64,000 nucleotides of DNA from Umezawaea tangerina. GTDB taxonomy: Bacteria; Actinomycetota; Actinomycetes; Mycobacteriales; Pseudonocardiaceae. The translations under genes were made by a program, and so were the position numbers. The DNA lies in assembly GCF_003002815.1 (NCBI RefSeq), contig NZ_PVTF01000016.1, positions 124,001-188,000 on the forward strand. The letters run 5' to 3'. Position 1 is the stretch's first letter, and each line of letters opens with the position of its first letter. Shown piece after piece: positions 1-64,000 of this stretch. The notes below the pieces were generated by a model. The model was not told where the DNA came from. It ran no database searches and worked only from the letters and a program-made list of their open reading frames with translations.

Positions 1-2416
1 CGGTCTCGGCGTGCACCGCCACCATCGCGGCCAGTCCGCCCGCGCAGCCGTCGACCACCGACGACGACTCGTCGTCGATGTCGGAGGCCAACTCGACGCA
101 GGCTTCGAGCCAACGGGGCAGCTCTGGGTCTTCGGGCAGGATCGTGGACAGCCTGGCGAGCGCGTAGGCGATGCCGCCCAGGCCGTGGAAGCCGCCGCTG
201 CCGACGGCCGGGGCCAGCTCGGGGTCGGCGGCCAGCGCGTCGAGCAGGCCGGGGATCGGCCGCAGCGCGTCGCGGGCGAAGTCGGTGTACCGCTCGGCGC
301 CGGTCAGCGCGCCCAGCTGGGCCAGGAACAGCGCGACGCCGGTGTAGCCGTTCGACATCCCGGCGCCCATCGGCATGACGGTCCAGTGCCGGTCGTCCAC
401 CAGTTCCAGGCCCAGCCAGTTGACCCGGTCCCCGTCGACGGTGGCGTGCGCCAGGACCTCGTCGGCGATGCCGCAGGCCGCGACCAGCAGCCGCTGCGGG
501 TCGGGCACCCCGGCCGCGACCCGTCCGGGCACGACGGCGGCGCCGCGGTGCGCGACCGTCCCCGTCCTGCTGGCCAGCGACGCGGCGATGAGCCACTGCT
601 GGTCGTGCCGGTCGACCTCGTCCATCCCGGCGATCTTGCGCTCGGCGGCCTCCAGGCCGGACAGCGGCAGCAGGTCGGGGACGCGCAGGCCGTGGGCGGT
701 CCAGACGTCCCGGCTGCCGGGCCGCACGGTGAACAGCGGCACGTCGCCCGCCCACAGGTCGGCCAGTTCGTGCGGGACCAGCGCGCGCAGCAGCGCGTCG
801 TCGCGGGCCTCGGTCCACAGCAGGTCCAGCGCCAGGTCGCGGTCCAGCGCGTCGCGCGCCACGTCCGGGTGCGTCGTCTCGTCCAGCGCGGTCGCGTACG
901 TGCGGGTGGCCCGCGTGACGAACCGCACCGGCACGTCGGCGCACGTCCGCAGCAGCTCCAGCAGCTCGGCGCGGTGGGCGCAGATCGTGTCGTGGCCGAC
1001 GCGGAACCCGGCCAGCAGCGCGGTCTGGTAGTCGCCGGGCTCGGCCTCCTCGCCGCCGAGCCGGGGCCGGTTGTGGGCGCCCGTGCTCGGCGCGGGGCGG
1101 CGGACCAGCCGCATGGTGTCGGTGGCGGGGTCCGCCCAGTCGACCGTCTCGGCGGGGTAGTTCGCGCCGTCGTGGTCGCCGCCGAGGCCGGACAGGTCGA
1201 ACACGCCGTGGTCGCCCAGCAGCATCTGGGGCAGCAGCGCGGTGCGCGTGACCGAGTTCGCCAGCGCGTTCGCCGCCGGGTCCGAGCTCGGCGCGGCGGT
1301 CAGCAGCGTCGGGTGGAACAGGGTCTCGATGTCGATCAGCACCGGCTGGTCGCCGCACGCGATCAGGTTCTCGTAGTGCATGTCCGTGCCGTCCACGGCG
1401 TAGACCAGGGCCAGGACCGCGCCGAGCCGGTGGTAGAACCGGCCGATCCCGCTGACCTCGGAGCACTCCTCGTGCTCGACGAACTCGACCCAGCCGTAGT
1501 CGTCGCCGCGCACGATCCGCACCCGGCGCAGACCCAGCCGGGTGTGGCCGTCCAGCCAGCCCAGCATCTCGTTGAACCGGACGTGCAGGTCGATCGGGCG
1601 CGGCTTGTAGACCAGCCGCGAGCCGTCGGCGAACCGCAGCGTGCACACCGTGCGGCCGCGACCGTGGCAGTCGCCCTGGCCGGACTCCACCGCGATGATC
1701 GCGCCGGGGTCCACGCCGTCGAGCAGCTCCGCCACGATCCGGTCGCGGTCGGCGGCGAACCGGTCGAGCATCTCGCCGTGCGCCTCCGCGGCGTGCAGGC
1801 AGGTCTGGCTGAGCATCCGCGCCAGCACCGGGTAGCGGGCCAGCAGGTCGGACAGGTCGACGCCGTTCACGAAGCAGGTGAACCGGTCGGCCGGGGTCGC
1901 GCCGACCAGCTCGCCGCGCTGCCGGGCCAGGTTCAGCTCGAGCACCAGGGTGCGGGCCGCGGTGCGGACCAGCCGGGACGTCAGCCGTTCGGTGAACGCG
2001 CTGTCCAGGCGAGCGTCGGTGGCGGCCGCCGCGGCGGCGAGCGGGCGCAGGACGTGGGCGAAGCCGGACTGCCAGGTACCACCGGTGTGCGGAGCGGGGG
2101 GCGCGTCCGTGGTGGCGCGTTCCACGAACGCGGCCCACTCCGGCCGCCCGGTGCGGGCGGCCAGCTCCAGGGGTGGTTCGCCCAGCAGGGCGGCCAGCGC
2201 GTCCTCGTCGAGACCCGCGTCGGCGAGCCGGGCGGCGAACCACTCGGCGGTGTCGTGCGCGGCCTTCCACTTCGCCAGCCGCGCGCTCGTCCGCCCGCTG
2301 GGCGCGGGCGGCCGTTCCGCGAGGCGGAGGCCACCCGCCCACCAGGTGGTGGGTCGCGGCGCGGCGGGTGAGGAGGTCACGGGGAAGACGGTGTCACCTG
2401 CGCCGCGGTTCGACAT
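1..2416 (-). CDS. lanM: class II lanthipeptide synthetase LanM, partial (C-terminus cut by window edge)
   Basis: LanM enzymes dehydrate Ser/Thr in a ribosomal precursor peptide and then cyclise them with Cys in the cytoplasm. Reading the minus strand from ATG at 2416 gives about 805 open codons. The DUF4135 dehydratase region shows the kinase-like motifs LVYKPRP, GTDMHYENLIA and LIDIETLFHP. The start of the LanC-like cyclase shows GFHGLGGIAYALA and DGCAGGLAAMV. LanM proteins are usually about 1000 residues, so some 200 residues, including the zinc ligands, lie left of the window. The gene diverges from the glutamate mutase/NRPS operon. No precursor peptide is visible here, so this may belong to a separate cluster extending leftwards. 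The start is uncertain because a GC-rich hairpin abuts the ATG; an in-frame GTG 12 codons downstream is an alternative. Confidence 0.9.
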   Translation of the reverse strand, partial: MSNRGAGDTVFPVTSSPAAPRPTTWWAGGLRLAERPPAPSGRTSARLAKWKAAHDTAEWFAARLADAGLDEDALAALLGEPPLELAARTGRPEWAAFVERATTDAPPAPHTGGTWQSGFAHVLRPLAAAAAATDARLDSAFTERLTSRLVRTAARTLVLELNLARQRGELVGATPADRFTCFVNGVDLSDLLARYPVLARMLSQTCLHAAEAHGEMLDRFAADRDRIVAELLDGVDPGAIIAVESGQGDCHGRGRTVCTLRFADGSRLVYKPRPIDLHVRFNEMLGWLDGHTRLGLRRVRIVRGDDYGWVEFVEHEECSEVSGIGRFYHRLGAVLALVYAVDGTDMHYENLIACGDQPVLIDIETLFHPTLLTAAPSSDPAANALANSVTRTALLPQMLLGDHGVFDLSGLGGDHDGANYPAETVDWADPATDTMRLVRRPAPSTGAHNRPRLGGEEAEPGDYQTALLAGFRVGHDTICAHRAELLELLRTCADVPVRFVTRATRTYATALDETTHPDVARDALDRDLALDLLWTEARDDALLRALVPHELADLWAGDVPLFTVRPGSRDVWTAHGLRVPDLLPLSGLEAAERKIAGMDEVDRHDQQWLIAASLASRTGTVAHRGAAVVPGRVAAGVPDPQRLLVAACGIADEVLAHATVDGDRVNWLGLELVDDRHWTVMPMGAGMSNGYTGVALFLAQLGALTGAERYTDFARDALRPIPGLLDALAADPELAPAVGSGGFHGLGGIAYALARLSTILPEDPELPRWLEACVELASDIDDESSSVVDGCAGGLAAMVAVHAET

Positions 2417-2431
2417 GGGGGCTTCGCCCCC
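2417..2431. repeat. perfect 6-bp-stem hairpin with TTC/GAA triloop at the lanM start
   Basis: GGGGGC-TTC-GCCCCC is a perfect inverted repeat directly before the lanM ATG. In the lanM transcript it would form a stem with a GAA loop where the ribosome-binding site should be. Similar short stems with GAA or GCA loops occur near 19983-20059 and at 28342-28356. It may be a dispersed small palindrome or a translational control element; I cannot tell which. Confidence 0.6.
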
Positions 2432-2487
2432 AGATTCGCACCGCACCCCCGTCGGTCGGTCCCGTGCCAGGTCAGGACGGAATGTGG

Positions 2488-2500
2488 GGGTGCCGCACCC
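2488..2500. promoter_or_regulatory. short perfect inverted repeat in the lanM / mutase divergent intergenic region
   Basis: GGGTGC-C-GCACCC is a perfect 6-bp dyad between the two divergent operons, 68 bp before the B12-protein start. The position fits an operator or part of a promoter. No regulator gene lies next to it and the site occurs only once, so this is weak. Confidence 0.3.
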
Positions 2501-2567
2501 ATGCCCGCGACGGTCCGGCGCCGTGAGACTCGGCACCGCTTCTACCCGTCACTCACAAAGGCCGACG

Positions 2568-3008
2568 ATGGAGCTTGAGAAGAGAGAGTTCACCGTCCTG
2601 GTCAGCAGCGTCGCCTCGGACTCGCACACCTGGAACCTGGTCTTCCTGCAGCTGCTGCTGGAGGAGCTGGGCCACCGCGTGGTGAACATCGGCGCCTGCG
2701 TCCCGGACGACCTGCTGATCGCCTCCTGCGTTCGGCACCGGCCGGACCTGGTCGTCATCAGCAGCGTGAACGGCCACGGCCACCACGACGGCGTCCGCGT
2801 CATCAACGAGCTGCGGTCGCACCCCGACCTCATCGGGACACCGGTGGTGATCGGCGGCAAGCTGGGGATCGGCGGTGTCGACAACGCGCGGCACACCGAC
2901 GACCTGCTGCGCGCCGGGTTCGACGCCGTGTTCGACGACAGCGCCCCGATCGCGGCGTTCCGGGAGTACGTGGACGCGCTGGGCGCGCTGACCGCGGTGA
3001 CGGCATGA
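2568..3008 (+). CDS. cobalamin-binding small subunit of a glutamate (methylaspartate) mutase
   Basis: This 146-residue protein is a B12-binding Rossmann domain like GlmS/MutS of glutamate mutase, which with the large subunit rearranges L-glutamate to (2S,3S)-3-methylaspartate. The N-terminus has the base-off B12 signature around D18-x-H20 (SDSHTWN), with His20 as expected axial ligand; the Gly of the classic DxHxxG is Asn23. VISSVNGHGHHDG and VVIGGKLGIGG follow as the nucleotide-loop segments. The ATG at 2568 begins the conserved core, although the frame stays open upstream. The stop overlaps the next gene (ATGA at 3005), as expected for a coupled heterotetramer. Stand-alone small subunits of this type supply 3-methylaspartate units in secondary metabolism. 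Confidence 0.88.
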   Translation: MELEKREFTVLVSSVASDSHTWNLVFLQLLLEELGHRVVNIGACVPDDLLIASCVRHRPDLVVISSVNGHGHHDGVRVINELRSHPDLIGTPVVIGGKLGIGGVDNARHTDDLLRAGFDAVFDDSAPIAAFREYVDALGALTAVTA

Positions 3009-5284
3009 GCCGGATCGCGCACCAGGTGTCCTCGGCCGTCGCGTTCGGCGACTTCGTGGCCGAGGCCGCCGCCGCGGGCCGCCTGGTCGTGCAGCCGAGG
3101 ATGGGGTTCAGCGATCCGGGCCAGATGCGGTCCGGGCTGATCGCCACCAAGCTCGCCGACGCGACCACGGTCGGCACGATCACCCTGGACAGCTACACCC
3201 GCGTCGGTGCCGACGGCGAGGCCCGCCGCGCGCTGGCCGAGGGCGTCGCGCTCAACGGCTACCCGATCGTCGCCCACGAGCCCAGCACGACCGCCGCGGT
3301 CGTGGAAGGCCTGCGGGGCCGGGGTTTCCCGGTGCAGATCCGGCACGGCTCGGCCCACCCGGAGCCGATCGTGGCGGCGCTGCTCGGCGCCGGGTTCACC
3401 GCGACCGAGGGCGGCCCGGTGTCCTACTGCCTGCCCTACAGCAGGCTGCCGCTGCGCGACTCGGTGGACAACTGGTCGCGGTCCTGCGAGCTGCTGGCCG
3501 CGGTGCCCGACGCGCACCTGGAGACGTTCGGCGGCTGCATGATGGGCCAGCTGTGCCCGCCGAGCCTGCTGGTCGCGATCTCGGTGCTGGAGGGGATCTT
3601 CTTCCGGCGGCACGGGCTGCGCAGCATCTCGCTGAGCTACGCCCAGCAGACCGACGCGGGCCAGGACGAGGACGCCATGCGCGCCCTGCGCAGGCTGGGC
3701 CGGGAGTTCCTCGACGGCGTGCAGTGGCACGTCGTGGTCTACGCCTACATGGGCGTCTACCCGCGCACCCCGAAGGGCGCGCTGAGCCTGCTCGCGGGCG
3801 CGGCCCGGCTGGCGGCGCGCACCGGCGGGGCCCGGCTGATCGTGAAGACCGTCGCCGAGTCCTCGCGGATCCCGACGATCGCGGAGAACGTGGCCGCGCT
3901 CGAGCACGCCGCCCGCGCGGCGGAACGGGCCGGGACCGCACCGGCGGGCGACGACGACAGCGCCGTGTACCAGGAGGCCCGCGCGATCGTGGACGCGGTG
4001 CTGGACCTCGACCCCGACCTGGGCCGCGGTCTCGTCCGCGCCTTCGAGCTCGGCTACCTGGACGTGCCGTACTGCCTGCACCCCGACAACGCGGGCCGCA
4101 CCCGCGGGCACGTCGACGGTGCCGGGCGCCTCGCGTGGAGCCGGATCGGCGCGCTGCCGATCGGCCACCTCGTGACCCCACCCCGTGCCGAGGGCATGAC
4201 CTCGGCGACGTTGCTGACCGCTCTGACCCACGTGGAGCGGACGTTCGACGACGAACGACTGGAGAGGACCGCGCAGATGACCCTGACCACGACCACGGCG
4301 GGCACGACCACCGCACCACCGTCCCCCCGCGAGCACCTGACCTCGCCGGTGACGCGCACCGTGATGCGCGTGCAGGACAAGGCGTTGACCGCCGCCCGCG
4401 AGTACTTGCGCGACAACGGTTTCACCGAGCTGCTGCCCGCCGTCATCGGCCCGGTCACCGACCCCGGCGGCCGCGGGTCCAAGCAGGTCGACGTCGACTA
4501 CTACGGCCACCGCTACAAGCTGATGACCAGCGCCATCCTCTACAAGCAGGCGTCGCTGCTCGGCTTCGACAAGATGTTCTCCATCGCGCCCAACGTGCGG
4601 CTGGAGCCGCCGGAGACCGCGAACACCTCCCGGCACCTGGCCGAGTTCCACCAGCTCGACGTGGAGATCGCCGGTGCCAAGCGCGACGACGCGCTCAAGG
4701 TCGTCGAGGAGCTCGTCGCGGCGATGGTCGACCGGGTCGTCACCGAGATGCCCGCCGAGCTCGAGGAGCTGGGCCGCGACAAGGACGCGTTCACCGACCT
4801 GCTGTCCGGCGCGTTCGGCCGGGTCACCCACGGCGCGGCCGTCGCGGACCTGCGGGGCCTGGGCCACGCGCAGAGCGCCGACGCCGAGATCGACTGGGAG
4901 GGCGAGGCGATCCTGTCCCGCAAGTCCAGCCGCCCGTTCTTCATCACCGACTACCCCAAGGGCTCGCGCGGGTTCTACGACCGCGAGGACCCGGCCGAAC
5001 CCGGCGTGCTGCGCAACTTCGACCTGATCGCCCCCGAGGGCTTCGGCGAGCTGTGCTCCGGCAGCGAGCGGGAGTTCGAGTACGCCCGGATCGTCGCCCG
5101 GATGCGCGAGACGGGCGAGAACCCCGCCAAGTACGGCTGGTACCTGCAGATGGTCCGCGAGGGCATCCCCGCCAGCGCCGGGTTCGGCATCGGCGTCCAG
5201 CGCTTCGTGCGCTACCTGTGCGGGCTCGACGCGGTGTGGCAGGCCAGCGCCTACCCCAAGATCCCCGGCGTGGTGTCCTGGTGA
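3005..5284 (+). CDS. fusion: glutamate mutase large (epsilon) subunit + AsnRS/AspRS-derived asparagine-synthetase-like domain
   Basis: One 759-residue frame joins two enzymes. Residues 1 to about 420 match the methylaspartate mutase epsilon subunit (QPRMGF, HEPSTTAAVVEG, FGGCMMGQLCPPSLLVAIS, GVYPRTPKGA), which holds the substrate and adenosylcobalamin barrel. After a Thr/Pro-rich linker (about 425-440), residues 440-759 are a class II aminoacyl-tRNA-synthetase core of the Asn/Asp type: motif 2 around 540 (TANTSRHLAEF, then QLDVEIA) and motif 3 around 727 (GFGIGVQR). No anticodon-binding domain is present, as in stand-alone archaeal-type asparagine synthetases. I infer ATP-dependent amidation of aspartate or, here, 3-methylaspartate. 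An ATG at 4277 (residue 425) with GGAGAGG upstream could also give the C-terminal enzyme alone. Starts overlap the neighbours by 4 bp on both sides. Confidence 0.85.
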   Translation: MSRIAHQVSSAVAFGDFVAEAAAAGRLVVQPRMGFSDPGQMRSGLIATKLADATTVGTITLDSYTRVGADGEARRALAEGVALNGYPIVAHEPSTTAAVVEGLRGRGFPVQIRHGSAHPEPIVAALLGAGFTATEGGPVSYCLPYSRLPLRDSVDNWSRSCELLAAVPDAHLETFGGCMMGQLCPPSLLVAISVLEGIFFRRHGLRSISLSYAQQTDAGQDEDAMRALRRLGREFLDGVQWHVVVYAYMGVYPRTPKGALSLLAGAARLAARTGGARLIVKTVAESSRIPTIAENVAALEHAARAAERAGTAPAGDDDSAVYQEARAIVDAVLDLDPDLGRGLVRAFELGYLDVPYCLHPDNAGRTRGHVDGAGRLAWSRIGALPIGHLVTPPRAEGMTSATLLTALTHVERTFDDERLERTAQMTLTTTTAGTTTAPPSPREHLTSPVTRTVMRVQDKALTAAREYLRDNGFTELLPAVIGPVTDPGGRGSKQVDVDYYGHRYKLMTSAILYKQASLLGFDKMFSIAPNVRLEPPETANTSRHLAEFHQLDVEIAGAKRDDALKVVEELVAAMVDRVVTEMPAELEELGRDKDAFTDLLSGAFGRVTHGAAVADLRGLGHAQSADAEIDWEGEAILSRKSSRPFFITDYPKGSRGFYDREDPAEPGVLRNFDLIAPEGFGELCSGSEREFEYARIVARMRETGENPAKYGWYLQMVREGIPASAGFGIGVQRFVRYLCGLDAVWQASAYPKIPGVVSW
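4261..4279 (+). promoter_or_regulatory. possible internal ribosome-binding site and start codon inside the fusion gene
   Basis: GGAGAGG at 4261-4267 lies nine bases before an in-frame ATG at 4277, exactly at the boundary between the mutase and the synthetase-like part. It may be a relic of two formerly separate genes, or may still allow separate translation of a 335-residue C-terminal protein. Confidence 0.45.
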
Positions 5285-6543
5285 GCGGGCTGCGCGCGGA
5301 GGGCTTCCCCGAGGACGAGGTACGCGCCCGTGCCCGCGGTGGCGCGGCGTGCGCGTTCCCGCCGGTCGAGCAGTACGGCACCAGGCTGTTCGGGGCGAGC
5401 GGCACCGGGTTCGCCGACGAGCTGGACACCATGCGGCTGGTGCCGCCGGTGTTCATGCCGCAGCGGCTGGAGAAGCTGATCGACCTCGCCAGGGAACCGC
5501 TCTACGGCGACGTCGACCTGACCACGGTGGTCGGCGGCTTCCGCTCCACGATGCCGGTGTACCTGTCGGCCTTCGGGTCGACCCAGGTCGCCAGCACCGA
5601 CCTGGGGCAGGCCGCGAGCAGGCAGGCCGGGGCGCTCGGCATCCCGATGGTGATCGGCGAGAACATCGTGCCGGTCAACGGGTACGGGCGGCTCGGCACG
5701 ACGGACAAGTCGCTGCTCGAACGGATCAGCGCCTACGCGGAGACCTCGCCGGACGGCTGGGGCGGCGTCGTGGTCCAGCAGAGCACCGAGGACGCCGACG
5801 CCGAGGTGTGGAACCTGGTCTACAGCGACCTGTCGGCCCAGCCGCTGCTCGACAGCGGGCGGCTCGCGTTCGAGCTGAAGGTGGGGCAGGGCGCCAAACC
5901 CGGCCTCGGCGGCATGACCGTGCTCGACGCCGACAAGGCGGCGCGGATCGCGGAGGCGTTCGCGATCGACCCGCTGTTCGGCTCGCGGGTGCTGCGCTCC
6001 AGCAGCCCCGGCACGTTCACCGAGGAGATCCTGCACCAGCAGATCCGGTTCATGCGCAACAACTTCCCCCGCGCGAAGGTGTGGGTGAAGCTGCCGCCCG
6101 CCCGCGACATCGGCTCGGCCGTGCGGGTGGCGTGGGGAGCGGGCGCGGACGCGGTGACCGTGGACGGCGCCGAGGGCGGCACCGGCTGGGCGCCGTCGGG
6201 GTTCCTCGACCACGTCGGCCTGCCGCTGGGCGAGTGCCTGCGCCGCATCGGCGAGCCCGAGGGCTGCCTGCTGGTCACCGGCCGGATGTGGGAGGGCAGC
6301 AGGGCGGCCAAGGCCGTCGCGCTGGGCGCCCGCGCCGTCGGGCTCGGCCGGGCCGCGCTGCTGGCCGTGGACGAGGACCCCGAGGAGGGGCTGGTGCGGC
6401 TGGCCGAGTGCCTCGCGCTGGAGCTGCGGCTGCTGATCAGCTCGGTGGGCAAGTACGCGCCGTGGGCGCTGGGCTCGGAGGACGTGTGGTCCCGGCCCGC
6501 GCCCGAGCAGATCCTGCTGCCCGAGCAGGGGGTCCGGTCGTGA
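5281..6543 (+). CDS. stand-alone glutamate-synthase-type FMN domain protein (GltB-like)
   Basis: This 420-residue protein resembles the FMN-binding (beta/alpha)8 domain of glutamate synthase, without the glutaminase or the C-terminal beta-helix domains. Family hallmarks include ELKVGQGAKPGLGG, VDGAEGGTG, the early PVYLSAFGS segment and a late LGARAVGLGRAAL phosphate-binding stretch. The usual reaction is reductive transfer of ammonia to 2-oxoglutarate to form glutamate. Here it could feed glutamate to the mutase or handle nitrogen for the amidation step; both are inferences. The GTG start overlaps the previous stop (GTGA at 5281), and the gene ends overlapping the next start in the same way, so it is firmly part of the operon. 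Confidence 0.82.
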   Translation: MSGLRAEGFPEDEVRARARGGAACAFPPVEQYGTRLFGASGTGFADELDTMRLVPPVFMPQRLEKLIDLAREPLYGDVDLTTVVGGFRSTMPVYLSAFGSTQVASTDLGQAASRQAGALGIPMVIGENIVPVNGYGRLGTTDKSLLERISAYAETSPDGWGGVVVQQSTEDADAEVWNLVYSDLSAQPLLDSGRLAFELKVGQGAKPGLGGMTVLDADKAARIAEAFAIDPLFGSRVLRSSSPGTFTEEILHQQIRFMRNNFPRAKVWVKLPPARDIGSAVRVAWGAGADAVTVDGAEGGTGWAPSGFLDHVGLPLGECLRRIGEPEGCLLVTGRMWEGSRAAKAVALGARAVGLGRAALLAVDEDPEEGLVRLAECLALELRLLISSVGKYAPWALGSEDVWSRPAPEQILLPEQGVRS

Positions 6544-6902
6544 GCGGCGTCCGGTGGGGCCGCGGCCGCGAGGTGTGGTCGCCGGTCGAGGCGTTCCTGC
6601 TGCTCGGCAGGGCGGGCGCGGAGCCGCTGCCGGTCCGGGCCCGTGCCGGGGGCACCCGCCGCCACGGCGTGCGGGCCGTGCCCTCCCCGTCCGACGGCGC
6701 GCCGTCGACGATCCAGGCAGGCGACCGCCGTCGGTCACCGGCCAGGCGGTTCGTGGTCCTCGGCCCCGAGGACCCGGTGCCGTCCACCGTCCGGGCGGGC
6801 GCGGCCGCCGCGGTCTTCGCCCGCGCCGCGACCGACCGCGCCCGCCGCGTGGTCGTGCCGTTCCGGCTTTTCCCGTTGCCGCACCAGGAGGTCAGGTCGT
6901 GA
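6540..6902 (+). CDS. hypothetical protein, 120 residues, inside the biosynthetic operon
   Basis: I do not recognise this protein. It has no signal peptide and no membrane segment, and is rich in Arg, Ala and Pro. It starts [13 protein letters not shown], has a loose middle (about residues 35-65), and ends with a more ordered stretch containing [16 protein letters not shown] and [14 protein letters not shown]. The GTG start overlaps the preceding stop by 4 bp and its own stop overlaps the exporter start, so translation is probably coupled to genes of known role. It could be a small accessory subunit of the FMN protein or of the fusion enzyme. That it is real is supported by the spacing more than by sequence. 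Confidence 0.6.
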
Positions 6903-8209
6903 CGACCACGGAGACCAACCCCGCCGACACGGCGGTGCAGGACCCGCCGAGGCGGCGCGGCGGCCTGCTGTGGCACCGGGACTTCCGGCTGCTGTGGGCG
7001 GGCGAGACGATCAGCAAGATCGGCGGCACGGTCACCGCCGTCGCGGTCTCCCTGGTCGCCGTCGACGTGCTGGACGCGGGCGGCTTCGAGATGGGGCTGC
7101 TGCGCGCGATGTCGTGGGTGCCGTGGCTGCTGATCGGCCTGCCCGCGGGCGCCTGGACCGACCGGATGCGGCGCAGGCCGGTGATGGTGACCGTCGACCT
7201 GGTGTCGATGCTGCTGTTCCTCAGCGTGCCGATCGCCGCGTGGGCCGGTGCGCTCACGATGACCCAGCTGCTCGTGGTGACCCTGCTCGCCGGGGTCGGG
7301 CAGGTGTTCTTCAGCGCCGCCTACCAGGCCTACCTGCCGACCGTCGTCGACAAGGAGGACCTGGCCGAGGGCAACGCGAAGCTCGCGGGCAGCGAGCAGG
7401 TCGCGATGGTCGCGGGCCCCGGTCTCGGCGGCCTGGTCGTCCAGGCGCTCGGCGCGGCCACGGGTCTGCTGACCCAGGCCGTCGGGTTCCTGGTCTCGGC
7501 GGTCTGCCTGCGGGCCATCCGGGCGCAGGAGCCGCCGGTCGAGCGCAAGGCCGTGCGGACGACGCTGCGCAAGGACATCGGCGAGGGCCTGCGCTACGTC
7601 GTGCGCGACCCGTACCTGCGGGTGCTGGCGCTGTGCAGCGCGGTCGACAACCTCACGCTCAGCGGCGCCCAGGCCCTGCTGGTGATCTTCCTGTTCCGCG
7701 AGGTCGGCGAGGGTCCGAGCACGGTCGGCCTGCTGATCGGCGCCGACGCGCTCGGCGGCGTGCTCGGCGCGCTCATCGCCACCCGGATCGTGAAGCGCTT
7801 CGGCTCCGGCCGCGCGCTGCTGCTGGCCGCGCTCGGCGCCACCCCGTTCGGCCTGCTCATCCCGCTCACCCAGCCCGGCTACGGACTCGTGTTCTTCGTG
7901 CTGGGCCTGATGATCCCGTCCGTCGGCATCGTCGTGATGAACGTCGTCGTCAACGGCTTCCGCCAGTCCTACTGCCCGCCGGACCTGCTCGGCCGCATCT
8001 TCACCAGCTCGCGGTTCGTCGCCTTCGGGGTCATCCCGATCGGCGCGCTGCTCGGCGGCGTCCTGGCCGACGCCATCGGCATCCGCGAGGCCATGTGGGT
8101 CCTGCTGGCCGCCACCGCGCTCGGCAAGCTCCTGCGCCTGCTCGGCCCGTTCCGCTCGCAGCGCGTCCTGCCCACCGAACCCCCCACCGCAGAAGAGGTC
8201 TCCCGATGA
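6899..8209 (+). CDS. MFS efflux transporter
   Basis: This 436-residue protein has about twelve hydrophobic segments and resembles the MFS_3/enterobactin-exporter type of drug or peptide efflux pump. The N-terminal cytoplasmic end is short and charged and is followed by [15 protein letters not shown]. Loop 2-3 carries the family motif as [13 protein letters not shown]. The position between the precursor-supply genes and the MbtH/NRPS genes suggests export of the NRPS product, possibly as self-resistance. The GTG start overlaps the previous stop, and its TGA overlaps the ATG of the MbtH gene. Confidence 0.85.
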
Positions 8210-8424
8210 GCGTCAACCCGTTCGAGCAGGAAGACGGCGTCTACCTGGTCCTCGTCAACGCCGAGCGGCAGCACTCGCTCTGGCCCGCGGCGATCGAGAT
8301 CCCGTCCGGCTGGACCGCCGTGCACGGCGAGGGCACCCGCCAGGCCTGCCTCGACTACGTCGAGACCCACTGGACCGACCTCCGTCCCGCCAGCCTCGTC
8401 GCGGCGATGGCCGCCTCCAACTGA
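8206..8424 (+). CDS. MbtH-like protein
   Basis: At 72 residues with [25 protein letters not shown] and the WTDLRP end, this is a canonical MbtH-like protein. These small partners bind NRPS adenylation domains and help them fold and work. It overlaps the exporter stop by 4 bp and lies 31 bp before the first NRPS, the usual place for such genes. All the conserved Trp residues are present. Confidence 0.95.
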
Positions 8425-8455
8425 CGTTCCGCCCGACTGCACTGAGGAGACTGCT

Positions 8456-11400
8456 GTGATCCCCCTGTCCTTCGCCCAGCGCCGGTTGTGGTTCCTCGGT
8501 CAGCTCGGGGAGGGTGTCGCCTACAACGTGCCGTTCGCGGTCCGGTTGCGGGGCGCGCTCAACCGCGAGGCCCTGCGGGTCGCGCTGGCCGACGTCGTCG
8601 CGCGCCACGAGGCGCTGCGCACGGTGTTCCCGGTCGCCGACGACGAGCCGTACCAACGGATCCTGGAGCCCGGCGAGGCGTCACCCGAGCTGACCGTGGT
8701 CGAGCTGGACGAGTCGGGACTGGCCGACGCGCTGACCGGGTTCACCGGCCACCACTTCGACCTCGCCGTCGACCTGCCGATCCGGGCGTGGCTGTTCGGC
8801 GTCGGCGCCGACGAGCACGTGCTCCTGGTGGTGGTGCACCACATCGCGAGCGACGGCTGGTCGATGGGCCCGTTCCTGCGCGACCTCGGCATCGCCTACC
8901 AGTCGCGCTGCGCCGACGACCGGCCGGTGTGGGAGCCGCTGCCGGTGGAGTACGCCGACTACACGTTGTGGCAGCAGGAGCTGCTGGGCGACGCGGACGA
9001 CCCGGAGAGCCTGCTGGCCGCGCAGCTCAAGTACTGGACCGGTGCCCTGGAGGGGATTCCGGGCGAGCTGGCGCTGCCGGTGGACCGGCCGCGGCCCAGC
9101 GCCACCAGCAACCGCGGCGAGGTCCACGGGTTCCGCGTCGACCCCGAGCTGCACACCGCGCTGACCGAGCTGGCCCGCTCGTCGGGCACGACGCTGTTCA
9201 TGGTGCTGCAGGCCGGTGTCGCGGCCCTGCTGACCAGGCTCGGCGCCGGGGACGACGTGCCGGTCGGCTCGGTCGTGGCGGGCCGCACCGACGAGGCGCT
9301 CGACGACCTGGTCGGGTTCTTCGTCAACACGGTGGTGCTGCGCACCGACGTCTCGGGCAACCCCACGTTCAACGACCTGCTGGCACGGGTCCGCGAGACG
9401 GACCTGGCGGCCTACGCCCACCAGGAGATCCCGTTCGAACGGCTCGTCGAGGCCATCAACCCGGCCCGCTCGCTGGCGCGGCACCCGCTGTTCCAGGTGA
9501 TGCTGGTGCTGCAGAACAACAGCAAGGCCGCGCTGGAGTTCCCCGGCCTCGCGGTGAGCCCGGAGATCGTGCGCACCGGCTCGTCGAAGTTCGACCTGAT
9601 GTTCGGCTTCGAGGAGACCTCGGCGGGCATCGGCGGCGCGATCGAGTACGCCACCGACCTGTTCGACCGCTCCACGATCGCCGCGCTCGCCACCCGGCTG
9701 GTCCGGGTGCTCACCCAGGCCGTGCGCGACCCCGACTCCCGCGTCGGCCTGATCGACGTGCTCGACGACGACGAGCGCCGCGTCCTGGGCGTGACGTGGA
9801 ACAGCACGGACGTCGACATCCCGGCCGACCGGTGCCTGCACGAGCTGTTCGAGGAGCAGGCCCACCGCACGCCGGACTCGATCGCGGTGGTCCACGAGGG
9901 CGCCGAGATCGGCTACGGCGAGCTGAACGCGGCCGCGAACCAGCTGGCGCACCACCTGGTGCGGCGCGGGGTGCGCCCCGGCGACCTCGTCGGCGTCTAC
10001 CTCGACCGCGGCCCCGAGCTGGTCGCCGCGCTGCTCGCGGTGCTCAAGGCCGGTGCCGGCTACACCATGCTGGACCCCAAGTTCCCGGCCGACCGGCTCA
10101 CCGGCGTGCTCACCGACGCGGGCGTGCGGACCGTGGTCACCCGCCGCGGCCTGGCGAACCGGCTCGAGGGCGCGCCCGTGGACTGCGTGCGGACCGACCT
10201 GGACGGCGCGCTGATCGGCCGCGAGTCCGCTGGCGACCTGGAGGGCCTCGGCCACCCGGACACCGTCGCCTGCGTCATGTTCACCTCCGGCTCCACCGGC
10301 AAGCCCAAGGGCGTGGCCACCTCGCACCGCGGCCTCGTCGGCACCTACCTCGGCCAGGAGTACCTCCACTTCGGACCGGACGAGGTGTTCCTCCAGTGCT
10401 CGCCGGTCTCCTGGGACGCGTTCGCGCTGGAGGTCTTCGGGCCGCTGCTGCACGGCGGCACCACGGTGTTGCAGGCCGGGCAGAACCCGGAGCCGTCGGT
10501 GATGGCCGCCCTGGTGGCCAAGCACGACGTCACCGCGCTGCAGATGTCCGCGAGCCTGTTCAACTTCATGCTCGACGAGTACCCGGACGTGTTCAAGGTC
10601 GTCCGGCAGGCCATGACCGGCGGCGAGGCGGCCTCGGTCGCGCACGTCGCCAAGGCGCTGCGCGAGTTCCCCGGCATCCGCGTGATCAACGGCTACGGCC
10701 CGGCCGAGAGCATGGGCTTCACCACCGTGCACGAGGTCGTCGAGCCGGACCTGGACCGGCACTCGATCCCGATCGGCAAGCCCATCGGCAACAAGCGCGC
10801 CTACGTGCTGGACCGCTCGCTCGGGCTGACCCCGGTCGGCGTCGTCGGTGAGCTCTACGTCGGCGGTATCGGCCTGGCGCAGGGGTACGTGGGCCGTCCC
10901 GGCCTGACCGCGGAGCGGTTCGTCGCGTCCCCGTTCGGCGGCGGCGAACGCCTCTACCGCACCGGTGACCTCGTCCGGTGGACCGCGCAGGGCGTGCTGG
11001 AGTACATCGGCCGGGTCGACGACCAGGTCAAGGTGCGCGGGTTCCGGGTCGAGCCGGGCGAGATCGAGGCCGCGCTGATGCGGCACGACGCCGTCGGCCA
11101 GGCGGCCGTGCTGGTGCGCGAGGACCGGCCCGGCGACCAGCGGCTCGTCGCCTACGTCGTCGGCGAGGTGGAGTCCGGCGACCTGCGCGACCACCTGACC
11201 GGGCTGCTGCCCGAGCACATGATCCCGTCCGCGTTCGTGGTGCTGGACGCGCTTCCGCTGACACCCAACGGGAAGCTCGACAAGCGGGCGCTGCCAGCGC
11301 CGGACTTCGCGGCGGCGGTCACCGGCCGCAAGCCGCGCACCCCGCAGGAGGAAGTCCTCTGCGGACTGTACGCGGAGGTGCTGGGGCTGCAGGAGGTCGG

Positions 11401-11593
11401 CATCGACGACAGCTTCTTCGACCTGGGCGGCCACTCGCTGCTCGCCACCCGGCTGATCAGCCGCGTGCGCACGGCACTGGGCGTGGAGCTGTCCATCCGG
11501 GCGATCTTCGAGGCGCCCACCGTCGCCGGGCTCGCCGAACGCGTCGGCGGCGCGGCCAAGGCCCGTCCGGCGCTGCGCCGCAGGGCGAGGTAG
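8456..11593 (+). CDS. non-ribosomal peptide synthetase, one module (C-A-T)
   Basis: This is a 1045-residue cytoplasmic NRPS. A condensation domain occupies roughly residues 1-430 (HHIASDG near 128). The adenylation domain spans about 455-960 (TSGSTGKPKG near 610, [15 protein letters not shown]). The carrier domain has its phosphopantetheine serine at S994 (GGHSLL). Hand alignment to GrsA-Phe gives the binding-pocket code DALQMGGGFK, resembling Val-type codes but with Gln where Trp is usual; I would call only a small aliphatic substrate. A condensation domain at the start of the first module suggests an acylated first residue or an upstream donor outside the operon. There is no epimerase or methyltransferase. 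Start is GTG at 8456 with GAGGAG upstream. Confidence 0.93.
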   Translation: MIPLSFAQRRLWFLGQLGEGVAYNVPFAVRLRGALNREALRVALADVVARHEALRTVFPVADDEPYQRILEPGEASPELTVVELDESGLADALTGFTGHHFDLAVDLPIRAWLFGVGADEHVLLVVVHHIASDGWSMGPFLRDLGIAYQSRCADDRPVWEPLPVEYADYTLWQQELLGDADDPESLLAAQLKYWTGALEGIPGELALPVDRPRPSATSNRGEVHGFRVDPELHTALTELARSSGTTLFMVLQAGVAALLTRLGAGDDVPVGSVVAGRTDEALDDLVGFFVNTVVLRTDVSGNPTFNDLLARVRETDLAAYAHQEIPFERLVEAINPARSLARHPLFQVMLVLQNNSKAALEFPGLAVSPEIVRTGSSKFDLMFGFEETSAGIGGAIEYATDLFDRSTIAALATRLVRVLTQAVRDPDSRVGLIDVLDDDERRVLGVTWNSTDVDIPADRCLHELFEEQAHRTPDSIAVVHEGAEIGYGELNAAANQLAHHLVRRGVRPGDLVGVYLDRGPELVAALLAVLKAGAGYTMLDPKFPADRLTGVLTDAGVRTVVTRRGLANRLEGAPVDCVRTDLDGALIGRESAGDLEGLGHPDTVACVMFTSGSTGKPKGVATSHRGLVGTYLGQEYLHFGPDEVFLQCSPVSWDAFALEVFGPLLHGGTTVLQAGQNPEPSVMAALVAKHDVTALQMSASLFNFMLDEYPDVFKVVRQAMTGGEAASVAHVAKALREFPGIRVINGYGPAESMGFTTVHEVVEPDLDRHSIPIGKPIGNKRAYVLDRSLGLTPVGVVGELYVGGIGLAQGYVGRPGLTAERFVASPFGGGERLYRTGDLVRWTAQGVLEYIGRVDDQVKVRGFRVEPGEIEAALMRHDAVGQAAVLVREDRPGDQRLVAYVVGEVESGDLRDHLTGLLPEHMIPSAFVVLDALPLTPNGKLDKRALPAPDFAAAVTGRKPRTPQEEVLCGLYAEVLGLQEVGIDDSFFDLGGHSLLATRLISRVRTALGVELSIRAIFEAPTVAGLAERVGGAAKARPALRRRAR

Positions 11594-11602
11594 GAGGAGA
11601 TC

Positions 11603-14600
11603 ATGGTTCCGCTGTCCCACGCGCAACGACGGCTGTGGTTCCTCAGCCGGTTCGAGACCGGATCCGCCTACCACGTGCCGTTCACCCTCCGGCTGCGCGG
11701 CGCCGTGGACGTCGGCGCGCTCCGGACGGCGGTGGCCGACGTGGCGGCCAGGCACGAGGTGCTCCGCACGGTGTTCCCCGACGTGAACGGGGTACCGGAG
11801 CAGCGGGTCCTCGACACCGCCCCGGAGCTGCGGGTCGAGCCCTACTCGGCGGAGGCGGTGCGGGCCGCGGCGGCGCTGCCGTTCGACCTCGCCGTCGACC
11901 TGCCGCTGCGGACGTGGCTCTTCGAGGTCGGGCCCGAGGAGCGGGTGCTGCTGGTGGTGGTGCACCACATCGCCAGCGACGGCTGGTCGATGGGGCTGCT
12001 GCTGGCCGGGCTCGCCGAGGCCTACGACGCCCGGCGGCACGGGCGGGCACCGGACTGGGAGCCGCTGCCCGTCCAGTACGCCGACTACACCCTGTGGCAG
12101 CTGGAGGTGCTCGGCGAGGAGGACGACCCGGACAGCGCGGTCTCCCGGCAGCTCGGCCACTGGACGCGGGTCCTGGCCGACCTGCCCGACGAGCTGGCGC
12201 TGCCCGCCGACCGGCCGCGGTCCGCGGAGTCGTCCGGTGGGTGCGGGCTGGTGCCGGTCCGGGTGTCCGCCGCGACCGGGGACGCGTTGGCGGAGCTGGC
12301 CCGCGACACCGGCGCCACGACGTTCATGGTGCTCCAGGCCGCGGTGGCGGTGCTGCTGGCCGAGCTCGGGGCGGGGGACGACATCCCGCTCGGCACGGCC
12401 GTCGCGGGCCGCACCGACGAGGCGCTCGACGAGCTGATCGGGTTCTTCGTCAACACGGTGGTGCTGCGCACCGACGTCTCCGGCGACCCGACCTTCCGCG
12501 AGCTGCTGGCACGGGTGCGCGAGCTGGACCTGACCGCGTTCGGCAACGCGGACGTGCCGTTCGAGCGGCTGGTGGAAGCGCTCAACCCGACCAGGTCGAT
12601 GGCGCGGCACCCGCTGTTCCAGGTGATGCTGGTGCTGCAGAACAACTCCGACGGCGACGTCAGCTTCCCCGGCACCGACGCCGACGTGGAGCCGGTCGGC
12701 GCGCACTCCTCGCGGTTCGACCTGACGGTGAACCTGAAGGAGCGCGCCACCGGGATCGAGGGGGTGCTGGAGTACTCCACCGACCTGTTCGACCACGGCA
12801 CCGCCGAACGGCTCGCCGCCCGCTTCGCCCTGGTGCTGGACCAGGTCGCCGCCGCGCCGGACGCGCCCGTCGGCACCGTGGACGTGCTGCTGCCCGGCGA
12901 ACGCGAACGGCTGCTGGCCGACACCGGGGCCGCCATCCCGGACTGGTGCGTGCACGAGCTCGTCGAGGAGCACGCCCGCCGCACGCCGCACGCGGTCGCG
13001 CTGGTCTTCGGCGACGAGAGCGTCACCTACGCCGAGCTGAACGCGCGGGCCAACCGCTTCGCGCACGAGCTGATCGCCGACGGCGTCCGCCGCGACGAGC
13101 TGGTCGGCGTGTGCGTGGAGCGCGGACCCGACTTCGTGGTCGCGCTGCTGGCCGTGCTCAAGACCGGCGCCGGGTACCTGCCGCTGGACCCGTCGCACCC
13201 GGCCGAGCGGATCAGGGCCGTGCTGGAGGAGGCCGGTGCGCACCGGGTCGTCACGGCGGTCCCGGACGTGTCGGCGCGCAGCCCGTACGACCCGGTCCTG
13301 GACGTCGACCCGCGCGGGATCGCCTGCGTGCTCTACACGTCCGGCTCGACCGGCGTCCCCAAGGGCGCCATGGGGTCGCACCGCTCGGTGGTGCGGACGT
13401 TCTTCGGCCAGTCGTACGTCCACTTCGGACGCGACGAGGTGTTCCTCCAGTGCGCGCCGGTGTCCTGGGACGCGGCGGTGCTGGAGCTGTTCGGCGCGCT
13501 GCTGCACGGCGGCACGTGCGTGCTGGCGCCGGGGCAGACCCCCGACCCGGCCGAGGTCGAGCGGCTGGTCGAGCGGCACGGAATCACCACGCTGTGGCTG
13601 TCCGCCGGGCTGTTCGCGGTGATGGTCGACCTGCACCCCTCGGTCTTCGGCCGGGTCCGCCAGGTGCTGACCGGCGGGGACGCGCCGTCGGTCGCGCACG
13701 TGGTGCGGGCCCGCGCGGACTTCCCGGACCTGCGGCTGGTGCACGGGTACGGGCCGGTGGAGAGCATGGTGTTCGCCACCGCGCACGAGGTCACCGCCGC
13801 CGACACCGCCGTGGTCCCGATCGGCACCCCGCTGGGCAACACCTCCGTGCACGTGCTGGACGGCCGGCTGCGGCTGGTGCCGCCCGGTGTGGTCGGCGAG
13901 GTGTACGTGGGCGGCATCGGGCTGGCCGAGGGGTACCTGGGCAGGCCGCGGCTGAGCGCGGAGCGGTTCGTGGCCTCGCCCTTCGGTGCAGGGGAACGGC
14001 TCTACCGCACCGGCGACCTCGCCCGCTGGACGTCGGCGGGAGTGCTGGAGTTCGTGGGCCGAGCCGACGACCAGGTCAAGATCCGCGGGTTCCGGGTGGA
14101 GCCCGGCGAGGTCGAGGCCGTGCTGGCCGCGCACCCGGCGGTGTCCCGCGCCGCGGTCGTCGTGCGGCCGGACTCCGCGGGGCAGAAGCAGCTCGTCGCC
14201 TACGCGGTCGCCTCGACCGACCCTGGCGCGCTCACCGAGCACCTGGCGTCGGTGCTGCCCTCGCACCTGGTGCCCGCCGCCATGCTGGTGCTCGACGCGT
14301 TGCCGTTGACCGCCAACGGGAAGCTCGACCGGGCCGCGCTGCCCGAACCCGACTTCGCCGCCGCGGTGGGCGGCCGGGCGCCGCGCACGGTCCGCGAGGA
14401 GATCCTCTGCGGACTGTTCGCCGAGGTGCTTGGTCTGCCCGCGGTCGGCGCGGACGACAGCTTCTTCGCGCTGGGCGGCCATTCCCTGCTGGCGACCAGG
14501 CTGGTCAGCCGGGTGCGGTCGGCGTTCGACGCCGAGGTGTCGATCCGCGCGGTGTTCGAGGCACCGACCCCGGCCCGGCTGGCCGCGCGGCTCGACGGCC

Positions 14601-17600
14601 CGAGCGCACGGCTCGCGCTGCGTCCGGTGGAGCGGCCCGAGCGGCCGCCGCTCTCGTTCGCCCAGCAGCGGCTGTGGTTCCTGGCCGAGCTCGGCGAGAG
14701 GTCCGCCTACAACGTGCCGTTCGCGCTGCGGCTGCGCGGGGAGCTGGACATCGCCGCGCTCGGCGCCGCGCTCAACGACGTGTCGGCGCGGCACGAGGCG
14801 CTCCGCACGGTGTTCCCGGTCGTGGACGACGAGCCCTACCAGCACGTGCACCCGGTCGGGATGGTGCCGCTGGAGGTGGCCTCCTACTCGGCCGCCGCGG
14901 TGGACTCGGCGGCCTGGTACGAGTTCGACCTGGCCACCGAGCTGCCGATCAGGGCCACCGTGCTGGAGGTCGGGCGGCGTGAGCACGTGCTCGTGCTGGT
15001 GCTGCACCACATCGCGTGCGACGGCTGGTCGCTGGGCCCGCTGCTCGGCGACCTCGGCACCGCCTACGAGGCCCGCCGCCGGGGTGTCGCGCCGGACTGG
15101 TCGCCGCTGCCCGTCGGGTACGTGGACTACGCGCTGTGGCAACGGGACCTGCTCGCCGAGGACGACCAGGTCGGCTACTGGACCTCGGTCCTGGCCGACC
15201 TGCCGGAGGAGCTGGCGCTGCCCGTCGACCGGCCGCGGCCCGCGACACCGGGCGCCGACGCCGGTCTCGTGCCGGTGCGCTGGGACGCCACTACCCGCGC
15301 CGGGCTGCTGGACCTGGCCCGCGCCACCGGGACGACGCTGTTCATGGTGCTCCAGGCCGGTCTGGCGGTGCTGCTGTCCAGGATGGGCGCCGGTGACGAC
15401 CTGCCGATCGGCACACCGGTCGCCGGGCGCACCGACGAGGCGCTCGACGACGTGGTCGGGTTCTTCGTGAACACCCTGGTGCTGCGCACCGACACCTCCG
15501 GCGACCCGAGCTTCCGGGCGCTGCTGGACCGGGTGCGCGACACCGACCTGTCCGCGTTCGGGCACGCGGACGTGCCGTTCGAGCGGCTGGTGGAAGCGCT
15601 CAACCCGACCAGGTCGATGGCGCGGCACCCGCTGTTCCAGGTGATGCTGGTGCTGCAGAACAACGCCGGCGCGTCGCTGGAGTTCCCCGGTGTCGAGGTG
15701 ACCGCGGAGCCGGTGGAGGGCGGGGCGGGCAAGTTCGACCTGAACCTCAGCCTCGGCGAGACCCCGGACGGGCTGGAGGGCGTGCTGCAGTACCGCGCGG
15801 ACCTCTTCGACCGCGGCACGGCCGAGGCGCTGGTGGCGCGGCTGGCCGCGGTGCTCGCGCAGGTCGTGGCGGACCCGGACCTGCCGGTCGGCGCGGTGGA
15901 CGTGCTGCTGCCGGGGGAGCGGGAGTCGGTCCTGGTGGAGTGGAACCGCACCGACCACCCCGTGCCCGCGCTGTCGGTGCCGGAGCTGGTCGAGGCGCAG
16001 GTCCGCCGCACCCCCGCCGCGACCGCCGTGGTCGACGGGGACACCCGGCTGTCCTACGCGGAGCTGAACGCGCGGGCGAACCGGCTGGCGCGGTCGCTGG
16101 TCGCGGCGGGCGCCGGACCGGAGCGGCGGGTGGCGCTGGTGCTGCCGCGGTCGGCCGACCTGGTCGTCGCGCTGCTCGCGGTGCTCAAGACCGGCGCCGC
16201 CTACGTCCCGGTGGAGGTCGACTACCCGGCCGACCGGATCGCCTACCTGCTGTCGGACGCGGACCCGGTGCTGGTGCTGGACTCCGTTGAGGTCCCGGAC
16301 TGCCCCGACACCGACCTCACCGACGCCGACCGGCTCACGCCGCTGCTGCCGGGGCACCCGGCCTACGTGATCTACACGTCCGGGTCGACCGGCAGGCCCA
16401 AGGGCGTGGTCGTGTCGCACGCGTCCGTGGTCGACTACCTGGCCTGGGCCGGCGACACCTACCCGAGCGCGCGCGGCGAGTCGCTGTTCCACTCGCCGAT
16501 CGCGTTCGACCTGACGGTCACCGCCGTGCACGTGCCGCTGACCGTCGGCGGCACGGTGCGGGTCACGCCGCTGGAGGGCGCGGGCGACTTCGCCTGCGGG
16601 CTGCTCAAGGCCACCCCCAGCCACCTGGCGCTGCTGGAGGAGCTGCCGGACGGGTTCTCGCCGACCGGCGACCTCGTGGTCGGCGGCGAACAGCTCCTCG
16701 GCGAGGTCCTCGACCGGTGGCGGGAGCGGCACCCGACCGCGACCGTCGTCAACGAGTACGGCCCCACCGAGGCGACCGTCGGCTGCACGTGGTCCGTGGT
16801 GCGGCCGGGGGAGTCGGTGCGGCCCGGTGCCGTGCCGATCGGGAGGCCCGCGTGGAACACGCGGGTGCACGTGCTGGACGCGGTGCTGCGTCCGGTGCCG
16901 GTCGGGGTCGTCGGCGAGCTGCACGTCGCCGGTGACGGGCTGGCGCGGGGCTACCTGGACCGGCCGGGGCTGACCGCCGCCCGGTTCGTGGCCTCGCCGT
17001 TCGGCGCGGGGGAGCGGATGTACCGCACCGGCGACCTGGTCCGGTGGCTGCCGTCCGGGGAGCTCGAGTACCTCGGACGGGTCGACGACCAGGTGAAGCT
17101 GCGCGGGTTCCGGGTGGAGCTCGGCGAGGTCGAGGCCGCCCTCACCTCGTGCCCGGAGGTCGCGCAAGCCGCCGCCGCCGTCCGCGCCGACCGGCAGCAG
17201 CTGGTCGCCTACGTCGTCCCCTCGGGCGAAGGGGTCGACACGGGGCTGCTGCGCAAGCGCCTGGCCGACGTCCTGCCGCAGCACCTGGTGCCGTCGGCCT
17301 GCGTCGTGCTGGACGCGTTGCCGTTGACGCCCAACGGCAAGCTCGACCGCGCGGCGCTGCCCGCACCGGAGCACACCGGTGGCGGGCGCGCCGCGCGGAC
17401 CCCGCGCGAGGAAGCCCTGCTGGGCCTGTACGAGGAGGTGCTGGGGGTGTCCGGAGTGGACATCGACAGCTCGTTCTTCGACCTGGGCGGCCATTCGCTG
17501 CTGGCCGTGCGGCTGATCGGGCGGATCAGGGCGGTGCTCGGCGCGGAGCCGAGCATCCGCGACCTGTTCGAGTCGCCCTCGGTCGTGGAGCTGGCGCCGC

Positions 17601-18325
17601 GGCTGGACGGCGGTGCGGGCGACCCGCTCGCGGTGCTGCTCCCGTTGCGCGCCAACGGTTCCGGCTCGCCGTTGTTCTGCGTGCACCCGGCGGCCGGGAT
17701 CAGCTGGGTGTACTCCGGTCTGCTGCGGCACGTGGACTGCCCGGTGTACGGGTTGCAGTCCCGCGGCCTCACCGAGCCCGACGCGCGCGGTGCCTCGGCC
17801 GACGAGGTCGTGAAGGACTACCTGGAGCGGATCCGGGAGGTCCAGCCCGAGGGCCCCTACCGGCTGCTCGGGTGGTCGTTCGGCGGCGGGATGGCGCACC
17901 TGCTCGCGGAACGGCTGCGCGCCGAGGGCGAGGAGGTGTCGCTGCTCGCCGTGCTGGACGGCTACCCGACCCGCGTCGACCCGTCGGTGCCACCGCTGGT
18001 CCCGGAGGACCCCGCGGCGCTGGAGGCGATGGTCCGGTCCCTCGGGCACGAGCCTTCGGTGCCCGGTGTGCCCCTGGAGGCGCTGGTCACGGTGTTCGCG
18101 CAGAACGTGAACCTGATGAGCACGGTGGCCAGCGGTCGCTACGACGGCGCGATGCTGTTCTTCGGCGCCATCGCGGACAAGGGCCCCGGCTCGCCCGCGC
18201 CCTCGGACTGGGAGCCGCACGTGGGCTCCCTCGAAGTCCGGCTCGTCGACTGCTCGCACGGCGAGATGACCGACCCGGTGGCGCTCGACGTCGTCGGTCC
18301 GGTCCTCGCCGAGCGGCTGCGGTGA
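11603..18325 (+). CDS. non-ribosomal peptide synthetase, two modules plus thioesterase (C-A-T-C-A-T-TE)
   Basis: 2240 residues. Module one has HHIASDG near 121, [10 protein letters not shown] near 580 and carrier S961. Module two has HHIACDG near 1135, [10 protein letters not shown] near 1591 and carrier S1965. A type I thioesterase ends the chain with GWSFGG (S2092), an LDGYP acid segment and a CSHGEM histidine segment. Hand-read pocket codes are DALWLGGVFK (Val-like) and DLTKVGEVGK, which matches the Asn signature. The second code fits the asparagine-synthetase-like and mutase genes upstream, so 3-methyl-Asn (or Asn) is the likely last residue. Together with the preceding NRPS the line would build a tripeptide released by the thioesterase. 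ATG at 11603 follows AGGAGG and lies 9 bp after the previous stop. Confidence 0.93.
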
Positions 18326-18462
18326 TCGGTTTGTCCGGACTCGGACCACCCGATAGCGGGAATCAGCCGTTCGAGGGGTGGCGGCGGGGAGCCAGGTGGG
18401 CACACTGAGCGTGTTCGCCTGACTACCCCTGCATGGTCAGGCCCGCACGAGAGGTGTTCCCT

Positions 18463-19776
18463 GTGCGACCGAAATCCCTGCTCACCACCGCGCTGGTGGC
18501 GGCCGCGCTCGTCGTTCCCACGACGGCGCAGGCCGCCCCGGCGGGAGTCCCCTACGTCTGGCGGGTGCCGGTCTCCTCGGCCGCCCAGGCACACCAGCTC
18601 GACCATGCCGGTTTCGACGTGGCCGAGTCGGAGGACGGTGCCGCGTTCGTCATCGGCGACACCACCGAGGCCACCCGGCTGCGCCAGGCCGGCTTCAAGC
18701 CGACCCGCTTCGACACCGTGTACAAGGACATCGCGCCCGGCAAGGCCGACGTCGGCACGGCCTCGTTCTACGGCGGCTACAAGACCGCCGCCGAGCAGGA
18801 GGCCCACCTCAACTCCGTCGCCTCCGCCCACCCGGACCTCACCACCCAGTACGACATCGGCGACTCCTGGCGCAAGACCCAGGGCCTGAGCACCGGCCAC
18901 GACATCAAGGCCATCTGCATCACCAAGAAGCAGGCGGGCGACTGCGCCCGCACCCCGAACTCCACCAAGCCCAGGTTCTCCATCATCGCCCAGATCCACG
19001 CCCGCGAGCTCTCCACCGGCGAGCTCGCCTCCCGCTGGATCGACTACCTGGTCGACGGTTACGGCACGGACGCCGACGCCACCACCATCCTCGACACCAC
19101 CGAGGTCTGGGTCGTCCCCGTCGCCAACCCCGACGGCGTCGACCTCGTCGCGGCCGGCGGCAACAGCCCCAGGTTGCAACGAAAGAACGCCAACAACTCC
19201 AGGGGCTCCTGCTCCGGCACCAACATCGGCATCGACCTGAACCGCAACTCGTCCTTCAAGTGGGGCGGCGACTCCAACTCCGCCTGCTCGGAGACCTACC
19301 AGGGCACCGCCGCCAAGTCCGAACCCGAGACCGCCGCCCTCGAAAGCCTCTTCAGCTCCATCTACCCCGACCAGCGCGACAGCTCCGACACCGCCCCCGC
19401 CCCCACCACGGCCAGGGGCACCATGATCACCCTGCACAGCTACGGCAACGACATCATCATCCCCTGGGGCTGGAGCCAGACCAAGGCCCCCAACGACGCC
19501 CAGATGCGCGCCTTCGGCAAGAAAATGGCCGCCTACAACGGCTACCTCGTCGGCACCAACGCCGAAACCGTCGGCTACGACACCACCGGCACCACCGACG
19601 ACTACACCTACGGCGTCCTCGGCGTAGCCAGCGTCACCTTCGAGGTCGGCGCCTCCAGCGGCACCTGCGGCGGCTTCTTCCCCGCCTACTCCTGCGTCTC
19701 CAGCACCTTCTGGCCCAAGAACAAGGGTGCCTTCGTAGTAGCAGCAAAATCCGCCGCCGCCCCCTACCAAAGCTAA
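18463..19776 (+). CDS. secreted zinc carboxypeptidase, M14 family
   Basis: This 437-residue extracellular metallocarboxypeptidase starts at GTG 18463 (GAGAGG upstream), giving a signal peptide ending TTAQAAP. The zinc ligands are H179 and E182 in IHARELS. GIDLNRN carries the Asn-Arg substrate clamp, LHSYG the third zinc ligand, and VTFEVG the catalytic Glu. A propeptide of about 80 residues precedes the catalytic domain. An upstream ATG at 18433 lacks a ribosome-binding site and would lengthen the signal peptide unnaturally. The gene is separated from the NRPS by 137 bp and is followed by a strong hairpin, so it is its own transcription unit and probably a degradative enzyme unrelated to the cluster. 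Its 3' third is unusually C-rich in third positions. Confidence 0.92.
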   Translation: MRPKSLLTTALVAAALVVPTTAQAAPAGVPYVWRVPVSSAAQAHQLDHAGFDVAESEDGAAFVIGDTTEATRLRQAGFKPTRFDTVYKDIAPGKADVGTASFYGGYKTAAEQEAHLNSVASAHPDLTTQYDIGDSWRKTQGLSTGHDIKAICITKKQAGDCARTPNSTKPRFSIIAQIHARELSTGELASRWIDYLVDGYGTDADATTILDTTEVWVVPVANPDGVDLVAAGGNSPRLQRKNANNSRGSCSGTNIGIDLNRNSSFKWGGDSNSACSETYQGTAAKSEPETAALESLFSSIYPDQRDSSDTAPAPTTARGTMITLHSYGNDIIIPWGWSQTKAPNDAQMRAFGKKMAAYNGYLVGTNAETVGYDTTGTTDDYTYGVLGVASVTFEVGASSGTCGGFFPAYSCVSSTFWPKNKGAFVVAAKSAAAPYQS

Positions 19777-19788
19777 AACCAACCACCC

Positions 19789-19822
19789 GGGCTGCGTCCG
19801 GCCACTTCCCCGGACGCAGCCC
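19789..19822 (+). terminator. hairpin terminator of the M14 carboxypeptidase gene
   Basis: A perfect 13-bp stem (19789-19801 with 19810-19822, GGGCTGCGTCCGG arm) and an 8-base loop start 12 bp after the stop codon. No T run follows, as is common for actinomycete terminators. Confidence 0.8.
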
Positions 19823-19844
19823 ACCCACCTACCCACCCCTGCTT

Positions 19845-19948
19845 TGTCCGACGCGCAGCGAGGATGCCTTCCCTGTCCGACGCGCAGCGAGGATGCCTTC
19901 CCTGTCCGACGCGCAGCGAGGATGCCCTGTCCGACGCGCAGCCGAGGA
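19845..19948. repeat. four-copy tandem repeat, 29-bp unit
   Basis: TGTCCGACGCGCAGC begins at 19845, 19874, 19903 and 19928. The first three copies follow a 29-bp period and are nearly identical; the last is 25 bp away because TTCC is lost, and its 3' end diverges. It lies just after the carboxypeptidase terminator in a gap without genes. Two other arrays of similar period but different sequence occur at 43592 and 54582. Confidence 0.9.
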
Positions 19949-19982
19949 TCCGCAGTTGGGCGCAGCCCGCCAGCGCGCATCC

Positions 19983-20059
19983 GGCGCGAAGCGCCTGGGG
20001 CCTTGTCGGCGCCAGCCGATGCCCTGAAGTCAGGCGCAGCCTGATGCTGGCGAAGCCAG
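19983..20059. repeat. cluster of small hairpins with GAA or GCA triloops
   Basis: Three perfect short dyads follow one another: GGCGC-GAA-GCGCC (19983-19995), TCAGGC-GCA-GCCTGA (20030-20044) and CTGGC-GAA-GCCAG (20047-20059). The stems differ but the loop type is constant. With the tandem array before and the long palindrome after them, they fill the gap at 19777-20183, which has no credible gene. Confidence 0.7.
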
Positions 20060-20092
20060 ATCCCCTCCCGCCCCCGATACACAGCGCCCTCC

Positions 20093-20149
20093 TGCCTCAC
20101 CCCTGTTTGTCAAGACAGCTTCACCGTCTTGACAAACAGGGGTGAGGCA
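20093..20149. terminator. 24-bp perfect inverted repeat between convergent genes
   Basis: Arms at 20093-20116 and 20126-20149 are perfectly complementary over 24 bp around a 9-base loop (AGCTTCACC). The position, 35 bp after the helicase stop (minus strand) and at the end of the carboxypeptidase intergenic region, fits a bidirectional terminator. It is unusually long, and each arm contains TTGACA-like bases, so a protein-binding site cannot be excluded. Confidence 0.7.
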
Positions 20150-20183
20150 TTGAGACAATTGCGCGCCCGGGGGCTGGGCTTCG

Positions 20184-22163
20184 TCACCCCCCGAACTCCA
20201 CCATCCCCATCAACTCCCCAGGCACCTCCCCAACACACACCACCCCCAACCTCCGCACAGCCCGAGTCATCGCCACGTACAAATCACTCACACCAGTACG
20301 CCCACCCAGAATCCCCACCGGATCCACCACCAGCACCGAGTCGAACTCCAACCCCTTCGCCTCCCGAGCCGTCAGCACCACCCGACCCGGCAGCCCACGA
20401 CACAACTCCTCCACCACCCCGTCCGAAGCGACAACCGCCCCGTCGAACCGACCCACCCAACCCACCACCTCCCCCCTCTCCACCAACACCCGCCAAGGCA
20501 CCTCCCCACCAACCCGAACCGACCGAGGCACCACCACCCCCTCCCGATGCGCAGCGAGCACCGCCCCGGCCACCTCCATCACCTCCACCGGCGTCCGGTA
20601 GTTCACGCTCAACCCCGCCACCTCGAACCGCTTCCCCACGAACGGCCCCAACACCTCCCCCCACGACGACGCCCCCGACACGCTCCCCGTCTGCTCCAGA
20701 TCCCCCACCACGGTCATGAACCGACTGGGACACCGCCGCATCACCATCCGCCACTCCATCGCGGACAACTCCTGCGCCTCGTCCACCACCACATGCCCGA
20801 ACACCACCCGACCACCCCCGATCAACGCCTCCACCTCGTCCACCAAAGCCACATCAGCCGCACTCCAAGAAGCCTCGCTCCCCGAATCCCCACTCCAAGC
20901 ACCCCCACCCCCCACCACCTCCGCAGCCGACAACACCGGCCACACCCCCTCCAACACCTCCCTCAACCCCCCATCCGCCAACAACGAATCCCTCAACAAC
21001 CCCCGATCCACCTCATCCAGCAACGCCCGAGGCCCCAAGTCCTCCCCCACCACGACCCCCGCCGCCGCCAACCCCCTCAGATCCGCCGCGCTCAACCGCC
21101 CATCCGCGTCACCCCCGTCCAGCGCCTCACCCCCGTCGTCCAGCACCACCCCCTCCATCCCCTCCACCAACCGCCCGGCGAGCACCTCCACCACCTCCCG
21201 CTCGAACACCAACCGCCCCTGGTTGTGCGGCAGCCCCGACGCCTTCCCCTTCCCGACCGCCGCCTCCCACTCCGCGGGCGTCACCTCCAGCACCTGCCCT
21301 TCGAACTCCACGGCCACCGCGTGGTCGGGCACGACGACCCGCTCCCGCACCGCCGCGGCCAGCCGGGCGGCCATCCCGATCCGCCCCTTCGCCTCCGCGA
21401 CCTCCGGCGGGTCCACCCGGTCGACCACCAGGTCCGGCCGCAGCCCGACCACCGTGGACGTGACCACGCTGTTCTCGCCGAGTCCCGGCAGCACCTGCCC
21501 GATGTACTCCAGGAACACCCGGCTGGGTCCCACGACCAGCACGCCGCGACCCCGCAGGTGCTGGTGCCGGTACAGCAGGTAGGCGACCCGGTGCAGCGCC
21601 ACGGCGGTCTTCCCGGTCCCCGGTCCCCCTTGCACGACCAGCACGCCGCGGTTCTCGTCGCGGATGATCCGGTCCTGCTCGGCCCGCAGCGTCATCACGA
21701 CGTCCGGCATCCGCCCGGTCCGCTCCGCGGTCACCGCCGCCAGCAGCGCCGCCTCGCCGACCAGGACGTCCCCGTCCCCGCCGGACCCCAGCAGCTCGTC
21801 GTCCAGCGCCACGACCTCGCGGCCGCGCGTGGTGATGTGCCGCCGTCGCCGCACGCCCTCCGGCACCGCCGCGGTGGCCGTGTAGAACGGTTTCGCGACC
21901 GGCGCCCGCCAGTCCACCAGCAACGCCTCGTCGCCTTCGAACAGGCCCATCCGTCCGATGTGGACCCGACGCCCGTCGGCCATGTCCAGCCGTCCGAAGC
22001 ACAGCCCGTGCTCCACCGCGGCCAACCGCTCCACCTCGGCGCGCCGGACGGCGGCGGCGTCCGCGTCCTCGCTCCCCGCCAGCGCCCGTTCCCGCAGCGC
22101 GTCCACCCGCGCGTACAGCCCGGTCACGTGTTCCTGTTCGAGCTCGATCTCCCGATCGGTCAA
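20184..22163 (-). CDS. helD: HelD-like RNA polymerase-associated SF1 helicase
   Basis: 659 residues with UvrD/Rep-type motifs: GGPGTGKT (Walker A), VVVDEAQEL (Walker B), NYRTP, LTAREAKGLEFD and YVAMTRAVRRL. The N-terminus is a charged helical region (EIELEQEHVTGLYARVD) typical of HelD. That protein inserts into RNA polymerase and clears stalled or drug-bound complexes using ATP. The TTG start at 22163 follows GAGGGGG at a suitable distance; no ATG or GTG fits. The 3' half is extremely G-rich on the coding strand, unlike the 5' half, which gives the + strand here long C runs. An imperfect GAAGAA...TTCTTC dyad lies 52 bp upstream. Confidence 0.88.
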   Translation of the reverse strand: MTDREIELEQEHVTGLYARVDALRERALAGSEDADAAAVRRAEVERLAAVEHGLCFGRLDMADGRRVHIGRMGLFEGDEALLVDWRAPVAKPFYTATAAVPEGVRRRRHITTRGREVVALDDELLGSGGDGDVLVGEAALLAAVTAERTGRMPDVVMTLRAEQDRIIRDENRGVLVVQGGPGTGKTAVALHRVAYLLYRHQHLRGRGVLVVGPSRVFLEYIGQVLPGLGENSVVTSTVVGLRPDLVVDRVDPPEVAEAKGRIGMAARLAAAVRERVVVPDHAVAVEFEGQVLEVTPAEWEAAVGKGKASGLPHNQGRLVFEREVVEVLAGRLVEGMEGVVLDDGGEALDGGDADGRLSAADLRGLAAAGVVVGEDLGPRALLDEVDRGLLRDSLLADGGLREVLEGVWPVLSAAEVVGGGGAWSGDSGSEASWSAADVALVDEVEALIGGGRVVFGHVVVDEAQELSAMEWRMVMRRCPSRFMTVVGDLEQTGSVSGASSWGEVLGPFVGKRFEVAGLSVNYRTPVEVMEVAGAVLAAHREGVVVPRSVRVGGEVPWRVLVERGEVVGWVGRFDGAVVASDGVVEELCRGLPGRVVLTAREAKGLEFDSVLVVDPVGILGGRTGVSDLYVAMTRAVRRLGVVCVGEVPGELMGMVEFGG

Positions 22164-22305
22164 CTCCGCACACCCCCTCGTGATCGCAGCGCCAAGGGTG
22201 CGCGGCCAACCTGCGAAGAAACAGTCTTGTTCTTCCCGCCGCCGAGGACGCCACCGAAGCCGGTGTCGCGGTCGTGGGGCGATCGGGCCTTACGATCTCC
22301 TGCCT

Positions 22306-23556
22306 ATGCGGCAGGTCACCACCCGCGTTCGCGCGGGATACGCGATGGGCTCGTTCGTCACCGGCGCGTTCGGCACGGTTCCGGGGTTGCTGCTGCTGCC
22401 CTACCTGACCGACGGCCTCGCCGTCCCGGCCGCCGTCGCGGGTCTGCTGGTGCTCCTGCCGAAGGCCTGGGACGTGGTGTTCAACCCCGTCGCGGGCCGG
22501 ATCAGCGACCGGGCCGGGGTGCGCAGGCCGTTCCTGCTCGGCGGTGGCCTCGCGGTCGCCGTGCTGTTCGCCGCCCTGTTCGCGGGCGGGTCGGCGGTGT
22601 ACGTGGCCGCGGTGTTCCTGCTGTGCGCGACGGCGTACGCGTTCTTCCAGGTCCCGTACGTGGCGATGCTCGCCGAGATCACCGAGGACTACGACGAGCG
22701 CACCCGCCTGATGGCCTGGCGGATGGCGGTCCTGGCGCTGGCCATCCTGGTCAGCGGCGCGGGTGCCCCGGCCGTCCGCGACCTGACGGGCTACCCGGTC
22801 ATGGGCGTCTCCGTCGGTGTGCTCATCCTCCTCGGCACGCTGGTCACCTACCTGGGCACGGCCGGGGTCGCCGCGTCGACCAGGGTCACCACGGCCGCGA
22901 GCCCGCGCGAGCTGTGGGCCGTGGTGCGCGGGTCCAAGCCGTTCCGGTTGCTGCTCACCGTCTTCGTCGTCCAGGCCGTCGGGCTGGGCACGATGCTCGC
23001 GGGCGTCGACTACTTCGCCCGGCTCGTGCTCGGCGACTCGAAGTACCAGACGGTGCTGTTCGTCGGGTTCGTCGGACCGGCGCTGCTGGTCATGCCGCTG
23101 TGGCAGCGGGTCGGCGGCCGGTACGGCAAGCGGATCGGGCTCGTCGCCGCGTCGCTGCTGTTCGCGGTCGCGGTGGTCGGTCTCGGCGCGGCGCGGGTGC
23201 TGCCGGTCGGCGTGGTGATCGGGTTGATGGCGTTCGTCGGGGTCGGCTACGCGGGCATGCAGGTGTTCCCGCTGGCGATGCTGCCCGACGTGATCACCGC
23301 CGAGGAGCGGGCCAGCGGCTCCTCGCGCGCCGGGCTGTTCTCCGGTGTGTGGACGGCGGGGGAGACGTTCGGCCTGGCGCTCGGTCCTGGCGTGTACGGG
23401 CTGGTGCTCGCCCTGGGCGGGTACGAAGCCAGCACCGACGGCGCGGTTGTGCAGTCGTCGGGGGCCGTGTTGGCTGCGCTGGTCGGGTTCACGGCCATCC
23501 CGGCGGTGCTGGCCGTGGTCGCCCTGCCCCTGCTCAAGCGTGAGGAGCCCGTGTGA
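22306..23556 (+). CDS. MFS transporter of the GPH (glycoside-pentoside-hexuronide) type
   Basis: This 416-residue protein with about twelve membrane segments resembles MelB-like cation symporters: an N-terminal PYLTDGLAVPAAVAG, the loop FNPVAGRISDRAGVRRPF and AEITEDYDERTRL. The substrate is unknown. A TACGAT hexamer at 22291-22296, only nine bases before the ATG, suggests a leaderless or nearly leaderless mRNA, and no Shine-Dalgarno sequence is present. The last codons overlap the start of a PLP-dependent decarboxylase by 4 bp, so the two are coupled and the transporter probably moves the substrate or product of that enzyme. Confidence 0.85.
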   Translation: MRQVTTRVRAGYAMGSFVTGAFGTVPGLLLLPYLTDGLAVPAAVAGLLVLLPKAWDVVFNPVAGRISDRAGVRRPFLLGGGLAVAVLFAALFAGGSAVYVAAVFLLCATAYAFFQVPYVAMLAEITEDYDERTRLMAWRMAVLALAILVSGAGAPAVRDLTGYPVMGVSVGVLILLGTLVTYLGTAGVAASTRVTTAASPRELWAVVRGSKPFRLLLTVFVVQAVGLGTMLAGVDYFARLVLGDSKYQTVLFVGFVGPALLVMPLWQRVGGRYGKRIGLVAASLLFAVAVVGLGAARVLPVGVVIGLMAFVGVGYAGMQVFPLAMLPDVITAEERASGSSRAGLFSGVWTAGETFGLALGPGVYGLVLALGGYEASTDGAVVQSSGAVLAALVGFTAIPAVLAVVALPLLKREEPV

Positions 23557-24965
23557 ACGACGAGGTGCTGGACGAGCTGCGCGCGTTGCGCTCCGGCGAT
23601 CTGCCGACGCACGGCGGGCGCACGCTCGCCTACGTCTACGACAGCGCCGTGCCGGGCCTGGACGAGCTGGCGGCCTCGGCGCACGCGCTGGCGTCGTCGG
23701 TCAACGGGCTCGACCCGACCGCGTTCCCCAGCCTGCTGACGCTGGAGAACGACGTCGTGCGGATGGCCGCGGGGCTGCTCGGCGGCACCGCCGCGACCGT
23801 CGGCACGGTGACCTCCGGCGGCACCGAGTCGTGCCTGCTGGCGGTGGTCGCCGCCCGCGACTCCCGGCCCGACGTGGCCCGCCCGGCGATGGTGCTGCCC
23901 GCCACGGCGCACGCGGCGTTCCACAAGGCCGCGCACTACTTCGGCGTGCGGGCCGTCATGGTGCCGGTCGACCCGGAGACGTTCCGCGCCGACCCGGCCG
24001 CGATGGCCGCCGCCATCGACGACGACACCGTGCTCGTGGTGGCCAGCGCGCCCTCCTACGCGCACGGCGTGGTCGACCCGGTGACCGAGATCGCCGCTGC
24101 CGCCGCCGCGGCGGGCGTCCGGTGCCACGTGGACGCCTGCATCGGCGGCTGGGTGCTGCCGTACTTCCGCAGGCTCGGCGTCGAGCTGCCCCCGTTCGAC
24201 CTCACCGTAGAGGGCGTGACCAGCATGTCGGTCGACCTGCACAAGTACGCCTACTGCCCGAAGGGCACGTCGGTGCTGCTGCACGCGTCGGCGGACCTGC
24301 GGCGCCCGCAGTACTTCGCCAGCGCCGACTGGCCCGGCTACACGATGCTCAACCCCACCACCCAGTCCACCCGCTCGGGCGGGCCGCTGGCCGCGGCCTG
24401 GGCGGTCACCCGGCACCTCGGCGACGAGGGCTACCTGGGGCTGGCCGAGCGGACGCTCGGCGCGGTGCGGCTGATCCTGGACGGCATCGCGCGCATCGAC
24501 GGCCTGCGCGTGCTCGGCTCGCCGGACTCCACGCTGGTCGCCGTCACGGCGGACCGCGACGACTTCGACGTGTTCACCGTGGCCGACGAGATGAAGGCCC
24601 GGAACTGGTACGTGCAGCCCCAGTTCGCCCACGGCACCTCGCCCGCGAACCTGCACCTCACCGTCACCGCCGCCAACGCGGGCTCCGAGGCCGGACTGCT
24701 GGCCGACCTCGACGAGTCCGTCCGCGCCGCCGTGAAGGCCGGACCCGTCCCGGTGGCGCCCGAGGTCGTGGCCGCGATCAGGGCTCTCGACCCGGACGCG
24801 CTGACCCCGCAGGAGTTCGCCGGACTGCTCGCCGCGGCCGGGCTGGGCGGCGGCGACAGCGCGCTGCCGGAGCGGATGGCCCCGGTCAACGCCCTGCTCG
24901 CCGCCGCGAGCCCGCGCCTGCGGGAACGGCTGCTCGTCGAGTTCCTGGGCGTGCTCTACAGCTGA
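23553..24965 (+). CDS. PLP-dependent decarboxylase/lyase, sphingosine-1-phosphate-lyase or group II decarboxylase-like
   Basis: 470 residues, fold type I PLP enzyme. SGGTESCLLAV holds the cofactor phosphate, CHVDACIGGW carries the Asp that contacts the pyridine nitrogen, and K231 in DLHKYAYCPKG should form the Schiff base. The overall pattern is closest to sphingosine-1-phosphate lyase-like and glutamate-decarboxylase-like proteins; many bacterial members act on amino acids. The GTG start overlaps the transporter stop, implying a two-gene transport and metabolism unit. The exact substrate cannot be read from the sequence. Confidence 0.83.
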   Translation: MNDEVLDELRALRSGDLPTHGGRTLAYVYDSAVPGLDELAASAHALASSVNGLDPTAFPSLLTLENDVVRMAAGLLGGTAATVGTVTSGGTESCLLAVVAARDSRPDVARPAMVLPATAHAAFHKAAHYFGVRAVMVPVDPETFRADPAAMAAAIDDDTVLVVASAPSYAHGVVDPVTEIAAAAAAAGVRCHVDACIGGWVLPYFRRLGVELPPFDLTVEGVTSMSVDLHKYAYCPKGTSVLLHASADLRRPQYFASADWPGYTMLNPTTQSTRSGGPLAAAWAVTRHLGDEGYLGLAERTLGAVRLILDGIARIDGLRVLGSPDSTLVAVTADRDDFDVFTVADEMKARNWYVQPQFAHGTSPANLHLTVTAANAGSEAGLLADLDESVRAAVKAGPVPVAPEVVAAIRALDPDALTPQEFAGLLAAAGLGGGDSALPERMAPVNALLAAASPRLRERLLVEFLGVLYS

Positions 24966-24968
24966 GGG

Positions 24969-26372
24969 TCAGCGCTGCTGGGCGCGCACCCACCGCTCCA
25001 GCTCGTCCGGCGCGGTGGGCAGGGCGGTGGACAGCACCTGGACGCCACCCTCGCGCACGACCACGTTGTCCTCGATGCGGACGCCGATGCCGCGCAGCTC
25101 CGGCGGCACCGTCTCGTCGTTGGGGTGGAAGTACAGGCCGGGCTCCACGGCCAGCGCCATCCCGACCTCCAGCGGCCCGTCGTGGTAGGCCTCGGCGCGG
25201 GAGTTCGCGCAGTCGTGCACGTCCAGGCCGAGGAAGTGGCCGACGCCGCACACGATGTAGCGGCGGTGCTGCTGCCCGTCCTGCGACAGCGCCTCGTCCA
25301 CCGACACCGACAGCAGGCCCCAGTCGTGCAGGCCCTCGGCCAGCACCCGCATCGCCGCGTGGTGGAACGCCCGGTAGTCCGCGCCCGGCCGCACGGCGGC
25401 CAGCGCGTCGACCTGCGCGCGGGCCACCAGGTCGTACACCCGGCGCTGCTCGGTGCTGTACTCGCCGGAGATCGGCAGCGTGCGGGTGATGTCGGCGGTG
25501 TAGAGCGTGTCGACCTCCACGCCCGCGTCCAGCAGCAGCACGGCGTCCTCGGGCACCGGACCGTTGTTGCGCACCCAGTGCAGCACCGGCGCGTGCGGAC
25601 CGGCAGCCACGATCGAGGCGTACCCCGGCCCGTTGCCGCTGGTGCGCGCCCTGCGGTCGAACGTGCCCTCCAGCCAGCGCTCGCCGCCGCCCTTCACGGC
25701 GGTGGGCAGCTCGGCCGCGACCTCGGCGAACCCGACGGCGGTGGCGTCCACGGCCCGCTGGAGCTGCCCCACCTCCCAGTCGTCCTTGATCCGCCGCAGC
25801 TCTGCCAGCGTCCAGCGCAGCTCGGCGGTGTTCGCGCCGCTCGCGAGCGCGTCGAGCAGCGGGTCCGTGCCGTGGGCGGAGAACACCTCGGGCAGCCGCC
25901 CGCGCAACGCCGACGCGAGCTGGTCGATCGGACGGCAGCGCAGGCCCAGCGCCGCGGACCAGTCGGCCAGTCCGGGCACCGGCCCGATCCACAGCTCGCC
26001 GTCGCGCGCGCTGGCGAAGAAGTCGGGGTCCTCCGGCCCGGCGGGCTCGTGCAGGAACAGCTCGGCCTCGCCGTCGCGCATCACCAGCACCGCGCCCTCG
26101 GCCGAGCAGCCGGTCAGCCAGGAGAAGTCGCTGTCCGGCCGGAACCCGTAGTCGCTGTCGTTCGCCCGCACCGGCGCCCACCCGGACGCGACGGCGATCC
26201 GCCGCCCCGGCAGCGCCGCGGCGAGCCTGGCCCGGTGGTCGGCGGCGGCGCGGGCGGCGCCCTCGGGGAGCCGGACGGCGCGGTCGGCCGCGCCCCACCC
26301 CCTCCGGACGTCCTCGCGGAAACCGGTGGCGTCGACGAGCTTGCTCGGGTCACGGCGGGCGGGTCGGGTCAT
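24969..26372 (-). CDS. pepP: Xaa-Pro aminopeptidase (M24B)
   Basis: A 467-residue pita-bread metallopeptidase that removes the N-terminal residue before proline. It has an N-terminal creatinase-like domain (DYGFRPDSDFSWLTG) and the metal ligands in LLLDAGVEVDTLYTADITR (two Asp), VGHFLGLDVHD (His), AVEPGLYF (Glu) and GVRIEDNVVV (Glu). The ATG at 26372 has AGGGGG about seven bases upstream. It converges with the PLP enzyme with only three bases between the two stop codons, so the genes share their 3' boundary. Confidence 0.93.
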   Translation of the reverse strand: MTRPARRDPSKLVDATGFREDVRRGWGAADRAVRLPEGAARAAADHRARLAAALPGRRIAVASGWAPVRANDSDYGFRPDSDFSWLTGCSAEGAVLVMRDGEAELFLHEPAGPEDPDFFASARDGELWIGPVPGLADWSAALGLRCRPIDQLASALRGRLPEVFSAHGTDPLLDALASGANTAELRWTLAELRRIKDDWEVGQLQRAVDATAVGFAEVAAELPTAVKGGGERWLEGTFDRRARTSGNGPGYASIVAAGPHAPVLHWVRNNGPVPEDAVLLLDAGVEVDTLYTADITRTLPISGEYSTEQRRVYDLVARAQVDALAAVRPGADYRAFHHAAMRVLAEGLHDWGLLSVSVDEALSQDGQQHRRYIVCGVGHFLGLDVHDCANSRAEAYHDGPLEVGMALAVEPGLYFHPNDETVPPELRGIGVRIEDNVVVREGGVQVLSTALPTAPDELERWVRAQQR

Positions 26373-26462
26373 GCGGCTATCCCCCTGATGGCGACGGGTG
26401 CGGTCGCCACGACTGTGCCATCCGGACGGTGTCCGCCGCACCCTCCGGTAGGGTCGGCCGCC

Positions 26463-27317
26463 GTGATCACCGGCACGGTCGCGGTCGACGGCGGCGAGCT
26501 GGCCTACGACGTCCGCGGCGACGGCAGCCCCGTCGTGCTGCTGCACGGCGGCTACCTGTCCCGTGCGATGTGGGACGCGCAGGCCGACGTGCTCGCCCGC
26601 GACCACACCGTCATCCGCTACGACGCCCGCGGCCACGGCGGGTCGTCCACGCCCACGGGACCGTTCGCCCACCACGAGGACCTGCGCCTGCTCCTCGCGG
26701 GTCTCGACGTGCCGCGCGCGTCGCTGGTGGGCATGTCGCTGGGCGGGCTCACGGCGCTCGACCTCGCCATCGCGCGCCCCGACCTGGTCGACCGGCTGGT
26801 GCTGGTCGGGTCGGGGATCAGCGGGATGGTGTTCCGCGACCCGTTCGTCCTGGAGCACATGGGCGGGTTCGGCGCGGCGGGAGGTGTCGACGGCCGGGTC
26901 GAGCTCGTGCTGCGGACGTGGGTCGACGGCCCGCACCGGTCCCCGGACGAGGTCGACCCCGCCGTGCGGGAGCGGTGCCGCGAGGTGGTGCTGGACAACT
27001 TCGTCCGGCACCGCGCGGCGCCGAAGCCCTCGACCCCGTTCGGCGCGGTCGGGCGCGTCGCCGAGCTGGCCGCCCCGACCCTGCTGCTCGTCGGCGCCCT
27101 GGACTCCTCCGACATCCACGGCGCCGCCGACCTCGTGGCCCGCGAGGCACCCGCCGCGCGCAAGGTGGTGGTCCCCGGCGCGGGCCACCTGGTGAACCTG
27201 GACCGCCCCGCCGAGTTCGACCGCCTGGTCGTGGACTTCCTCAGCCGACCAGGCGCCGCGCGGCCAGCTCGGTGGCCTCGTGCAGCGGGGTCGTGCCCGC
27301 CTCCGCCGCGGCCGTGA
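26463..27317 (+). CDS. alpha/beta hydrolase
   Basis: 284 residues, cytoplasmic. The oxyanion segment is VVLLHGGYLS, the nucleophile elbow is GMSLGG, the acid is in LLVGALDSSDI and the His in GAGHLVNLDRP. The substrate is unknown. GTG at 26463 follows a TAGGGT hexamer by eight bases, so the transcript is probably leaderless. The family normally ends shortly after the strand read here as VVDFLS; this protein continues about 25 Pro/Arg/Ala-rich residues into the 3' end of the opposing dehydrogenase gene, which looks like a lost stop codon. No obvious partner gene. Confidence 0.85.
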   Translation: MITGTVAVDGGELAYDVRGDGSPVVLLHGGYLSRAMWDAQADVLARDHTVIRYDARGHGGSSTPTGPFAHHEDLRLLLAGLDVPRASLVGMSLGGLTALDLAIARPDLVDRLVLVGSGISGMVFRDPFVLEHMGGFGAAGGVDGRVELVLRTWVDGPHRSPDEVDPAVRERCREVVLDNFVRHRAAPKPSTPFGAVGRVAELAAPTLLLVGALDSSDIHGAADLVAREAPAARKVVVPGAGHLVNLDRPAEFDRLVVDFLSRPGAARPARWPRAAGSCPPPPRP

Positions 27318-28269
27318 GGATCTGCTCCACGGTCGCGCCGATCGTCTTCACCCGCTCGATCGCGGCGTCGTGGGACAGGCCGTCGAACTCGCGGCCGAGC
27401 GTGTAGACGATGCCGCCCGCGCTGGCCACGTAGTCCGGCACCCAGGTGATGCCCCTGCCCGCCAGGTCGGCGGCCACCGAGTCGTCGGTGAGCTGGTTGT
27501 TGGCCGGGCCGACGACCAGCGCGGTGTCCAGCCGCGCGACGGAGTCCGGGTCCAGCACCCCGCCGACGGCGGCGGGGACGACGATGTCCGCGCTCGTGGA
27601 CAGCGCCCGGTCCGGGTCGACCCACTCCAGGCCCTGCTCGCCCGCGGCCCGGCGCCTGCTCCCGTCGACGTCGGACACCACGACCCGCGCGCCCGCCTTG
27701 GCCAGCGAGGCCGCGAGGAGCGTGCCCACCGAGCCGAACCCGGCGATCACGACCCGGCGGCGCGCGAGGTCGGTCGAGCCGAACACCGCGCCCGCCGCCG
27801 CGACCATGGCCGCGTGCACGCCCACGGCGGTCGGGCCGCTGGAGGAGCCGGTGCCGCCGTGCGCCTCGGGCAGGCAGAACGCGTGCGGCGTGACCCCGCG
27901 CAGCACCAGCATGTCCTCCGGGCCGGTCCCGACGTCCGGGCCCGCGAGGTAGGAGCCGTCGAAGGAGTCGATCAGGTCGGCGTGGTCGAGCAGCACGTCG
28001 TGCCGCAGCTCCGGGGTCAGGACGGTGCCCTCCTCCAGTGCGATCACGCTCTTGGCACCGCCGAACGGCACGCCCGCCACCGCGCACTTGTCCGTCATCG
28101 CCCGCGACAGCCGCAGCACGTCGTCGACCGCCGCGCCCAGGTCCGGGTACGCCTTCATCCTGCAGCCGCCGACCGCGGGACCGAGCACCCGCGAGTGGAC
28201 GGCGACCATCGTGGTGACGCCGGACCGGCGGCCGCGGCGCACGACCAGGTCCTCGTGATTCCACTTCAA
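27241..28269 (-). CDS. leucine/valine-type amino acid dehydrogenase
   Basis: A 342-residue Glu/Leu/Phe/Val dehydrogenase that interconverts branched-chain amino acids and 2-oxo acids with NAD(H). The substrate part has VGGCRMKAYPD and VPFGGAKSV (catalytic Lys). The Rossmann part has VVIAGFGSVG and a D in VVVSDVDGS; GPANNQLTD and YVASAGGI are family segments. A TTG start at 28269 has AAGGAGA six bases upstream; an ATG at 28299 is in frame but has no ribosome-binding site. The gene diverges from an Lrp-type regulator, the standard arrangement for control by branched-chain amino acids. Its 3' end overlaps the hydrolase gene by 77 bp. Confidence 0.9.
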   Translation of the reverse strand: MKWNHEDLVVRRGRRSGVTTMVAVHSRVLGPAVGGCRMKAYPDLGAAVDDVLRLSRAMTDKCAVAGVPFGGAKSVIALEEGTVLTPELRHDVLLDHADLIDSFDGSYLAGPDVGTGPEDMLVLRGVTPHAFCLPEAHGGTGSSSGPTAVGVHAAMVAAAGAVFGSTDLARRRVVIAGFGSVGTLLAASLAKAGARVVVSDVDGSRRRAAGEQGLEWVDPDRALSTSADIVVPAAVGGVLDPDSVARLDTALVVGPANNQLTDDSVAADLAGRGITWVPDYVASAGGIVYTLGREFDGLSHDAAIERVKTIGATVEQILTAAAEAGTTPLHEATELAARRLVG

Positions 28270-28341
28270 GGGGCTCTCCTTGGACGATGAACGGGTCATG
28301 TCCCAGAAGTTAGGGTGAAGCCCAGCCCGATGGGGGCGGTC

Positions 28342-28356
28342 CCGAACGAAGTTCGG
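28342..28356. promoter_or_regulatory. dyad between the divergent dehydrogenase and Lrp genes
   Basis: CCGAAC-GAA-GTTCGG is a perfect 6-bp dyad about 25 bp before the Lrp start and about 75 bp before the dehydrogenase start. It is a fair candidate for the Lrp-type operator. The GAA centre also matches the small hairpins seen elsewhere in the window. Confidence 0.45.
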
Positions 28357-28378
28357 CGCAGCGAGGTGGGAGCAGCCC

Positions 28379-28861
28379 GTGGATGAACTTGATTCGGCGA
28401 TCGTCCGCCACCTCCAGGAGGACGCTCGGCAGTCCAACCGCGACATCGCCCGCAAGGTCGGCATCGCGCCGTCCACGTGCCTGGAGCGGACCCGGCTGCT
28501 GCGCGAGCGCGGCGTCATCCGGGGCTACCACGCCGACATCGACCTGCCGAGCCTCAACCGCGGCGTGCAGGCCATCGTCTCGGCGCAGGTCCGCCCGTTG
28601 AGCCGGGTCGTCATCGACGCGTTCCAGCGCTCGCTCGGCGAGCTGCCGGAGGTCATGTCGGTGTTCGTCACCGCGGGCAGCGACGACTTCCTGATCCACG
28701 TGAGCGTGCGCGACATCGACCACCTGCACGCGTTCCTGGCCGACCGGCTGGCCGTGCGCAAGGAGGTGGTCGGGTTCCGCAGCTCGATCATCTTCCGGCA
28801 CATCCACCGCACCGTGCTGGAACCCCTGCCGGACAACGGGAAGAGCCCCGGACCGCGTTAG
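28379..28861 (+). CDS. Lrp/AsnC family transcriptional regulator
   Basis: 160 residues: an N-terminal winged helix-turn-helix (LDSAIVRHLQEDARQSNRDI, then VGIAPSTCLERTRLL) and a C-terminal RAM ligand-binding domain (VFVTAGSDDFLIHVSVRDID). Lrp proteins form octamers or dimers that sense amino acids. Divergence from the Leu-type dehydrogenase suggests local control of that gene and of itself. GTG at 28379 has GGGAG a few bases upstream. The stop codon lies inside a terminator hairpin. Confidence 0.93.
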   Translation: MDELDSAIVRHLQEDARQSNRDIARKVGIAPSTCLERTRLLRERGVIRGYHADIDLPSLNRGVQAIVSAQVRPLSRVVIDAFQRSLGELPEVMSVFVTAGSDDFLIHVSVRDIDHLHAFLADRLAVRKEVVGFRSSIIFRHIHRTVLEPLPDNGKSPGPR

Positions 28862-28872
28862 GTCCGGGGCTC
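28843..28872. terminator. bidirectional terminator overlapping the Lrp stop codon
   Basis: A perfect 12-bp stem (28843-28854 with 28861-28872, GAGCCCCGGACC arm) with a 6-base loop. The Lrp stop TAG occupies loop and stem bases 28859-28861. The protease gene converges from the other side with its stop 44 bp away. Confidence 0.8.
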
Positions 28873-28915
28873 CTCCGACTCGGTGTCCGGCCCGACAGGG
28901 GAGGGGCCGGGGAGG

Positions 28916-30736
28916 TCAGAACACGAGGCTCCAGGAGTCGAGGTAGCCGGTGTCGGCGGCGGCGACGTCCTGGACGCGCAGTTTCCACGTGCCGTTCGCG
29001 ACCTCGCTGGAGGCGTTGACGGTGAAGGTGGTCGTCACGTTGTCAGCGGAGTCGTCGGCCGAACCCTTGAGCCGGTAGGAACTGCCGTCCGGTGCGATCA
29101 GGTCGATCACGAGGTCGCCGCGGTAGGTGTGCTTGACGTCCACGCCGACCTTCAGCGCGGACGGCGCGTTGCCGGTGCGCCCGCTGACCGTGATCGACGA
29201 CGTCACCGCGGCGCCGTTGTCCGGGATCTGCACGTCGGTCGTGTTCTGGAACGTCCCGCCGGCCGGTGGCGTGGTGCCGCCCGCCGCCGCGACGGTCTTC
29301 GCCGCGTCGGCCAGCCCCGCGCCGCAGCCACCGGTGCAGGTGCCCGCGAGCGGCCGGGCGTTGTCCTTGATCAGCGCCTCGACCCTGGCGGGCGTCAGCG
29401 AGCCGTTCTTGGCCACGACCAGCGCGGCCAGCCCGGCGATGTGCGGTGCGGCCATGCTGGTGCCCTGGTAGGGCGCGTAGGTCTCGCCGCCCGGCGTGGT
29501 CGCGCCGGTGTTCAGCGTCGACAGGATGCCGTTCTCCGGCGTGGACACCGTGCCGCGGCGGGTCTCCCCACCCGGCGCGGTGATGTCGACCTTCGTCCCG
29601 AAGTTCGAGTAGAAGGCCCGGTTGCCCTCGCGGCTGCTCGCGGCGACCGCCACGACGTTGTTGCAGCTCGCGGGGGTGAACCCGGAGATGTCGGCGTTGG
29701 AGTTGCCCGCCGCGACCACCACGGTCGTACCCCGCCCGACGGCCGTGTCGATCGCGTTCTGGTAGGTCGCCGAGCACGCCGACCGGCCGCCCAGGCTCAT
29801 GTTGACGACCTTGGCGGGCGTCGGGTTGGCCGGGACGCCGGACACCGCGCCGCCGGAGGCCCAGACGATGGCGTCGGCGATGTCGGACGTGCTGCCGCCG
29901 CACTGCGCGAGCACCCGGATCGGCTGGATCCTGGCGTCGTAGGCGATGCCCGCGACACCCTTGCCGTTGTTGGTGGCCGCGGCGATCGTGCCCGCCACGT
30001 GCGTGCCGTGCCAGCTGGAGCCCTGGTCGGCGGACGGGACCGGCTGGCCGAGCGAGTCCACGCCGCAGTCGCCGCGCTTCATCCAGTCGCCGTTGTCCGA
30101 CGGGTCGCTGTCGCGGCCGCCGCCGTCGCGGGCGCGGGCGGCGTCGGACACGAAGTCGTAGCCCGGCACGGTCTTGCCCGCCAGGTCGGAGTGCGCCACG
30201 TAACCGGTGTCGATCACGGCGACGGTGACGCCCGCGCCGGTGGAGCCCGTCCACGCGCCGGGCACGTTCATGCCCGCGGTGGCCTCGAAGAGGTCCCACT
30301 GCTTCGCGTACTCGGTGTCGTCGGGGTCGGCCAGCGGCTGCATCAGCAGGTCGGGCTCGACGTAGGCGACGTCGGGGTCGGCGCGGAACTCCTCGATGGC
30401 CTTCGCGGCGCCGGCCGCGGTGGTCGGGCCGCCGAGGTCGACGACCGCGGCACCGGTGGCGAGCCTGCGGTCCAGCTTGAGGGCCTTGCCCGCCTTGTCG
30501 CCCTTGGACTTCGCGTCCGCGGCCGCCGCGTCGTCCGAACCGGCCTCGGCGGCGGTGGCCTTGTAGCCCACGATCAGCCGGTCGTACGGTCGGGCGTTCC
30601 CGGTCGCGGTCGGCTGGGCCTGCGGGTCTGCGGCGGGCGGAGCCGCCGGTGCCGCGACCGCCGTCGTGGTGAGGCCGCCGAGCAGCGTCACCGTGACGAC
30701 GGCGGCGCACGTGGCGGTGCGTCGCAATCCGTTCAC
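28916..30736 (-). CDS. secreted subtilisin-like serine protease (S8) with C-terminal P-domain
   Basis: 606 residues from GTG at 30736, which has GGAAGGAA upstream and begins a clear signal peptide (VNGLRRTATCAAVV then TTTAVAAP). A propeptide (YDRLIVGYK ... VAYVEPDLLMQ) precedes the catalytic domain: Asp in VIDTGYV, His in HGTHVAGT, Ser in GTSMAAPH. Residues from about 500 form a proprotein-convertase P-domain (VQIPDNGAA ... NGTWKLRVQDVAAADTGYLDSWSL), which usually stabilises the protease. An open frame continues upstream to 30946, but that part has no start signals. It is divergent from a TrmB/LuxR-like regulator, a pairing that may reflect control. Confidence 0.94.
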   Translation of the reverse strand: MNGLRRTATCAAVVTVTLLGGLTTTAVAAPAAPPAADPQAQPTATGNARPYDRLIVGYKATAAEAGSDDAAAADAKSKGDKAGKALKLDRRLATGAAVVDLGGPTTAAGAAKAIEEFRADPDVAYVEPDLLMQPLADPDDTEYAKQWDLFEATAGMNVPGAWTGSTGAGVTVAVIDTGYVAHSDLAGKTVPGYDFVSDAARARDGGGRDSDPSDNGDWMKRGDCGVDSLGQPVPSADQGSSWHGTHVAGTIAAATNNGKGVAGIAYDARIQPIRVLAQCGGSTSDIADAIVWASGGAVSGVPANPTPAKVVNMSLGGRSACSATYQNAIDTAVGRGTTVVVAAGNSNADISGFTPASCNNVVAVAASSREGNRAFYSNFGTKVDITAPGGETRRGTVSTPENGILSTLNTGATTPGGETYAPYQGTSMAAPHIAGLAALVVAKNGSLTPARVEALIKDNARPLAGTCTGGCGAGLADAAKTVAAAGGTTPPAGGTFQNTTDVQIPDNGAAVTSSITVSGRTGNAPSALKVGVDVKHTYRGDLVIDLIAPDGSSYRLKGSADDSADNVTTTFTVNASSEVANGTWKLRVQDVAAADTGYLDSWSLVF

Positions 30737-30938
30737 TGCGGTGTTCCTTCCGACTGCAGGGACCCCGCTCGCCGCCGAGGGATCAGGGTTTCCGAAGCGG
30801 CCGCGGAGCTGAGCTGGAAGGTAGGCAGGGCCTTGCCGCCGGGCACAGGCCCAGGACGGGCAGGTTCGCGCCAGTGCCGTGTTCCCGCCACGGCCACTGC
30901 GCCGGACGGTCGCTCCGGTGCGACCGAATGGTCCAGTG

Positions 30939-31913
30939 GTGAACAATGCGTCGGTGTTCGAACACCTGGGCGTGACGCCGGAGCAGTCGAGGGTCTACGA
31001 GGTGCTGGTCCGGGTCGGCACCTGCACCGTCGACGAGATCGCCGCCGAGCTGCCGGACCTGGCCGCGGGTCCGGTCGTGGAGTCGTTGGCGGCACTGGGT
31101 CTGGTGCAGCGCCGCTCCGGCGACCCGGCGGTGTGGCAGGCCGTCGCGCCGGACCTGGCCGTGGAGATGCTCATCGCCGCGCGCGAGGACGGTCACCGGC
31201 GCGCGCGGGCCGAGGCGCTGCCGTTGATGGAGCTGTACCTGCGCGGCCGCGACGAGCAGCACCAGGACGACAGCGGGATGGTCGAGGTCGTCACCGGGGC
31301 GGGCGCGGTGCGCGACCTGTGGGTGACGCTGCTCGCGGGTGCCCGCACCGAGGTGTGCGTGCTGGACCAGCCGCCCTACGTCTCGCCGCCGGAGGACCAC
31401 GTCGCCCTGGAGGTCGACACGCGCGCCCGGCAGGTCCAGTGGCGGGTCATCTACGACCGGTCCAGCGTCGAGCTGCCCGGCAGGCTGGCCGAGATCGTGC
31501 ACCTGGTGGCGGCGGGGGAGCGGGCCAGGGTCACGCCGACGCTGCCGTTCAAGCTGGGGCTGGTCGACGCCCGCGTGGCCGTGCTGCCGATCGCGTCCGA
31601 CGGCGTGGTGGACAAGGTGCTGCTGATCAGGCCGTCGGCGCTGCTCGACGTGCTGATCTCCACGTTCGACCTGTACTGGGACCGGGGGATCCCGTTCACA
31701 CCGCGGTCGGTGGCGGGCGGCGCGGCCGACGAGGTCGCCGACCCGCAGCTGCTGGCGCTGCTCGCGGCCGGGCTGACCGACGAGAGCATCGCCCGGCAGC
31801 TGGGCCTGGCGCCGCGCACGGTGCAGCGCCGCGTCCGGCAGCTGATGGACCGCTCCGGCGCGCAGACCCGGTTCCAGGCGGGCGTGCAGGCGATGCGCCG
31901 CGGCTGGTTGTGA
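30939..31913 (+). CDS. TrmB-like N-terminal / LuxR-type C-terminal transcriptional regulator
   Basis: 324 residues. The N-terminus is a TrmB-like winged helix (GVTPEQSRVYEVLVRVG ... VDEIAAEL), the middle a ligand-sensing domain of unknown specificity, and the C-terminus a LuxR/GerE-type helix-turn-helix (LLAAGLTDESIARQLGLAP, RTVQRRVRQLMDRSGAQTRF). This architecture is common near secreted proteases in actinomycetes. The start is chosen as GTG at 30939 (VNNASVFEHLGV); no good ribosome-binding site is visible, and GTG at 30936 is equally possible. Confidence 0.8.
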   Translation: MNNASVFEHLGVTPEQSRVYEVLVRVGTCTVDEIAAELPDLAAGPVVESLAALGLVQRRSGDPAVWQAVAPDLAVEMLIAAREDGHRRARAEALPLMELYLRGRDEQHQDDSGMVEVVTGAGAVRDLWVTLLAGARTEVCVLDQPPYVSPPEDHVALEVDTRARQVQWRVIYDRSSVELPGRLAEIVHLVAAGERARVTPTLPFKLGLVDARVAVLPIASDGVVDKVLLIRPSALLDVLISTFDLYWDRGIPFTPRSVAGGAADEVADPQLLALLAAGLTDESIARQLGLAPRTVQRRVRQLMDRSGAQTRFQAGVQAMRRGWL

Positions 31914-31994
31914 TCACTCCGCGTAGTCACCCCGTGGGGCTCACCGACCCGGTCACGGTGCCCGGAGGGCGACCCCCCACCCTGCCTGACCTCC

Positions 31995-32016
31995 TGACAT
32001 GACACGCCGCATGTCA
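31995..32016. promoter_or_regulatory. inverted repeat before the crotonase-like gene
   Basis: TGACATG and CATGTCA arms (7 bp each) flank 8 bases, about 60 bp before the likely start at 32075. TGACA-like words recur at 32036-32041. It resembles an operator for a dimeric repressor, but no partner is identified. Confidence 0.35.
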
Positions 32017-32074
32017 CTCGATGGTGGTCACCCGCATGACACACGGGTCCGCGTTCGGTCACGATGACGGCCTC

Positions 32075-32635
32075 ATGCCCGTCACCCTGGAGTTCCTCGC
32101 CGGGGTCGCGCTGGTCCTCGTCGGATGCCCTCCGACGGGGATGGGCGACCCCGAGGCCGCCGCGCTGCGGTCGGCACTCGACGCCGCGTCGGACGCCGAC
32201 GCCGTCGTCCTGCACGGCGGCGACGGCGCGTTCCTCCCCGGCGTCGAACTGACCCGGCTCGCGCGGACGACGGTGGCCGAGCTGCGGGCCCGCGCGGAGC
32301 TGTTCCGCCGGCTCTGCGAGGCGGTCGCGCTGCTGCCGGTCCCGGTGGTCGCGGCCATCGGCGGCCACGCCTTCGGCGGCGGGTGCGCGGTCGCGCTGGC
32401 GTGCGACGCGCGGGTGCTCGTAGCCGGTGGGAGCCTCGTGCGCGTGACGGCCGCCGACGTCGACCGGGCGGTGCTGACCGGCCGCCGGGTGGGCGCGGCG
32501 GAGGCGTTGCGGACCGGGTTGGTGGACCAGGTGGTGTCGCCTTGCGCGCTGCTTGCGTCGGCGCGCGACCTGGCGCTCAGCCACGCGGCAGACAAACCGC
32601 GCAAGCGTGTGCAAGAGTACGCAAGACTGCGTTAA
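32075..32635 (+). CDS. reduced enoyl-CoA hydratase/isomerase (crotonase)-like protein
   Basis: 186 residues against about 260 for active crotonases. Recognisable parts are ADAVVLHGGDGAFLPGVEL (weak oxyanion segment), VVAAIGGHAFGGGCAVALACDARV (second oxyanion loop) and LTGRRVGAAEALRTGLVDQVV. The stretch that usually carries the catalytic Glu (F-x-x-P-E-x-x-x-G) between ACDARV and LTGRRV is missing, and the C-terminal helices are short. I therefore think it is degenerate or catalytically altered. The start is ATG 32075; an earlier start at 32021 is possible. The 3' end overlaps the GCAAG repeats of the lacI promoter. Confidence 0.6.
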   Translation: MPVTLEFLAGVALVLVGCPPTGMGDPEAAALRSALDAASDADAVVLHGGDGAFLPGVELTRLARTTVAELRARAELFRRLCEAVALLPVPVVAAIGGHAFGGGCAVALACDARVLVAGGSLVRVTAADVDRAVLTGRRVGAAEALRTGLVDQVVSPCALLASARDLALSHAADKPRKRVQEYARLR

Positions 32636-32650
32636 TCGCTGTCGTATACT
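32601..32650 (+). promoter_or_regulatory. lacI promoter with three phased GCAAG motifs and TATACT -10, probably leaderless
   Basis: GCAAG occurs at 32601, 32611 and 32621, exactly 10 bp apart, so on one face of the helix. TATACT at 32645-32650 lies six bases before the lacI ATG, which puts transcription start at the start codon. The inverse word CTTGC follows directly (32649-32653). The same CTTGC word occurs twice before the transporter operon, so this is a good autoregulatory operator candidate. Confidence 0.6.
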
Positions 32651-32656
32651 TGCTGG

Positions 32657-33667
32657 ATGGTGCAGCGACGGTTGGCGGAAGTGGCCGCGAAGGTCGGCGT
32701 GAGCGAGGCGACCGTGAGCCGCGTGCTCAACGGCAAGCCGGGTGTCTCCGACGCCACCCGTTCGGCCGTGCTCACGGCCCTCGACGTGCTCGGCTACGAG
32801 CGTCCGACCCAGCTGCGCGGCGAGCGCGCCCGGCTGGTCGGGCTGGTGCTCCCCGAGCTGCAGAACCCGATCTTCCCGGCGTTCGCCGACGTGGTCGGCA
32901 ACGCGCTCGCCCAACGCGGCTTCACCCCCGTGCTGTGCACCCGCACGGCGGGCGGCGTGTCCGAGGCCGACTACCTGGAACTGCTGCTCGAGCAGCACGT
33001 CTCCGGTGTCGTGTTCGCGGGCGGCCAGTACGCCCAGGCCGACGCCCCGCACGAGCACTACCGCCAGATGACCCGCCGCAAGCTGCCCGCCGTCCTGGTC
33101 AACGCCGCCGTCGAGGACCTCGGTTTCCCGCGCGTCTCCTGCGACGACGCGGTCGCCGTCGAACAGGCCTTCGGCCACCTCGTGTCACTGGGCCACGAAC
33201 GCATCGGCGCGGTCCTCGGCCCGCCCGACCACGTGCCCTCGCAGCGCAAGCTCGCGGCCCTGCGGGTCTGCGCCGAACGGGCGAACCTGGAGCTCTTGCA
33301 CGACTTCGTCGAGCACACCATGTTCTCCCTCGAGGGCGGCCAGGCCGCCGCCACCCGCCTGCTGCAGCGCGGCGTCACCGGCATCGTCTGCGCCAGCGAC
33401 CCGCTTGCGCTCGGTGCCGTGCGCGCGGTCCGCCGCCAGGGCAAGCGGATCCCGCAGGACGTGTCGGTCGTCGGCTACGACGACTCGGCGTTCATGAACT
33501 GCACCGAGCCCCCGCTCACGACGGTCCGCCAGCCCATCGAGGCGATGGGCAGGGCGGCGGTGGAGCTGCTGGCCAACCAGATCTCCGGCGCGCAGGTGCC
33601 CGACGAGGAACTGCTGTTCGAGCCGGAGCTCGTGGTGCGCGCCTCGACCGGTCCCGCGCCCCGGTAG
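32657..33667 (+). CDS. LacI family transcriptional regulator
   Basis: 336 residues. N-terminal helix-turn-helix RLAEVAAKVGVSEATVSRVLNG with hinge, then a periplasmic-binding-like sensor (LVGLVLPELQNPIFPAFAD, VVGYDDSAFMNCTEPPLTTVRQP). It sits immediately upstream of a sugar ABC transporter, a GH13 enzyme and two glucanases, so it most likely represses this operon until an alpha-gluco-oligosaccharide is present. The ATG lacks a Shine-Dalgarno sequence; a -10 hexamer six bases upstream indicates leaderless translation. Confidence 0.93.
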   Translation: MVQRRLAEVAAKVGVSEATVSRVLNGKPGVSDATRSAVLTALDVLGYERPTQLRGERARLVGLVLPELQNPIFPAFADVVGNALAQRGFTPVLCTRTAGGVSEADYLELLLEQHVSGVVFAGGQYAQADAPHEHYRQMTRRKLPAVLVNAAVEDLGFPRVSCDDAVAVEQAFGHLVSLGHERIGAVLGPPDHVPSQRKLAALRVCAERANLELLHDFVEHTMFSLEGGQAAATRLLQRGVTGIVCASDPLALGAVRAVRRQGKRIPQDVSVVGYDDSAFMNCTEPPLTTVRQPIEAMGRAAVELLANQISGAQVPDEELLFEPELVVRASTGPAPR

Positions 33668-33798
33668 CACCCCGCGGCGTCCGACCGCGAACACCGGGCT
33701 GACCGCTCCGGTCAGGTCGGACGCGAGCGCCGGGACGACGCCTGTGCGGGCGACTCCTCGTCGACCGGACCGCTGGCCCGCACCCAGTTCGCCACACC

Positions 33799-33834
33799 CC
33801 GAAGGGGCGAGTCGACCACGGCTCGCCCCTTCGG
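33799..33834 (+). terminator. terminator after the lacI gene
   Basis: A perfect 13-bp stem (33799-33811 with 33822-33834, CCGAAGGGGCGAG arm) with a 10-base loop. The rest of the 345-bp gap (33668-34012) holds the operator-like repeats at 33864-33893 and no credible gene. Confidence 0.8.
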
Positions 33835-33863
33835 CGCGTCCGCACCACCGTGGCAAATGTCAG

Positions 33864-33893
33864 CATCTTGCGAAATATCGTAGACATCTTGCG
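33864..33893 (+). promoter_or_regulatory. operator-like direct repeats before the alpha-glucan transporter operon
   Basis: CATCTTGCG occurs at 33864-33872 and again at 33885-33893, two helical turns apart. The core CTTGC is the complement of the GCAAG triplet at the lacI promoter. The location, 120 bp before the binding-protein start, fits LacI-type control of the operon. Confidence 0.55.
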
Positions 33894-34012
33894 GACTCCG
33901 GCTCGTCACGCTTATGGTGTGCGCCACACAAGCCGTCGCCGATCCGCCGCCGAGAGTCACCTCCGACTTCCGGTCAGATCCCGCGCACCCTCGTCGAGAA
34001 GGGTCCCCACCG

Positions 34013-35377
34013 ATGAAGACATCAACGGTCCGCAGAGCCGCAGGCCTGTTGCTGGTCAGCAGCCTCGGCCTGGCCACCGTCGCGTGCTCGTCCGGCACGT
34101 CCGACAGCTCGTCCACCGGCGGGAAGGTGGCGTTGTCGATCAACGGCCAGCCGCCGCAGACCCAGGCGTTCGACCGGAAGATCTTCGACGAGGACGTCGC
34201 GGAGTTCGAGGCGGCGAACCCGGACATCGACCTCCAGCCGCACGAGGGGTTCATGGACCCCAAGACGTTCTCCGCGAAGCTCGCGGGCGGGCAGCTGGAG
34301 GACGTGTTCTACGCGTACTTCACCGACCCGGCGAACCTGATCGCGCGCCGCCAGGCGGCCGACATCACCGAGTACGTCAAGGACATGCCGCACTACGGGG
34401 ACATCCAGCAGAACCTCAAGGACGTGTTCTCGGCCGACGGCAAGGTCTACGGCGTGCCGACGGCGAACTACTCGATGGGCCTGCTCTACAGCCGGGCGCT
34501 GTTCACCAAGGCCGGTCTGAACCCGGACTCCCCGCCGAAGACGTGGGACGAGGTCGCGGTGGCGGCCAAGAAGATCACCGACCTCGGCGGCGGGACGGTC
34601 GGCTTCGCGGAGTACAGCAAGAGCAACCAGGGCGGCTGGCACTTCACCACCTGGATGTACTCGCAGGGCGGGCAGATCGCGCGCAAGGACGGCGACAAGT
34701 GGGTCGCGGACTTCGACAACGACAAGGGCAAGGCCGTGCTGAACCACCTCAAGAAGATGAGGTGGGAGGACAACAGCATGGGCGAGAAGCAGCTCCTCGA
34801 GCTCGCCGACGTGCAGCAGATGATGGGCGCGGGCCAGCTCGGCATGTACCTGGCCGCGCCGGACAACGTGCCCACGCTGGTCAACCAGTTCAAGGGCAAG
34901 TACGAGGACTACGGCCTGGCGGGCATCCCGGACGGCAAGGGCACGCTGATCGGCGGCGAGGGCTACATGCTCAACCCGAAGGCCACGCCCGAGAAGATCA
35001 AGGCCGGTCTGAAGTGGGTGCAGTGGAAGTACCTGAACCCGGACCGCATCGAGAAGAACCTCCAGCGCTACAAGGCGGACGGCCAGCCCATCGGCCTGCC
35101 GGTCCCGCCCGTCGCCGACATCTGGACCGGCGCCACGCGGGACAAGCAGAACCAGCTGAAGGACGCCGGCGCGACCGTGCCGGTGGTGAACTTCAAGGCC
35201 TACGTGGACTCCTTCGAGAGCATCAAGGGCGCCATCGAGCCGCCGAACGCGCAGCAGGTCTACGCGATCCTCGACAACGTGATGCAGGCGGTGCTCACCA
35301 ACAAGGACGCGGACGTCGACCAGCTGCTGTCCGACGCCGAGGCCAAGGTGAACCCGGTGCTGGCACAGGTGAAGTGA
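34013..35377 (+). CDS. ABC transporter sugar-binding lipoprotein
   Basis: 454 residues, extracytoplasmic solute-binding protein of the CUT1 family. The signal peptide ends in a lipobox (LATVACSSG), so the mature protein is lipid-anchored at its first Cys. Features of oligosaccharide binders include VYGVPTANYSMGLLYSRALF and NPDSPPKTWDEV. ATG at 34013 has GAGAAGG about ten bases upstream; a longer frame from 33914 would bury the signal peptide. The stop overlaps the next start (TGATG). With the adjoining GH13 and GH87 enzymes, the ligand is probably an alpha-linked gluco-oligosaccharide such as nigero-oligosaccharides. Confidence 0.9.
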   Translation: MKTSTVRRAAGLLLVSSLGLATVACSSGTSDSSSTGGKVALSINGQPPQTQAFDRKIFDEDVAEFEAANPDIDLQPHEGFMDPKTFSAKLAGGQLEDVFYAYFTDPANLIARRQAADITEYVKDMPHYGDIQQNLKDVFSADGKVYGVPTANYSMGLLYSRALFTKAGLNPDSPPKTWDEVAVAAKKITDLGGGTVGFAEYSKSNQGGWHFTTWMYSQGGQIARKDGDKWVADFDNDKGKAVLNHLKKMRWEDNSMGEKQLLELADVQQMMGAGQLGMYLAAPDNVPTLVNQFKGKYEDYGLAGIPDGKGTLIGGEGYMLNPKATPEKIKAGLKWVQWKYLNPDRIEKNLQRYKADGQPIGLPVPPVADIWTGATRDKQNQLKDAGATVPVVNFKAYVDSFESIKGAIEPPNAQQVYAILDNVMQAVLTNKDADVDQLLSDAEAKVNPVLAQVK

Positions 35378-36327
35378 TGTCCTCGTCCACGCTGCTCCGC
35401 CCTGCCGGAGCACCCGCCCCGGACGCCACCCGGCGTCCGGGGCGGGCCCCCGGACGGCTCCGCCGCCGGATCGTGGAGAACCTGACCGCGTACGGGTTCC
35501 TCTGCGCCGCGCTGCTCTGCTTCGCGCTGTTCTCCTGGTACCCCATCGTCCGCGGTGTCCTGCTGGCCTTCCAGCAGGTCAACTTCATCACCGACCCGGT
35601 GTGGGTCGGCTGGGACAACTTCGAGCTGCTGTTCGCCGACCCGCTGTTCTGGGACGCGTGGCGCAACACCCTGCTGTTCACCGGGCTCGCGCTGGTGTTC
35701 GGCTTCTTCGTCCCGTTCCTGATCGCGGTGCTGCTCAACGAGCTCCGGCACGCGAAGGGGTACTTCCGGCTGGTCGTGTACCTGCCGGTGATGCTCCCGC
35801 CGGTGGTCGCGGCGCTGCTGTGGAAGTGGTTCTACGACCCCGGTCCCGGCCTGTTCAACTCGCTGCTGCGCGCGGTCGGGATCGACGGGCCGCACTGGCT
35901 CGACGACAGCAGCACCTCGTTGCTGTCGCTGGTGCTGGTGGCCACGTGGTCGAACCTGGGCTCGGCGACGCTGATCTACCTGGCGGCGCTGCAGACCATC
36001 CCCGGCGAGCTGTACGAGGCGGCCGAGCTGGACGGCGCGAACGTGGTGCAGCGCATGCGGCACGTGACGATCCCGCAGACCCGGTTCGTGCTGCTGGTGC
36101 TGCTGCTGCTCCAGGTCGTGGCGACGATGCAGATCTTCACCGAGCCCTACATCATGACCGGCGGCGGGCCGGACGACTCGACCGTCACCGTGCTGCTGCT
36201 GCTCTACCGCTACGCCTTCGTCTACAACGACTTCGGCACGGCGAGCGCGCTCAGCACGCTGCTGCTCCTGGTCCTGTCGGTCTTCTCGTTCGCCTACCTG
36301 CGCGTGACCCGGAAGGCGGAGGCATGA
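35377..36327 (+). CDS. ABC sugar transporter permease (MalF-like)
   Basis: 316 residues with six membrane segments (GFLCAALLCFALFSWYPIV first). The EAA loop, which contacts the ATPase, is seen in ELYEAAELDGANVVQRMRHV. It overlaps the binding-protein stop by one base and the next permease by 4 bp. No ATPase gene is in this operon, so a shared MsiK-type ATPase encoded elsewhere is expected, as known for CUT1 systems of actinomycetes. Confidence 0.92.
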   Translation: MSSSTLLRPAGAPAPDATRRPGRAPGRLRRRIVENLTAYGFLCAALLCFALFSWYPIVRGVLLAFQQVNFITDPVWVGWDNFELLFADPLFWDAWRNTLLFTGLALVFGFFVPFLIAVLLNELRHAKGYFRLVVYLPVMLPPVVAALLWKWFYDPGPGLFNSLLRAVGIDGPHWLDDSSTSLLSLVLVATWSNLGSATLIYLAALQTIPGELYEAAELDGANVVQRMRHVTIPQTRFVLLVLLLLQVVATMQIFTEPYIMTGGGPDDSTVTVLLLLYRYAFVYNDFGTASALSTLLLLVLSVFSFAYLRVTRKAEA

Positions 36328-37193
36328 GCGACCGAGCCGTCAGGACGCTGTTCTCCGGCAACCGCGAGGGGATCGGCTACAAGATCGCGTTCACGGTGAC
36401 GTTCGTCGTGTTCACGGCGGCGTTCGTGCTCCCGTTCCTGTGGCTGGTGATGGGCGCGATGAAACCCGCGGTGGAGCTGGCGCAGGTGCCGCCGACGATC
36501 CTGCCGAGGACCTGGCACCCCGGCAACTACACCGAGGCCTGGCATCTGATGGACCTGGGGAAGTACTTCCTCAACACCGTCGTCGTCGTGGCGGGCGCGT
36601 GGGCGGTGCAGCTGCTGGTCGACGTGCCCGCGGCGTACGCGCTGTCCAAGCTGCGCCCGGTGCTGGGCAACGGGGTGCTGGCGCTGATGCTGGTCACGCT
36701 GATGCTGCCGCCGTCGACCCTGCTGGTCCCGATGTACCTGACCATCACGGACCTGCCGGTCCTCGGGGTCAACCTGGTCAACAACCCAGCCGCGATCTGG
36801 CTGCCCGCGGCGGCCAACGCGTTCAACATCTACCTCCTCAAGAGGTTCTTCGACCAGATCCCGACCGAGCTGCTCGACGCGGCGCGGATGGACGGGGCGG
36901 GAGCGGTGACCGTGCTGTGGCGGGTCGTGCTGCCGATGGCGCGCCCGATCCTGGCCGTGGTCTCGATCCTGTCGGTGGTGGCCGCCTGGAAGGACTTCAT
37001 CTGGCCGCTGCTGGTGTTCTCCGACCCGGCGCTGCAGACGCTCAGCGTGGCGTTGCAGCGCTTCGCGCCCGACACCCCGATCAACCTGCTGCTGGCCGGG
37101 CTGGTGCTCGCCGCCCTGCCGATGATCGCCGTTTTCCTTGCGTTCCAACGGCACATCCTGGCCGGCCTCACAGCGGGAAGCGTCAAGGGCTGA
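36324..37193 (+). CDS. ABC sugar transporter permease (MalG-like)
   Basis: 289 residues, six membrane segments, EAA loop read as ELLDAARMDGAGAVTVLWRV. It pairs with the preceding permease to form the channel. ATG at 36324 overlaps the previous stop (ATGA). The gene is followed after 25 bp by the GH13 gene, so the transporter and the hydrolase are probably co-transcribed. Confidence 0.92.
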   Translation: MSDRAVRTLFSGNREGIGYKIAFTVTFVVFTAAFVLPFLWLVMGAMKPAVELAQVPPTILPRTWHPGNYTEAWHLMDLGKYFLNTVVVVAGAWAVQLLVDVPAAYALSKLRPVLGNGVLALMLVTLMLPPSTLLVPMYLTITDLPVLGVNLVNNPAAIWLPAAANAFNIYLLKRFFDQIPTELLDAARMDGAGAVTVLWRVVLPMARPILAVVSILSVVAAWKDFIWPLLVFSDPALQTLSVALQRFAPDTPINLLLAGLVLAALPMIAVFLAFQRHILAGLTAGSVKG

Positions 37194-37218
37194 CCCATTC
37201 CACGAGAAGGGCATTGAA

Positions 37219-38847
37219 GTGGCCGAAGCGAAGACGACCACGACCACGCGTTGGTGGCGCGGGGCGGCGATCTACCAGGTGTACGTCCGGAGTTTCGCGG
37301 ACGGCAACGGCGACGGGGTCGGTGACCTCCAGGGCCTGCTGCGCAAGCTGCCCTACATCGCCGAACTGGGCATCGACGCGATCTGGCTCAACCCGTGGTA
37401 CCCGTCGCCGATGGCGGACGGCGGCTACGACGTGGCCGACTACCGGGCCATCGAGCCGCTGTTCGGCTCCCTGGTGGAGGCCGAGAAGCTGATCGACGAG
37501 GCGCACGCCCTCGGGATCAAGATCATCATCGACATCGTGCCCAACCACTGCTCCGACCAGCACCCCTGGTTCCTCCAGGCCATCGCCGAAGGTCCGGACA
37601 GCCCGGTGCGGGAGCTGTTCTGGTTCAAGCCGGGCAAGGGTGAGGACGGCTCCGAGCCGCCCAACGACTGGCAGTCCCGGTTCGGCGGCCCGGCGTGGAC
37701 CCGCACCACGAACCCGGACGGCACCGCGGGCGACTGGTACCTGCACCTCTACAGCCCCGAGCAGCCGGACTTCAACTGGACCAACCGCAGGGTGCACGAC
37801 GAGTTCGAGGACATCCTGCGGTTCTGGCTCGACCGCGGCGTCGACGGCTTCCGCATCGACGTCGCCGACGGCCTGGTGAAGGAGGACGGCCTGCCGGACC
37901 TCAACGGGGAGACCCCGGAGCCGCTGCCCTTCTCCGACCAGGACGGCGTCCACGAGATCTACCGGCACTGGCGGCGCGTCGCCGACGAGTACCCCGGCGA
38001 GCGGATCTTCGTCGGCGAGATGTGGCTGCCCGACCCCGAGCGCTTCGCCCGCTACCTGCGCGCGGACGAGCTGCACTCGGCGTTCAACTTCGACTTCCTC
38101 GGCTGCCCGTGGGAGGCCTCCGCGCTGCGCGGGGTCATCGACGACACCCTCGCCGCGCACGCCCCGGTCGGCGCCCCGCCCACCTGGGTGCTGTCCAACC
38201 ACGACGTCACCCGGCACGTCACCCGCTACGGCCGCGCGGACACCTCGTTCGACTTCGGCGACCGCCAGCACCTGGCGCCGACCGACTTCGACCTGGGCAC
38301 CCGGCGGGCCCGCGCGGCGGCGCTGCTGACCACGTCGCTGCCCGGCGGCGTGTACGTCTACCAGGGCGAGGAACTCGGCCTCTGGGAGGTGGAGAACCTC
38401 GCCGACGAGCTGCGCGAGGACCCGGTCTGGGTGCGGTCCGGCCACACCGACCGCGGTCGCGACGGCTGCCGCATCCCGATCCCGTGGGGCGGCGCCGAAC
38501 CGCCGTTCCGGTTCGGCGACGGCACGGCGTGGCTGCCGCAGCCCGAGGAGTGGAGCGACTTCACCGCCGAGGTCGAGGCCGCCGACCCGGAGTCGATGCT
38601 CTCCCTCTACCGCAACGCACTCCGGCTGCGCCGCAGCGAGGAGGCGCTCGGCGACGGCGACCTCACGTGGCTGGACCTCGGTCCCGGCGTGCTCGCCTTC
38701 ACCCGCTCACCGGGCTTCGCGTGCGTGGTCAACCTGTCGTCGGCGCCGATCCCCCTGCCGGAGCACGACAGCGTGCTGCTCACCAGCGCTCCCCTCGTCG
38801 ACGGCGACCTGCCGTCCGACACCGCCGCCTGGCTCCGGCTGAGCTGA
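37219..38847 (+). CDS. GH13 alpha-glucosidase-like glycoside hydrolase, intracellular
   Basis: 542 residues without a signal peptide. The (beta/alpha)8 barrel starts at AIYQVYVRSFADGNGDGVGDL. Catalytic residues by family pattern are nucleophile D214 (DGFRIDVADG), acid/base E267 (VGEMWL) and D329 (LSNHDV). The pattern fits oligosaccharide-cleaving alpha-glucosidases, which would release glucose from imported alpha-gluco-oligosaccharides. GTG at 37219 has GAGAAGG at a suitable distance; the frame runs on upstream but that part overlaps the permease. It is the last gene before a strong terminator. Confidence 0.9.
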   Translation: MAEAKTTTTTRWWRGAAIYQVYVRSFADGNGDGVGDLQGLLRKLPYIAELGIDAIWLNPWYPSPMADGGYDVADYRAIEPLFGSLVEAEKLIDEAHALGIKIIIDIVPNHCSDQHPWFLQAIAEGPDSPVRELFWFKPGKGEDGSEPPNDWQSRFGGPAWTRTTNPDGTAGDWYLHLYSPEQPDFNWTNRRVHDEFEDILRFWLDRGVDGFRIDVADGLVKEDGLPDLNGETPEPLPFSDQDGVHEIYRHWRRVADEYPGERIFVGEMWLPDPERFARYLRADELHSAFNFDFLGCPWEASALRGVIDDTLAAHAPVGAPPTWVLSNHDVTRHVTRYGRADTSFDFGDRQHLAPTDFDLGTRRARAAALLTTSLPGGVYVYQGEELGLWEVENLADELREDPVWVRSGHTDRGRDGCRIPIPWGGAEPPFRFGDGTAWLPQPEEWSDFTAEVEAADPESMLSLYRNALRLRRSEEALGDGDLTWLDLGPGVLAFTRSPGFACVVNLSSAPIPLPEHDSVLLTSAPLVDGDLPSDTAAWLRLS

Positions 38848-38864
38848 TCCCGAGGAGGACAACG

Positions 38865-38897
38865 ATGTCGTCGCGCCTGAGACCCGTGCACGGGTAA
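38865..38897 (+). CDS. possible 10-codon minigene
   Basis: A very good ribosome-binding site (CGAGGAGGA, 38851-38859) precedes ATG at 38865, which opens only ten codons (MSSRLRPVHG) before TAA. It sits 17 bp after the GH13 stop and 12 bp before the terminator stem. It could be a regulatory short ORF, a relic of a gene start, or chance. The strength of the ribosome-binding site is the only reason to list it. Confidence 0.35.
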   Translation: MSSRLRPVHG

Positions 38898-38909
38898 GCC
38901 GCAGCGCGC

Positions 38910-38942
38910 GCCCACCGGTGGTCGCCACGACCACCGGTGGGC
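38910..38942 (+). terminator. terminator after the transporter/GH13 operon
   Basis: A perfect 13-bp stem (38910-38922 with 38930-38942, GCCCACCGGTGGT arm) and a 7-base loop. The arm itself contains the palindrome CCACCGGTGG. It separates the uptake operon from the secreted glucanase genes. Confidence 0.75.
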
Positions 38943-39012
38943 CCGGCACCACCCGCCCGGCGTCCGGCCGGGTCTTGACCCCCTGCGCTCGTCCCCCTGC
39001 TTGGAGCCGTCG

Positions 39013-41238
39013 ATGTCTCCTGTCCGCAGCACAGCCCTGCCCTTGGCGCTGGCGCTGGTCGCCGCGTCCGCGATCGGCGGGCTGGTCTACTCCGCCGCGC
39101 CCCGCGAGGCACCACCGCTGACCCTCACCGCGGGCGGCAACGGCGCGTCCGTGCCGTTCACCGAGTACGAGGCCGAGTCCGCGGCCACGAACGGCGCGAA
39201 GATCGGCCCCGACTACACCCAGGGCACGCTCCCGTCGGAGGCCTCCGGTCGCCAGGCGGTCACCCTGTCCGGTCAGGGCAAGTACGTCGAGTTCACCCTC
39301 ACCAAGCCCGCCAACTCGATCGTCCTGCGCTACAGCGTCCCCGACGGCAGCCAGGGCACGGTCTCCGTCCAGGTCAACGGCACCAAGGTGCGCGACCTCG
39401 CGGTGACCTCGAAGTACAGCTGGCTGACCGCCCCGTGGATCGCGGGCGCCAAGGAGCACCACTTCTACGACGAGTCGCGGGCGCTGCTCGGCCGGGACGC
39501 GGTCGCGGGCGACCGGGTGCGCGTCCAGCTCGACGCGGGCAACGTCACCACCGCCACCGTCGACCTCGCCGACTTCGAGCAGGTCGCCGGTGCCGCGGGC
39601 CAGCCCGCTAACTCGTTGTCCGTCACCGCTTACGGCGCCACGCCCAACGACGGCGGCGACGACGCGAACGCGTTCGTCAACGCCATCAACGCGGCCAAGT
39701 CGCAGGGCCGCGAGGTGTGGGTGCCGCCGGGCACGTTCGACATCGGCCGAGGCCTGGCGATCGACCAGGTCACCATCCGCGGCGCGGGCGCGTGGCACTC
39801 GGTGCTGCACAGCAACAACCCGTTCCTCAACAACGGCCAGGTGCAGGGGAGCATCAAGCTCTACGACTTCGCCGTCATGGGCGAGGTCACCCAGCGCGTG
39901 GACAACAACCCGGACAACGCCTACCACGGCCCGCTGGGCAGCGGCTCGGTCATCTCCGGCCTGTGGATGCAGCACCTCAAGTGCGGCATCTGGACGATGA
40001 ACGGCACCACGAACGGCGCGGTGATCGAGAACAACCGCTTCCTCGACCTCGCCGCCGACGGCCTCAACTTCAACGGCCGGGTGACCGACTCGGTGGTGCG
40101 CAACAACTTCCTGCGCAACACCGGCGACGACTCGCTGGCCATGTGGTCGCTGGGCGCGGACGTGCGGGACTCGTTCACCGACAACACGATCGTCCAGCCC
40201 AACCTGGCCAACGGCATCGCGATCTACGGCGGCACCGACATCTCGGTGCGCGGCAACCTGATCCGCGACACCAACGCGCTGGGCGGCGGCATCGCCATCT
40301 CCAACCAGGCGTTCGTCTACGACGGCTCGTTCTCGCCGCTGGCGGGCACCACGACGGTCGCGCAGAACACCATGGTCCGCACCGGGGCGATCAACCCCAA
40401 CTGGGGCCACCCGATGAGCGCGATCCGGTTCGACTCCTACGACTTCCCGATCACCTCGCCGGTCAGCGTGACCGACAACCGGTTCGTCGACAGCCCGTAC
40501 AGCGCGCTCCAGTTCGTGTCCGGCGGCGGCACCGGCAAACCGATCACCGGTGTCACCGTCGACGGCGCGTCCGTCGAGGGCGTCGGCACGGTGGTGCTCC
40601 AGGTGGAGGCGCCGGGGTCGGGCCGGTTCTCCAACGTCGTGGCCTCGCGCGTGGGCACCCGCGGCTTCTACAACTGCGTCTACCCGTCGAGCGCGGGCAC
40701 GTTCGCGATCACCCGCGGCAGCGGCAACTCCGGCTGGGACAGCCAGTGGACCGACTGCGGCAGCTGGCCCCCGCGCAACGCGGGCGACACGACGACCCCG
40801 CCGACCACCACACCGCCGCAGACCGGCAACGTCGCGCGCGGCAGGCCTGCCGGTGCCAGCAGCCAGATCGGCGAGTACCCGTCGTCCAACACCACCGACG
40901 GCAACGCCTCCTCCTACTGGGAGAGCGCCAACAACTCGTTCCCGCAGACGCTCACCGTCGACCTCGGCGCGTCGACCTCCGTGCGGCGGCTGGTGCTGAA
41001 GCTGCCGCCCGCCACGGCGTGGGGCGCGCGCACCCAGACGTTCAGCGTGCTCTCCAGCGGTGACGGCGGGAGCTTCACCCAGGTGCTCGCGTCCGCCGGC
41101 TACCGGTTCGACCCGGCCACCGGCAACCAGGTGACCGTCGCCGTCACCGCGAACCAGCGCTACCTGCGGCTGAGCTTCACCGGGAACACGGGCTGGCCCG
41201 CCGGGCAGCTCTCCGAGCTCGAGGCCTACACCTCCTAG
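39013..41238 (+). CDS. secreted GH87-type alpha-1,3-glucanase (mycodextranase family), copy 1
   Basis: 741 residues: signal peptide, N-terminal carbohydrate-binding-like domain (about 45-205), right-handed beta-helix (about 210-585), a Thr/Pro linker near 590 and a C-terminal F5/8 type C (discoidin-like) module (about 605-741). Acidic residues D349 (ADGLNF) and D372-D373 (GDDSLAMWS) have the 23/24-residue spacing that I recall for the catalytic Asp triad of GH87. The enzyme should cut alpha-1,3-glucan (fungal wall glucan, mutan) or nigeran outside the cell. ATG at 39013 has GGAG upstream. A closely related paralog follows after 14 bp, and the uptake operon upstream would import the products. 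Confidence 0.75.
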   Translation: MSPVRSTALPLALALVAASAIGGLVYSAAPREAPPLTLTAGGNGASVPFTEYEAESAATNGAKIGPDYTQGTLPSEASGRQAVTLSGQGKYVEFTLTKPANSIVLRYSVPDGSQGTVSVQVNGTKVRDLAVTSKYSWLTAPWIAGAKEHHFYDESRALLGRDAVAGDRVRVQLDAGNVTTATVDLADFEQVAGAAGQPANSLSVTAYGATPNDGGDDANAFVNAINAAKSQGREVWVPPGTFDIGRGLAIDQVTIRGAGAWHSVLHSNNPFLNNGQVQGSIKLYDFAVMGEVTQRVDNNPDNAYHGPLGSGSVISGLWMQHLKCGIWTMNGTTNGAVIENNRFLDLAADGLNFNGRVTDSVVRNNFLRNTGDDSLAMWSLGADVRDSFTDNTIVQPNLANGIAIYGGTDISVRGNLIRDTNALGGGIAISNQAFVYDGSFSPLAGTTTVAQNTMVRTGAINPNWGHPMSAIRFDSYDFPITSPVSVTDNRFVDSPYSALQFVSGGGTGKPITGVTVDGASVEGVGTVVLQVEAPGSGRFSNVVASRVGTRGFYNCVYPSSAGTFAITRGSGNSGWDSQWTDCGSWPPRNAGDTTTPPTTTPPQTGNVARGRPAGASSQIGEYPSSNTTDGNASSYWESANNSFPQTLTVDLGASTSVRRLVLKLPPATAWGARTQTFSVLSSGDGGSFTQVLASAGYRFDPATGNQVTVAVTANQRYLRLSFTGNTGWPAGQLSELEAYTS

Positions 41239-41252
41239 GAAGGGCCCGTCCC

Positions 41253-43568
41253 ATGCGAACCGAGTCACCCCTGCGCAGGCCGCTCGCGCTCAGCGCGGCC
41301 GCGCTGTCCGCGGCGGTGGTGACGGCGCTGGTCGTCGTCGCCTCGCCCGAGTCCGCCTCCGGCCAGGTCGCCGCGGCGGCCGCGTACACCTCCCCGTTCG
41401 ACATCGCGGGCCGGGGCGCCACCGTCCCGTTCACCGAGCAGGAGGCCGAGTCCGCCGCCACCAACGGCACGAAGATCGGCCCCGGCCGCAGGCAGAGCAC
41501 CCTGGAGGGCGAGGCGTCCGGTCGCCAGGCGGTCACGTTGTCCGGTCAGGGCAAGTACGTCGAGTTCACCCTCACCAAGCCCGCCAACTCGATCGACATC
41601 CGCTACAGCGTCCCGGACGGCAACGGGGGAGCGGGCATCACCGCGCCGCTGTCGCTGTACCTGGAGGGTGCCAAGGCGAGCAGCCTCACGCTCACCTCCA
41701 AGTACTCCTGGCGCTACGGCAGCTACCCGTACGCGAACGACCCCGGCCAGGGCAAGCCGCACCACATGTACGACTCGACCAGGGCCCTGTTCGGCCGCAC
41801 CCTGGCCGCGGGCGCCAAGGTGCGGCTCCAGGTCGACAGCGGCGACAACGCGCCGTCGTACACGATCGACCTCGCCGACTTCGAACTGGTCGCCCAGCCC
41901 GCGACCAGGCCCGCCAACTCCGTGTCGGTGACCGAGCACGGCGCCGTGGCGGGCGACTCCGGTGACGACAGCGACGCGTTCGTCGCCGCCGTGGCCGCCG
42001 CGAAGGCCGCGGGCAAGGAGGTCTGGATCCCGGCCGGGACCTTCACGGTCACCCGGCACATCACCGTCGACCAGGTGACTGTGCGCGGTGCGGGCCACTG
42101 GCACAGCGTCGTGCGCGGCAACCGCGTCGGCTTCTACGGCCTCGGCGAGCCCTCCAGCTGCGGTGTCGGCGGCAACAGCGGCCGCAGCGGCAAGGTGGAG
42201 CTGCGCGACTTCGCCATCATCGGCGAGGTCACCACCCGCGAGGACTGCGACCAGGTCAACGCCATCGGCGGCGCGCTGGGCGGCGGCTCGGTCGTGTCCG
42301 GCATGCTCCTGCAGCACACCAAGGTCGGCCTCTGGCTCGACGGGCCGTTCGACGGGCTCACGGTCAGCGGCAACAAGGTGGTCGACCAGCTCGCCGACGG
42401 CATGAACCTGCACCAGGGCATCAGCGGCGTGCTGATCGAGAACAACCTGTTCCGCAACATCAGCGACGACGGCATCGCGTTGTGGTCCGAGCACGACGCC
42501 GACCACCACAACACGATCCGGCACAACACCGTCGTCGTGCCCATGAAGGCCAACGGCATCGCGATCTACGGCGGCCACGACAACACCGCCACCGACAACG
42601 TCGTCGCCGACACCCAGGACCAGGGCGGCGGCATCCACGTCGGCAACCGCTTCCAGTCCGTGCCGCTGGCGGGCACCACCACCCTGTCCCGCAACACCAC
42701 CCTGCGCGCCGGCGTGCTCGACTCCAACTGGCAGTTCGGCGTCGGGGCCCTGTGGTTCGACGCCCGCGACGGGGCGATGTCGGGGCGGATCGACGTGACG
42801 GACACCGACCTGGTCGACTCCAACTACGAGGCGATCCAGTTCATCAACGGCACCATCACCAACGTGTTCTTCAGCGGCGTGCGCATCATCGGCGCGGGCA
42901 CCTTCGCCCTCCAGCTCCAGTCACCGGGCGCCGCGTCGTTCACCAACGTCACCGCCACCGGGCTGGGCAACGCGGGCACGTACAACTGCATGGGCGGCAC
43001 CTCGTTCGCCATCACCCGCGGCACCGGCAACACCGGCTGGGACAACACCTACTGCGGCTCCTGGCCCGACCCCGTCCACACCGACCCGACCACCCCACCC
43101 ACCACTACGACGACCACAACGACCACCACCACCCCACCTCCCGACCCCACCGGCAACGCGGCCCGCGGCAAACCCACCACCGCCACCAGCCAAACCGGCG
43201 GCTTCCCCACGTCCAACACCACCGACGGCAACCAGAGCTCCTACTGGGAGAGCACCAACGGCTCCTTCCCCCAATCCCTCACCGTCGACCTCGGCTCACC
43301 CCTTCAGATCAGCCGAGTCACCCTCAAACTTCCCCCCGCCACCGCCTGGACCACCCGCGCCCAAACCCTCACCATCCAATCCAGCACCAACGGCTCCACC
43401 TACCAAACCCTCGCCCCCTCCACCGACTACCGCTTCGACCCGACCACCGGCAACACCGCCACCACCACCTTCACCCCAACCCAAGCCAGGTACGTCCGCC
43501 TGACCATCACCGCCAACACCGGCTGGCCCGCAGCCCAGATCAGCGAGTTCGAGGTCTACAACAGCTAG
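41253..43568 (+). CDS. secreted GH87-type alpha-1,3-glucanase, copy 2
   Basis: 771 residues, same layout as its neighbour: signal peptide, N-terminal binding domain, beta-helix, a Thr-rich linker (about 605-628) and a C-terminal F5/8 type C module. The acidic triad is D382 (ADGMNL) and D405-D406 (SDDGIALWS) with the same spacing as in copy 1. Extra Cys residues in the middle (CGVGGNSG, EDCDQV) suggest a disulfide not seen in copy 1. ATG at 41253 follows AGGAAGGG. The 3' 500 bp has a striking C-rich, G-poor composition unlike the 5' part and unlike copy 1. A tandem duplication followed by divergence is the likely origin. Confidence 0.75.
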   Translation: MRTESPLRRPLALSAAALSAAVVTALVVVASPESASGQVAAAAAYTSPFDIAGRGATVPFTEQEAESAATNGTKIGPGRRQSTLEGEASGRQAVTLSGQGKYVEFTLTKPANSIDIRYSVPDGNGGAGITAPLSLYLEGAKASSLTLTSKYSWRYGSYPYANDPGQGKPHHMYDSTRALFGRTLAAGAKVRLQVDSGDNAPSYTIDLADFELVAQPATRPANSVSVTEHGAVAGDSGDDSDAFVAAVAAAKAAGKEVWIPAGTFTVTRHITVDQVTVRGAGHWHSVVRGNRVGFYGLGEPSSCGVGGNSGRSGKVELRDFAIIGEVTTREDCDQVNAIGGALGGGSVVSGMLLQHTKVGLWLDGPFDGLTVSGNKVVDQLADGMNLHQGISGVLIENNLFRNISDDGIALWSEHDADHHNTIRHNTVVVPMKANGIAIYGGHDNTATDNVVADTQDQGGGIHVGNRFQSVPLAGTTTLSRNTTLRAGVLDSNWQFGVGALWFDARDGAMSGRIDVTDTDLVDSNYEAIQFINGTITNVFFSGVRIIGAGTFALQLQSPGAASFTNVTATGLGNAGTYNCMGGTSFAITRGTGNTGWDNTYCGSWPDPVHTDPTTPPTTTTTTTTTTTPPPDPTGNAARGKPTTATSQTGGFPTSNTTDGNQSSYWESTNGSFPQSLTVDLGSPLQISRVTLKLPPATAWTTRAQTLTIQSSTNGSTYQTLAPSTDYRFDPTTGNTATTTFTPTQARYVRLTITANTGWPAAQISEFEVYNS

Positions 43569-43591
43569 CCAGCCACCCACACCCACCAACG

Positions 43592-43695
43592 ACGCTGGAA
43601 CCAACACACAAGCCGCCCAGCAACGCTGGAAGCGAGCGCCCCGCCCAGCGACGCTGGAAGCAGCCGACAAGCGGCCCACGACGCTGGAAGCGAGC
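43592..43695. repeat. four-copy imperfect tandem repeat, 28-31 bp period
   Basis: ACGCTGGAA starts at 43592, 43623, 43651 and 43681; the longer word ACGCTGGAAGC is shared by the last three copies, with variable sequence between. No gene overlaps it. It lies directly between the glucanase stop and the large hairpin element. Confidence 0.8.
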
Positions 43696-43709
43696 ATGCT
43701 CGTCCGCTC

Positions 43710-43830
43710 GTGCGGTCGGCTTGACTTGGGGTTTTTGGGCTTAGACTTGCGGCGGCGGGCAGGCTCTACCACCTGCCCTTTTTCGCCCGACGAAGCCCAA
43801 AAAAGGGGCCCCAAGTCAAGCCGACCGCAC
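43710..43830. repeat. 121-bp structured hairpin element, copy A
   Basis: Outer arms are perfectly complementary: GTGCGGTCGGC then TTGACTTGGGG on the left (43710-43731), the mirror image on the right ending 43830. Inside, a TTTTTGGGCTT / AAGCCCAAAAA stem encloses a terminator-like hairpin GGGCAGG-CTCTACCA-CCTGCCC followed by TTTTT (43757-43783). A second copy lies at 54456-54571. The core is almost identical in both, while the outermost stem bases differ yet remain paired. Possible roles are a strong terminator, a structured RNA, or a palindromic MITE-like element; no transposase is near. Confidence 0.85.
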
Positions 43831-43963
43831 CTGGGTCCGCTGTAGCGACACCCCCGGAGACCGCGGCACCGACACCGGGCGACACACCCCGCCCCACCCA
43901 CACCGGGCGACCCACGACGACGACCACACCCGGCAACCCACACACACACACCAACACCAAGCC

Positions 43964-43999
43964 CCGGGCCCCCGAGCCTCGACCTCCTCGGGGGCCCGG
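43964..43999. terminator. hairpin in the C-rich gap before the DeoR gene
   Basis: A perfect 13-bp stem (43964-43976 with 43987-43999, CCGGGCCCCCGAG arm) with a 10-base loop. It lies in a gap (43831-44198) that is otherwise very C-rich and G-poor and shows no credible gene. It may be a second terminator for the glucanase genes. Confidence 0.65.
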
Positions 44000-44198
44000 C
44001 CCATGCCCACCCCACAACCCAAAAACCACCCCTTTAAACAACCCCCCTAACGCTGACCCCACAACCGTGACCGTTCGGTCATTGGTTCGTTACCCTCCCC
44101 CCACCACCCCATCCCCCCTCACCCGCCCTGCCCAGGCCCTATCCAGCATCCGACCCCCACCCCCGTACCCCCATCAGCACCATCCCTCCCCCAGGGAT

Positions 44199-44380
44199 TC
44201 GGGCATGCTTTCCGTACCGAACGGGCAAAGATTTGGTAATAGGGGTCGAAATAGGGGTGTTTCGGCTGGCCAAACGGGCCGGAATCGGGCATCTTCACAC
44301 GTGCTGTGTCGCTGGCCACACTGTTTCACCGGTGTTAAACCTATGGGCAGCCCGAACGGGCATCATCAGTCCGAGCGGGC
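44199..44380 (+). promoter_or_regulatory. cluster of CGGGCA motifs before the DeoR gene
   Basis: Words of the form [AT]CGGGCA[TA] occur at about 44199, 44221, 44285 and 44356, with a variant GCGGGCAG at 44375. All are in the same direction within 180 bp of the DeoR start. DeoR repressors often bind several direct repeats in their own promoter, so this is a likely autoregulatory region that may also control the polyol operon. Confidence 0.5.
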
Positions 44381-44392
44381 AGGAGGATGTGC

Positions 44393-45154
44393 ATGCAGGC
44401 AGAAGAGCGTCAGCGCCGCATTCTCGCCCGTGCTCGGGCCGACGGACGGGTCGACGTCGTCGACATCGCCGCCGAGCTCGGCGTGGCGCCGGAGACGGTC
44501 CGCAGGGACCTGAGGCTCCTCGACGACCACGGTCTGGTCCGCCGGACGCACGGTGGCGCCTTCCCCGTGGAGAGCGCGGGGTTCGAGACGGGACTCGCGT
44601 TCCGGTCGGCTTCGATGGTGCCGGAGAAGAGGCGCATAGCCAAGGCGGCGGCGGACAGGCTCGCCGACGCCGAGACGGTGTTCGTGGACGAGGGTTTCAC
44701 CCCGCAGCTGGTGGCGGAGTCCCTTCCCACGACGCATCCGTTGACAGTCGTCACGGCGTCGCTGCCCACGGCGGCGGCGTTGTCCGGGACGCCCTCGGTC
44801 ACGGTTCTCCTGCTGGGCGGTCGCGTTCGCGGCCGCACACTGGCCACTGTGGACCACTGGGCGATCCGGATGCTCAGCGAGATGGTGATCGACCTGGCCT
44901 ACATCGGGTCGAACGGCATCTCCCGCGAGCACGGTCTGACCACACCGGACCCCGTTGTCGGTGCGGTCAAGGCACAAGCGGTGCAGGTATCGCGGCGGAA
45001 GATCTTCGTCGGTGTCCACACCAAGTTCGGCGTGGCGAGCTTCAACCGGTTCGCCGCGATCTCGGATCTCGAAGCGATCATCACGGATTCCGGGCTACCC
45101 GCGGCCGAGGGACACCGCTACGCCGCGCTGGGTCCGAAAGTTGTCAGAACCTGA
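44393..45154 (+). CDS. DeoR family transcriptional regulator
   Basis: 253 residues: an N-terminal DeoR helix-turn-helix (RILARARADGRVDVVDIAAE, ELGVAPETVRRDLRLLDDHG) and a C-terminal sugar-phosphate-sensing domain (VFVDEGFTPQLVAESL, VTVLLLGGRVRGRTLATV). The genes downstream encode a polyol-type transporter and a zinc dehydrogenase, so the effector is probably a phosphorylated sugar or polyol derivative. ATG 44393 is preferred because AGGAGG lies six bases upstream; ATG 44387 would sit directly on that site. Confidence 0.92.
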   Translation: MQAEERQRRILARARADGRVDVVDIAAELGVAPETVRRDLRLLDDHGLVRRTHGGAFPVESAGFETGLAFRSASMVPEKRRIAKAAADRLADAETVFVDEGFTPQLVAESLPTTHPLTVVTASLPTAAALSGTPSVTVLLLGGRVRGRTLATVDHWAIRMLSEMVIDLAYIGSNGISREHGLTTPDPVVGAVKAQAVQVSRRKIFVGVHTKFGVASFNRFAAISDLEAIITDSGLPAAEGHRYAALGPKVVRT

Positions 45155-45258
45155 TCACAGTTCCCCCGAGTGGTGCACCACGATCTCCACGACGTGGTGA
45201 CCTGGCTGCTCGACGCCCTCATCCAGGGCAAGAATCGGTTAGATGGGAAGGAAAGACG

Positions 45259-46620
45259 ATGACGTCATTCAGTTCTCGCCGCGTCGCCCAAGTGGCGGCA
45301 GCCGCGCTGGTGGCAGTCGGGGTCACGGCGTGCAGTGGCGCCGGTGGGGGTGGTTCCACAGCGGACGGTTCGTCCATCAACGTGCTGATGGTCAACAACC
45401 CGCAGATGCAGGACCTCCAGAAGCTCACGGCCGACAACTTCACCAAGCAGAGCGGCATCAAGGTGAACTTCACCGTGCTGCCCGAGAACGACGTCCGCGA
45501 CAAGATCAGCCAGGACTTCTCCAGCCAGGCCGGTCAGTACGACGTCGCGACGATCAGCAACTACGAGACGCCCATCTACGCCAAGAACAACTGGCTCACG
45601 CCGCTGGACGACTTCATCGCGAAGGACAGCGCGTTCGACCAGAACGACGTGCTGGAGCCGATCCGGCAGGCGCTCACCGCGGCGGACGGCAAGGTCTACG
45701 CCGAGCCGTTCTACGGCGAGTCGTCCTTCCTGATGTACCGCAAGGACGTCTTCGACGCCAAGAACCTCACGATGCCGGAGAAGCCGACCTGGCAGCAGGT
45801 CGCCGACCTCGCGGCCCAGGTGGACGGTGCCGAGCCGGGCATGAAGGGCATCTGCCTGCGCGGCCAGCCGGGCTGGGGCCAGGTCATGGCGCCGCTGACC
45901 ACCGTGGTCAACACCTTCGGCGGCACCTGGTTCACCAAGGACTGGCAGGCGCAGGTCAACGCGCCGGAGTTCAAGGAGGCCACCAAGTTCTACGTGGACC
46001 TGGTCCGCGCGCACGGTGAGGCCGGTGCCCCGCAGGCCGGGTTCGCCGAGTGCCTGAACAACATGACGCAGGGCAAGGTCGCGATGTGGTACGACGCGAC
46101 CGTCGCCGCGGGTCTCCTGGAGGCCAACGACTCCCCGGTCAAGGGCAAGCTCGCCTTCGCGCAGGCCCCCGTCGTGAAGACCGAGTCCTCGCAGTGGCTG
46201 TTCAGCTGGGCGTTCGGCATCCAGAAGGCCAGCAAGAAGCAGGACGCGGCCTGGAAGTTCATGTCCTGGGCGTCCGGCAAGGACTACGAGAAGCTGGTCG
46301 GCTCGTCCCTCGGCTGGTCCAAGGTCCCGGACGGCAAGCGCTCGTCCACCTACCAGAACCCGGACTACCTGGCGGCGGGCAGCTCGTTCGCGAAGCAGGC
46401 AGAGGCGGCCATCAAGGGCGCCAAGCCGAACGACCCCGGTGTGCAGCCCAGGCCCGCGAGCGGCATCCAGTTCGTCGGCATCCCCGAGTTCACCGACCTC
46501 GGAACCCAGGTGTCGCAGCAGATCAGCTCCGCCATCGCCGGTTCGACGTCCGTCGACGACGCCCTGACCGCGGGACAGGCACTCGCGGAGAAGGTCGCCG
46601 AGAAGTACCGCGCCAAGTAG
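45259..46620 (+). CDS. ABC transporter polyol/sugar-binding lipoprotein
   Basis: 453 residues. Signal peptide with lipobox VGVTACSGA, then a solute-binding fold typical of mannitol/sorbitol-type binders (SSFLMYRKDVFDAKNLTMPE, VAMWYDATVAAG). ATG at 45259 has GGAAGGAAAG upstream. It is the first transport gene of the operon, with the two permeases and a zinc dehydrogenase following closely. The combination suggests uptake of a polyol that is then oxidised by the dehydrogenase. Confidence 0.9.
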   Translation: MTSFSSRRVAQVAAAALVAVGVTACSGAGGGGSTADGSSINVLMVNNPQMQDLQKLTADNFTKQSGIKVNFTVLPENDVRDKISQDFSSQAGQYDVATISNYETPIYAKNNWLTPLDDFIAKDSAFDQNDVLEPIRQALTAADGKVYAEPFYGESSFLMYRKDVFDAKNLTMPEKPTWQQVADLAAQVDGAEPGMKGICLRGQPGWGQVMAPLTTVVNTFGGTWFTKDWQAQVNAPEFKEATKFYVDLVRAHGEAGAPQAGFAECLNNMTQGKVAMWYDATVAAGLLEANDSPVKGKLAFAQAPVVKTESSQWLFSWAFGIQKASKKQDAAWKFMSWASGKDYEKLVGSSLGWSKVPDGKRSSTYQNPDYLAAGSSFAKQAEAAIKGAKPNDPGVQPRPASGIQFVGIPEFTDLGTQVSQQISSAIAGSTSVDDALTAGQALAEKVAEKYRAK

Positions 46621-46633
46621 CAGGGAGCCCTCG

Positions 46634-47596
46634 ATGAGCCTCGACACGGCCCCACCACCAGCACGGCAGCAGCGGCGGGCGACCCCGCCCGCTCCGAAGG
46701 GTCCCAGCGCGGCAGCGCGCTGGGCCCGTCGGGCCCCCCTCCTCCCAGCGCTGATCTTCACCATCATCGTGACCCAGCTGCCCTTCGTGGCGACGCTGAT
46801 CATCTCGGTGCTGCGCTGGAACTCGCTCGACCCCGACAACCGCGGTTTCGCCGGGTTCGACAACTACGCGGCGGTGTTCACCGACGCGAACCTCAGATCG
46901 TCGATCGTCACGACGGTCATCCTCACCGTCGTGGTCGTGGTGGTCTGCCTGGTCCTCGGTCTGGGTCTGGCCCTGTTGCTGGACCAGAAGTTCCGGGGTC
47001 GCGGACTCGTCCGCACGATGCTCATCGCACCGTTCCTGGTCGTTCCGGTGGCCGCCGCGCTGTTGTGGAAGCACGCCCTCTACAACCCCGAGTACGGCCT
47101 GTTCAACGGCGCGATCACCTGGCTGTGGAGCCTGTTCGGGGCCGACCGCCCACCCCAGCCGGAGTGGATCAGCGACATGCCGCTGGTCGCCGTCGAGGCG
47201 GCGCTGGTGTGGCAGTGGACCCCGTTCATGATGCTGATCCTGCTGGCGGGTCTGCAGAGCAGGCCGATGGACGTGGTCGAGGCCGCGCGCATCGACGGTG
47301 CGACGCCGTGGCAGATCTTCCGGTACCTGACGTTCCCGCACCTGCGCCAGTACCTGGAGCTCGGCGGTCTGCTCGGGTCGATCTACATCGTGCAGAACTT
47401 CGACGCGGTCTTCACCATCACCTCGGGTGGTCTGGGCACGGCGAACCTGCCGTACACGATCTACCAGACCTTCTACCAGGCGCACGACTACGGACAGGCG
47501 TCCGCGGCGGGTGTCGTGGTGGTCATCGGGTCGCTCATCATCGCGAACTTCGCGTTGCGAGTGGTGTCGTCCCTGCTGAAGGACGAGGTGAAGTGA
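46634..47596 (+). CDS. ABC transporter permease, polyol/sugar type, first subunit
   Basis: 320 residues with a Pro/Ala/Arg-rich cytoplasmic N-terminus and six membrane segments; the EAA loop reads VVEAARIDGATPWQIFRYL. It lies 13 bp after the binding-protein gene and its stop overlaps the next permease (TGATG). As in the other sugar system of this window, no ATPase is encoded in the operon. Confidence 0.91.
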   Translation: MSLDTAPPPARQQRRATPPAPKGPSAAARWARRAPLLPALIFTIIVTQLPFVATLIISVLRWNSLDPDNRGFAGFDNYAAVFTDANLRSSIVTTVILTVVVVVVCLVLGLGLALLLDQKFRGRGLVRTMLIAPFLVVPVAAALLWKHALYNPEYGLFNGAITWLWSLFGADRPPQPEWISDMPLVAVEAALVWQWTPFMMLILLAGLQSRPMDVVEAARIDGATPWQIFRYLTFPHLRQYLELGGLLGSIYIVQNFDAVFTITSGGLGTANLPYTIYQTFYQAHDYGQASAAGVVVVIGSLIIANFALRVVSSLLKDEVK

Positions 47597-48408
47597 TGCG
47601 CAGGCTGGTAGGCGTGGTCGCCTGGTTCTCGGCGATCCTGTTCTTCGCGCCGGTGGCGTGGATGGTGCTGACCTCGCTGCACAGCGAGCCGGACGCCGCC
47701 ACGAACCCGCCGTCGCTGGGCGCGGGGCTGACCCTGCAGGGGTACGAGGAGTTCTTCGGCGCGTCCACGGGCCAGTCCCCGTGGCCGCCGTTGATCAACT
47801 CGTTCAGCGCCAGCATCGGCTCGACGATCATCGTGCTGCTGCTGGCGATCCCGGCGGCGTACGCCCTCTCCATCAAGAAGGTGGAGAAGTGGACGGACGT
47901 CATGTTCTTCTTCCTCTCCACCAAGATGCTGCCGGTCGTCGCGGGCCTGCTGCCGATCTACCTGGTCGCGCAGTTCACCGGGATGCTCGACAACATCTCG
48001 TTCCTGGTGATCCTGTACACCTCGATGAACCTGCCCATCGCCGTGTGGCTGATGCGCTCGTTCCTCGCCGAGGTGCCACCGGAGATCCTGGAGGCGGCGT
48101 CGATCGACGGAGCCGGTCTCATCACGACGCTGCGCCGGGTGGTGGCACCGATCGCCATGCCGGGCATCGCGGCGACCGCGTTGATCTGCTTCATCTTCAG
48201 CTGGAACGAGCTGCTGTTCGCCAGGGTGCTCACCGGCGTCGTCGCGGGCACCGCCCCGGTGTTCCTCACGGGCTTCGTCACCAGCCAGGGCCTGTTCCTG
48301 GCCAAGGTGTGCGCCGCGGCCACGGTGGTGTCCCTCCCGGTGCTCATCGCCGGGTTCGCCGCCCAGGACAAGCTGGTCCAGGGCTTGTCGCTAGGAGCTG
48401 TCAAGTGA
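47596..48408 (+). CDS. ABC transporter permease, polyol/sugar type, second subunit
   Basis: 270 residues, six membrane segments, EAA loop ILEAASIDGAGLITTLRRV. It completes the channel with the preceding subunit. The ATG overlaps the previous stop by one base and its TGA overlaps the GTG start of the dehydrogenase, so transport and oxidation are translationally coupled. Confidence 0.91.
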   Translation: MRRLVGVVAWFSAILFFAPVAWMVLTSLHSEPDAATNPPSLGAGLTLQGYEEFFGASTGQSPWPPLINSFSASIGSTIIVLLLAIPAAYALSIKKVEKWTDVMFFFLSTKMLPVVAGLLPIYLVAQFTGMLDNISFLVILYTSMNLPIAVWLMRSFLAEVPPEILEAASIDGAGLITTLRRVVAPIAMPGIAATALICFIFSWNELLFARVLTGVVAGTAPVFLTGFVTSQGLFLAKVCAAATVVSLPVLIAGFAAQDKLVQGLSLGAVK

Positions 48409-49394
48409 AGGCCGTCGTGATCACCGGCATCGGTCAGCTCGAGGTGACCGAGGTCCCCGACCCCAAGGCGGGGCCGCGCGAGGTGGTCGTCGACGTGGCG
48501 GCGTGCGGGCTGTGCGGAACGGACCTGCACATCCTGCAGGGCGAGTTCGCGCCGACCCTCCCGGTGATCCCCGGTCACGAGTTCGCCGGTGTGGTCGTGG
48601 AGATCGGCAAGGACGTCACCGAGGTGGCGGTCGGCGACCGGGTGGCCGTCGACCCGTCGCTGTACTGCCACGAGTGCCGGATGTGCAGGCTGGGCCGCAA
48701 CAACCTGTGCGAGCGGTGGAACGCGATCGGCGTGTCCGTCTCCGGTGGAGCCGCGGAGTTCGCGGTGGCACCGGTGGCGAACTGCGTGAAGCTGCCCGAC
48801 CACGTGCGGACCGAGGACGCGGCGCTGATCGAGCCGCTCTCCTGCGCGGTGCGGGGGTACGACATCCTCCGCTCGCAGCTGGCGAGCCGGGTGCTCATCT
48901 ACGGCTCGGGCACCATGGGCCTGATGATGCTGCAGCTGGGCAAGCTCACCGGTGCGGCGAGCATCGAGGTGGTCGACATCAACACCGACCGCCTCGCGAC
49001 GGCGAAGCAGCTGGGCGTCTCGGCCACGGCCACGACGGCGGACGAGCTGGACCGCCCCAAGGGCTGGGACGTCGTGATCGACGCCACCGGCAACGAGCGG
49101 GCGATCCAGGACGGCCTCGGCCGGGTCGCGAAGGGCGGCACGTTCCTGCAGTTCGGCGTGTCGGACTACGCGGCGCGGGCGACGATCGAGCCGTACAAGA
49201 TCTACAACCAGGAGATCACGATCACCGGCTCGATGGCGGTGCTGCACTCGTTCGAACGGGCGGCGGACCTCTTCGCCACCGGTGTGCTGGACCCGAACGT
49301 CTTCATCAGCGACCGGCTCCCGCTCGGCGACTACGCGGCGGCCATCGAGCAGTTCAAGGCGGGTGAGGGCAGGAAGATCCAGGTCCTGCCCTGA
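48405..49394 (+). CDS. zinc-dependent medium-chain alcohol/polyol dehydrogenase
   Basis: 329 residues. The catalytic zinc site is formed by Cys in CGLCGTDLH and His-Glu in GHEFAG. The four-Cys structural zinc lobe is CHECRMCRLGRNNLC. NAD(P) binding is shown by VLIYGSGTMGLM and the acidic end VVDIN, which favours NAD. The family includes sorbitol/xylitol and threonine dehydrogenases; the operon points to a polyol. GTG at 48405 overlaps the permease stop by 4 bp. Confidence 0.92.
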   Translation: MKAVVITGIGQLEVTEVPDPKAGPREVVVDVAACGLCGTDLHILQGEFAPTLPVIPGHEFAGVVVEIGKDVTEVAVGDRVAVDPSLYCHECRMCRLGRNNLCERWNAIGVSVSGGAAEFAVAPVANCVKLPDHVRTEDAALIEPLSCAVRGYDILRSQLASRVLIYGSGTMGLMMLQLGKLTGAASIEVVDINTDRLATAKQLGVSATATTADELDRPKGWDVVIDATGNERAIQDGLGRVAKGGTFLQFGVSDYAARATIEPYKIYNQEITITGSMAVLHSFERAADLFATGVLDPNVFISDRLPLGDYAAAIEQFKAGEGRKIQVLP

Positions 49395-49436
49395 CCTCGG
49401 CGGGAGGGGAGTGCCATCCCCTCCGACCGCACCGCG

Positions 49437-49471
49437 GGAGCCCGTCGACCACTCCGGTCGGCGGGCTCCCG
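49437..49471 (+). terminator. terminator after the polyol operon
   Basis: GGGAGCCCG (49437-49445) pairs with CGGGCTCCC (49463-49471), and the bases between can extend the stem with one G-T pair. It lies 43 bp after the dehydrogenase stop and also faces the convergent wall-protein gene. Confidence 0.7.
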
Positions 49472-49497
49472 TTCGCGTTGGGGGACAGGGGAAGCGG

Positions 49498-50475
49498 TCA
49501 GGCGGCGTGCTTGCCGCGCTTGCGCTGCCCTCGCATGCTGAACACCACGACACCGCCCGCGGTGAACAGGCAGAGCCCGAACAGCAGGGGCATCGCCACC
49601 GAGGCTCCGGTGGTCGGCAGGTTCCGGTCGTCCGCGAGGACCGAGACGTCGCTGCGGGTCGTCGGCGTCGACGTGGGGAACGACGGCGTGCTGCTGGTGG
49701 TCGACGTGTCGGAGGTCGTGCCCGCCGGCGTCGTCGTGGAGGTCGACGAGGAACTGCTCGGCGGCGCCTCCGACCCGGTGGACGTCCGCTCGGTCCCCAG
49801 CTCCGGCGGTCCGACCAGGCTGACCAGCGGCGGCACCAGGGCGAACGACGTGCTGGTGCGGGCGGTGGTGGTCGTGGTCTCCGCCGCTCCGCTCCCGGCG
49901 GGCGGCTCGACGACCACCGGCGGTGCGCTCGTCGTGGTCGTGGTCGTCGTCGTCGAGCTGGACGTCACGACCGGCGGCGGTGGCGGCGGGGGAGTGGTGG
50001 TGGTCGTCCGGGTGGTGGTCGTGGTGGTCGACGGGGCGGCCCACGGGAAGCCGAACGACGTCTGCCTGGCCTGAGCGGCCTGCGCGCACGGCGCCTGCTG
50101 GACCGTCCGCTCGAACGAGAACCCCTTGTCGCCGGTCCGGTCGTCACCCGCCCGCACGACCACGCGGTACTGGTGCGCCGCGGTGCCCGATCTGCTCCAC
50201 GCGTTGCGGTAGGACGCCCCGAACGTCCGGTTCTCCAGGGTGTCCGAGCCGTCGGCGACGGCGATCGTGTTCGTCACCCGCGAGTCGTAGTCGCGGACCT
50301 CCACGACCAGCACGGCCCGGCCGTCCACGCAGCTCGTCTTCACCGTGGGCGTGTGCGCGTCCGCCGGGTCGACGAACCCGAACCAGACGACGGCGGTCGT
50401 GCCGATCAGCGCGAAGGCGCCGAGCGCGCGCCGGGCCACCCGGATGGCCGCGTCGTCCGACCGTGCATGCCGCAT
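49498..50475 (-). CDS. LPXTG-anchored cell-wall surface protein
   Basis: 325 residues from ATG 50475 (AGGAG upstream). It has a signal/anchor segment (ALGAFALIGTTAVVWFGF), an N-terminal folded domain of about 110 residues with paired Cys, a long low-complexity Thr/Pro/Ser stalk, then the sorting signal LPTTG, a hydrophobic helix and a basic tail (RGQRKRGKHAA). Sortase would cut LPTTG and link the protein to peptidoglycan. The function of the head domain is unknown. A paralog lies 170 bp upstream on the same strand. Confidence 0.88.
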   Translation of the reverse strand: MRHARSDDAAIRVARRALGAFALIGTTAVVWFGFVDPADAHTPTVKTSCVDGRAVLVVEVRDYDSRVTNTIAVADGSDTLENRTFGASYRNAWSRSGTAAHQYRVVVRAGDDRTGDKGFSFERTVQQAPCAQAAQARQTSFGFPWAAPSTTTTTTRTTTTTPPPPPPPVVTSSSTTTTTTTTSAPPVVVEPPAGSGAAETTTTTARTSTSFALVPPLVSLVGPPELGTERTSTGSEAPPSSSSSTSTTTPAGTTSDTSTTSSTPSFPTSTPTTRSDVSVLADDRNLPTTGASVAMPLLFGLCLFTAGGVVVFSMRGQRKRGKHAA

Positions 50476-50645
50476 GGTGACACTCCTGTCGTGGTCCGTA
50501 CGGCGGGCATCGCGGACCGCCACTTCTCTGTACGGAGCCACCCCTATGCCTGTTCACGCCAATTGATAGGCCGATCAGGTGAAGGTTGGTCACTGTCCGA
50601 AGTGCATCACGGCAGGCCAGGAGTGTCCTGACCGATCAAGTGGGT

Positions 50646-51320
50646 CTAGTCGGTGCGGCGCCTCCGCCTGCCGTTGAAGAGGATCACGACAACCGCGCTG
50701 ACCAGGCAAAGGCCGAGCAGCAGCGGGATGGCGACCCCCGCACCGGCGCCCGACAGGTCGCTCTTGCTGCCCAGCGGGATGATCCCGGTGTTCGTCGTCG
50801 GCGGTGCCGAGACGTCCGACTCGGTGCCAGACGAGACGGCGGAGCTACTCCCAGTGGGCGTGGTGGTCGTCGTGGTGGTCGTGGTGGGGGCCGCCGACGA
50901 CGTCGTCGTGGCGGGAACGGAGGGCGCTGGGGGTGCCGAGGGCGCCGCGGCGGGTGGTGGCGTGGCGCAGGCGGCCGTCTTGACCTCCCGCACGAACGAC
51001 AGCCTGGTGTTGTCCGGCGCCCGGAAGGTCACCAGGAACGTGTGCGGCACCTCCGCGGACCGCGGGAACGACCCCAGGTACTCCTGGCTGAACTCGCGGC
51101 TCTCCAGGACGATCGTGCCGTCCTGGACCTTCACCGTGTTCTTCACCTTGCCGTAGCCGCGCAGGATGACCGACAGGACCGCGCCGTCCGCCCCGCACGC
51201 CGCCGTCACGTCGGCCGTCTCGGCCGACGCGGGCGCGGCCGTCGCCAGGCACGCGACCGCCGCCGTGGTCGTCACCACGGCGAGGCCGAGCGCCGTGCGG
51301 GCGAGGCGGACGAGCTCCAT
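50646..51320 (-). CDS. membrane-anchored surface protein, paralog lacking an LPXTG motif
   Basis: 224 residues with signal peptide (ending ATAAPASA), a folded head similar in length and Cys placement to its neighbour, a shorter Thr/Ser/Pro stalk, one C-terminal membrane helix and a basic tail (NGRRRRRTD). Where the neighbour has LPTTG, this protein has DLSGAGAGV, so sortase should not recognise it and it would stay in the membrane. Both share the segment VAIPLLLGLCL / VAMPLLFGLCL after the motif position, which indicates duplication. ATG 51320 follows a GGAGTGACC sequence. Confidence 0.8.
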   Translation of the reverse strand: MELVRLARTALGLAVVTTTAAVACLATAAPASAETADVTAACGADGAVLSVILRGYGKVKNTVKVQDGTIVLESREFSQEYLGSFPRSAEVPHTFLVTFRAPDNTRLSFVREVKTAACATPPPAAAPSAPPAPSVPATTTSSAAPTTTTTTTTTPTGSSSAVSSGTESDVSAPPTTNTGIIPLGSKSDLSGAGAGVAIPLLLGLCLVSAVVVILFNGRRRRRTD

Positions 51321-51557
51321 GGGTCACTCCAGTGCGGTCGTCGGGGTCCACTAGGCAATACGGACCGCACCGACCTGCTGTTCACCGGCGGTGCTGGGCC
51401 ATTCGAGTGAGAGAAAACGGTGTCAACCGCCGAGCCGGGCCATTTCACCAGTTGGGCGATCCACGCGGAGTGCCCCTGGAGTCTTGTCCGCGCGATCGCG
51501 GCGTGGCTACGGTTCGCTTCGCCACCACCCGAACCAGCGCGAACGGAGAGCCGCCCC

Positions 51558-51629
51558 ATGGCAGTCCTGTGCTCCCGCCGCCACGTGGACCTCGGGCGCG
51601 TCAGCAGCGCCATCTGTCCCGGCCGCTGA
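51558..51629 (+). CDS. cysteine-containing leader peptide (RRHVDL type)
   Basis: A 23-residue ORF with a GGAGAG ribosome-binding site. Its [16 protein letters not shown] core matches a class of actinobacterial leader peptides found before sulfur and amino-acid uptake genes. It lies 80 bp before the permease of an amino-acid ABC transporter. Two Cys codons flank the conserved core, so translation could sense cysteine supply and set attenuation or coupling of the operon. The C- and G-rich bases at 51621-51685 can pair in more than one way, but I could not define the alternative structures. Confidence 0.82.
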
Positions 51630-51709
51630 GCCCCACCTCCCGCCTCCCCTGAACCCGGCCCGCCTCGGCCGCCGGGTCTCTTCGCCGCACCCCGGCACAA
51701 GGACTCCCC

Positions 51710-52657
51710 ATGAGCGTTTCCGCGCGGCCGCTGGCGGCCGTCCCCGACACCGAGGCCGACCCAGCCGCGTTGGGGGTCGTGCCGTCCCGCCACCCGTGGC
51801 GGTGGGTCGGCGTCGCCGTCGTGCTGGTGCTGCTGGCCCAGTTCGTCCACGGCCTGGTGACCAACACCGGCTGGGACTGGCCGACGTTCCGGCAGTACTT
51901 CACCGCCGACTCGATCCTGCGGGCGGTGGGCGTCACCGTCCAGCTCACCGCGTACGGCACCGTCCTCGGCTTCGCGCTCGGCGTGGTGCTGGCCCTGATG
52001 CGGCTGTCGAAGAGCCCGTTCCTCCAGGTGGTCAGCTGGACCTACGTGTGGGCGTTCCGCTCGATCCCGCTGATCGTGCAGCTGCTGTTCTGGTTCAACA
52101 TCGCCTACCTGTACCAGCGCTTCGACTTCGGCGTCCCGTTCGGACCGTCGTTCGTCTCCTTCGACACCAAGGACCTCATCGGCCCGATGAGCGCCGCCGT
52201 CCTCGGGTTGGCGCTGCACCAGGCCGCCTACGCCGCCGAGATCGTGCGGTCGGGCGTCATCTCCGTCGACCACGGCCAGCTCGAGGCCGCCGCAGCGCTC
52301 GGCATCCCGCGCCTGCGCCAGTTCCGCAGGATCGTGCTGCCGCAGGCGATGCGCTCGATCCTCCCGAACGCCGCCAACGAGGTCATCAGCCTCTTCAAGG
52401 GCACGTCCGTCGTGTCCGTCATGGCGATCGGGGAGCTGTTCTACCAGGCGCAGGTCATCTACGGCCGCAACGCGCGGGTCGTGGCCCTGCTCATGGTCGC
52501 CACCGTCTGGTACATCGCGATGACCACGCTGCTGTCCGTCGCGCAGTACTACGTCGAACGCCACTACGCCAAGGGAGCGCTGAGGAACCTGCCACCGACA
52601 CCGCTGCAACGCGTGCGCGCCCAGTACGCGGTCCTGCGCGCCAAGGTCGCCCGGTGA
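51710..52657 (+). CDS. polar amino acid ABC transporter permease
   Basis: 315 residues, one HisMQ/GlnP-type permease with an N-terminal extra helix. The EAA-type loop reads [23 protein letters not shown], followed by [19 protein letters not shown]. Such permeases work as homodimers with the ATPase that follows. Given the cysteine-type leader peptide, cystine or another sulfur amino acid is the likely cargo (inference). The C-terminal 30 residues are basic. It overlaps the ATPase start by 4 bp. Confidence 0.92.
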
Positions 52658-53418
52658 GCGCCGCGATGGTCGACCTGCGCGGCGTCCACAAGCGCTTCGG
52701 CACCCTGGAGGTGCTCAAGGGAGTCGACCTGCGCGTCGACACGGGCGAGGTCGTCGTGGTGCTGGGCCCGTCCGGCTCCGGGAAGTCCACGCTGCTGCGC
52801 ACCATCAACCACCTCGAGAAGGTGGACCAGGGGTACGTCAGCATCGACGGCGACCTGCTCGGCTACCGCCGCGCGGGCAACCGCCTGCACGAGCTGAAGG
52901 AACGCGAGATCCTCAAGCAGCGCACCCACATCGGGTTCGTGTTCCAGAACTTCAACCTCTTCCCGCACCTCACCGCGCTGGAGAACGTCGCGGAGGCCCC
53001 GCTCTCCGCCCAGCGCAGGACCAAGGCCGAGGTCCGCACCGCCGCCGTCCGCCTGCTCGCCAGGGTCGGCCTGTCGGACAAGGAGGACGCCTACCCCAGG
53101 CAGCTCTCCGGCGGCCAGCAGCAACGCGTCGCCATCGCCCGCGCCCTGGCCCTGCACCCCAAGCTCCTGCTCTTCGACGAGCCGACCTCGGCGTTGGACC
53201 CGGAGCTCGTCGGCGAGGTCCTCGACGTCATCAAGGACCTCGCCCGCACCGGCACCACCATGATCGTCGTCACCCACGAGATCGGCTTCGCCCGCGAGGT
53301 CGCCGACCGCGTCGTCTTCATGGACGGCGGCGTCATCGTCGAACAGGGCCCACCGGGCGACCTGCTCGACCGCCCCACCCACCCGCGCACCCGCGCCTTC
53401 CTGTCCAAAGTGCTGTGA
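52654..53418 (+). CDS. amino acid ABC transporter ATP-binding protein
   Basis: 254 residues with Walker [10 protein letters not shown], signature [15 protein letters not shown], Walker [13 protein letters not shown] and the switch His in VVTHE, typical of GlnQ/TcyC-like ATPases. GTG at 52654 overlaps the permease stop; the gene ends overlapping the binding-protein start. The ~21-residue insertion after the first domain ([20 protein letters not shown]) is usual for this subfamily. Confidence 0.95.
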
Positions 53419-54386
53419 AGATGGAGAGTCCCGTGCCCCGAGCCAGAACCGTCCCCGCCGCGGCAGCCCTCCTGCTCCTGCTCTCGGCCTGCGGCGGCAC
53501 CACCGGCGCCGCGACCGACGACCAGGTCGTGGCGCAGGGCAAGGTCATCAACCTCAGCGCCGACCAGAAGCGCGTCAGCGCCACCAAGGACGACGCCATC
53601 GCCGCCGCCGTCCCGGAAGCCGTCCGGGCCACCGGCAGGATCACCATCGGCGGCTCGGCGGGCACCGCACCACCGCTGCGCTTCTACGCCACCGACGACA
53701 AGACCCCCATCGGCGTCGAGACCGACATCGCCGTCCTGGTCGCCCAGGTCCTCGGCCTCGAACCCCAGCTCGAGGTCTCCTCCTGGGAGAACCTCTTCGT
53801 GGGCCTGGACTCCGGCGCCTACCAGCTGGGCATCTCCAACATCACCGTCACCGAGGCCCGCAAGGAGAAGTACGACTTCGCCACCTACCGCCTGGACACG
53901 CTGGCGTTCGAGGCGAAGAAGGGCGCAGGCTGGAAGGTCAACGGCCCCGCCGACGTGGCGGGCAAGGTGATCGCCGTCGGCTCGGGCACCAACCAGGAGA
54001 AGATCCTCGTCGACTGGTCCAAGCAGAACGAGGCCAAGGGCCTGAAGCCCACCAACATCAAGTACTACCAGAACTCCTCCGACTACTACCTGGCCCTGGA
54101 GTCCGGCCGCATCGAGGCCTACCTGGGCCCGAACCCCACATCGGCCCACCACGTGGCCACGTCGGGCAAGACCGAGGTCATCGGCAGCTTCTCGGGTGGT
54201 GGCGAGATCGTCGGCAAGATCGCCGCCACCACGAAGAAGGACAGCGGCCTGGTGAAACCGGTCGCGGACGCGCTCAACCTGCTGATCAAGAACGGCAAGT
54301 ACGCGGAAGTCCTGGACAGGTGGGGGTTGGCCAGCGAGGCCGTGCCCACGTCGGAGATCAACCCGCCGGGGCTGCCGAAGACCTGA
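53415..54386 (+). CDS. amino acid ABC transporter substrate-binding lipoprotein
   Basis: A bacterial SBP_3-type binder with lipobox LLLLSACGG and segments [45 protein letters not shown] and [10 protein letters not shown]. It completes the transporter; its ligand is probably cystine or a related polar amino acid. The start is uncertain: GTG 53415 overlaps the ATPase stop as elsewhere in the operon, while GTG 53433 has GGAGAG just upstream; both leave the signal peptide intact. The second copy of the large hairpin element lies 70 bp after the stop. Confidence 0.9.
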
Positions 54387-54455
54387 CAACAAACCAAACC
54401 AACAACCCGCCACAACCTGGTGGGCCACGCACCAGCGAGCCGACCCACGCATTGC

Positions 54456-54571
54456 GTGGCCGATTTGACTTGGGGTTTTTGGGCTTAAAATTGGTCGGCG
54501 GGCAGGCTCTACCACCTGCCCTTTTTCGCCCGACGAAGCCCAAAAAAGGGGCCCCAAGTCAAATCGGCCAC
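54456..54571. repeat. 116-bp structured hairpin element, copy B
   Basis: The same architecture as the element at 43710: outer stem GTGGCCGAT then TTGACTTGGGG paired with its mirror ending at 54571, a TTTTTGGGCTT / AAGCCCAAAAA stem, and the inner GGGCAGG-CTCTACCA-CCTGCCC hairpin with five T. The outermost nine bases differ from copy A on both arms, but pairing is complete. It sits between the binding-protein gene and the convergent nuclease-helicase gene, again at the end of an operon. Confidence 0.85.
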
Positions 54572-54581
54572 ACCACCGACA

Positions 54582-54660
54582 AACCGAGCGAAGGACGGCC
54601 GCCCTCAACAAAACCGAGCTAGGGACGGCCGCCCTCAACAAACCGAGCTAGGGACGGCCA
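54582..54660. repeat. three-copy tandem repeat (29-30 bp) overlapping the end of the nuclease-helicase gene
   Basis: AACCGAG starts at 54582, 54612 and 54641. The unit after it, read on the + strand, is GGGACGGCCGCCCTCAACAA with small changes. The nuclease-helicase stop codon (54619-54621) lies in the second copy, and its last residues (SLARFVEGGRP) are encoded by the second and third copies in two reading frames. The first copy lies beyond the stop. Confidence 0.85.
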
Positions 54661-57600
54661 CTCCCGCGCCCCCTTCATCAACCCGATCATCCCCGACACC
54701 AGCCGCATCTGCTCCACCCCGCGGATGTCCGCCTCCACCAACCGCGGCGAGCACACCAGCACCGCGACGGCCTGCGCCCGTGACAGCGCCACGTTCAACC
54801 GGTTGCGCGACAACAGGAAGTCCAGCCCCCGCGGCAGGTCCACCGCGGCGGACGACGTCATCGTCGCCACGACGACCGGCGCTTCCTGGCCCTGGAACTT
54901 GTCCACGGTCCCGACCCGCACACCGTCGTACCCGGCCTTCTCCAACGCGCGCCGCACCACCCGCACCTGGAGGTTGTACGGCGCGACCACCAGCACGTCC
55001 TCCTCGGTCAACGCCCGCGAGGTCCCCTGGTCGGTCCAGGCCCGCCCCATCAGCGACCGCACCACCGACACCACCTCGTCCGCTTCCTCCGGCGAGCTGG
55101 TGATGTTGTGCGAGTGGTCGACGAGGTCCAGGTACAGCCCGGAGTCCACGCCCTCGACGGATCGGCCCGCGGCTGTCGGGTGCGCGTGCAGCCGCCCCGC
55201 GTAGGAGAGCCGTGACACCGGGTCGCAGACGTTCGGGTGCATCCGGCGCGACTGGTCCATGAAGTAGCCCAGCGAGGGTGGGATCACGTCGGCGTCGCCG
55301 AGCAGGTGGCCCAGTGCCGAGGCGTCGGCACCGGCCGGGTGGGTGCCCTGCACGACCTGCGGCAGCTGCTGGGGATCCCCGAGCAGCACCAGGTTCCGGG
55401 TGGACGTGGAGACGGCGAGGGCGTCGGCCAGTGCGAACTGGCCGGCCTCGTCGATGATCAGCACGTCGAACGGCTGCTCGCGCACGGCCGCGTTCGAGAA
55501 CGTCCACGCGGTGCCGCCGACGAGGTGGCCGCCGCCCTGCTCGGCGCGCCAGCGCACCATGGCGGGGTTGTCGCGTGGCTGGTCCCACTCGCAGTCCTTG
55601 GCGGGCTTGCCCTTCGCCTTCTTCGCGCAGGGGATCGGCACGCCCAGCTCGCGCCCGGCGGCCTTGGCGGCCGACAGCACGTTCTCCACGGCCTTGTGGC
55701 TGGTCGAGGTGACGGCGACGGTCCTGCCGCGCTGGACCAGGTGCGCGATCAGCCGCCCGGCCAGGTACGTCTTGCCCGCGCCGGGCGGTCCCTGGACGGC
55801 CAGCGTGGAGCCGTCCAGCAGGTCCACGGCGCGGATCACGGCCGCGACCAGGTCCTCGCCCTGCGGCAGCGCCCCGGACACCAGCCGCGGCGGGATCCGG
55901 CGGAGCAGGTCGATGCCCGGATGCGCGGGCAGCACGGGCAGGACGTCCACGACGGACTGCGCCAGCTCGTAGACCGCGTCGTCCTTCGGCGCGGGCTTCA
56001 CCGGGTCGCCGGGCAGGATCGCGATGGGGCGCAACGAGTCCAGCTCGTCGGGCTTGACGCTCTCCAGCAGCACCACGCCGTTCGCGGACTCCGACACGAC
56101 CTCGGCCTTGCGGGTCCAGCTGTGCGGGTTGCCGGGGTACAGCAGCCGTACCTGCTCGCCCTGCCCGAAGGGGTGCGGGCGGTCCGGGTCGCACACCGCG
56201 TGCACCTCGCGCTTGGCGTTGCGCACGCGGCCGCTGGGCATCACCCAGTCGTCCGTGCGCACCGACACCGGCACCGCGCAGGTGTTGTCCACCTCCAGGT
56301 CGGGCAGCGGCGCGCCGACCTGCCGGAAGAAGTCCCACCACGCCGGGTTGGTCTCCCGCCGGTGGTAGCCGACGGCGGCGGCCAGCAACGCGCGCGCCTT
56401 CTCGTCCTCGGTCGCGTCGGCGGGGTTGTCCGGCAGCCCCTCCATCAACGGGTCCACGACCGCCGCCAGCTTGGCGGCCCGTTCGGCCCGGCGCTCGGCG
56501 GCCAGCTCCTCGGCCGTGTCGTTGACCAGTGTGTCCACAACGGACTCGTCCGGCACGTGCGGCTCGATGCCAGCCTCGGCGCGGACGTCCAGCAGGAACC
56601 GGTACAACCGGTGCGTGGACACGCAGTCGTAGGTGTTGTACTCCTCGATGCCCGCGAGCACGACCGCCGCCTGCTCGGTGTCGCCGAGCTCCAGCAGGGT
56701 CAGGTACTCCTCGTAGGCCTCGATGCTGGACACCGCGTTCTTCACGTCGCCGGACCGGGCCTCCGGCATGTACAGCGGTTCGAGGTACTTGATGGAGTAC
56801 GACCGCTGCGAGATCCGCAAAGCCTTGCGCACCACCGCGTACAGGTCGACGAGCGCACTCGTGCGCAGCAGCGTGTCGACCGCCTCCTCGCGCGTCCCGT
56901 GCAGCGCCGCCAACCGCTTCAGCGCGCTGACCTCGTAGGGCGCGTAGTGGTACACGTGGCTGCCGGGGTGCGCGAGGATCCGCTCCAGCGCGAAGTCCAC
57001 GAACCCCTCGAACGCCGCCTTCTCCTGCGCCCTGCTGTGCGCCCAGAAGGGGGTGAAGGACTCCGCGGACCCACCCGCTGCCGTCGGGCCGTCGGTCTCA
57101 CCGGCTGTTGTCTGATTGTCGGCTCCGCCGATGGTTACCGCCCCGAACAGGTACTCCAAACCCTCACCGGCCAGGGCGAACGGGTCGCCCTCCATGTCGA
57201 AGAACACGTCACCGGGGCTGGGGGAGGGCAGGGTGGACAGGACGTCCGGGGACAGCACCTCGTAGGCGACCTTGCCCGTCGGGTCGTCCTCGGTCCGCGA
57301 GTTGTCCTGGATGACCTGCAACGCCGCCTGCGACCGTAGCGCGCCGAACGTGCCGGCGGACATGTCGGACGGGCGGTCGGAGGCGGTCGCGTCGGCCAGC
57401 GCGTCGATGGTGTCCAGCCCGGCCGCCGCCAGCTTGCGCCGCTGGTCGGTGCGGATCCCCGCCACCAGCGACAGGTCGCGGGCGGCCTCCCGGCCGGTGG
57501 CGCAGCTGCGGGCGAACTTGCAGGTCGCGCACGCGGGCCGCTCGTCGGCCCACAGCCGCGCGGGCAGCGCGGCGGGCACCGCGAGCCGGGTGCGCAGCCG

Positions 57601-58170
57601 GGTGCGCAGGTGGTCGACCAGCGGCAGGAAGTCGGCCACGGCGAACGTGTGCGTGTTGTCGTCGCCCAGCAGCAGGTGCATCGACGGGCCGGTCGGGTGG
57701 CCCGCCCGGCGCAGCGCGTCGGCGTACGCGGTCAGCTGCAGCACCGCCGCGGGGGTCGCGTGCCGGGCCAGCTTGGTGTCGTGCGGCTCGTAGCCCTCCG
57801 GGGAGGTGATCACGAAGTCCGCGCGGCCGTAGAACCCGTCGTCGTAGAACACGGCCTGGTAGACCGCGGGGGCGCCGGACTCCAGCGCCGCGCGGGTCTG
57901 CTCGGCCGCGGCGGCCAGCGCCTCGTGCTGCGGCGCGGGGAGTCCGATCTCGACCAGACCGTCGCCGAAGCGCTCCTTCAGGCGCGCCAACGCCGCCTGC
58001 TCGTGGGCGACGCCGTGCTTGCCGACCAGCGCCGCGCCCGTGGTGTCCGCTGTGGGCACACCGGCGACCCTGGCGGCCGCCGCGTGGTTCAGGGTGCTGC
58101 GGTGCTCGCATTCCAGCAGGTCGACCAGGTCCGTCGGCGAGATGACCAGACCGGCCTCCGTGGTGAGCAT
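54619..58170 (-). CDS. TM0106-type RecB-like nuclease fused to an SF1 (UPF1/Dna2-like) helicase
   Basis: 1183 residues. The N-terminus (1 to about 300) is a Cas4/RecB-like nuclease with HDTKLARHA-type active-site segment and Cys residues (CEHRSTL, CATCKFARSC) that could hold an iron-sulfur cluster. The middle (about 330-560) is an RNase H-like exonuclease domain (VFFDMEGDPFA, YNTYDCVSTHRL). The C-terminal half is an SF1 helicase: GPPGAGKT, IIDEAGQF, LLGDPQQLPQV, GTVDKFQGQEAP, NVALSRAQ. Such proteins are thought to process DNA ends or R-loops; a role in defence is possible but unproven. ATG 58170 has no Shine-Dalgarno, with GATACT seven bases upstream, so it may be leaderless. Confidence 0.88.
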   Translation of the reverse strand: MLTTEAGLVISPTDLVDLLECEHRSTLNHAAAARVAGVPTADTTGAALVGKHGVAHEQAALARLKERFGDGLVEIGLPAPQHEALAAAAEQTRAALESGAPAVYQAVFYDDGFYGRADFVITSPEGYEPHDTKLARHATPAAVLQLTAYADALRRAGHPTGPSMHLLLGDDNTHTFAVADFLPLVDHLRTRLRTRLAVPAALPARLWADERPACATCKFARSCATGREAARDLSLVAGIRTDQRRKLAAAGLDTIDALADATASDRPSDMSAGTFGALRSQAALQVIQDNSRTEDDPTGKVAYEVLSPDVLSTLPSPSPGDVFFDMEGDPFALAGEGLEYLFGAVTIGGADNQTTAGETDGPTAAGGSAESFTPFWAHSRAQEKAAFEGFVDFALERILAHPGSHVYHYAPYEVSALKRLAALHGTREEAVDTLLRTSALVDLYAVVRKALRISQRSYSIKYLEPLYMPEARSGDVKNAVSSIEAYEEYLTLLELGDTEQAAVVLAGIEEYNTYDCVSTHRLYRFLLDVRAEAGIEPHVPDESVVDTLVNDTAEELAAERRAERAAKLAAVVDPLMEGLPDNPADATEDEKARALLAAAVGYHRRETNPAWWDFFRQVGAPLPDLEVDNTCAVPVSVRTDDWVMPSGRVRNAKREVHAVCDPDRPHPFGQGEQVRLLYPGNPHSWTRKAEVVSESANGVVLLESVKPDELDSLRPIAILPGDPVKPAPKDDAVYELAQSVVDVLPVLPAHPGIDLLRRIPPRLVSGALPQGEDLVAAVIRAVDLLDGSTLAVQGPPGAGKTYLAGRLIAHLVQRGRTVAVTSTSHKAVENVLSAAKAAGRELGVPIPCAKKAKGKPAKDCEWDQPRDNPAMVRWRAEQGGGHLVGGTAWTFSNAAVREQPFDVLIIDEAGQFALADALAVSTSTRNLVLLGDPQQLPQVVQGTHPAGADASALGHLLGDADVIPPSLGYFMDQSRRMHPNVCDPVSRLSYAGRLHAHPTAAGRSVEGVDSGLYLDLVDHSHNITSSPEEADEVVSVVRSLMGRAWTDQGTSRALTEEDVLVVAPYNLQVRVVRRALEKAGYDGVRVGTVDKFQGQEAPVVVATMTSSAAVDLPRGLDFLLSRNRLNVALSRAQAVAVLVCSPRLVEADIRGVEQMRLVSGMIGLMKGAREWPSLARFVEGGRP

Positions 58171-58250
58171 GCCCGGCAGTATCGCGGTACGGCGCGCCGC
58201 CCTCGTGGACGCCCTGCCCCGCGTGTCGGCTTCCCGTAACGTCCGGGGGC

Positions 58251-59033
58251 ATGGCGACCCTGGTGTCCTTCCACGCCCATCCCGACGACGAGTGCATCCT
58301 GTGCGGCGGTGTCATGCGCAAAGCCGCCGACGAGGGGCACCGGGTGGTCTTGGTCGTCGCGACCCGCGGCGAGGTGGGCGAGGTCGCCGAGGGGTTCCTG
58401 GACGAGGGGGAGCTGCTGCGCGACCGCCGGGTCCGCGAGACCCACGCGTCCGCGGAGATCCTGGGGGCGAAGCGCGTCGAGTTCCTCGGCTACGTGGACT
58501 CCGGGATGATGGGCGAGCCCACCAACGACGCCCCGGACACGTTCTGGACCGCGTCCGTCGAGGAGGCCGCGGGCAGGCTCGCGGCGATCCTGGTGGAGGA
58601 GGCCGCCGACGTCCTGACCGTGTACGACGACCACGGCGGCTACGGGCACCCCGACCACATCCAGGTGCACCGGGTCGGGATGCGCGCCGCCGAGCTGGCC
58701 GGGACCCCGCGGGTCTACCAGGCCACGATGAACCGCGACCACGCCCGCCGCGGCTGGGAGGCCGCCCGCGCCGCGGGCATCGAGGTGCCCGACCTGACCG
58801 GTGACAACAGGTTCGGCACCCCGGAGACCGAGCTGACGACGGCCGTCGACGTCACCGGGTACGCCGACGTCAAGCGCGCGGCGATGCGGGCCCACGCCAG
58901 CCAGATCAGCGAGCAGTCCTTCTTCCTCGGCCAGTCCGAGGAGGCGTTCGCCCACTCGTTCGGCACCGAGTGGTTCATCCGGGTCGGTGCCGAGCCGGGG
59001 ATCGTCGAGGACGACCTGCTGACCGGGCTGTAG
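58251..59033 (+). CDS. LmbE/PIG-L family zinc N-deacetylase or mycothiol S-conjugate amidase-like protein
   Basis: 260 residues. AHPDDE (residues 9-14) and HPDH carry the zinc ligands and catalytic Asp. The family includes MshB (mycothiol synthesis) and Mca (cleaves mycothiol conjugates). EFLGYVDSGMMG and the middle region agree with this actinobacterial group, but which activity applies cannot be decided. TAACGT eight bases before the ATG and no ribosome-binding site suggest a leaderless transcript. The stop TAG directly abuts the stop of the convergent SDR gene with no base between. Confidence 0.88.
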   Translation: MATLVSFHAHPDDECILCGGVMRKAADEGHRVVLVVATRGEVGEVAEGFLDEGELLRDRRVRETHASAEILGAKRVEFLGYVDSGMMGEPTNDAPDTFWTASVEEAAGRLAAILVEEAADVLTVYDDHGGYGHPDHIQVHRVGMRAAELAGTPRVYQATMNRDHARRGWEAARAAGIEVPDLTGDNRFGTPETELTTAVDVTGYADVKRAAMRAHASQISEQSFFLGQSEEAFAHSFGTEWFIRVGAEPGIVEDDLLTGL

Positions 59034-60500
59034 TCACCAGGCCGACGGCTCGAAGTCCTTCAGGAAGCAGCCGTAGAGGTCCACGCCCTGCTCGCCCTGG
59101 ACGATCGGGTCGTACACCCGCGCGGCCCCGTCCACCAGGTCCAGCGGGGCGTGGAAGCCCTCGTCGGCGAGGCGCATCTTGGTGGGGTGGGGGCGTTCGT
59201 CGGTGATCCAGCCGGTGTCCACGGCGGTCATCAGGATGCCGTCGGTGAGCATCTCCTCCGCGCTGGTGCGGGTCAGCATGTTCAGCGCGGCCTTCGCCAT
59301 GTTGGTGTGCGGGTGGCCGGGCCCCTTGTAGGCGCGGCTGAACTGGCCCTCCATGGCGGAGACGTTGACCACGTACTTGCGCCGCGCGGGCGAGGCGGCC
59401 ATCGCGGCGCGCAGCTTCGACACCAGGATGAACGGCGCGGTCATGTTGCAGAGCTGCACCTCCAGCAGTTCGAGGGCGTCCACCTCGTTCACGCGCTGGG
59501 TCCAGCTGTTCTCGTCGTGCAGGTCCGGCAGCAGGCCGCCCGCGTCGATGGCGGTGCCGGTGGCGATCCGCGCCGGGGACGCCGAGCCCGCGGTGAGCGC
59601 CAGCGCGGTCAGCGCGTGCGGGGTCGGGACGGTGGGCATGGTGCCCTCCAGCGCCGCCGGGTGGGCGTCGTTGGTGTGGCCGAACGTGATCAGCTCCGGC
59701 AGCGGGCCGTCGGGCAGCGGCGAGGACTCCAGGGCCGCCAGCGGGGCGTAGGACTGCGGGGACCGGCGGACGGTCTGCGCGGCGTTGTTGATGAGCACGT
59801 CCAGCGGGCCCGCCGCCGCGACCGAGTCGGCCAGGGCGATGACCTGCGACGGGTCGCGCAGGTCGATGCCGACGACGCGCAGCCGGTGCAGCCAGTCCGC
59901 GCTGTCGGGCATGGCCTTGAACCGGCGGATCGCGTCGTTCGGGAAGCGGGTGGTGATCGTGGTGTGCGCGCCGTCGCGGAGCAGCCGCAGCGCGATGTAC
60001 ATGCCGATCTTCGCGCGGCCGCCGGTGAGCAGCGCGCGGCGACCGGAGAGGTCGACCGACGCGTCGCGGCGCGAGCGGTTGCGGGCGGCGCACGGCGGGC
60101 AGAGCTGGTGGTAGAAGGCGTCGACCTCGGTGTACCTGTTCTTGCAGGTGTAGCAGGCCTTCGCCTTGATCAGCGTGCCCGCCTTCGCGCCCGGCGTGCT
60201 GTCGACCAGCAGGATGCCCTGGGTCTCGTCGTCGATGCGGTTGGGCGACCCGGTGGCGGTCGACTCGATCACCGCGCGGTCCGCCGCCGACTCCGCCTCG
60301 CGGCGGGCGGTGCGGCGCATCTTGCGGACGGTCTTGAAGATCCCCGCGGTGGCCCGGCGGATCGCGACGGCGTCCGGGTGCTCGGTCGGCAGCTGCTCGA
60401 CCTGCGCCAACACCCGCAGGCAGATCTCCAGCTGCGCCGGATCGACCCCCGCCACGCCCCGGCTCGGGTCGATCTCCACGTCGTGCTCGGTCACCGTCAT
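59034..60500 (-). CDS. SDR family oxidoreductase with N-terminal zinc-ribbon-like region
   Basis: 488 residues. The first 150 residues contain a charged helical part and a CYTCKNRY ... CPPC four-Cys motif that should bind zinc. The SDR core follows: GGRAKIGMYIA (cofactor loop), VVGIDLRDP, INNAAQT, VVNVSAMEGQFS (catalytic Ser). The usual Tyr-x-x-x-Lys is replaced: in HTNMAKAAL the Lys is present but Thr stands in the Tyr place. This suggests a changed or absent redox activity. The family is widespread in actinomycetes but of unknown role. It converges with the LmbE-type gene. Confidence 0.82.
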   Translation of the reverse strand: MTVTEHDVEIDPSRGVAGVDPAQLEICLRVLAQVEQLPTEHPDAVAIRRATAGIFKTVRKMRRTARREAESAADRAVIESTATGSPNRIDDETQGILLVDSTPGAKAGTLIKAKACYTCKNRYTEVDAFYHQLCPPCAARNRSRRDASVDLSGRRALLTGGRAKIGMYIALRLLRDGAHTTITTRFPNDAIRRFKAMPDSADWLHRLRVVGIDLRDPSQVIALADSVAAAGPLDVLINNAAQTVRRSPQSYAPLAALESSPLPDGPLPELITFGHTNDAHPAALEGTMPTVPTPHALTALALTAGSASPARIATGTAIDAGGLLPDLHDENSWTQRVNEVDALELLEVQLCNMTAPFILVSKLRAAMAASPARRKYVVNVSAMEGQFSRAYKGPGHPHTNMAKAALNMLTRTSAEEMLTDGILMTAVDTGWITDERPHPTKMRLADEGFHAPLDLVDGAARVYDPIVQGEQGVDLYGCFLKDFEPSAW

Positions 60501-60635
60501 GCCCTACTACCGTCCGTATGTCGCCTGCTCAGGGTTCCGTGAGCACTGTACCGGCGTTCGGGCAACGCCCATTCCAGTGAGAATTCCGTCGCCGGAAGGG
60601 TGAAATACGCGTGAGGCCGGGCTAGGGTGCCCGGC

Positions 60636-61841
60636 ATGCCAACAGCGGATGGTCCGCGCGTCAAGCGACTGGCGCACCCCGACGCGAACATCAAGGCGCG
60701 CTCACTGGGCGTGTCCAGAGGTCGCCCCGTGATCGCGCTCTTCTCCTCCGGCGACTCCCTGAGCACCGAACTGGGCTCGCAGGTGCTCCCGTTGCTGCGC
60801 CGGGTGGTCACCGGGCGGGACGCGGTGTTCGTCACGGCGGGCGCCGACGTCGGGGTCGTGCACCTGCTCGGGGTCGCGCTCGAAGCGGTCGAGGGGAAGC
60901 TGCCGCCGTTCGTGGCCGTCGCCCCCAGCGGCAAGGTCGTCGCGGGGGAGGACAAGCCGTCGGAGGGTGAGCTGTCCCTCAACCCCAACCACGACGTGGC
61001 CGTGCTCGTGCCCGGCAAGAACTGGGGCGAGGAGACGCCCGCCCTGTTCCGCACGATCGACGCCATCACCGGCAAGCGCGGCAAGGCGATCGCGCTGCTG
61101 ATCGGCGGCGCCGAGCTGGCCCGCGACCAGCTCACCGCGCACCTGGGCGGCGACCGCCCGCTGGTGGTCGTCGCGGGCACCGGCGGCCTGGCCGACGAGA
61201 TCTCCAGCGGCACCCTGTCCGAGGACGACGACCTCGCCGTCCTGATCCGCAGCGGCAGCGTCGCGGTCGTCCACGTCGACGAGGGCCCCGAACGGGTCGT
61301 GGCGGCGCTGGACAGCTTCATCGGCGGTCCGCCCGCCGCCCCGCTGACGATCTTCCCGAAGCTGCGCTACCGCGCCCCCGAGCCGGTCCCGATCATCGAC
61401 CCCGGCTTCGTCGTCGAGTACCCCCTGCTGGCCGACTCGATCCACGAGGCCAACCGGGTGATCGCGCCCGCGTTCCACGAGTGCGAGGCGGCCGCGGGCC
61501 GCGAGCGCAACCACGCCCGCCTGCTGATCGTGCTGGCCATCGCCGCGGGCTTCACCACCGTCTCCTTCGGCGCCCTCCAGGCCTGGCTGGGCACCGAACC
61601 CTGGCCCGGTGTCCTGGTCGCCGTGGCCGGTGCCCTCGCGGCCGCGCTCGTCGCCATCTCCCGCCGGTACGAGGCGTCGCAGGACGACCTGTCCGCCGCG
61701 GGCCGCGCCGAGTCGTTGCGCGCCCTGTACTTCGACCACCTGGCCGCCCCACTGCCCACGTCCGACGCCGACCGCGAGGAGCGCCTGCGCGAGCTCGCGA
61801 ACGCGGTGGCGCGGTACCGCCATGAACCGGTGACACCCTGA
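60636..61841 (+). CDS. SLOG (LSDAT-type) sensor fused to a SLATT two-helix membrane effector
   Basis: 401 residues. Residues about 28-230 form a Rossmann-like SLOG domain of the prokaryotic LSDAT group: RPVIALFSSGDSL, VFVTAGADVGVVHLLG, VAVAPSGKVV, NHDVAVLVPG, WGEETPALFRTIDAI, VVVAGTGGLADEI. Such domains are predicted to bind or process nucleotide-derived signals. Residues about 285-375 are a SLATT module: helices at about 296-318 and 323-345 and the following amphipathic RRYEASQDDLSAAGRAESL. Published comparative genomics predicts SLATT proteins to be pore-forming effectors of conflict systems. TAGGGT seven bases before the ATG suggests leaderless translation. The stop overlaps a second SLATT gene by one base. 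Confidence 0.78.
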   Translation: MPTADGPRVKRLAHPDANIKARSLGVSRGRPVIALFSSGDSLSTELGSQVLPLLRRVVTGRDAVFVTAGADVGVVHLLGVALEAVEGKLPPFVAVAPSGKVVAGEDKPSEGELSLNPNHDVAVLVPGKNWGEETPALFRTIDAITGKRGKAIALLIGGAELARDQLTAHLGGDRPLVVVAGTGGLADEISSGTLSEDDDLAVLIRSGSVAVVHVDEGPERVVAALDSFIGGPPAAPLTIFPKLRYRAPEPVPIIDPGFVVEYPLLADSIHEANRVIAPAFHECEAAAGRERNHARLLIVLAIAAGFTTVSFGALQAWLGTEPWPGVLVAVAGALAAALVAISRRYEASQDDLSAAGRAESLRALYFDHLAAPLPTSDADREERLRELANAVARYRHEPVTP

Positions 61842-62575
61842 TGAGCGACACGACGTCCGACACCGACACCTCCACGCCGACACCGGCCAAGCCCGCCCCC
61901 AAGGCGCGGGCCAAGCCCCCGGCCAAGTCCATCTCCGACGCGCTCGCGCCCGCACCGGCGCAGGAGCAGGCGGCCAAGCCCGCCACCGGACCGGCGCAGC
62001 CCGCCAAGGCGGCCACCGGGCAGGCGCAGGCGCCCAAGCCCCCGGCACCGGCGGCGAAGCCCGCGACCGCGCAGGCGGCCACGCCCAAGCCGGTCACGGC
62101 ACCGGCCGCCAAGCCGAGCCCGACGCCCAGGCCCGTCGTCAAGGCGCCCGCCCGGCCCAGGCCCCCGGTCTCCGAGGCGGAGCGGCGCATCCAGTTCCTC
62201 CGCGTCTACCTCAAGCACCGCGTCGGCGAACGCCTGGACGGCTTCGAACGGGGCCGCGCCAAGTACGCCAAGGCCCGCCGCTGGACCGGGGCGTTCTCGG
62301 TGCTCCTGCTGGCCGCGGCCGCCGCGCTCGGCGCCGCCGCGGCGGCGGACGCGAGCAGGCGGCCCATGTGGGGCTTCCTCGCGGCGGTCGTGGCCGCGGC
62401 CGCGATGGCCGTCGTCTGGTACGAGTCCGCGTTCGGCCTGCGCAGGCTGGCCCGCCGCTCGGCCAGCGGCGTGGCGCTGCTGGAGCTGCTCCAGGCCCAC
62501 GGCGCGGCCACCGACGAGGACGGCGTCGCCGCGTTCGTCACCGAGGTCGAGAGCGTGCTGCGCCACTCCGACTGA
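61841..62575 (+). CDS. second SLATT-type two-helix membrane protein with Pro/Ala-rich N-terminus
   Basis: 244 residues. Residues 1 to about 108 are a low-complexity Ala/Pro/Lys stretch, probably disordered and cytoplasmic. Then a basic helical part (FLRVYLKHRVGERLDGFERG) leads to two membrane helices (about 151-170 and 177-194) and a helical end (SGVALLELLQAHGAATDEDG). The layout is that of SLATT proteins. The ATG overlaps the stop of the SLOG-SLATT gene (TGATG), so the two are probably made together and may form one membrane complex. I am surer of the two-helix topology than of the family name. Confidence 0.62.
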   Translation: MSDTTSDTDTSTPTPAKPAPKARAKPPAKSISDALAPAPAQEQAAKPATGPAQPAKAATGQAQAPKPPAPAAKPATAQAATPKPVTAPAAKPSPTPRPVVKAPARPRPPVSEAERRIQFLRVYLKHRVGERLDGFERGRAKYAKARRWTGAFSVLLLAAAAALGAAAAADASRRPMWGFLAAVVAAAAMAVVWYESAFGLRRLARRSASGVALLELLQAHGAATDEDGVAAFVTEVESVLRHSD

Positions 62576-62586
62576 CCGCACCACCT

Positions 62587-62633
62587 CGTCGACCCGCCCT
62601 CCGCGCAGTACCCGCGCGGAGGGCGGGTCGACG
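62587..62633 (+). terminator. 20-bp perfect-stem terminator after the SLOG-SLATT operon
   Basis: Arms 62587-62606 and 62614-62633 are perfectly complementary around a 7-base loop, starting 12 bp after the stop codon. No T run follows. Confidence 0.85.
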
Positions 62634-62817
62634 TGCAAGGTGCGCGGTGGGCAAGTAGGGGATTGACACTTCTCCGCGATGGCAACAAAGCGGACAAGTG
62701 GGTTCGTGAACCCGTATGCGCGGACGACCCGGCACTGTCGCCGTGCGACACGGCCCCGCCAGAATCCCTCGGAGCCCGGCCGCAGCCGGGGAATAACCAA
62801 CTTCTGGGGAGAAGTCC

Positions 62818-63306
62818 ATGCGCCTTGCCCGCACGCTCTCCGTCCTGGCGTTCGCCCTGTTCGCCGTTCTCGCAGGCACTTCCGTCGCGAGTGCCGACGT
62901 CTCCGCCCAGGTGACCAAGCTGACCCACAGCGACGCCGCGAGCCGCCTCACGGCCGCGGGGATCACCTGGTCGTCCAGCGGCGGTTGCAGCAACCGCAAC
63001 AACTCCACGTGCACCTCGTTCGACCAGGTCAACCTCGCCAGCATCCAGGGCGCGGGAGTCCTCAAGCGCGCCAGCGGCTGCGCGCTGGTCATCACCGGCG
63101 GCACCGAGACCGGCCACGCCAGCGGCACCTACAGCCACTGGAACGGCTACAAGCTCGACTTCCGGATGTCCACCTGCCTGACCAACTACATCACCGGCCA
63201 CTTCACCTCCATCGGCGGCGGCAAGTGGGAGGCCAACTCCGGCAACGTCTACTACAACGAGTCGAACCACTGGGACGTCACGTTCTACAACTGCGGCGGC
63301 TGCTGA
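62818..63306 (+). CDS. small secreted M15-like (hedgehog/DD-peptidase fold) protein
   Basis: 162 residues with a clear signal peptide (MRLARTLSVLAFALFAVLAG, cut after SVASA). The motif SHWNGYKLD fits the HxxGxxxD zinc signature of M15/DD-peptidase folds, and the late ESNHWDV fits ExxHWx, with Asp where many members have His or another residue. It may trim peptidoglycan peptides or be an antimicrobial or developmental enzyme. Several Cys pairs suggest disulfides. GGGGAGAAG lies before the ATG. A CCCGGC-CGCA-GCCGGG hairpin is in the leader (62775-62790). The 3' end overlaps the convergent regulator gene by 22 bp. Confidence 0.72.
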   Translation: MRLARTLSVLAFALFAVLAGTSVASADVSAQVTKLTHSDAASRLTAAGITWSSSGGCSNRNNSTCTSFDQVNLASIQGAGVLKRASGCALVITGGTETGHASGTYSHWNGYKLDFRMSTCLTNYITGHFTSIGGGKWEANSGNVYYNESNHWDVTFYNCGGC

Positions 63307-64000
63307 CCTCGGTTCGCGGCGAGCTGCGAACGGGACCGCACACCCGCCTTGCGGTAGACGCGGGTGAGCGTCGCCTCGACGGTCTTCACGCTGACCGCCA
63401 ACGCCGACGCGACCTGCTGGTTGCTCGCCCCCCGCCCCACCAGTTCCGCCACTCGCGCCTCGGCCTCGGTGAGCCCCGCACCGGGCCGGGGCGCGAGCCG
63501 GTCCGCGGCGTCCTGCGCGAGGGCCGTCCACGGATGCGCCTCCAGACCCGCGAACAGCTCCACCGCCTCCCGCAGCACGGCCCTGGCCGCACCGCGTCGC
63601 CGCCCGCGCCGGTGCACGCCGGCCAGTGAGAGCAGCGTCCGCCCGCGTTCCAGCGGCAGCACCGCCCGCGCGGCCGCCGCGGCCAGCAGGTCGACGTCCG
63701 AGGTGAGCACGCCCTCGGCCCGGTCCAGCCCCACCAGCACCCCGGCGTGGTCGGTCGCCGCGCGGGTGCGCGCCACCAGCTCGCGTGCCGCCTCCTCCTC
63801 GCCGACCGCGGTCAGAGCCTCGGCCAGGTCGCCGTGCCAGCGCAGGATCGACGGGTCGCCCACCACCTGCTCGTCCTCCAGCACCCGCACCCGCGTCAGC
63901 ACCCCGACGGCCTCGGCGGCCCGGTCGGTGGCCAGCAGCACGGCCCCGGCGGCGTGCAGCGTCCGGGACAGGAACACCCGGTCGTGCTCCTCCTCGGAGG
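63285..64000 (-). CDS. LuxR family transcriptional regulator, partial (N-terminus beyond window edge)
   Basis: Only the C-terminal part (about 238 residues) is in the window and the frame is open at the right edge. It contains TPR-like helical repeats (EALTAVGEEEAARELV, RTLLSLAGVHRRGRRR) and ends with a LuxR helix-turn-helix (LTEAEARVAELVGRGASN, then VASALAVSVKTVEATLTRVY). This is the end of a large LAL-type regulator, which would have an N-terminal ATPase. Such genes often control secondary metabolism; a target cannot be assigned here. Confidence 0.88.
   Translation of the reverse strand, partial: SEEEHDRVFLSRTLHAAGAVLLATDRAAEAVGVLTRVRVLEDEQVVGDPSILRWHGDLAEALTAVGEEEAARELVARTRAATDHAGVLVGLDRAEGVLTSDVDLLAAAAARAVLPLERGRTLLSLAGVHRRGRRRGAARAVLREAVELFAGLEAHPWTALAQDAADRLAPRPGAGLTEAEARVAELVGRGASNQQVASALAVSVKTVEATLTRVYRKAGVRSRSQLAANRGQQPPQL

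Follow-up and report, generated by a model that had tools for sequence, protein, structure and literature searches.

What does it mean that, in Umezawaea tangerina, a glutamate mutase and an asparagine synthetase-like enzyme are encoded in one gene, and can such a gene be trusted as real? Within the stretch of 64,000 nucleotides analyzed as a whole (referred to here as the window, with all window positions given on the forward strand), the gene is a single open frame extending from an ATG at 3005 to a TGA at 5284 and comprising 759 codons with no internal stop, so that the uninterrupted frame of the original prediction is borne out. The 759-residue product contains a glutamate mutase E domain in its N-terminal half (residues 14–390; 3044–4174), matched by Pfam Met_asp_mut_E (PF06368; 1.5e-80) and, by profile, by PDB 6h9e_B (5.6e-52), and an AsnRS-derived, asparagine-synthetase-A-type domain in its C-terminal half—that is, a class II synthetase core (residues 445–752; 4337–5260; Pfam tRNA-synt_2, 1.5e-51) placed in the asparagine synthetase A family NF005052 by NCBIfam. 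These domains and their homologues are referred to as E and A, respectively. The mutase domain, described earlier as complete, is indeed present, but its Pfam match spans only positions 7–401 of 441; the synthetase core is, as had been stated, devoid of an anticodon domain, with neither an anticodon-binding domain nor any further Pfam domain found in the fusion protein.

The two domains are connected by a linker of about 25 residues (residues 416–441; 4250–4327). Here, the junction elements that had been pointed out earlier are present, with a Shine-Dalgarno-like GGAGAGG (4261–4267) lying upstream of an in-frame ATG (4277–4279) that is part of an ATGA and stands 14 codons before the aligned synthetase core; a TGA in the +1 frame (4278–4280) overlaps this internal ATG. 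In an AlphaFold2 model of the fusion protein (mean pLDDT 82.9, pTM 0.60), pLDDT is below 50 in the linker (418–437) and in a stretch of A (480–509), and the placement of one domain relative to the other is therefore unsure.

A database search for the same two-domain order showed the fusion to recur. Scanning genome_contigs (84,980 species) with E and A patterns, and keeping the 80 best-ranked of 109 confirmed candidates, yielded 79 loci, and further loci were added from searches in the order and in the genus. Among the 71 distinct loci, defined as having E and A adjacent on one strand and differing in a 300-base stretch of A, six are fused and 65 are separate (50 with E and A in different frames, and 15 sharing a frame that is broken by a stop), ruling out a fusion unique to the window. 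The fused loci are those of the window, of G398, G171, G058, and G132, and of a Micromonosporaceae MAG (L034). In a tree built quickly from the 71 E+A rows, the fused or separate label needs four changes, at least three of which are forced by starred branches; gain and loss are not told apart on this tree, in which 12 rows, one of them fused, are long-branched. All six fusions possess an in-frame ATG 14–18 codons ahead of the aligned synthetase core, with GGAG at −16 to −5 of this ATG, against a background in which, across the 71 loci, 7 of the 534 in-frame ATGs within E domains have GGAG in that position. Since both elements are kept in every fusion, the amide synthetase is probably still made separately, and the fusion gene is probably expressed in two forms, namely the full-length protein and the amide synthetase alone. 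The earlier suggestion that separate translation may continue is thus well supported by sequence.

With respect to the mutase, the E domain scores 271.3 bits against PF06368 (cut-off 26.6) and does not reach the equivalog cut-off of TIGR01503 (152.6 versus 390.1 bits), indicative of a divergent mutase type. The clostridial E subunit contains 483 residues, and a median of 430 was obtained for the E gene calls across the 79 genome_contigs loci. The catalytic residues of Clostridium cochlearium E, which we take to be R66, R100, R149, E171, Y177, Y181, K326, and E330, all fall on invariant columns of 26 chosen sequences when placed by hand by means of a profile alignment. The separate sigma (S) subunit, a B12-binding protein of 146 residues (2568–3008; Pfam B12-binding, 9.5e-12; PDB S chain, 4.1e-7), is encoded just ahead, with its stop codon overlapping the start of the fusion gene, and an S homologue is found in 77 of the 79 genome_contigs loci. 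The B12-binding motif of S subunits is DxHxxG; the window S reads DSHTWN, with Asn in place of Gly, while the B12-binding domain itself is matched, and of 104 S proteins 101 contain DxHTWN and none DxHxxG. The window protein shares with clostridial glutamate mutase GlmE/GlmS (1cb7, 6h9e) the E fold, the eight presumed catalytic residues, and a separate S subunit, but differs in that its E lies under the TIGR01503 cut-off and carries an extra synthetase domain.

Downstream of the fusion gene, the window encodes a 420-residue FMN protein (G; 5281–6543), the GTG start of which overlaps the stop of the fusion gene, and which is classed as SlgE3 type from its Pfam matches (Glu_synthase, 3.2e-21; FMN_dh, 6.9e-13), fold, and co-occurrence. 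An MFS exporter follows (6899–8209; best NCBIfam TIGR00900, 231.8 bits, under the cut-off of 319.6), and then a gene call that clustered with similar genes (8206–8424), presumably for an MbtH-like protein, a name given partly from the sequence, and with no NCBIfam hit. Two nonribosomal peptide synthetase (NRPS) genes come next, one with the adenylation code DALQMGGGF (8456–11593) and one with two adenylation domains, reading DALWLGGVF and DLTKVGEVG (11603–18325), all codes having been read from a motif alignment of 68 adenylation-domain stretches. We take DLTK-GEVG to be an asparagine-type code, in which E replaces the H of aspartate codes. The DALQMGGGF code is close to the DALQIGGGF read from SlgN1 in a Streptomyces lydicus locus, although the domain bearing it scores higher against LgrA of linear gramicidin synthetase (637 bits) than against SlgN1 (614 bits).

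The S. lydicus locus provides the closest precedent. In streptolydigin, the side chain is a methylated amide of 3-methylaspartate. The locus of strain NRRL ISP-5461 (L064) contains A, then G, then an NRPS matching PDB 4gr5 (1273 bits over its length), with part of E on the opposite strand at the edge of the locus, and its A is 71% identical to that of the window. According to a review, 4GR5 is SlgN1 of streptolydigin, and we take L064, on this sequence match, to be the streptolydigin cluster. In PMC5357945, on which the precedent rests and which cites J Bacteriol 193:4214 and 193:2647 on SlgE and SlgZ, slgE1-slgE2-slgE3 are described as involved in 3-methylaspartate supply, SlgE3 is given as a ferredoxin-dependent glutamate synthase, and the AsnRS-like SlgZ and the methyltransferase SlgM are stated to act in tetramic acid biosynthesis. 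By our own assignment, from annotation and position, A of L064 is SlgZ and G of L064 is SlgE3. S, E, a SlgZ-type A, a SlgE3-type G, and an NRPS stand together in the window, which thus holds a streptolydigin-type cassette, and all four gene types lie beside an NRPS with a SlgN1-like adenylation code, as for SlgE1-SlgE2, SlgZ, and SlgE3. However, E and A form one polypeptide in the window, whereas they are separate, non-adjacent, and on opposite strands in L064; furthermore, no polyketide synthase was noted near the window cassette in the gene calls, a part of which was scanned, again unlike in the case of streptolydigin.

The main reading, to which we give a probability of about 0.75, is that glutamate is converted to 3-methylaspartate and then to 3-methylasparagine, a precursor for the adjacent NRPS, with the fusion protein acting as a bifunctional enzyme that supplies this building block of a nonribosomal peptide. 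The N-terminal half, together with the separate S subunit and adenosylcobalamin, would rearrange L-glutamate into (2S,3S)-3-methylaspartate; the C-terminal half would use ATP to adenylate the side-chain (beta) carboxylate, and ammonia, the presumed nitrogen donor, would displace AMP to give 3-methylasparagine, which one of the adjacent adenylation domains would then take up. The internal start would also yield the amide synthetase alone, so that the mutase and amidation activities need not be one to one. That the two activities belong together is supported by the side-by-side, one-strand arrangement of E and A in 60 of the 62 genome_contigs loci holding A, and by the mutase and SlgZ of S. lydicus serving the same tetramic acid according to PMC5357945; a view of the route itself as undescribed is not supported. 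Indeed, glutamate to 3-methylaspartate to its amide is the known streptolydigin route, and the window gene joins two of its enzymes in a new arrangement. The fused architecture is named in no title or abstract among the matches listed in literature searches for the fusion or for the biosynthesis of 3-methylasparagine. Such a gene offers a ready-made single protein for building blocks of the 3-methylasparagine type and a clear-cut way to ask whether mutase and amide synthetase channel.

The FMN protein allows for a different, more tentative reading, in which A and G make up one unit, with a product that may go beyond a simple amide: A would adenylate an aspartate-type acid, and G would oxidize the product, supply nitrogen, or free ammonia, with the mutase only setting the acid that is fed in. 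Among the 79 genome_contigs loci, a sample picked by E and A patterns, both A and G are found in 62, neither in 17, and one alone in none, with E present in all 79. Likewise, in a survey of 397 genomes of the order, in which the best 4 or 5 candidates per genome were scored, A (E ≤ 1e-60) and G (E ≤ 1e-20) were detected in one and the same set of 21 genomes. In one genome (G295), A and G neighbor an NRPS and no mutase match was found on scoring all 20 candidates, and the substrate of A therefore need not always be 3-methylaspartate. In vicenistatin-type macrolactam clusters, glutamate mutase supplies 3-methylaspartate, a function predicted for the mutase of the window cassette as well. The 17 mutase loci lacking A, candidate vicenistatin-like loci with a PLP-decarboxylase-like neighbor in 15 of the 17, also lack G and so differ from the window, which has both. 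If G served glutamate supply only, mutase loci without A should have it, and as none of the 17 does, this is a sign, from gene content, that G may work with A, by oxidation or by supplying ammonia.

The features of G itself point in both directions. Ferredoxin-dependent glutamate synthases are characterized by a glutaminase domain and by the 3Fe-4S cysteines C-x5-C-x4-C. No Pfam match to a glutaminase domain was obtained for G, Glu_synthase and FMN_dh cover it only in part, and the cysteine motif is present in 0 of 66 G proteins, even on a loose reading; the glutamate synthase stretch QGAKPG-GG, however, is kept. In the predicted model of G (mean pLDDT 78), FMN hydroxyacid oxidases appear closest and IDI-2 is also matched among the best 50 of 742 matches, which favors an A-G unit, although these fold matches are loose, with an rmsd of ~6–11 Å. 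We know of no obvious extra oxidation in the 3-methylaspartate-derived unit of streptolydigin, which counts against such a unit. Spacing is also relevant: of the 62 loci, 56 have G no more than 300 bases from A and one has it at 342, but five have it 1.5–2.5 kb away, and G058 contains a further A and a further G, oppositely oriented around NRPS genes, so that A and G need not be coupled. In addition, the report of SlgE3 as a glutamate synthase for glutamate supply, in PMC5357945, stands against this reading. Spelled out more fully, and just as tentatively, A and G might constitute a mutase-independent two-enzyme module acting on aspartate-type acids to give an unnamed product, or delivering ammonia to the adenylate via the FMN site, in which case the fusion would link the mutase to the entry enzyme of the module, made in two forms. 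If this were true, SlgE3 would not be a glutamate synthase; the genome comparison casts doubt on its reported role in streptolydigin and names a specific partner, A. The pairing of A and G is possibly new, and it is a more surprising lead than the fusion.

As a separate observation, the FMN protein at 5281–6543, overlooked in the earlier note, shows a stricter association with A than the mutase does.

The timing of amidation is a further point on which the main reading, amidation of the free amino acid, could be wrong. In two reviews (PMC11253843, PMC11355689), the substrate of SlgN1 is given as 3-methylaspartate, not its amide, and amidation may accordingly follow activation, as tailoring of a carrier-bound or later intermediate once the NRPS has activated 3-methylaspartate. 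The fusion of A to a mutase in about four lineages favors a free small substrate instead, and the asparagine-type adenylation code in the window also speaks for amidation before activation, making the late route unlikely.

A further rival for the C-terminal half is a copy of AsnRS that, resembling a tRNA synthetase, would serve in resistance or regulation. This would be in line with an archaeal AsnRS being the top-scoring PDB sequence against A and with AsnRS 1x54 scoring above asparagine synthetase 3p8t. Moreover, when 126 conserved A columns were aligned to Pyrococcus furiosus 1nnh, a related chain of the archaeal asparagine synthetase type, and to 1x54, 38 agreed with both, 27 with 1nnh only, 25 with 1x54 only, and 36 with neither; at 27 to 25, the diagnostic columns do not tell whether A is an asparagine synthetase or an AsnRS, and, together with the higher score of 1x54, this leaves the reaction of A not settled by sequence alone. 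Yet A passes the cut-off of NF005052 (454.6 versus 368 bits) and falls far short of that of asnS (161.8 versus 342.6 bits), and these family scores, with the domain content, rule out AsnRS proper; given also that A lacks an anticodon-binding domain match and is partnered with G, an AsnRS copy is very improbable. By Foldseek, archaeal asparagine synthetase A is matched over most of its length (TMt 0.80–0.82), whereas the match to AsnRS covers the catalytic part, with a best TMt of 0.65. The class II motif 2 and 3 residues R94, E96, and R295 do not vary among 35 chosen A sequences, and residues such as Q550, D552, R655, D659, and S685 are common to A and 1nnh and not to 1x54. A therefore shares with archaeal asparagine synthetase A (3p8t/3rl6) a class II core without an anticodon domain and the fold over most of its length, but is no closer to it overall than to AsnRS by the column count, and differs in being fused to a mutase within a secondary-metabolite cluster. 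NF005052 members above the cut-off were found in two of 396 genomes of the phylum, namely that of the window and G015, each of which carries the cassette.

Finally, the ATGA at 4277–4280 places a stop one frame away, so that a one-base error could mimic a fusion, and 28 of the 65 distinct loci without a fusion do show this kind of overlap, with a synthetase start at −4 relative to the stop of the mutase. That assembly or sequencing has masked a stop at the junction, the condition named in the original prediction as fatal to it, is nevertheless extremely improbable, as the whole fusion, 93% identical and stop-free, is present in the single-contig genome (11.8 Mb) of a member of the same genus (G398) and fusions occur in four other loci. 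A junction error is thereby rejected as an account of the window gene, and the fusion is genuine and recurrent; a search of a third genome of the genus (G397) gave no match. Comparison of the window and G398 copies gave dN/dS values of 0.20 for E, 0.23 for A, and 1.6 for the linker, where just 14 differences were available; both E and A are under purifying selection, and the linker is a free tether.

The SlgE3-type FMN protein encoded at 5281–6543 of the window is paired with the amide synthetase, and the glutamate synthase role reported for SlgE3, the corresponding protein of the streptolydigin cluster, is doubtful for proteins of this type. A pair of amide synthetase and FMN protein genes also occurs beside NRPS and PLP decarboxylase genes in G295:C1:1446000–1465900 (locus L157); glutamate mutase has no match in the G295 genome.

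Vitamin B12 is bound through a DxHxxG motif, the last Gly of which is replaced by Asn in the mutase S subunit of the window (2568–3008); the variant DxHTWN is present in 101 of 104 S proteins.

Two genes that we take to be SbnA/SbnB-like, SbnA and SbnB being responsible for diaminopropionate synthesis, come directly after the cassette in ten loci (L038, L039, L043, L086, L093, L096, L100, L104, L107, and L108). The cassette in these loci is flanked by NRPS genes with the adenylation code DLTKVGEVG, accompanied in most of the ten by the code DAWFLGNVV. In three other loci (L034, L068, and L070), the neighbors, judged from their sequences, are presumably a cupin and a MetRS-like protein, with an apparent N-hydroxylase-like gene additionally near the cassette in L068 and L070—a neighborhood that we assume to be like those of N–N bond pathways—and no NRPS was found in the stretches of these three loci that the analysis covered.

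Both in the window and in the same-genus genome G398, the cassette is adjoined divergently by genes for a LanM-type class II lanthipeptide synthetase and a small precursor-like protein (82 aa). The synthetase gene of the window lies on the reverse strand (2–2446, continuing in L115:17139–17998), and a full-length copy is found at L113:4940–8217 (TIGR03897, 713.8 bits). In L052 and L054, the loci of Streptomyces narbonensis and S. gardneri, the cassette likewise has neighbors resembling these genes, as judged by similarity alone.
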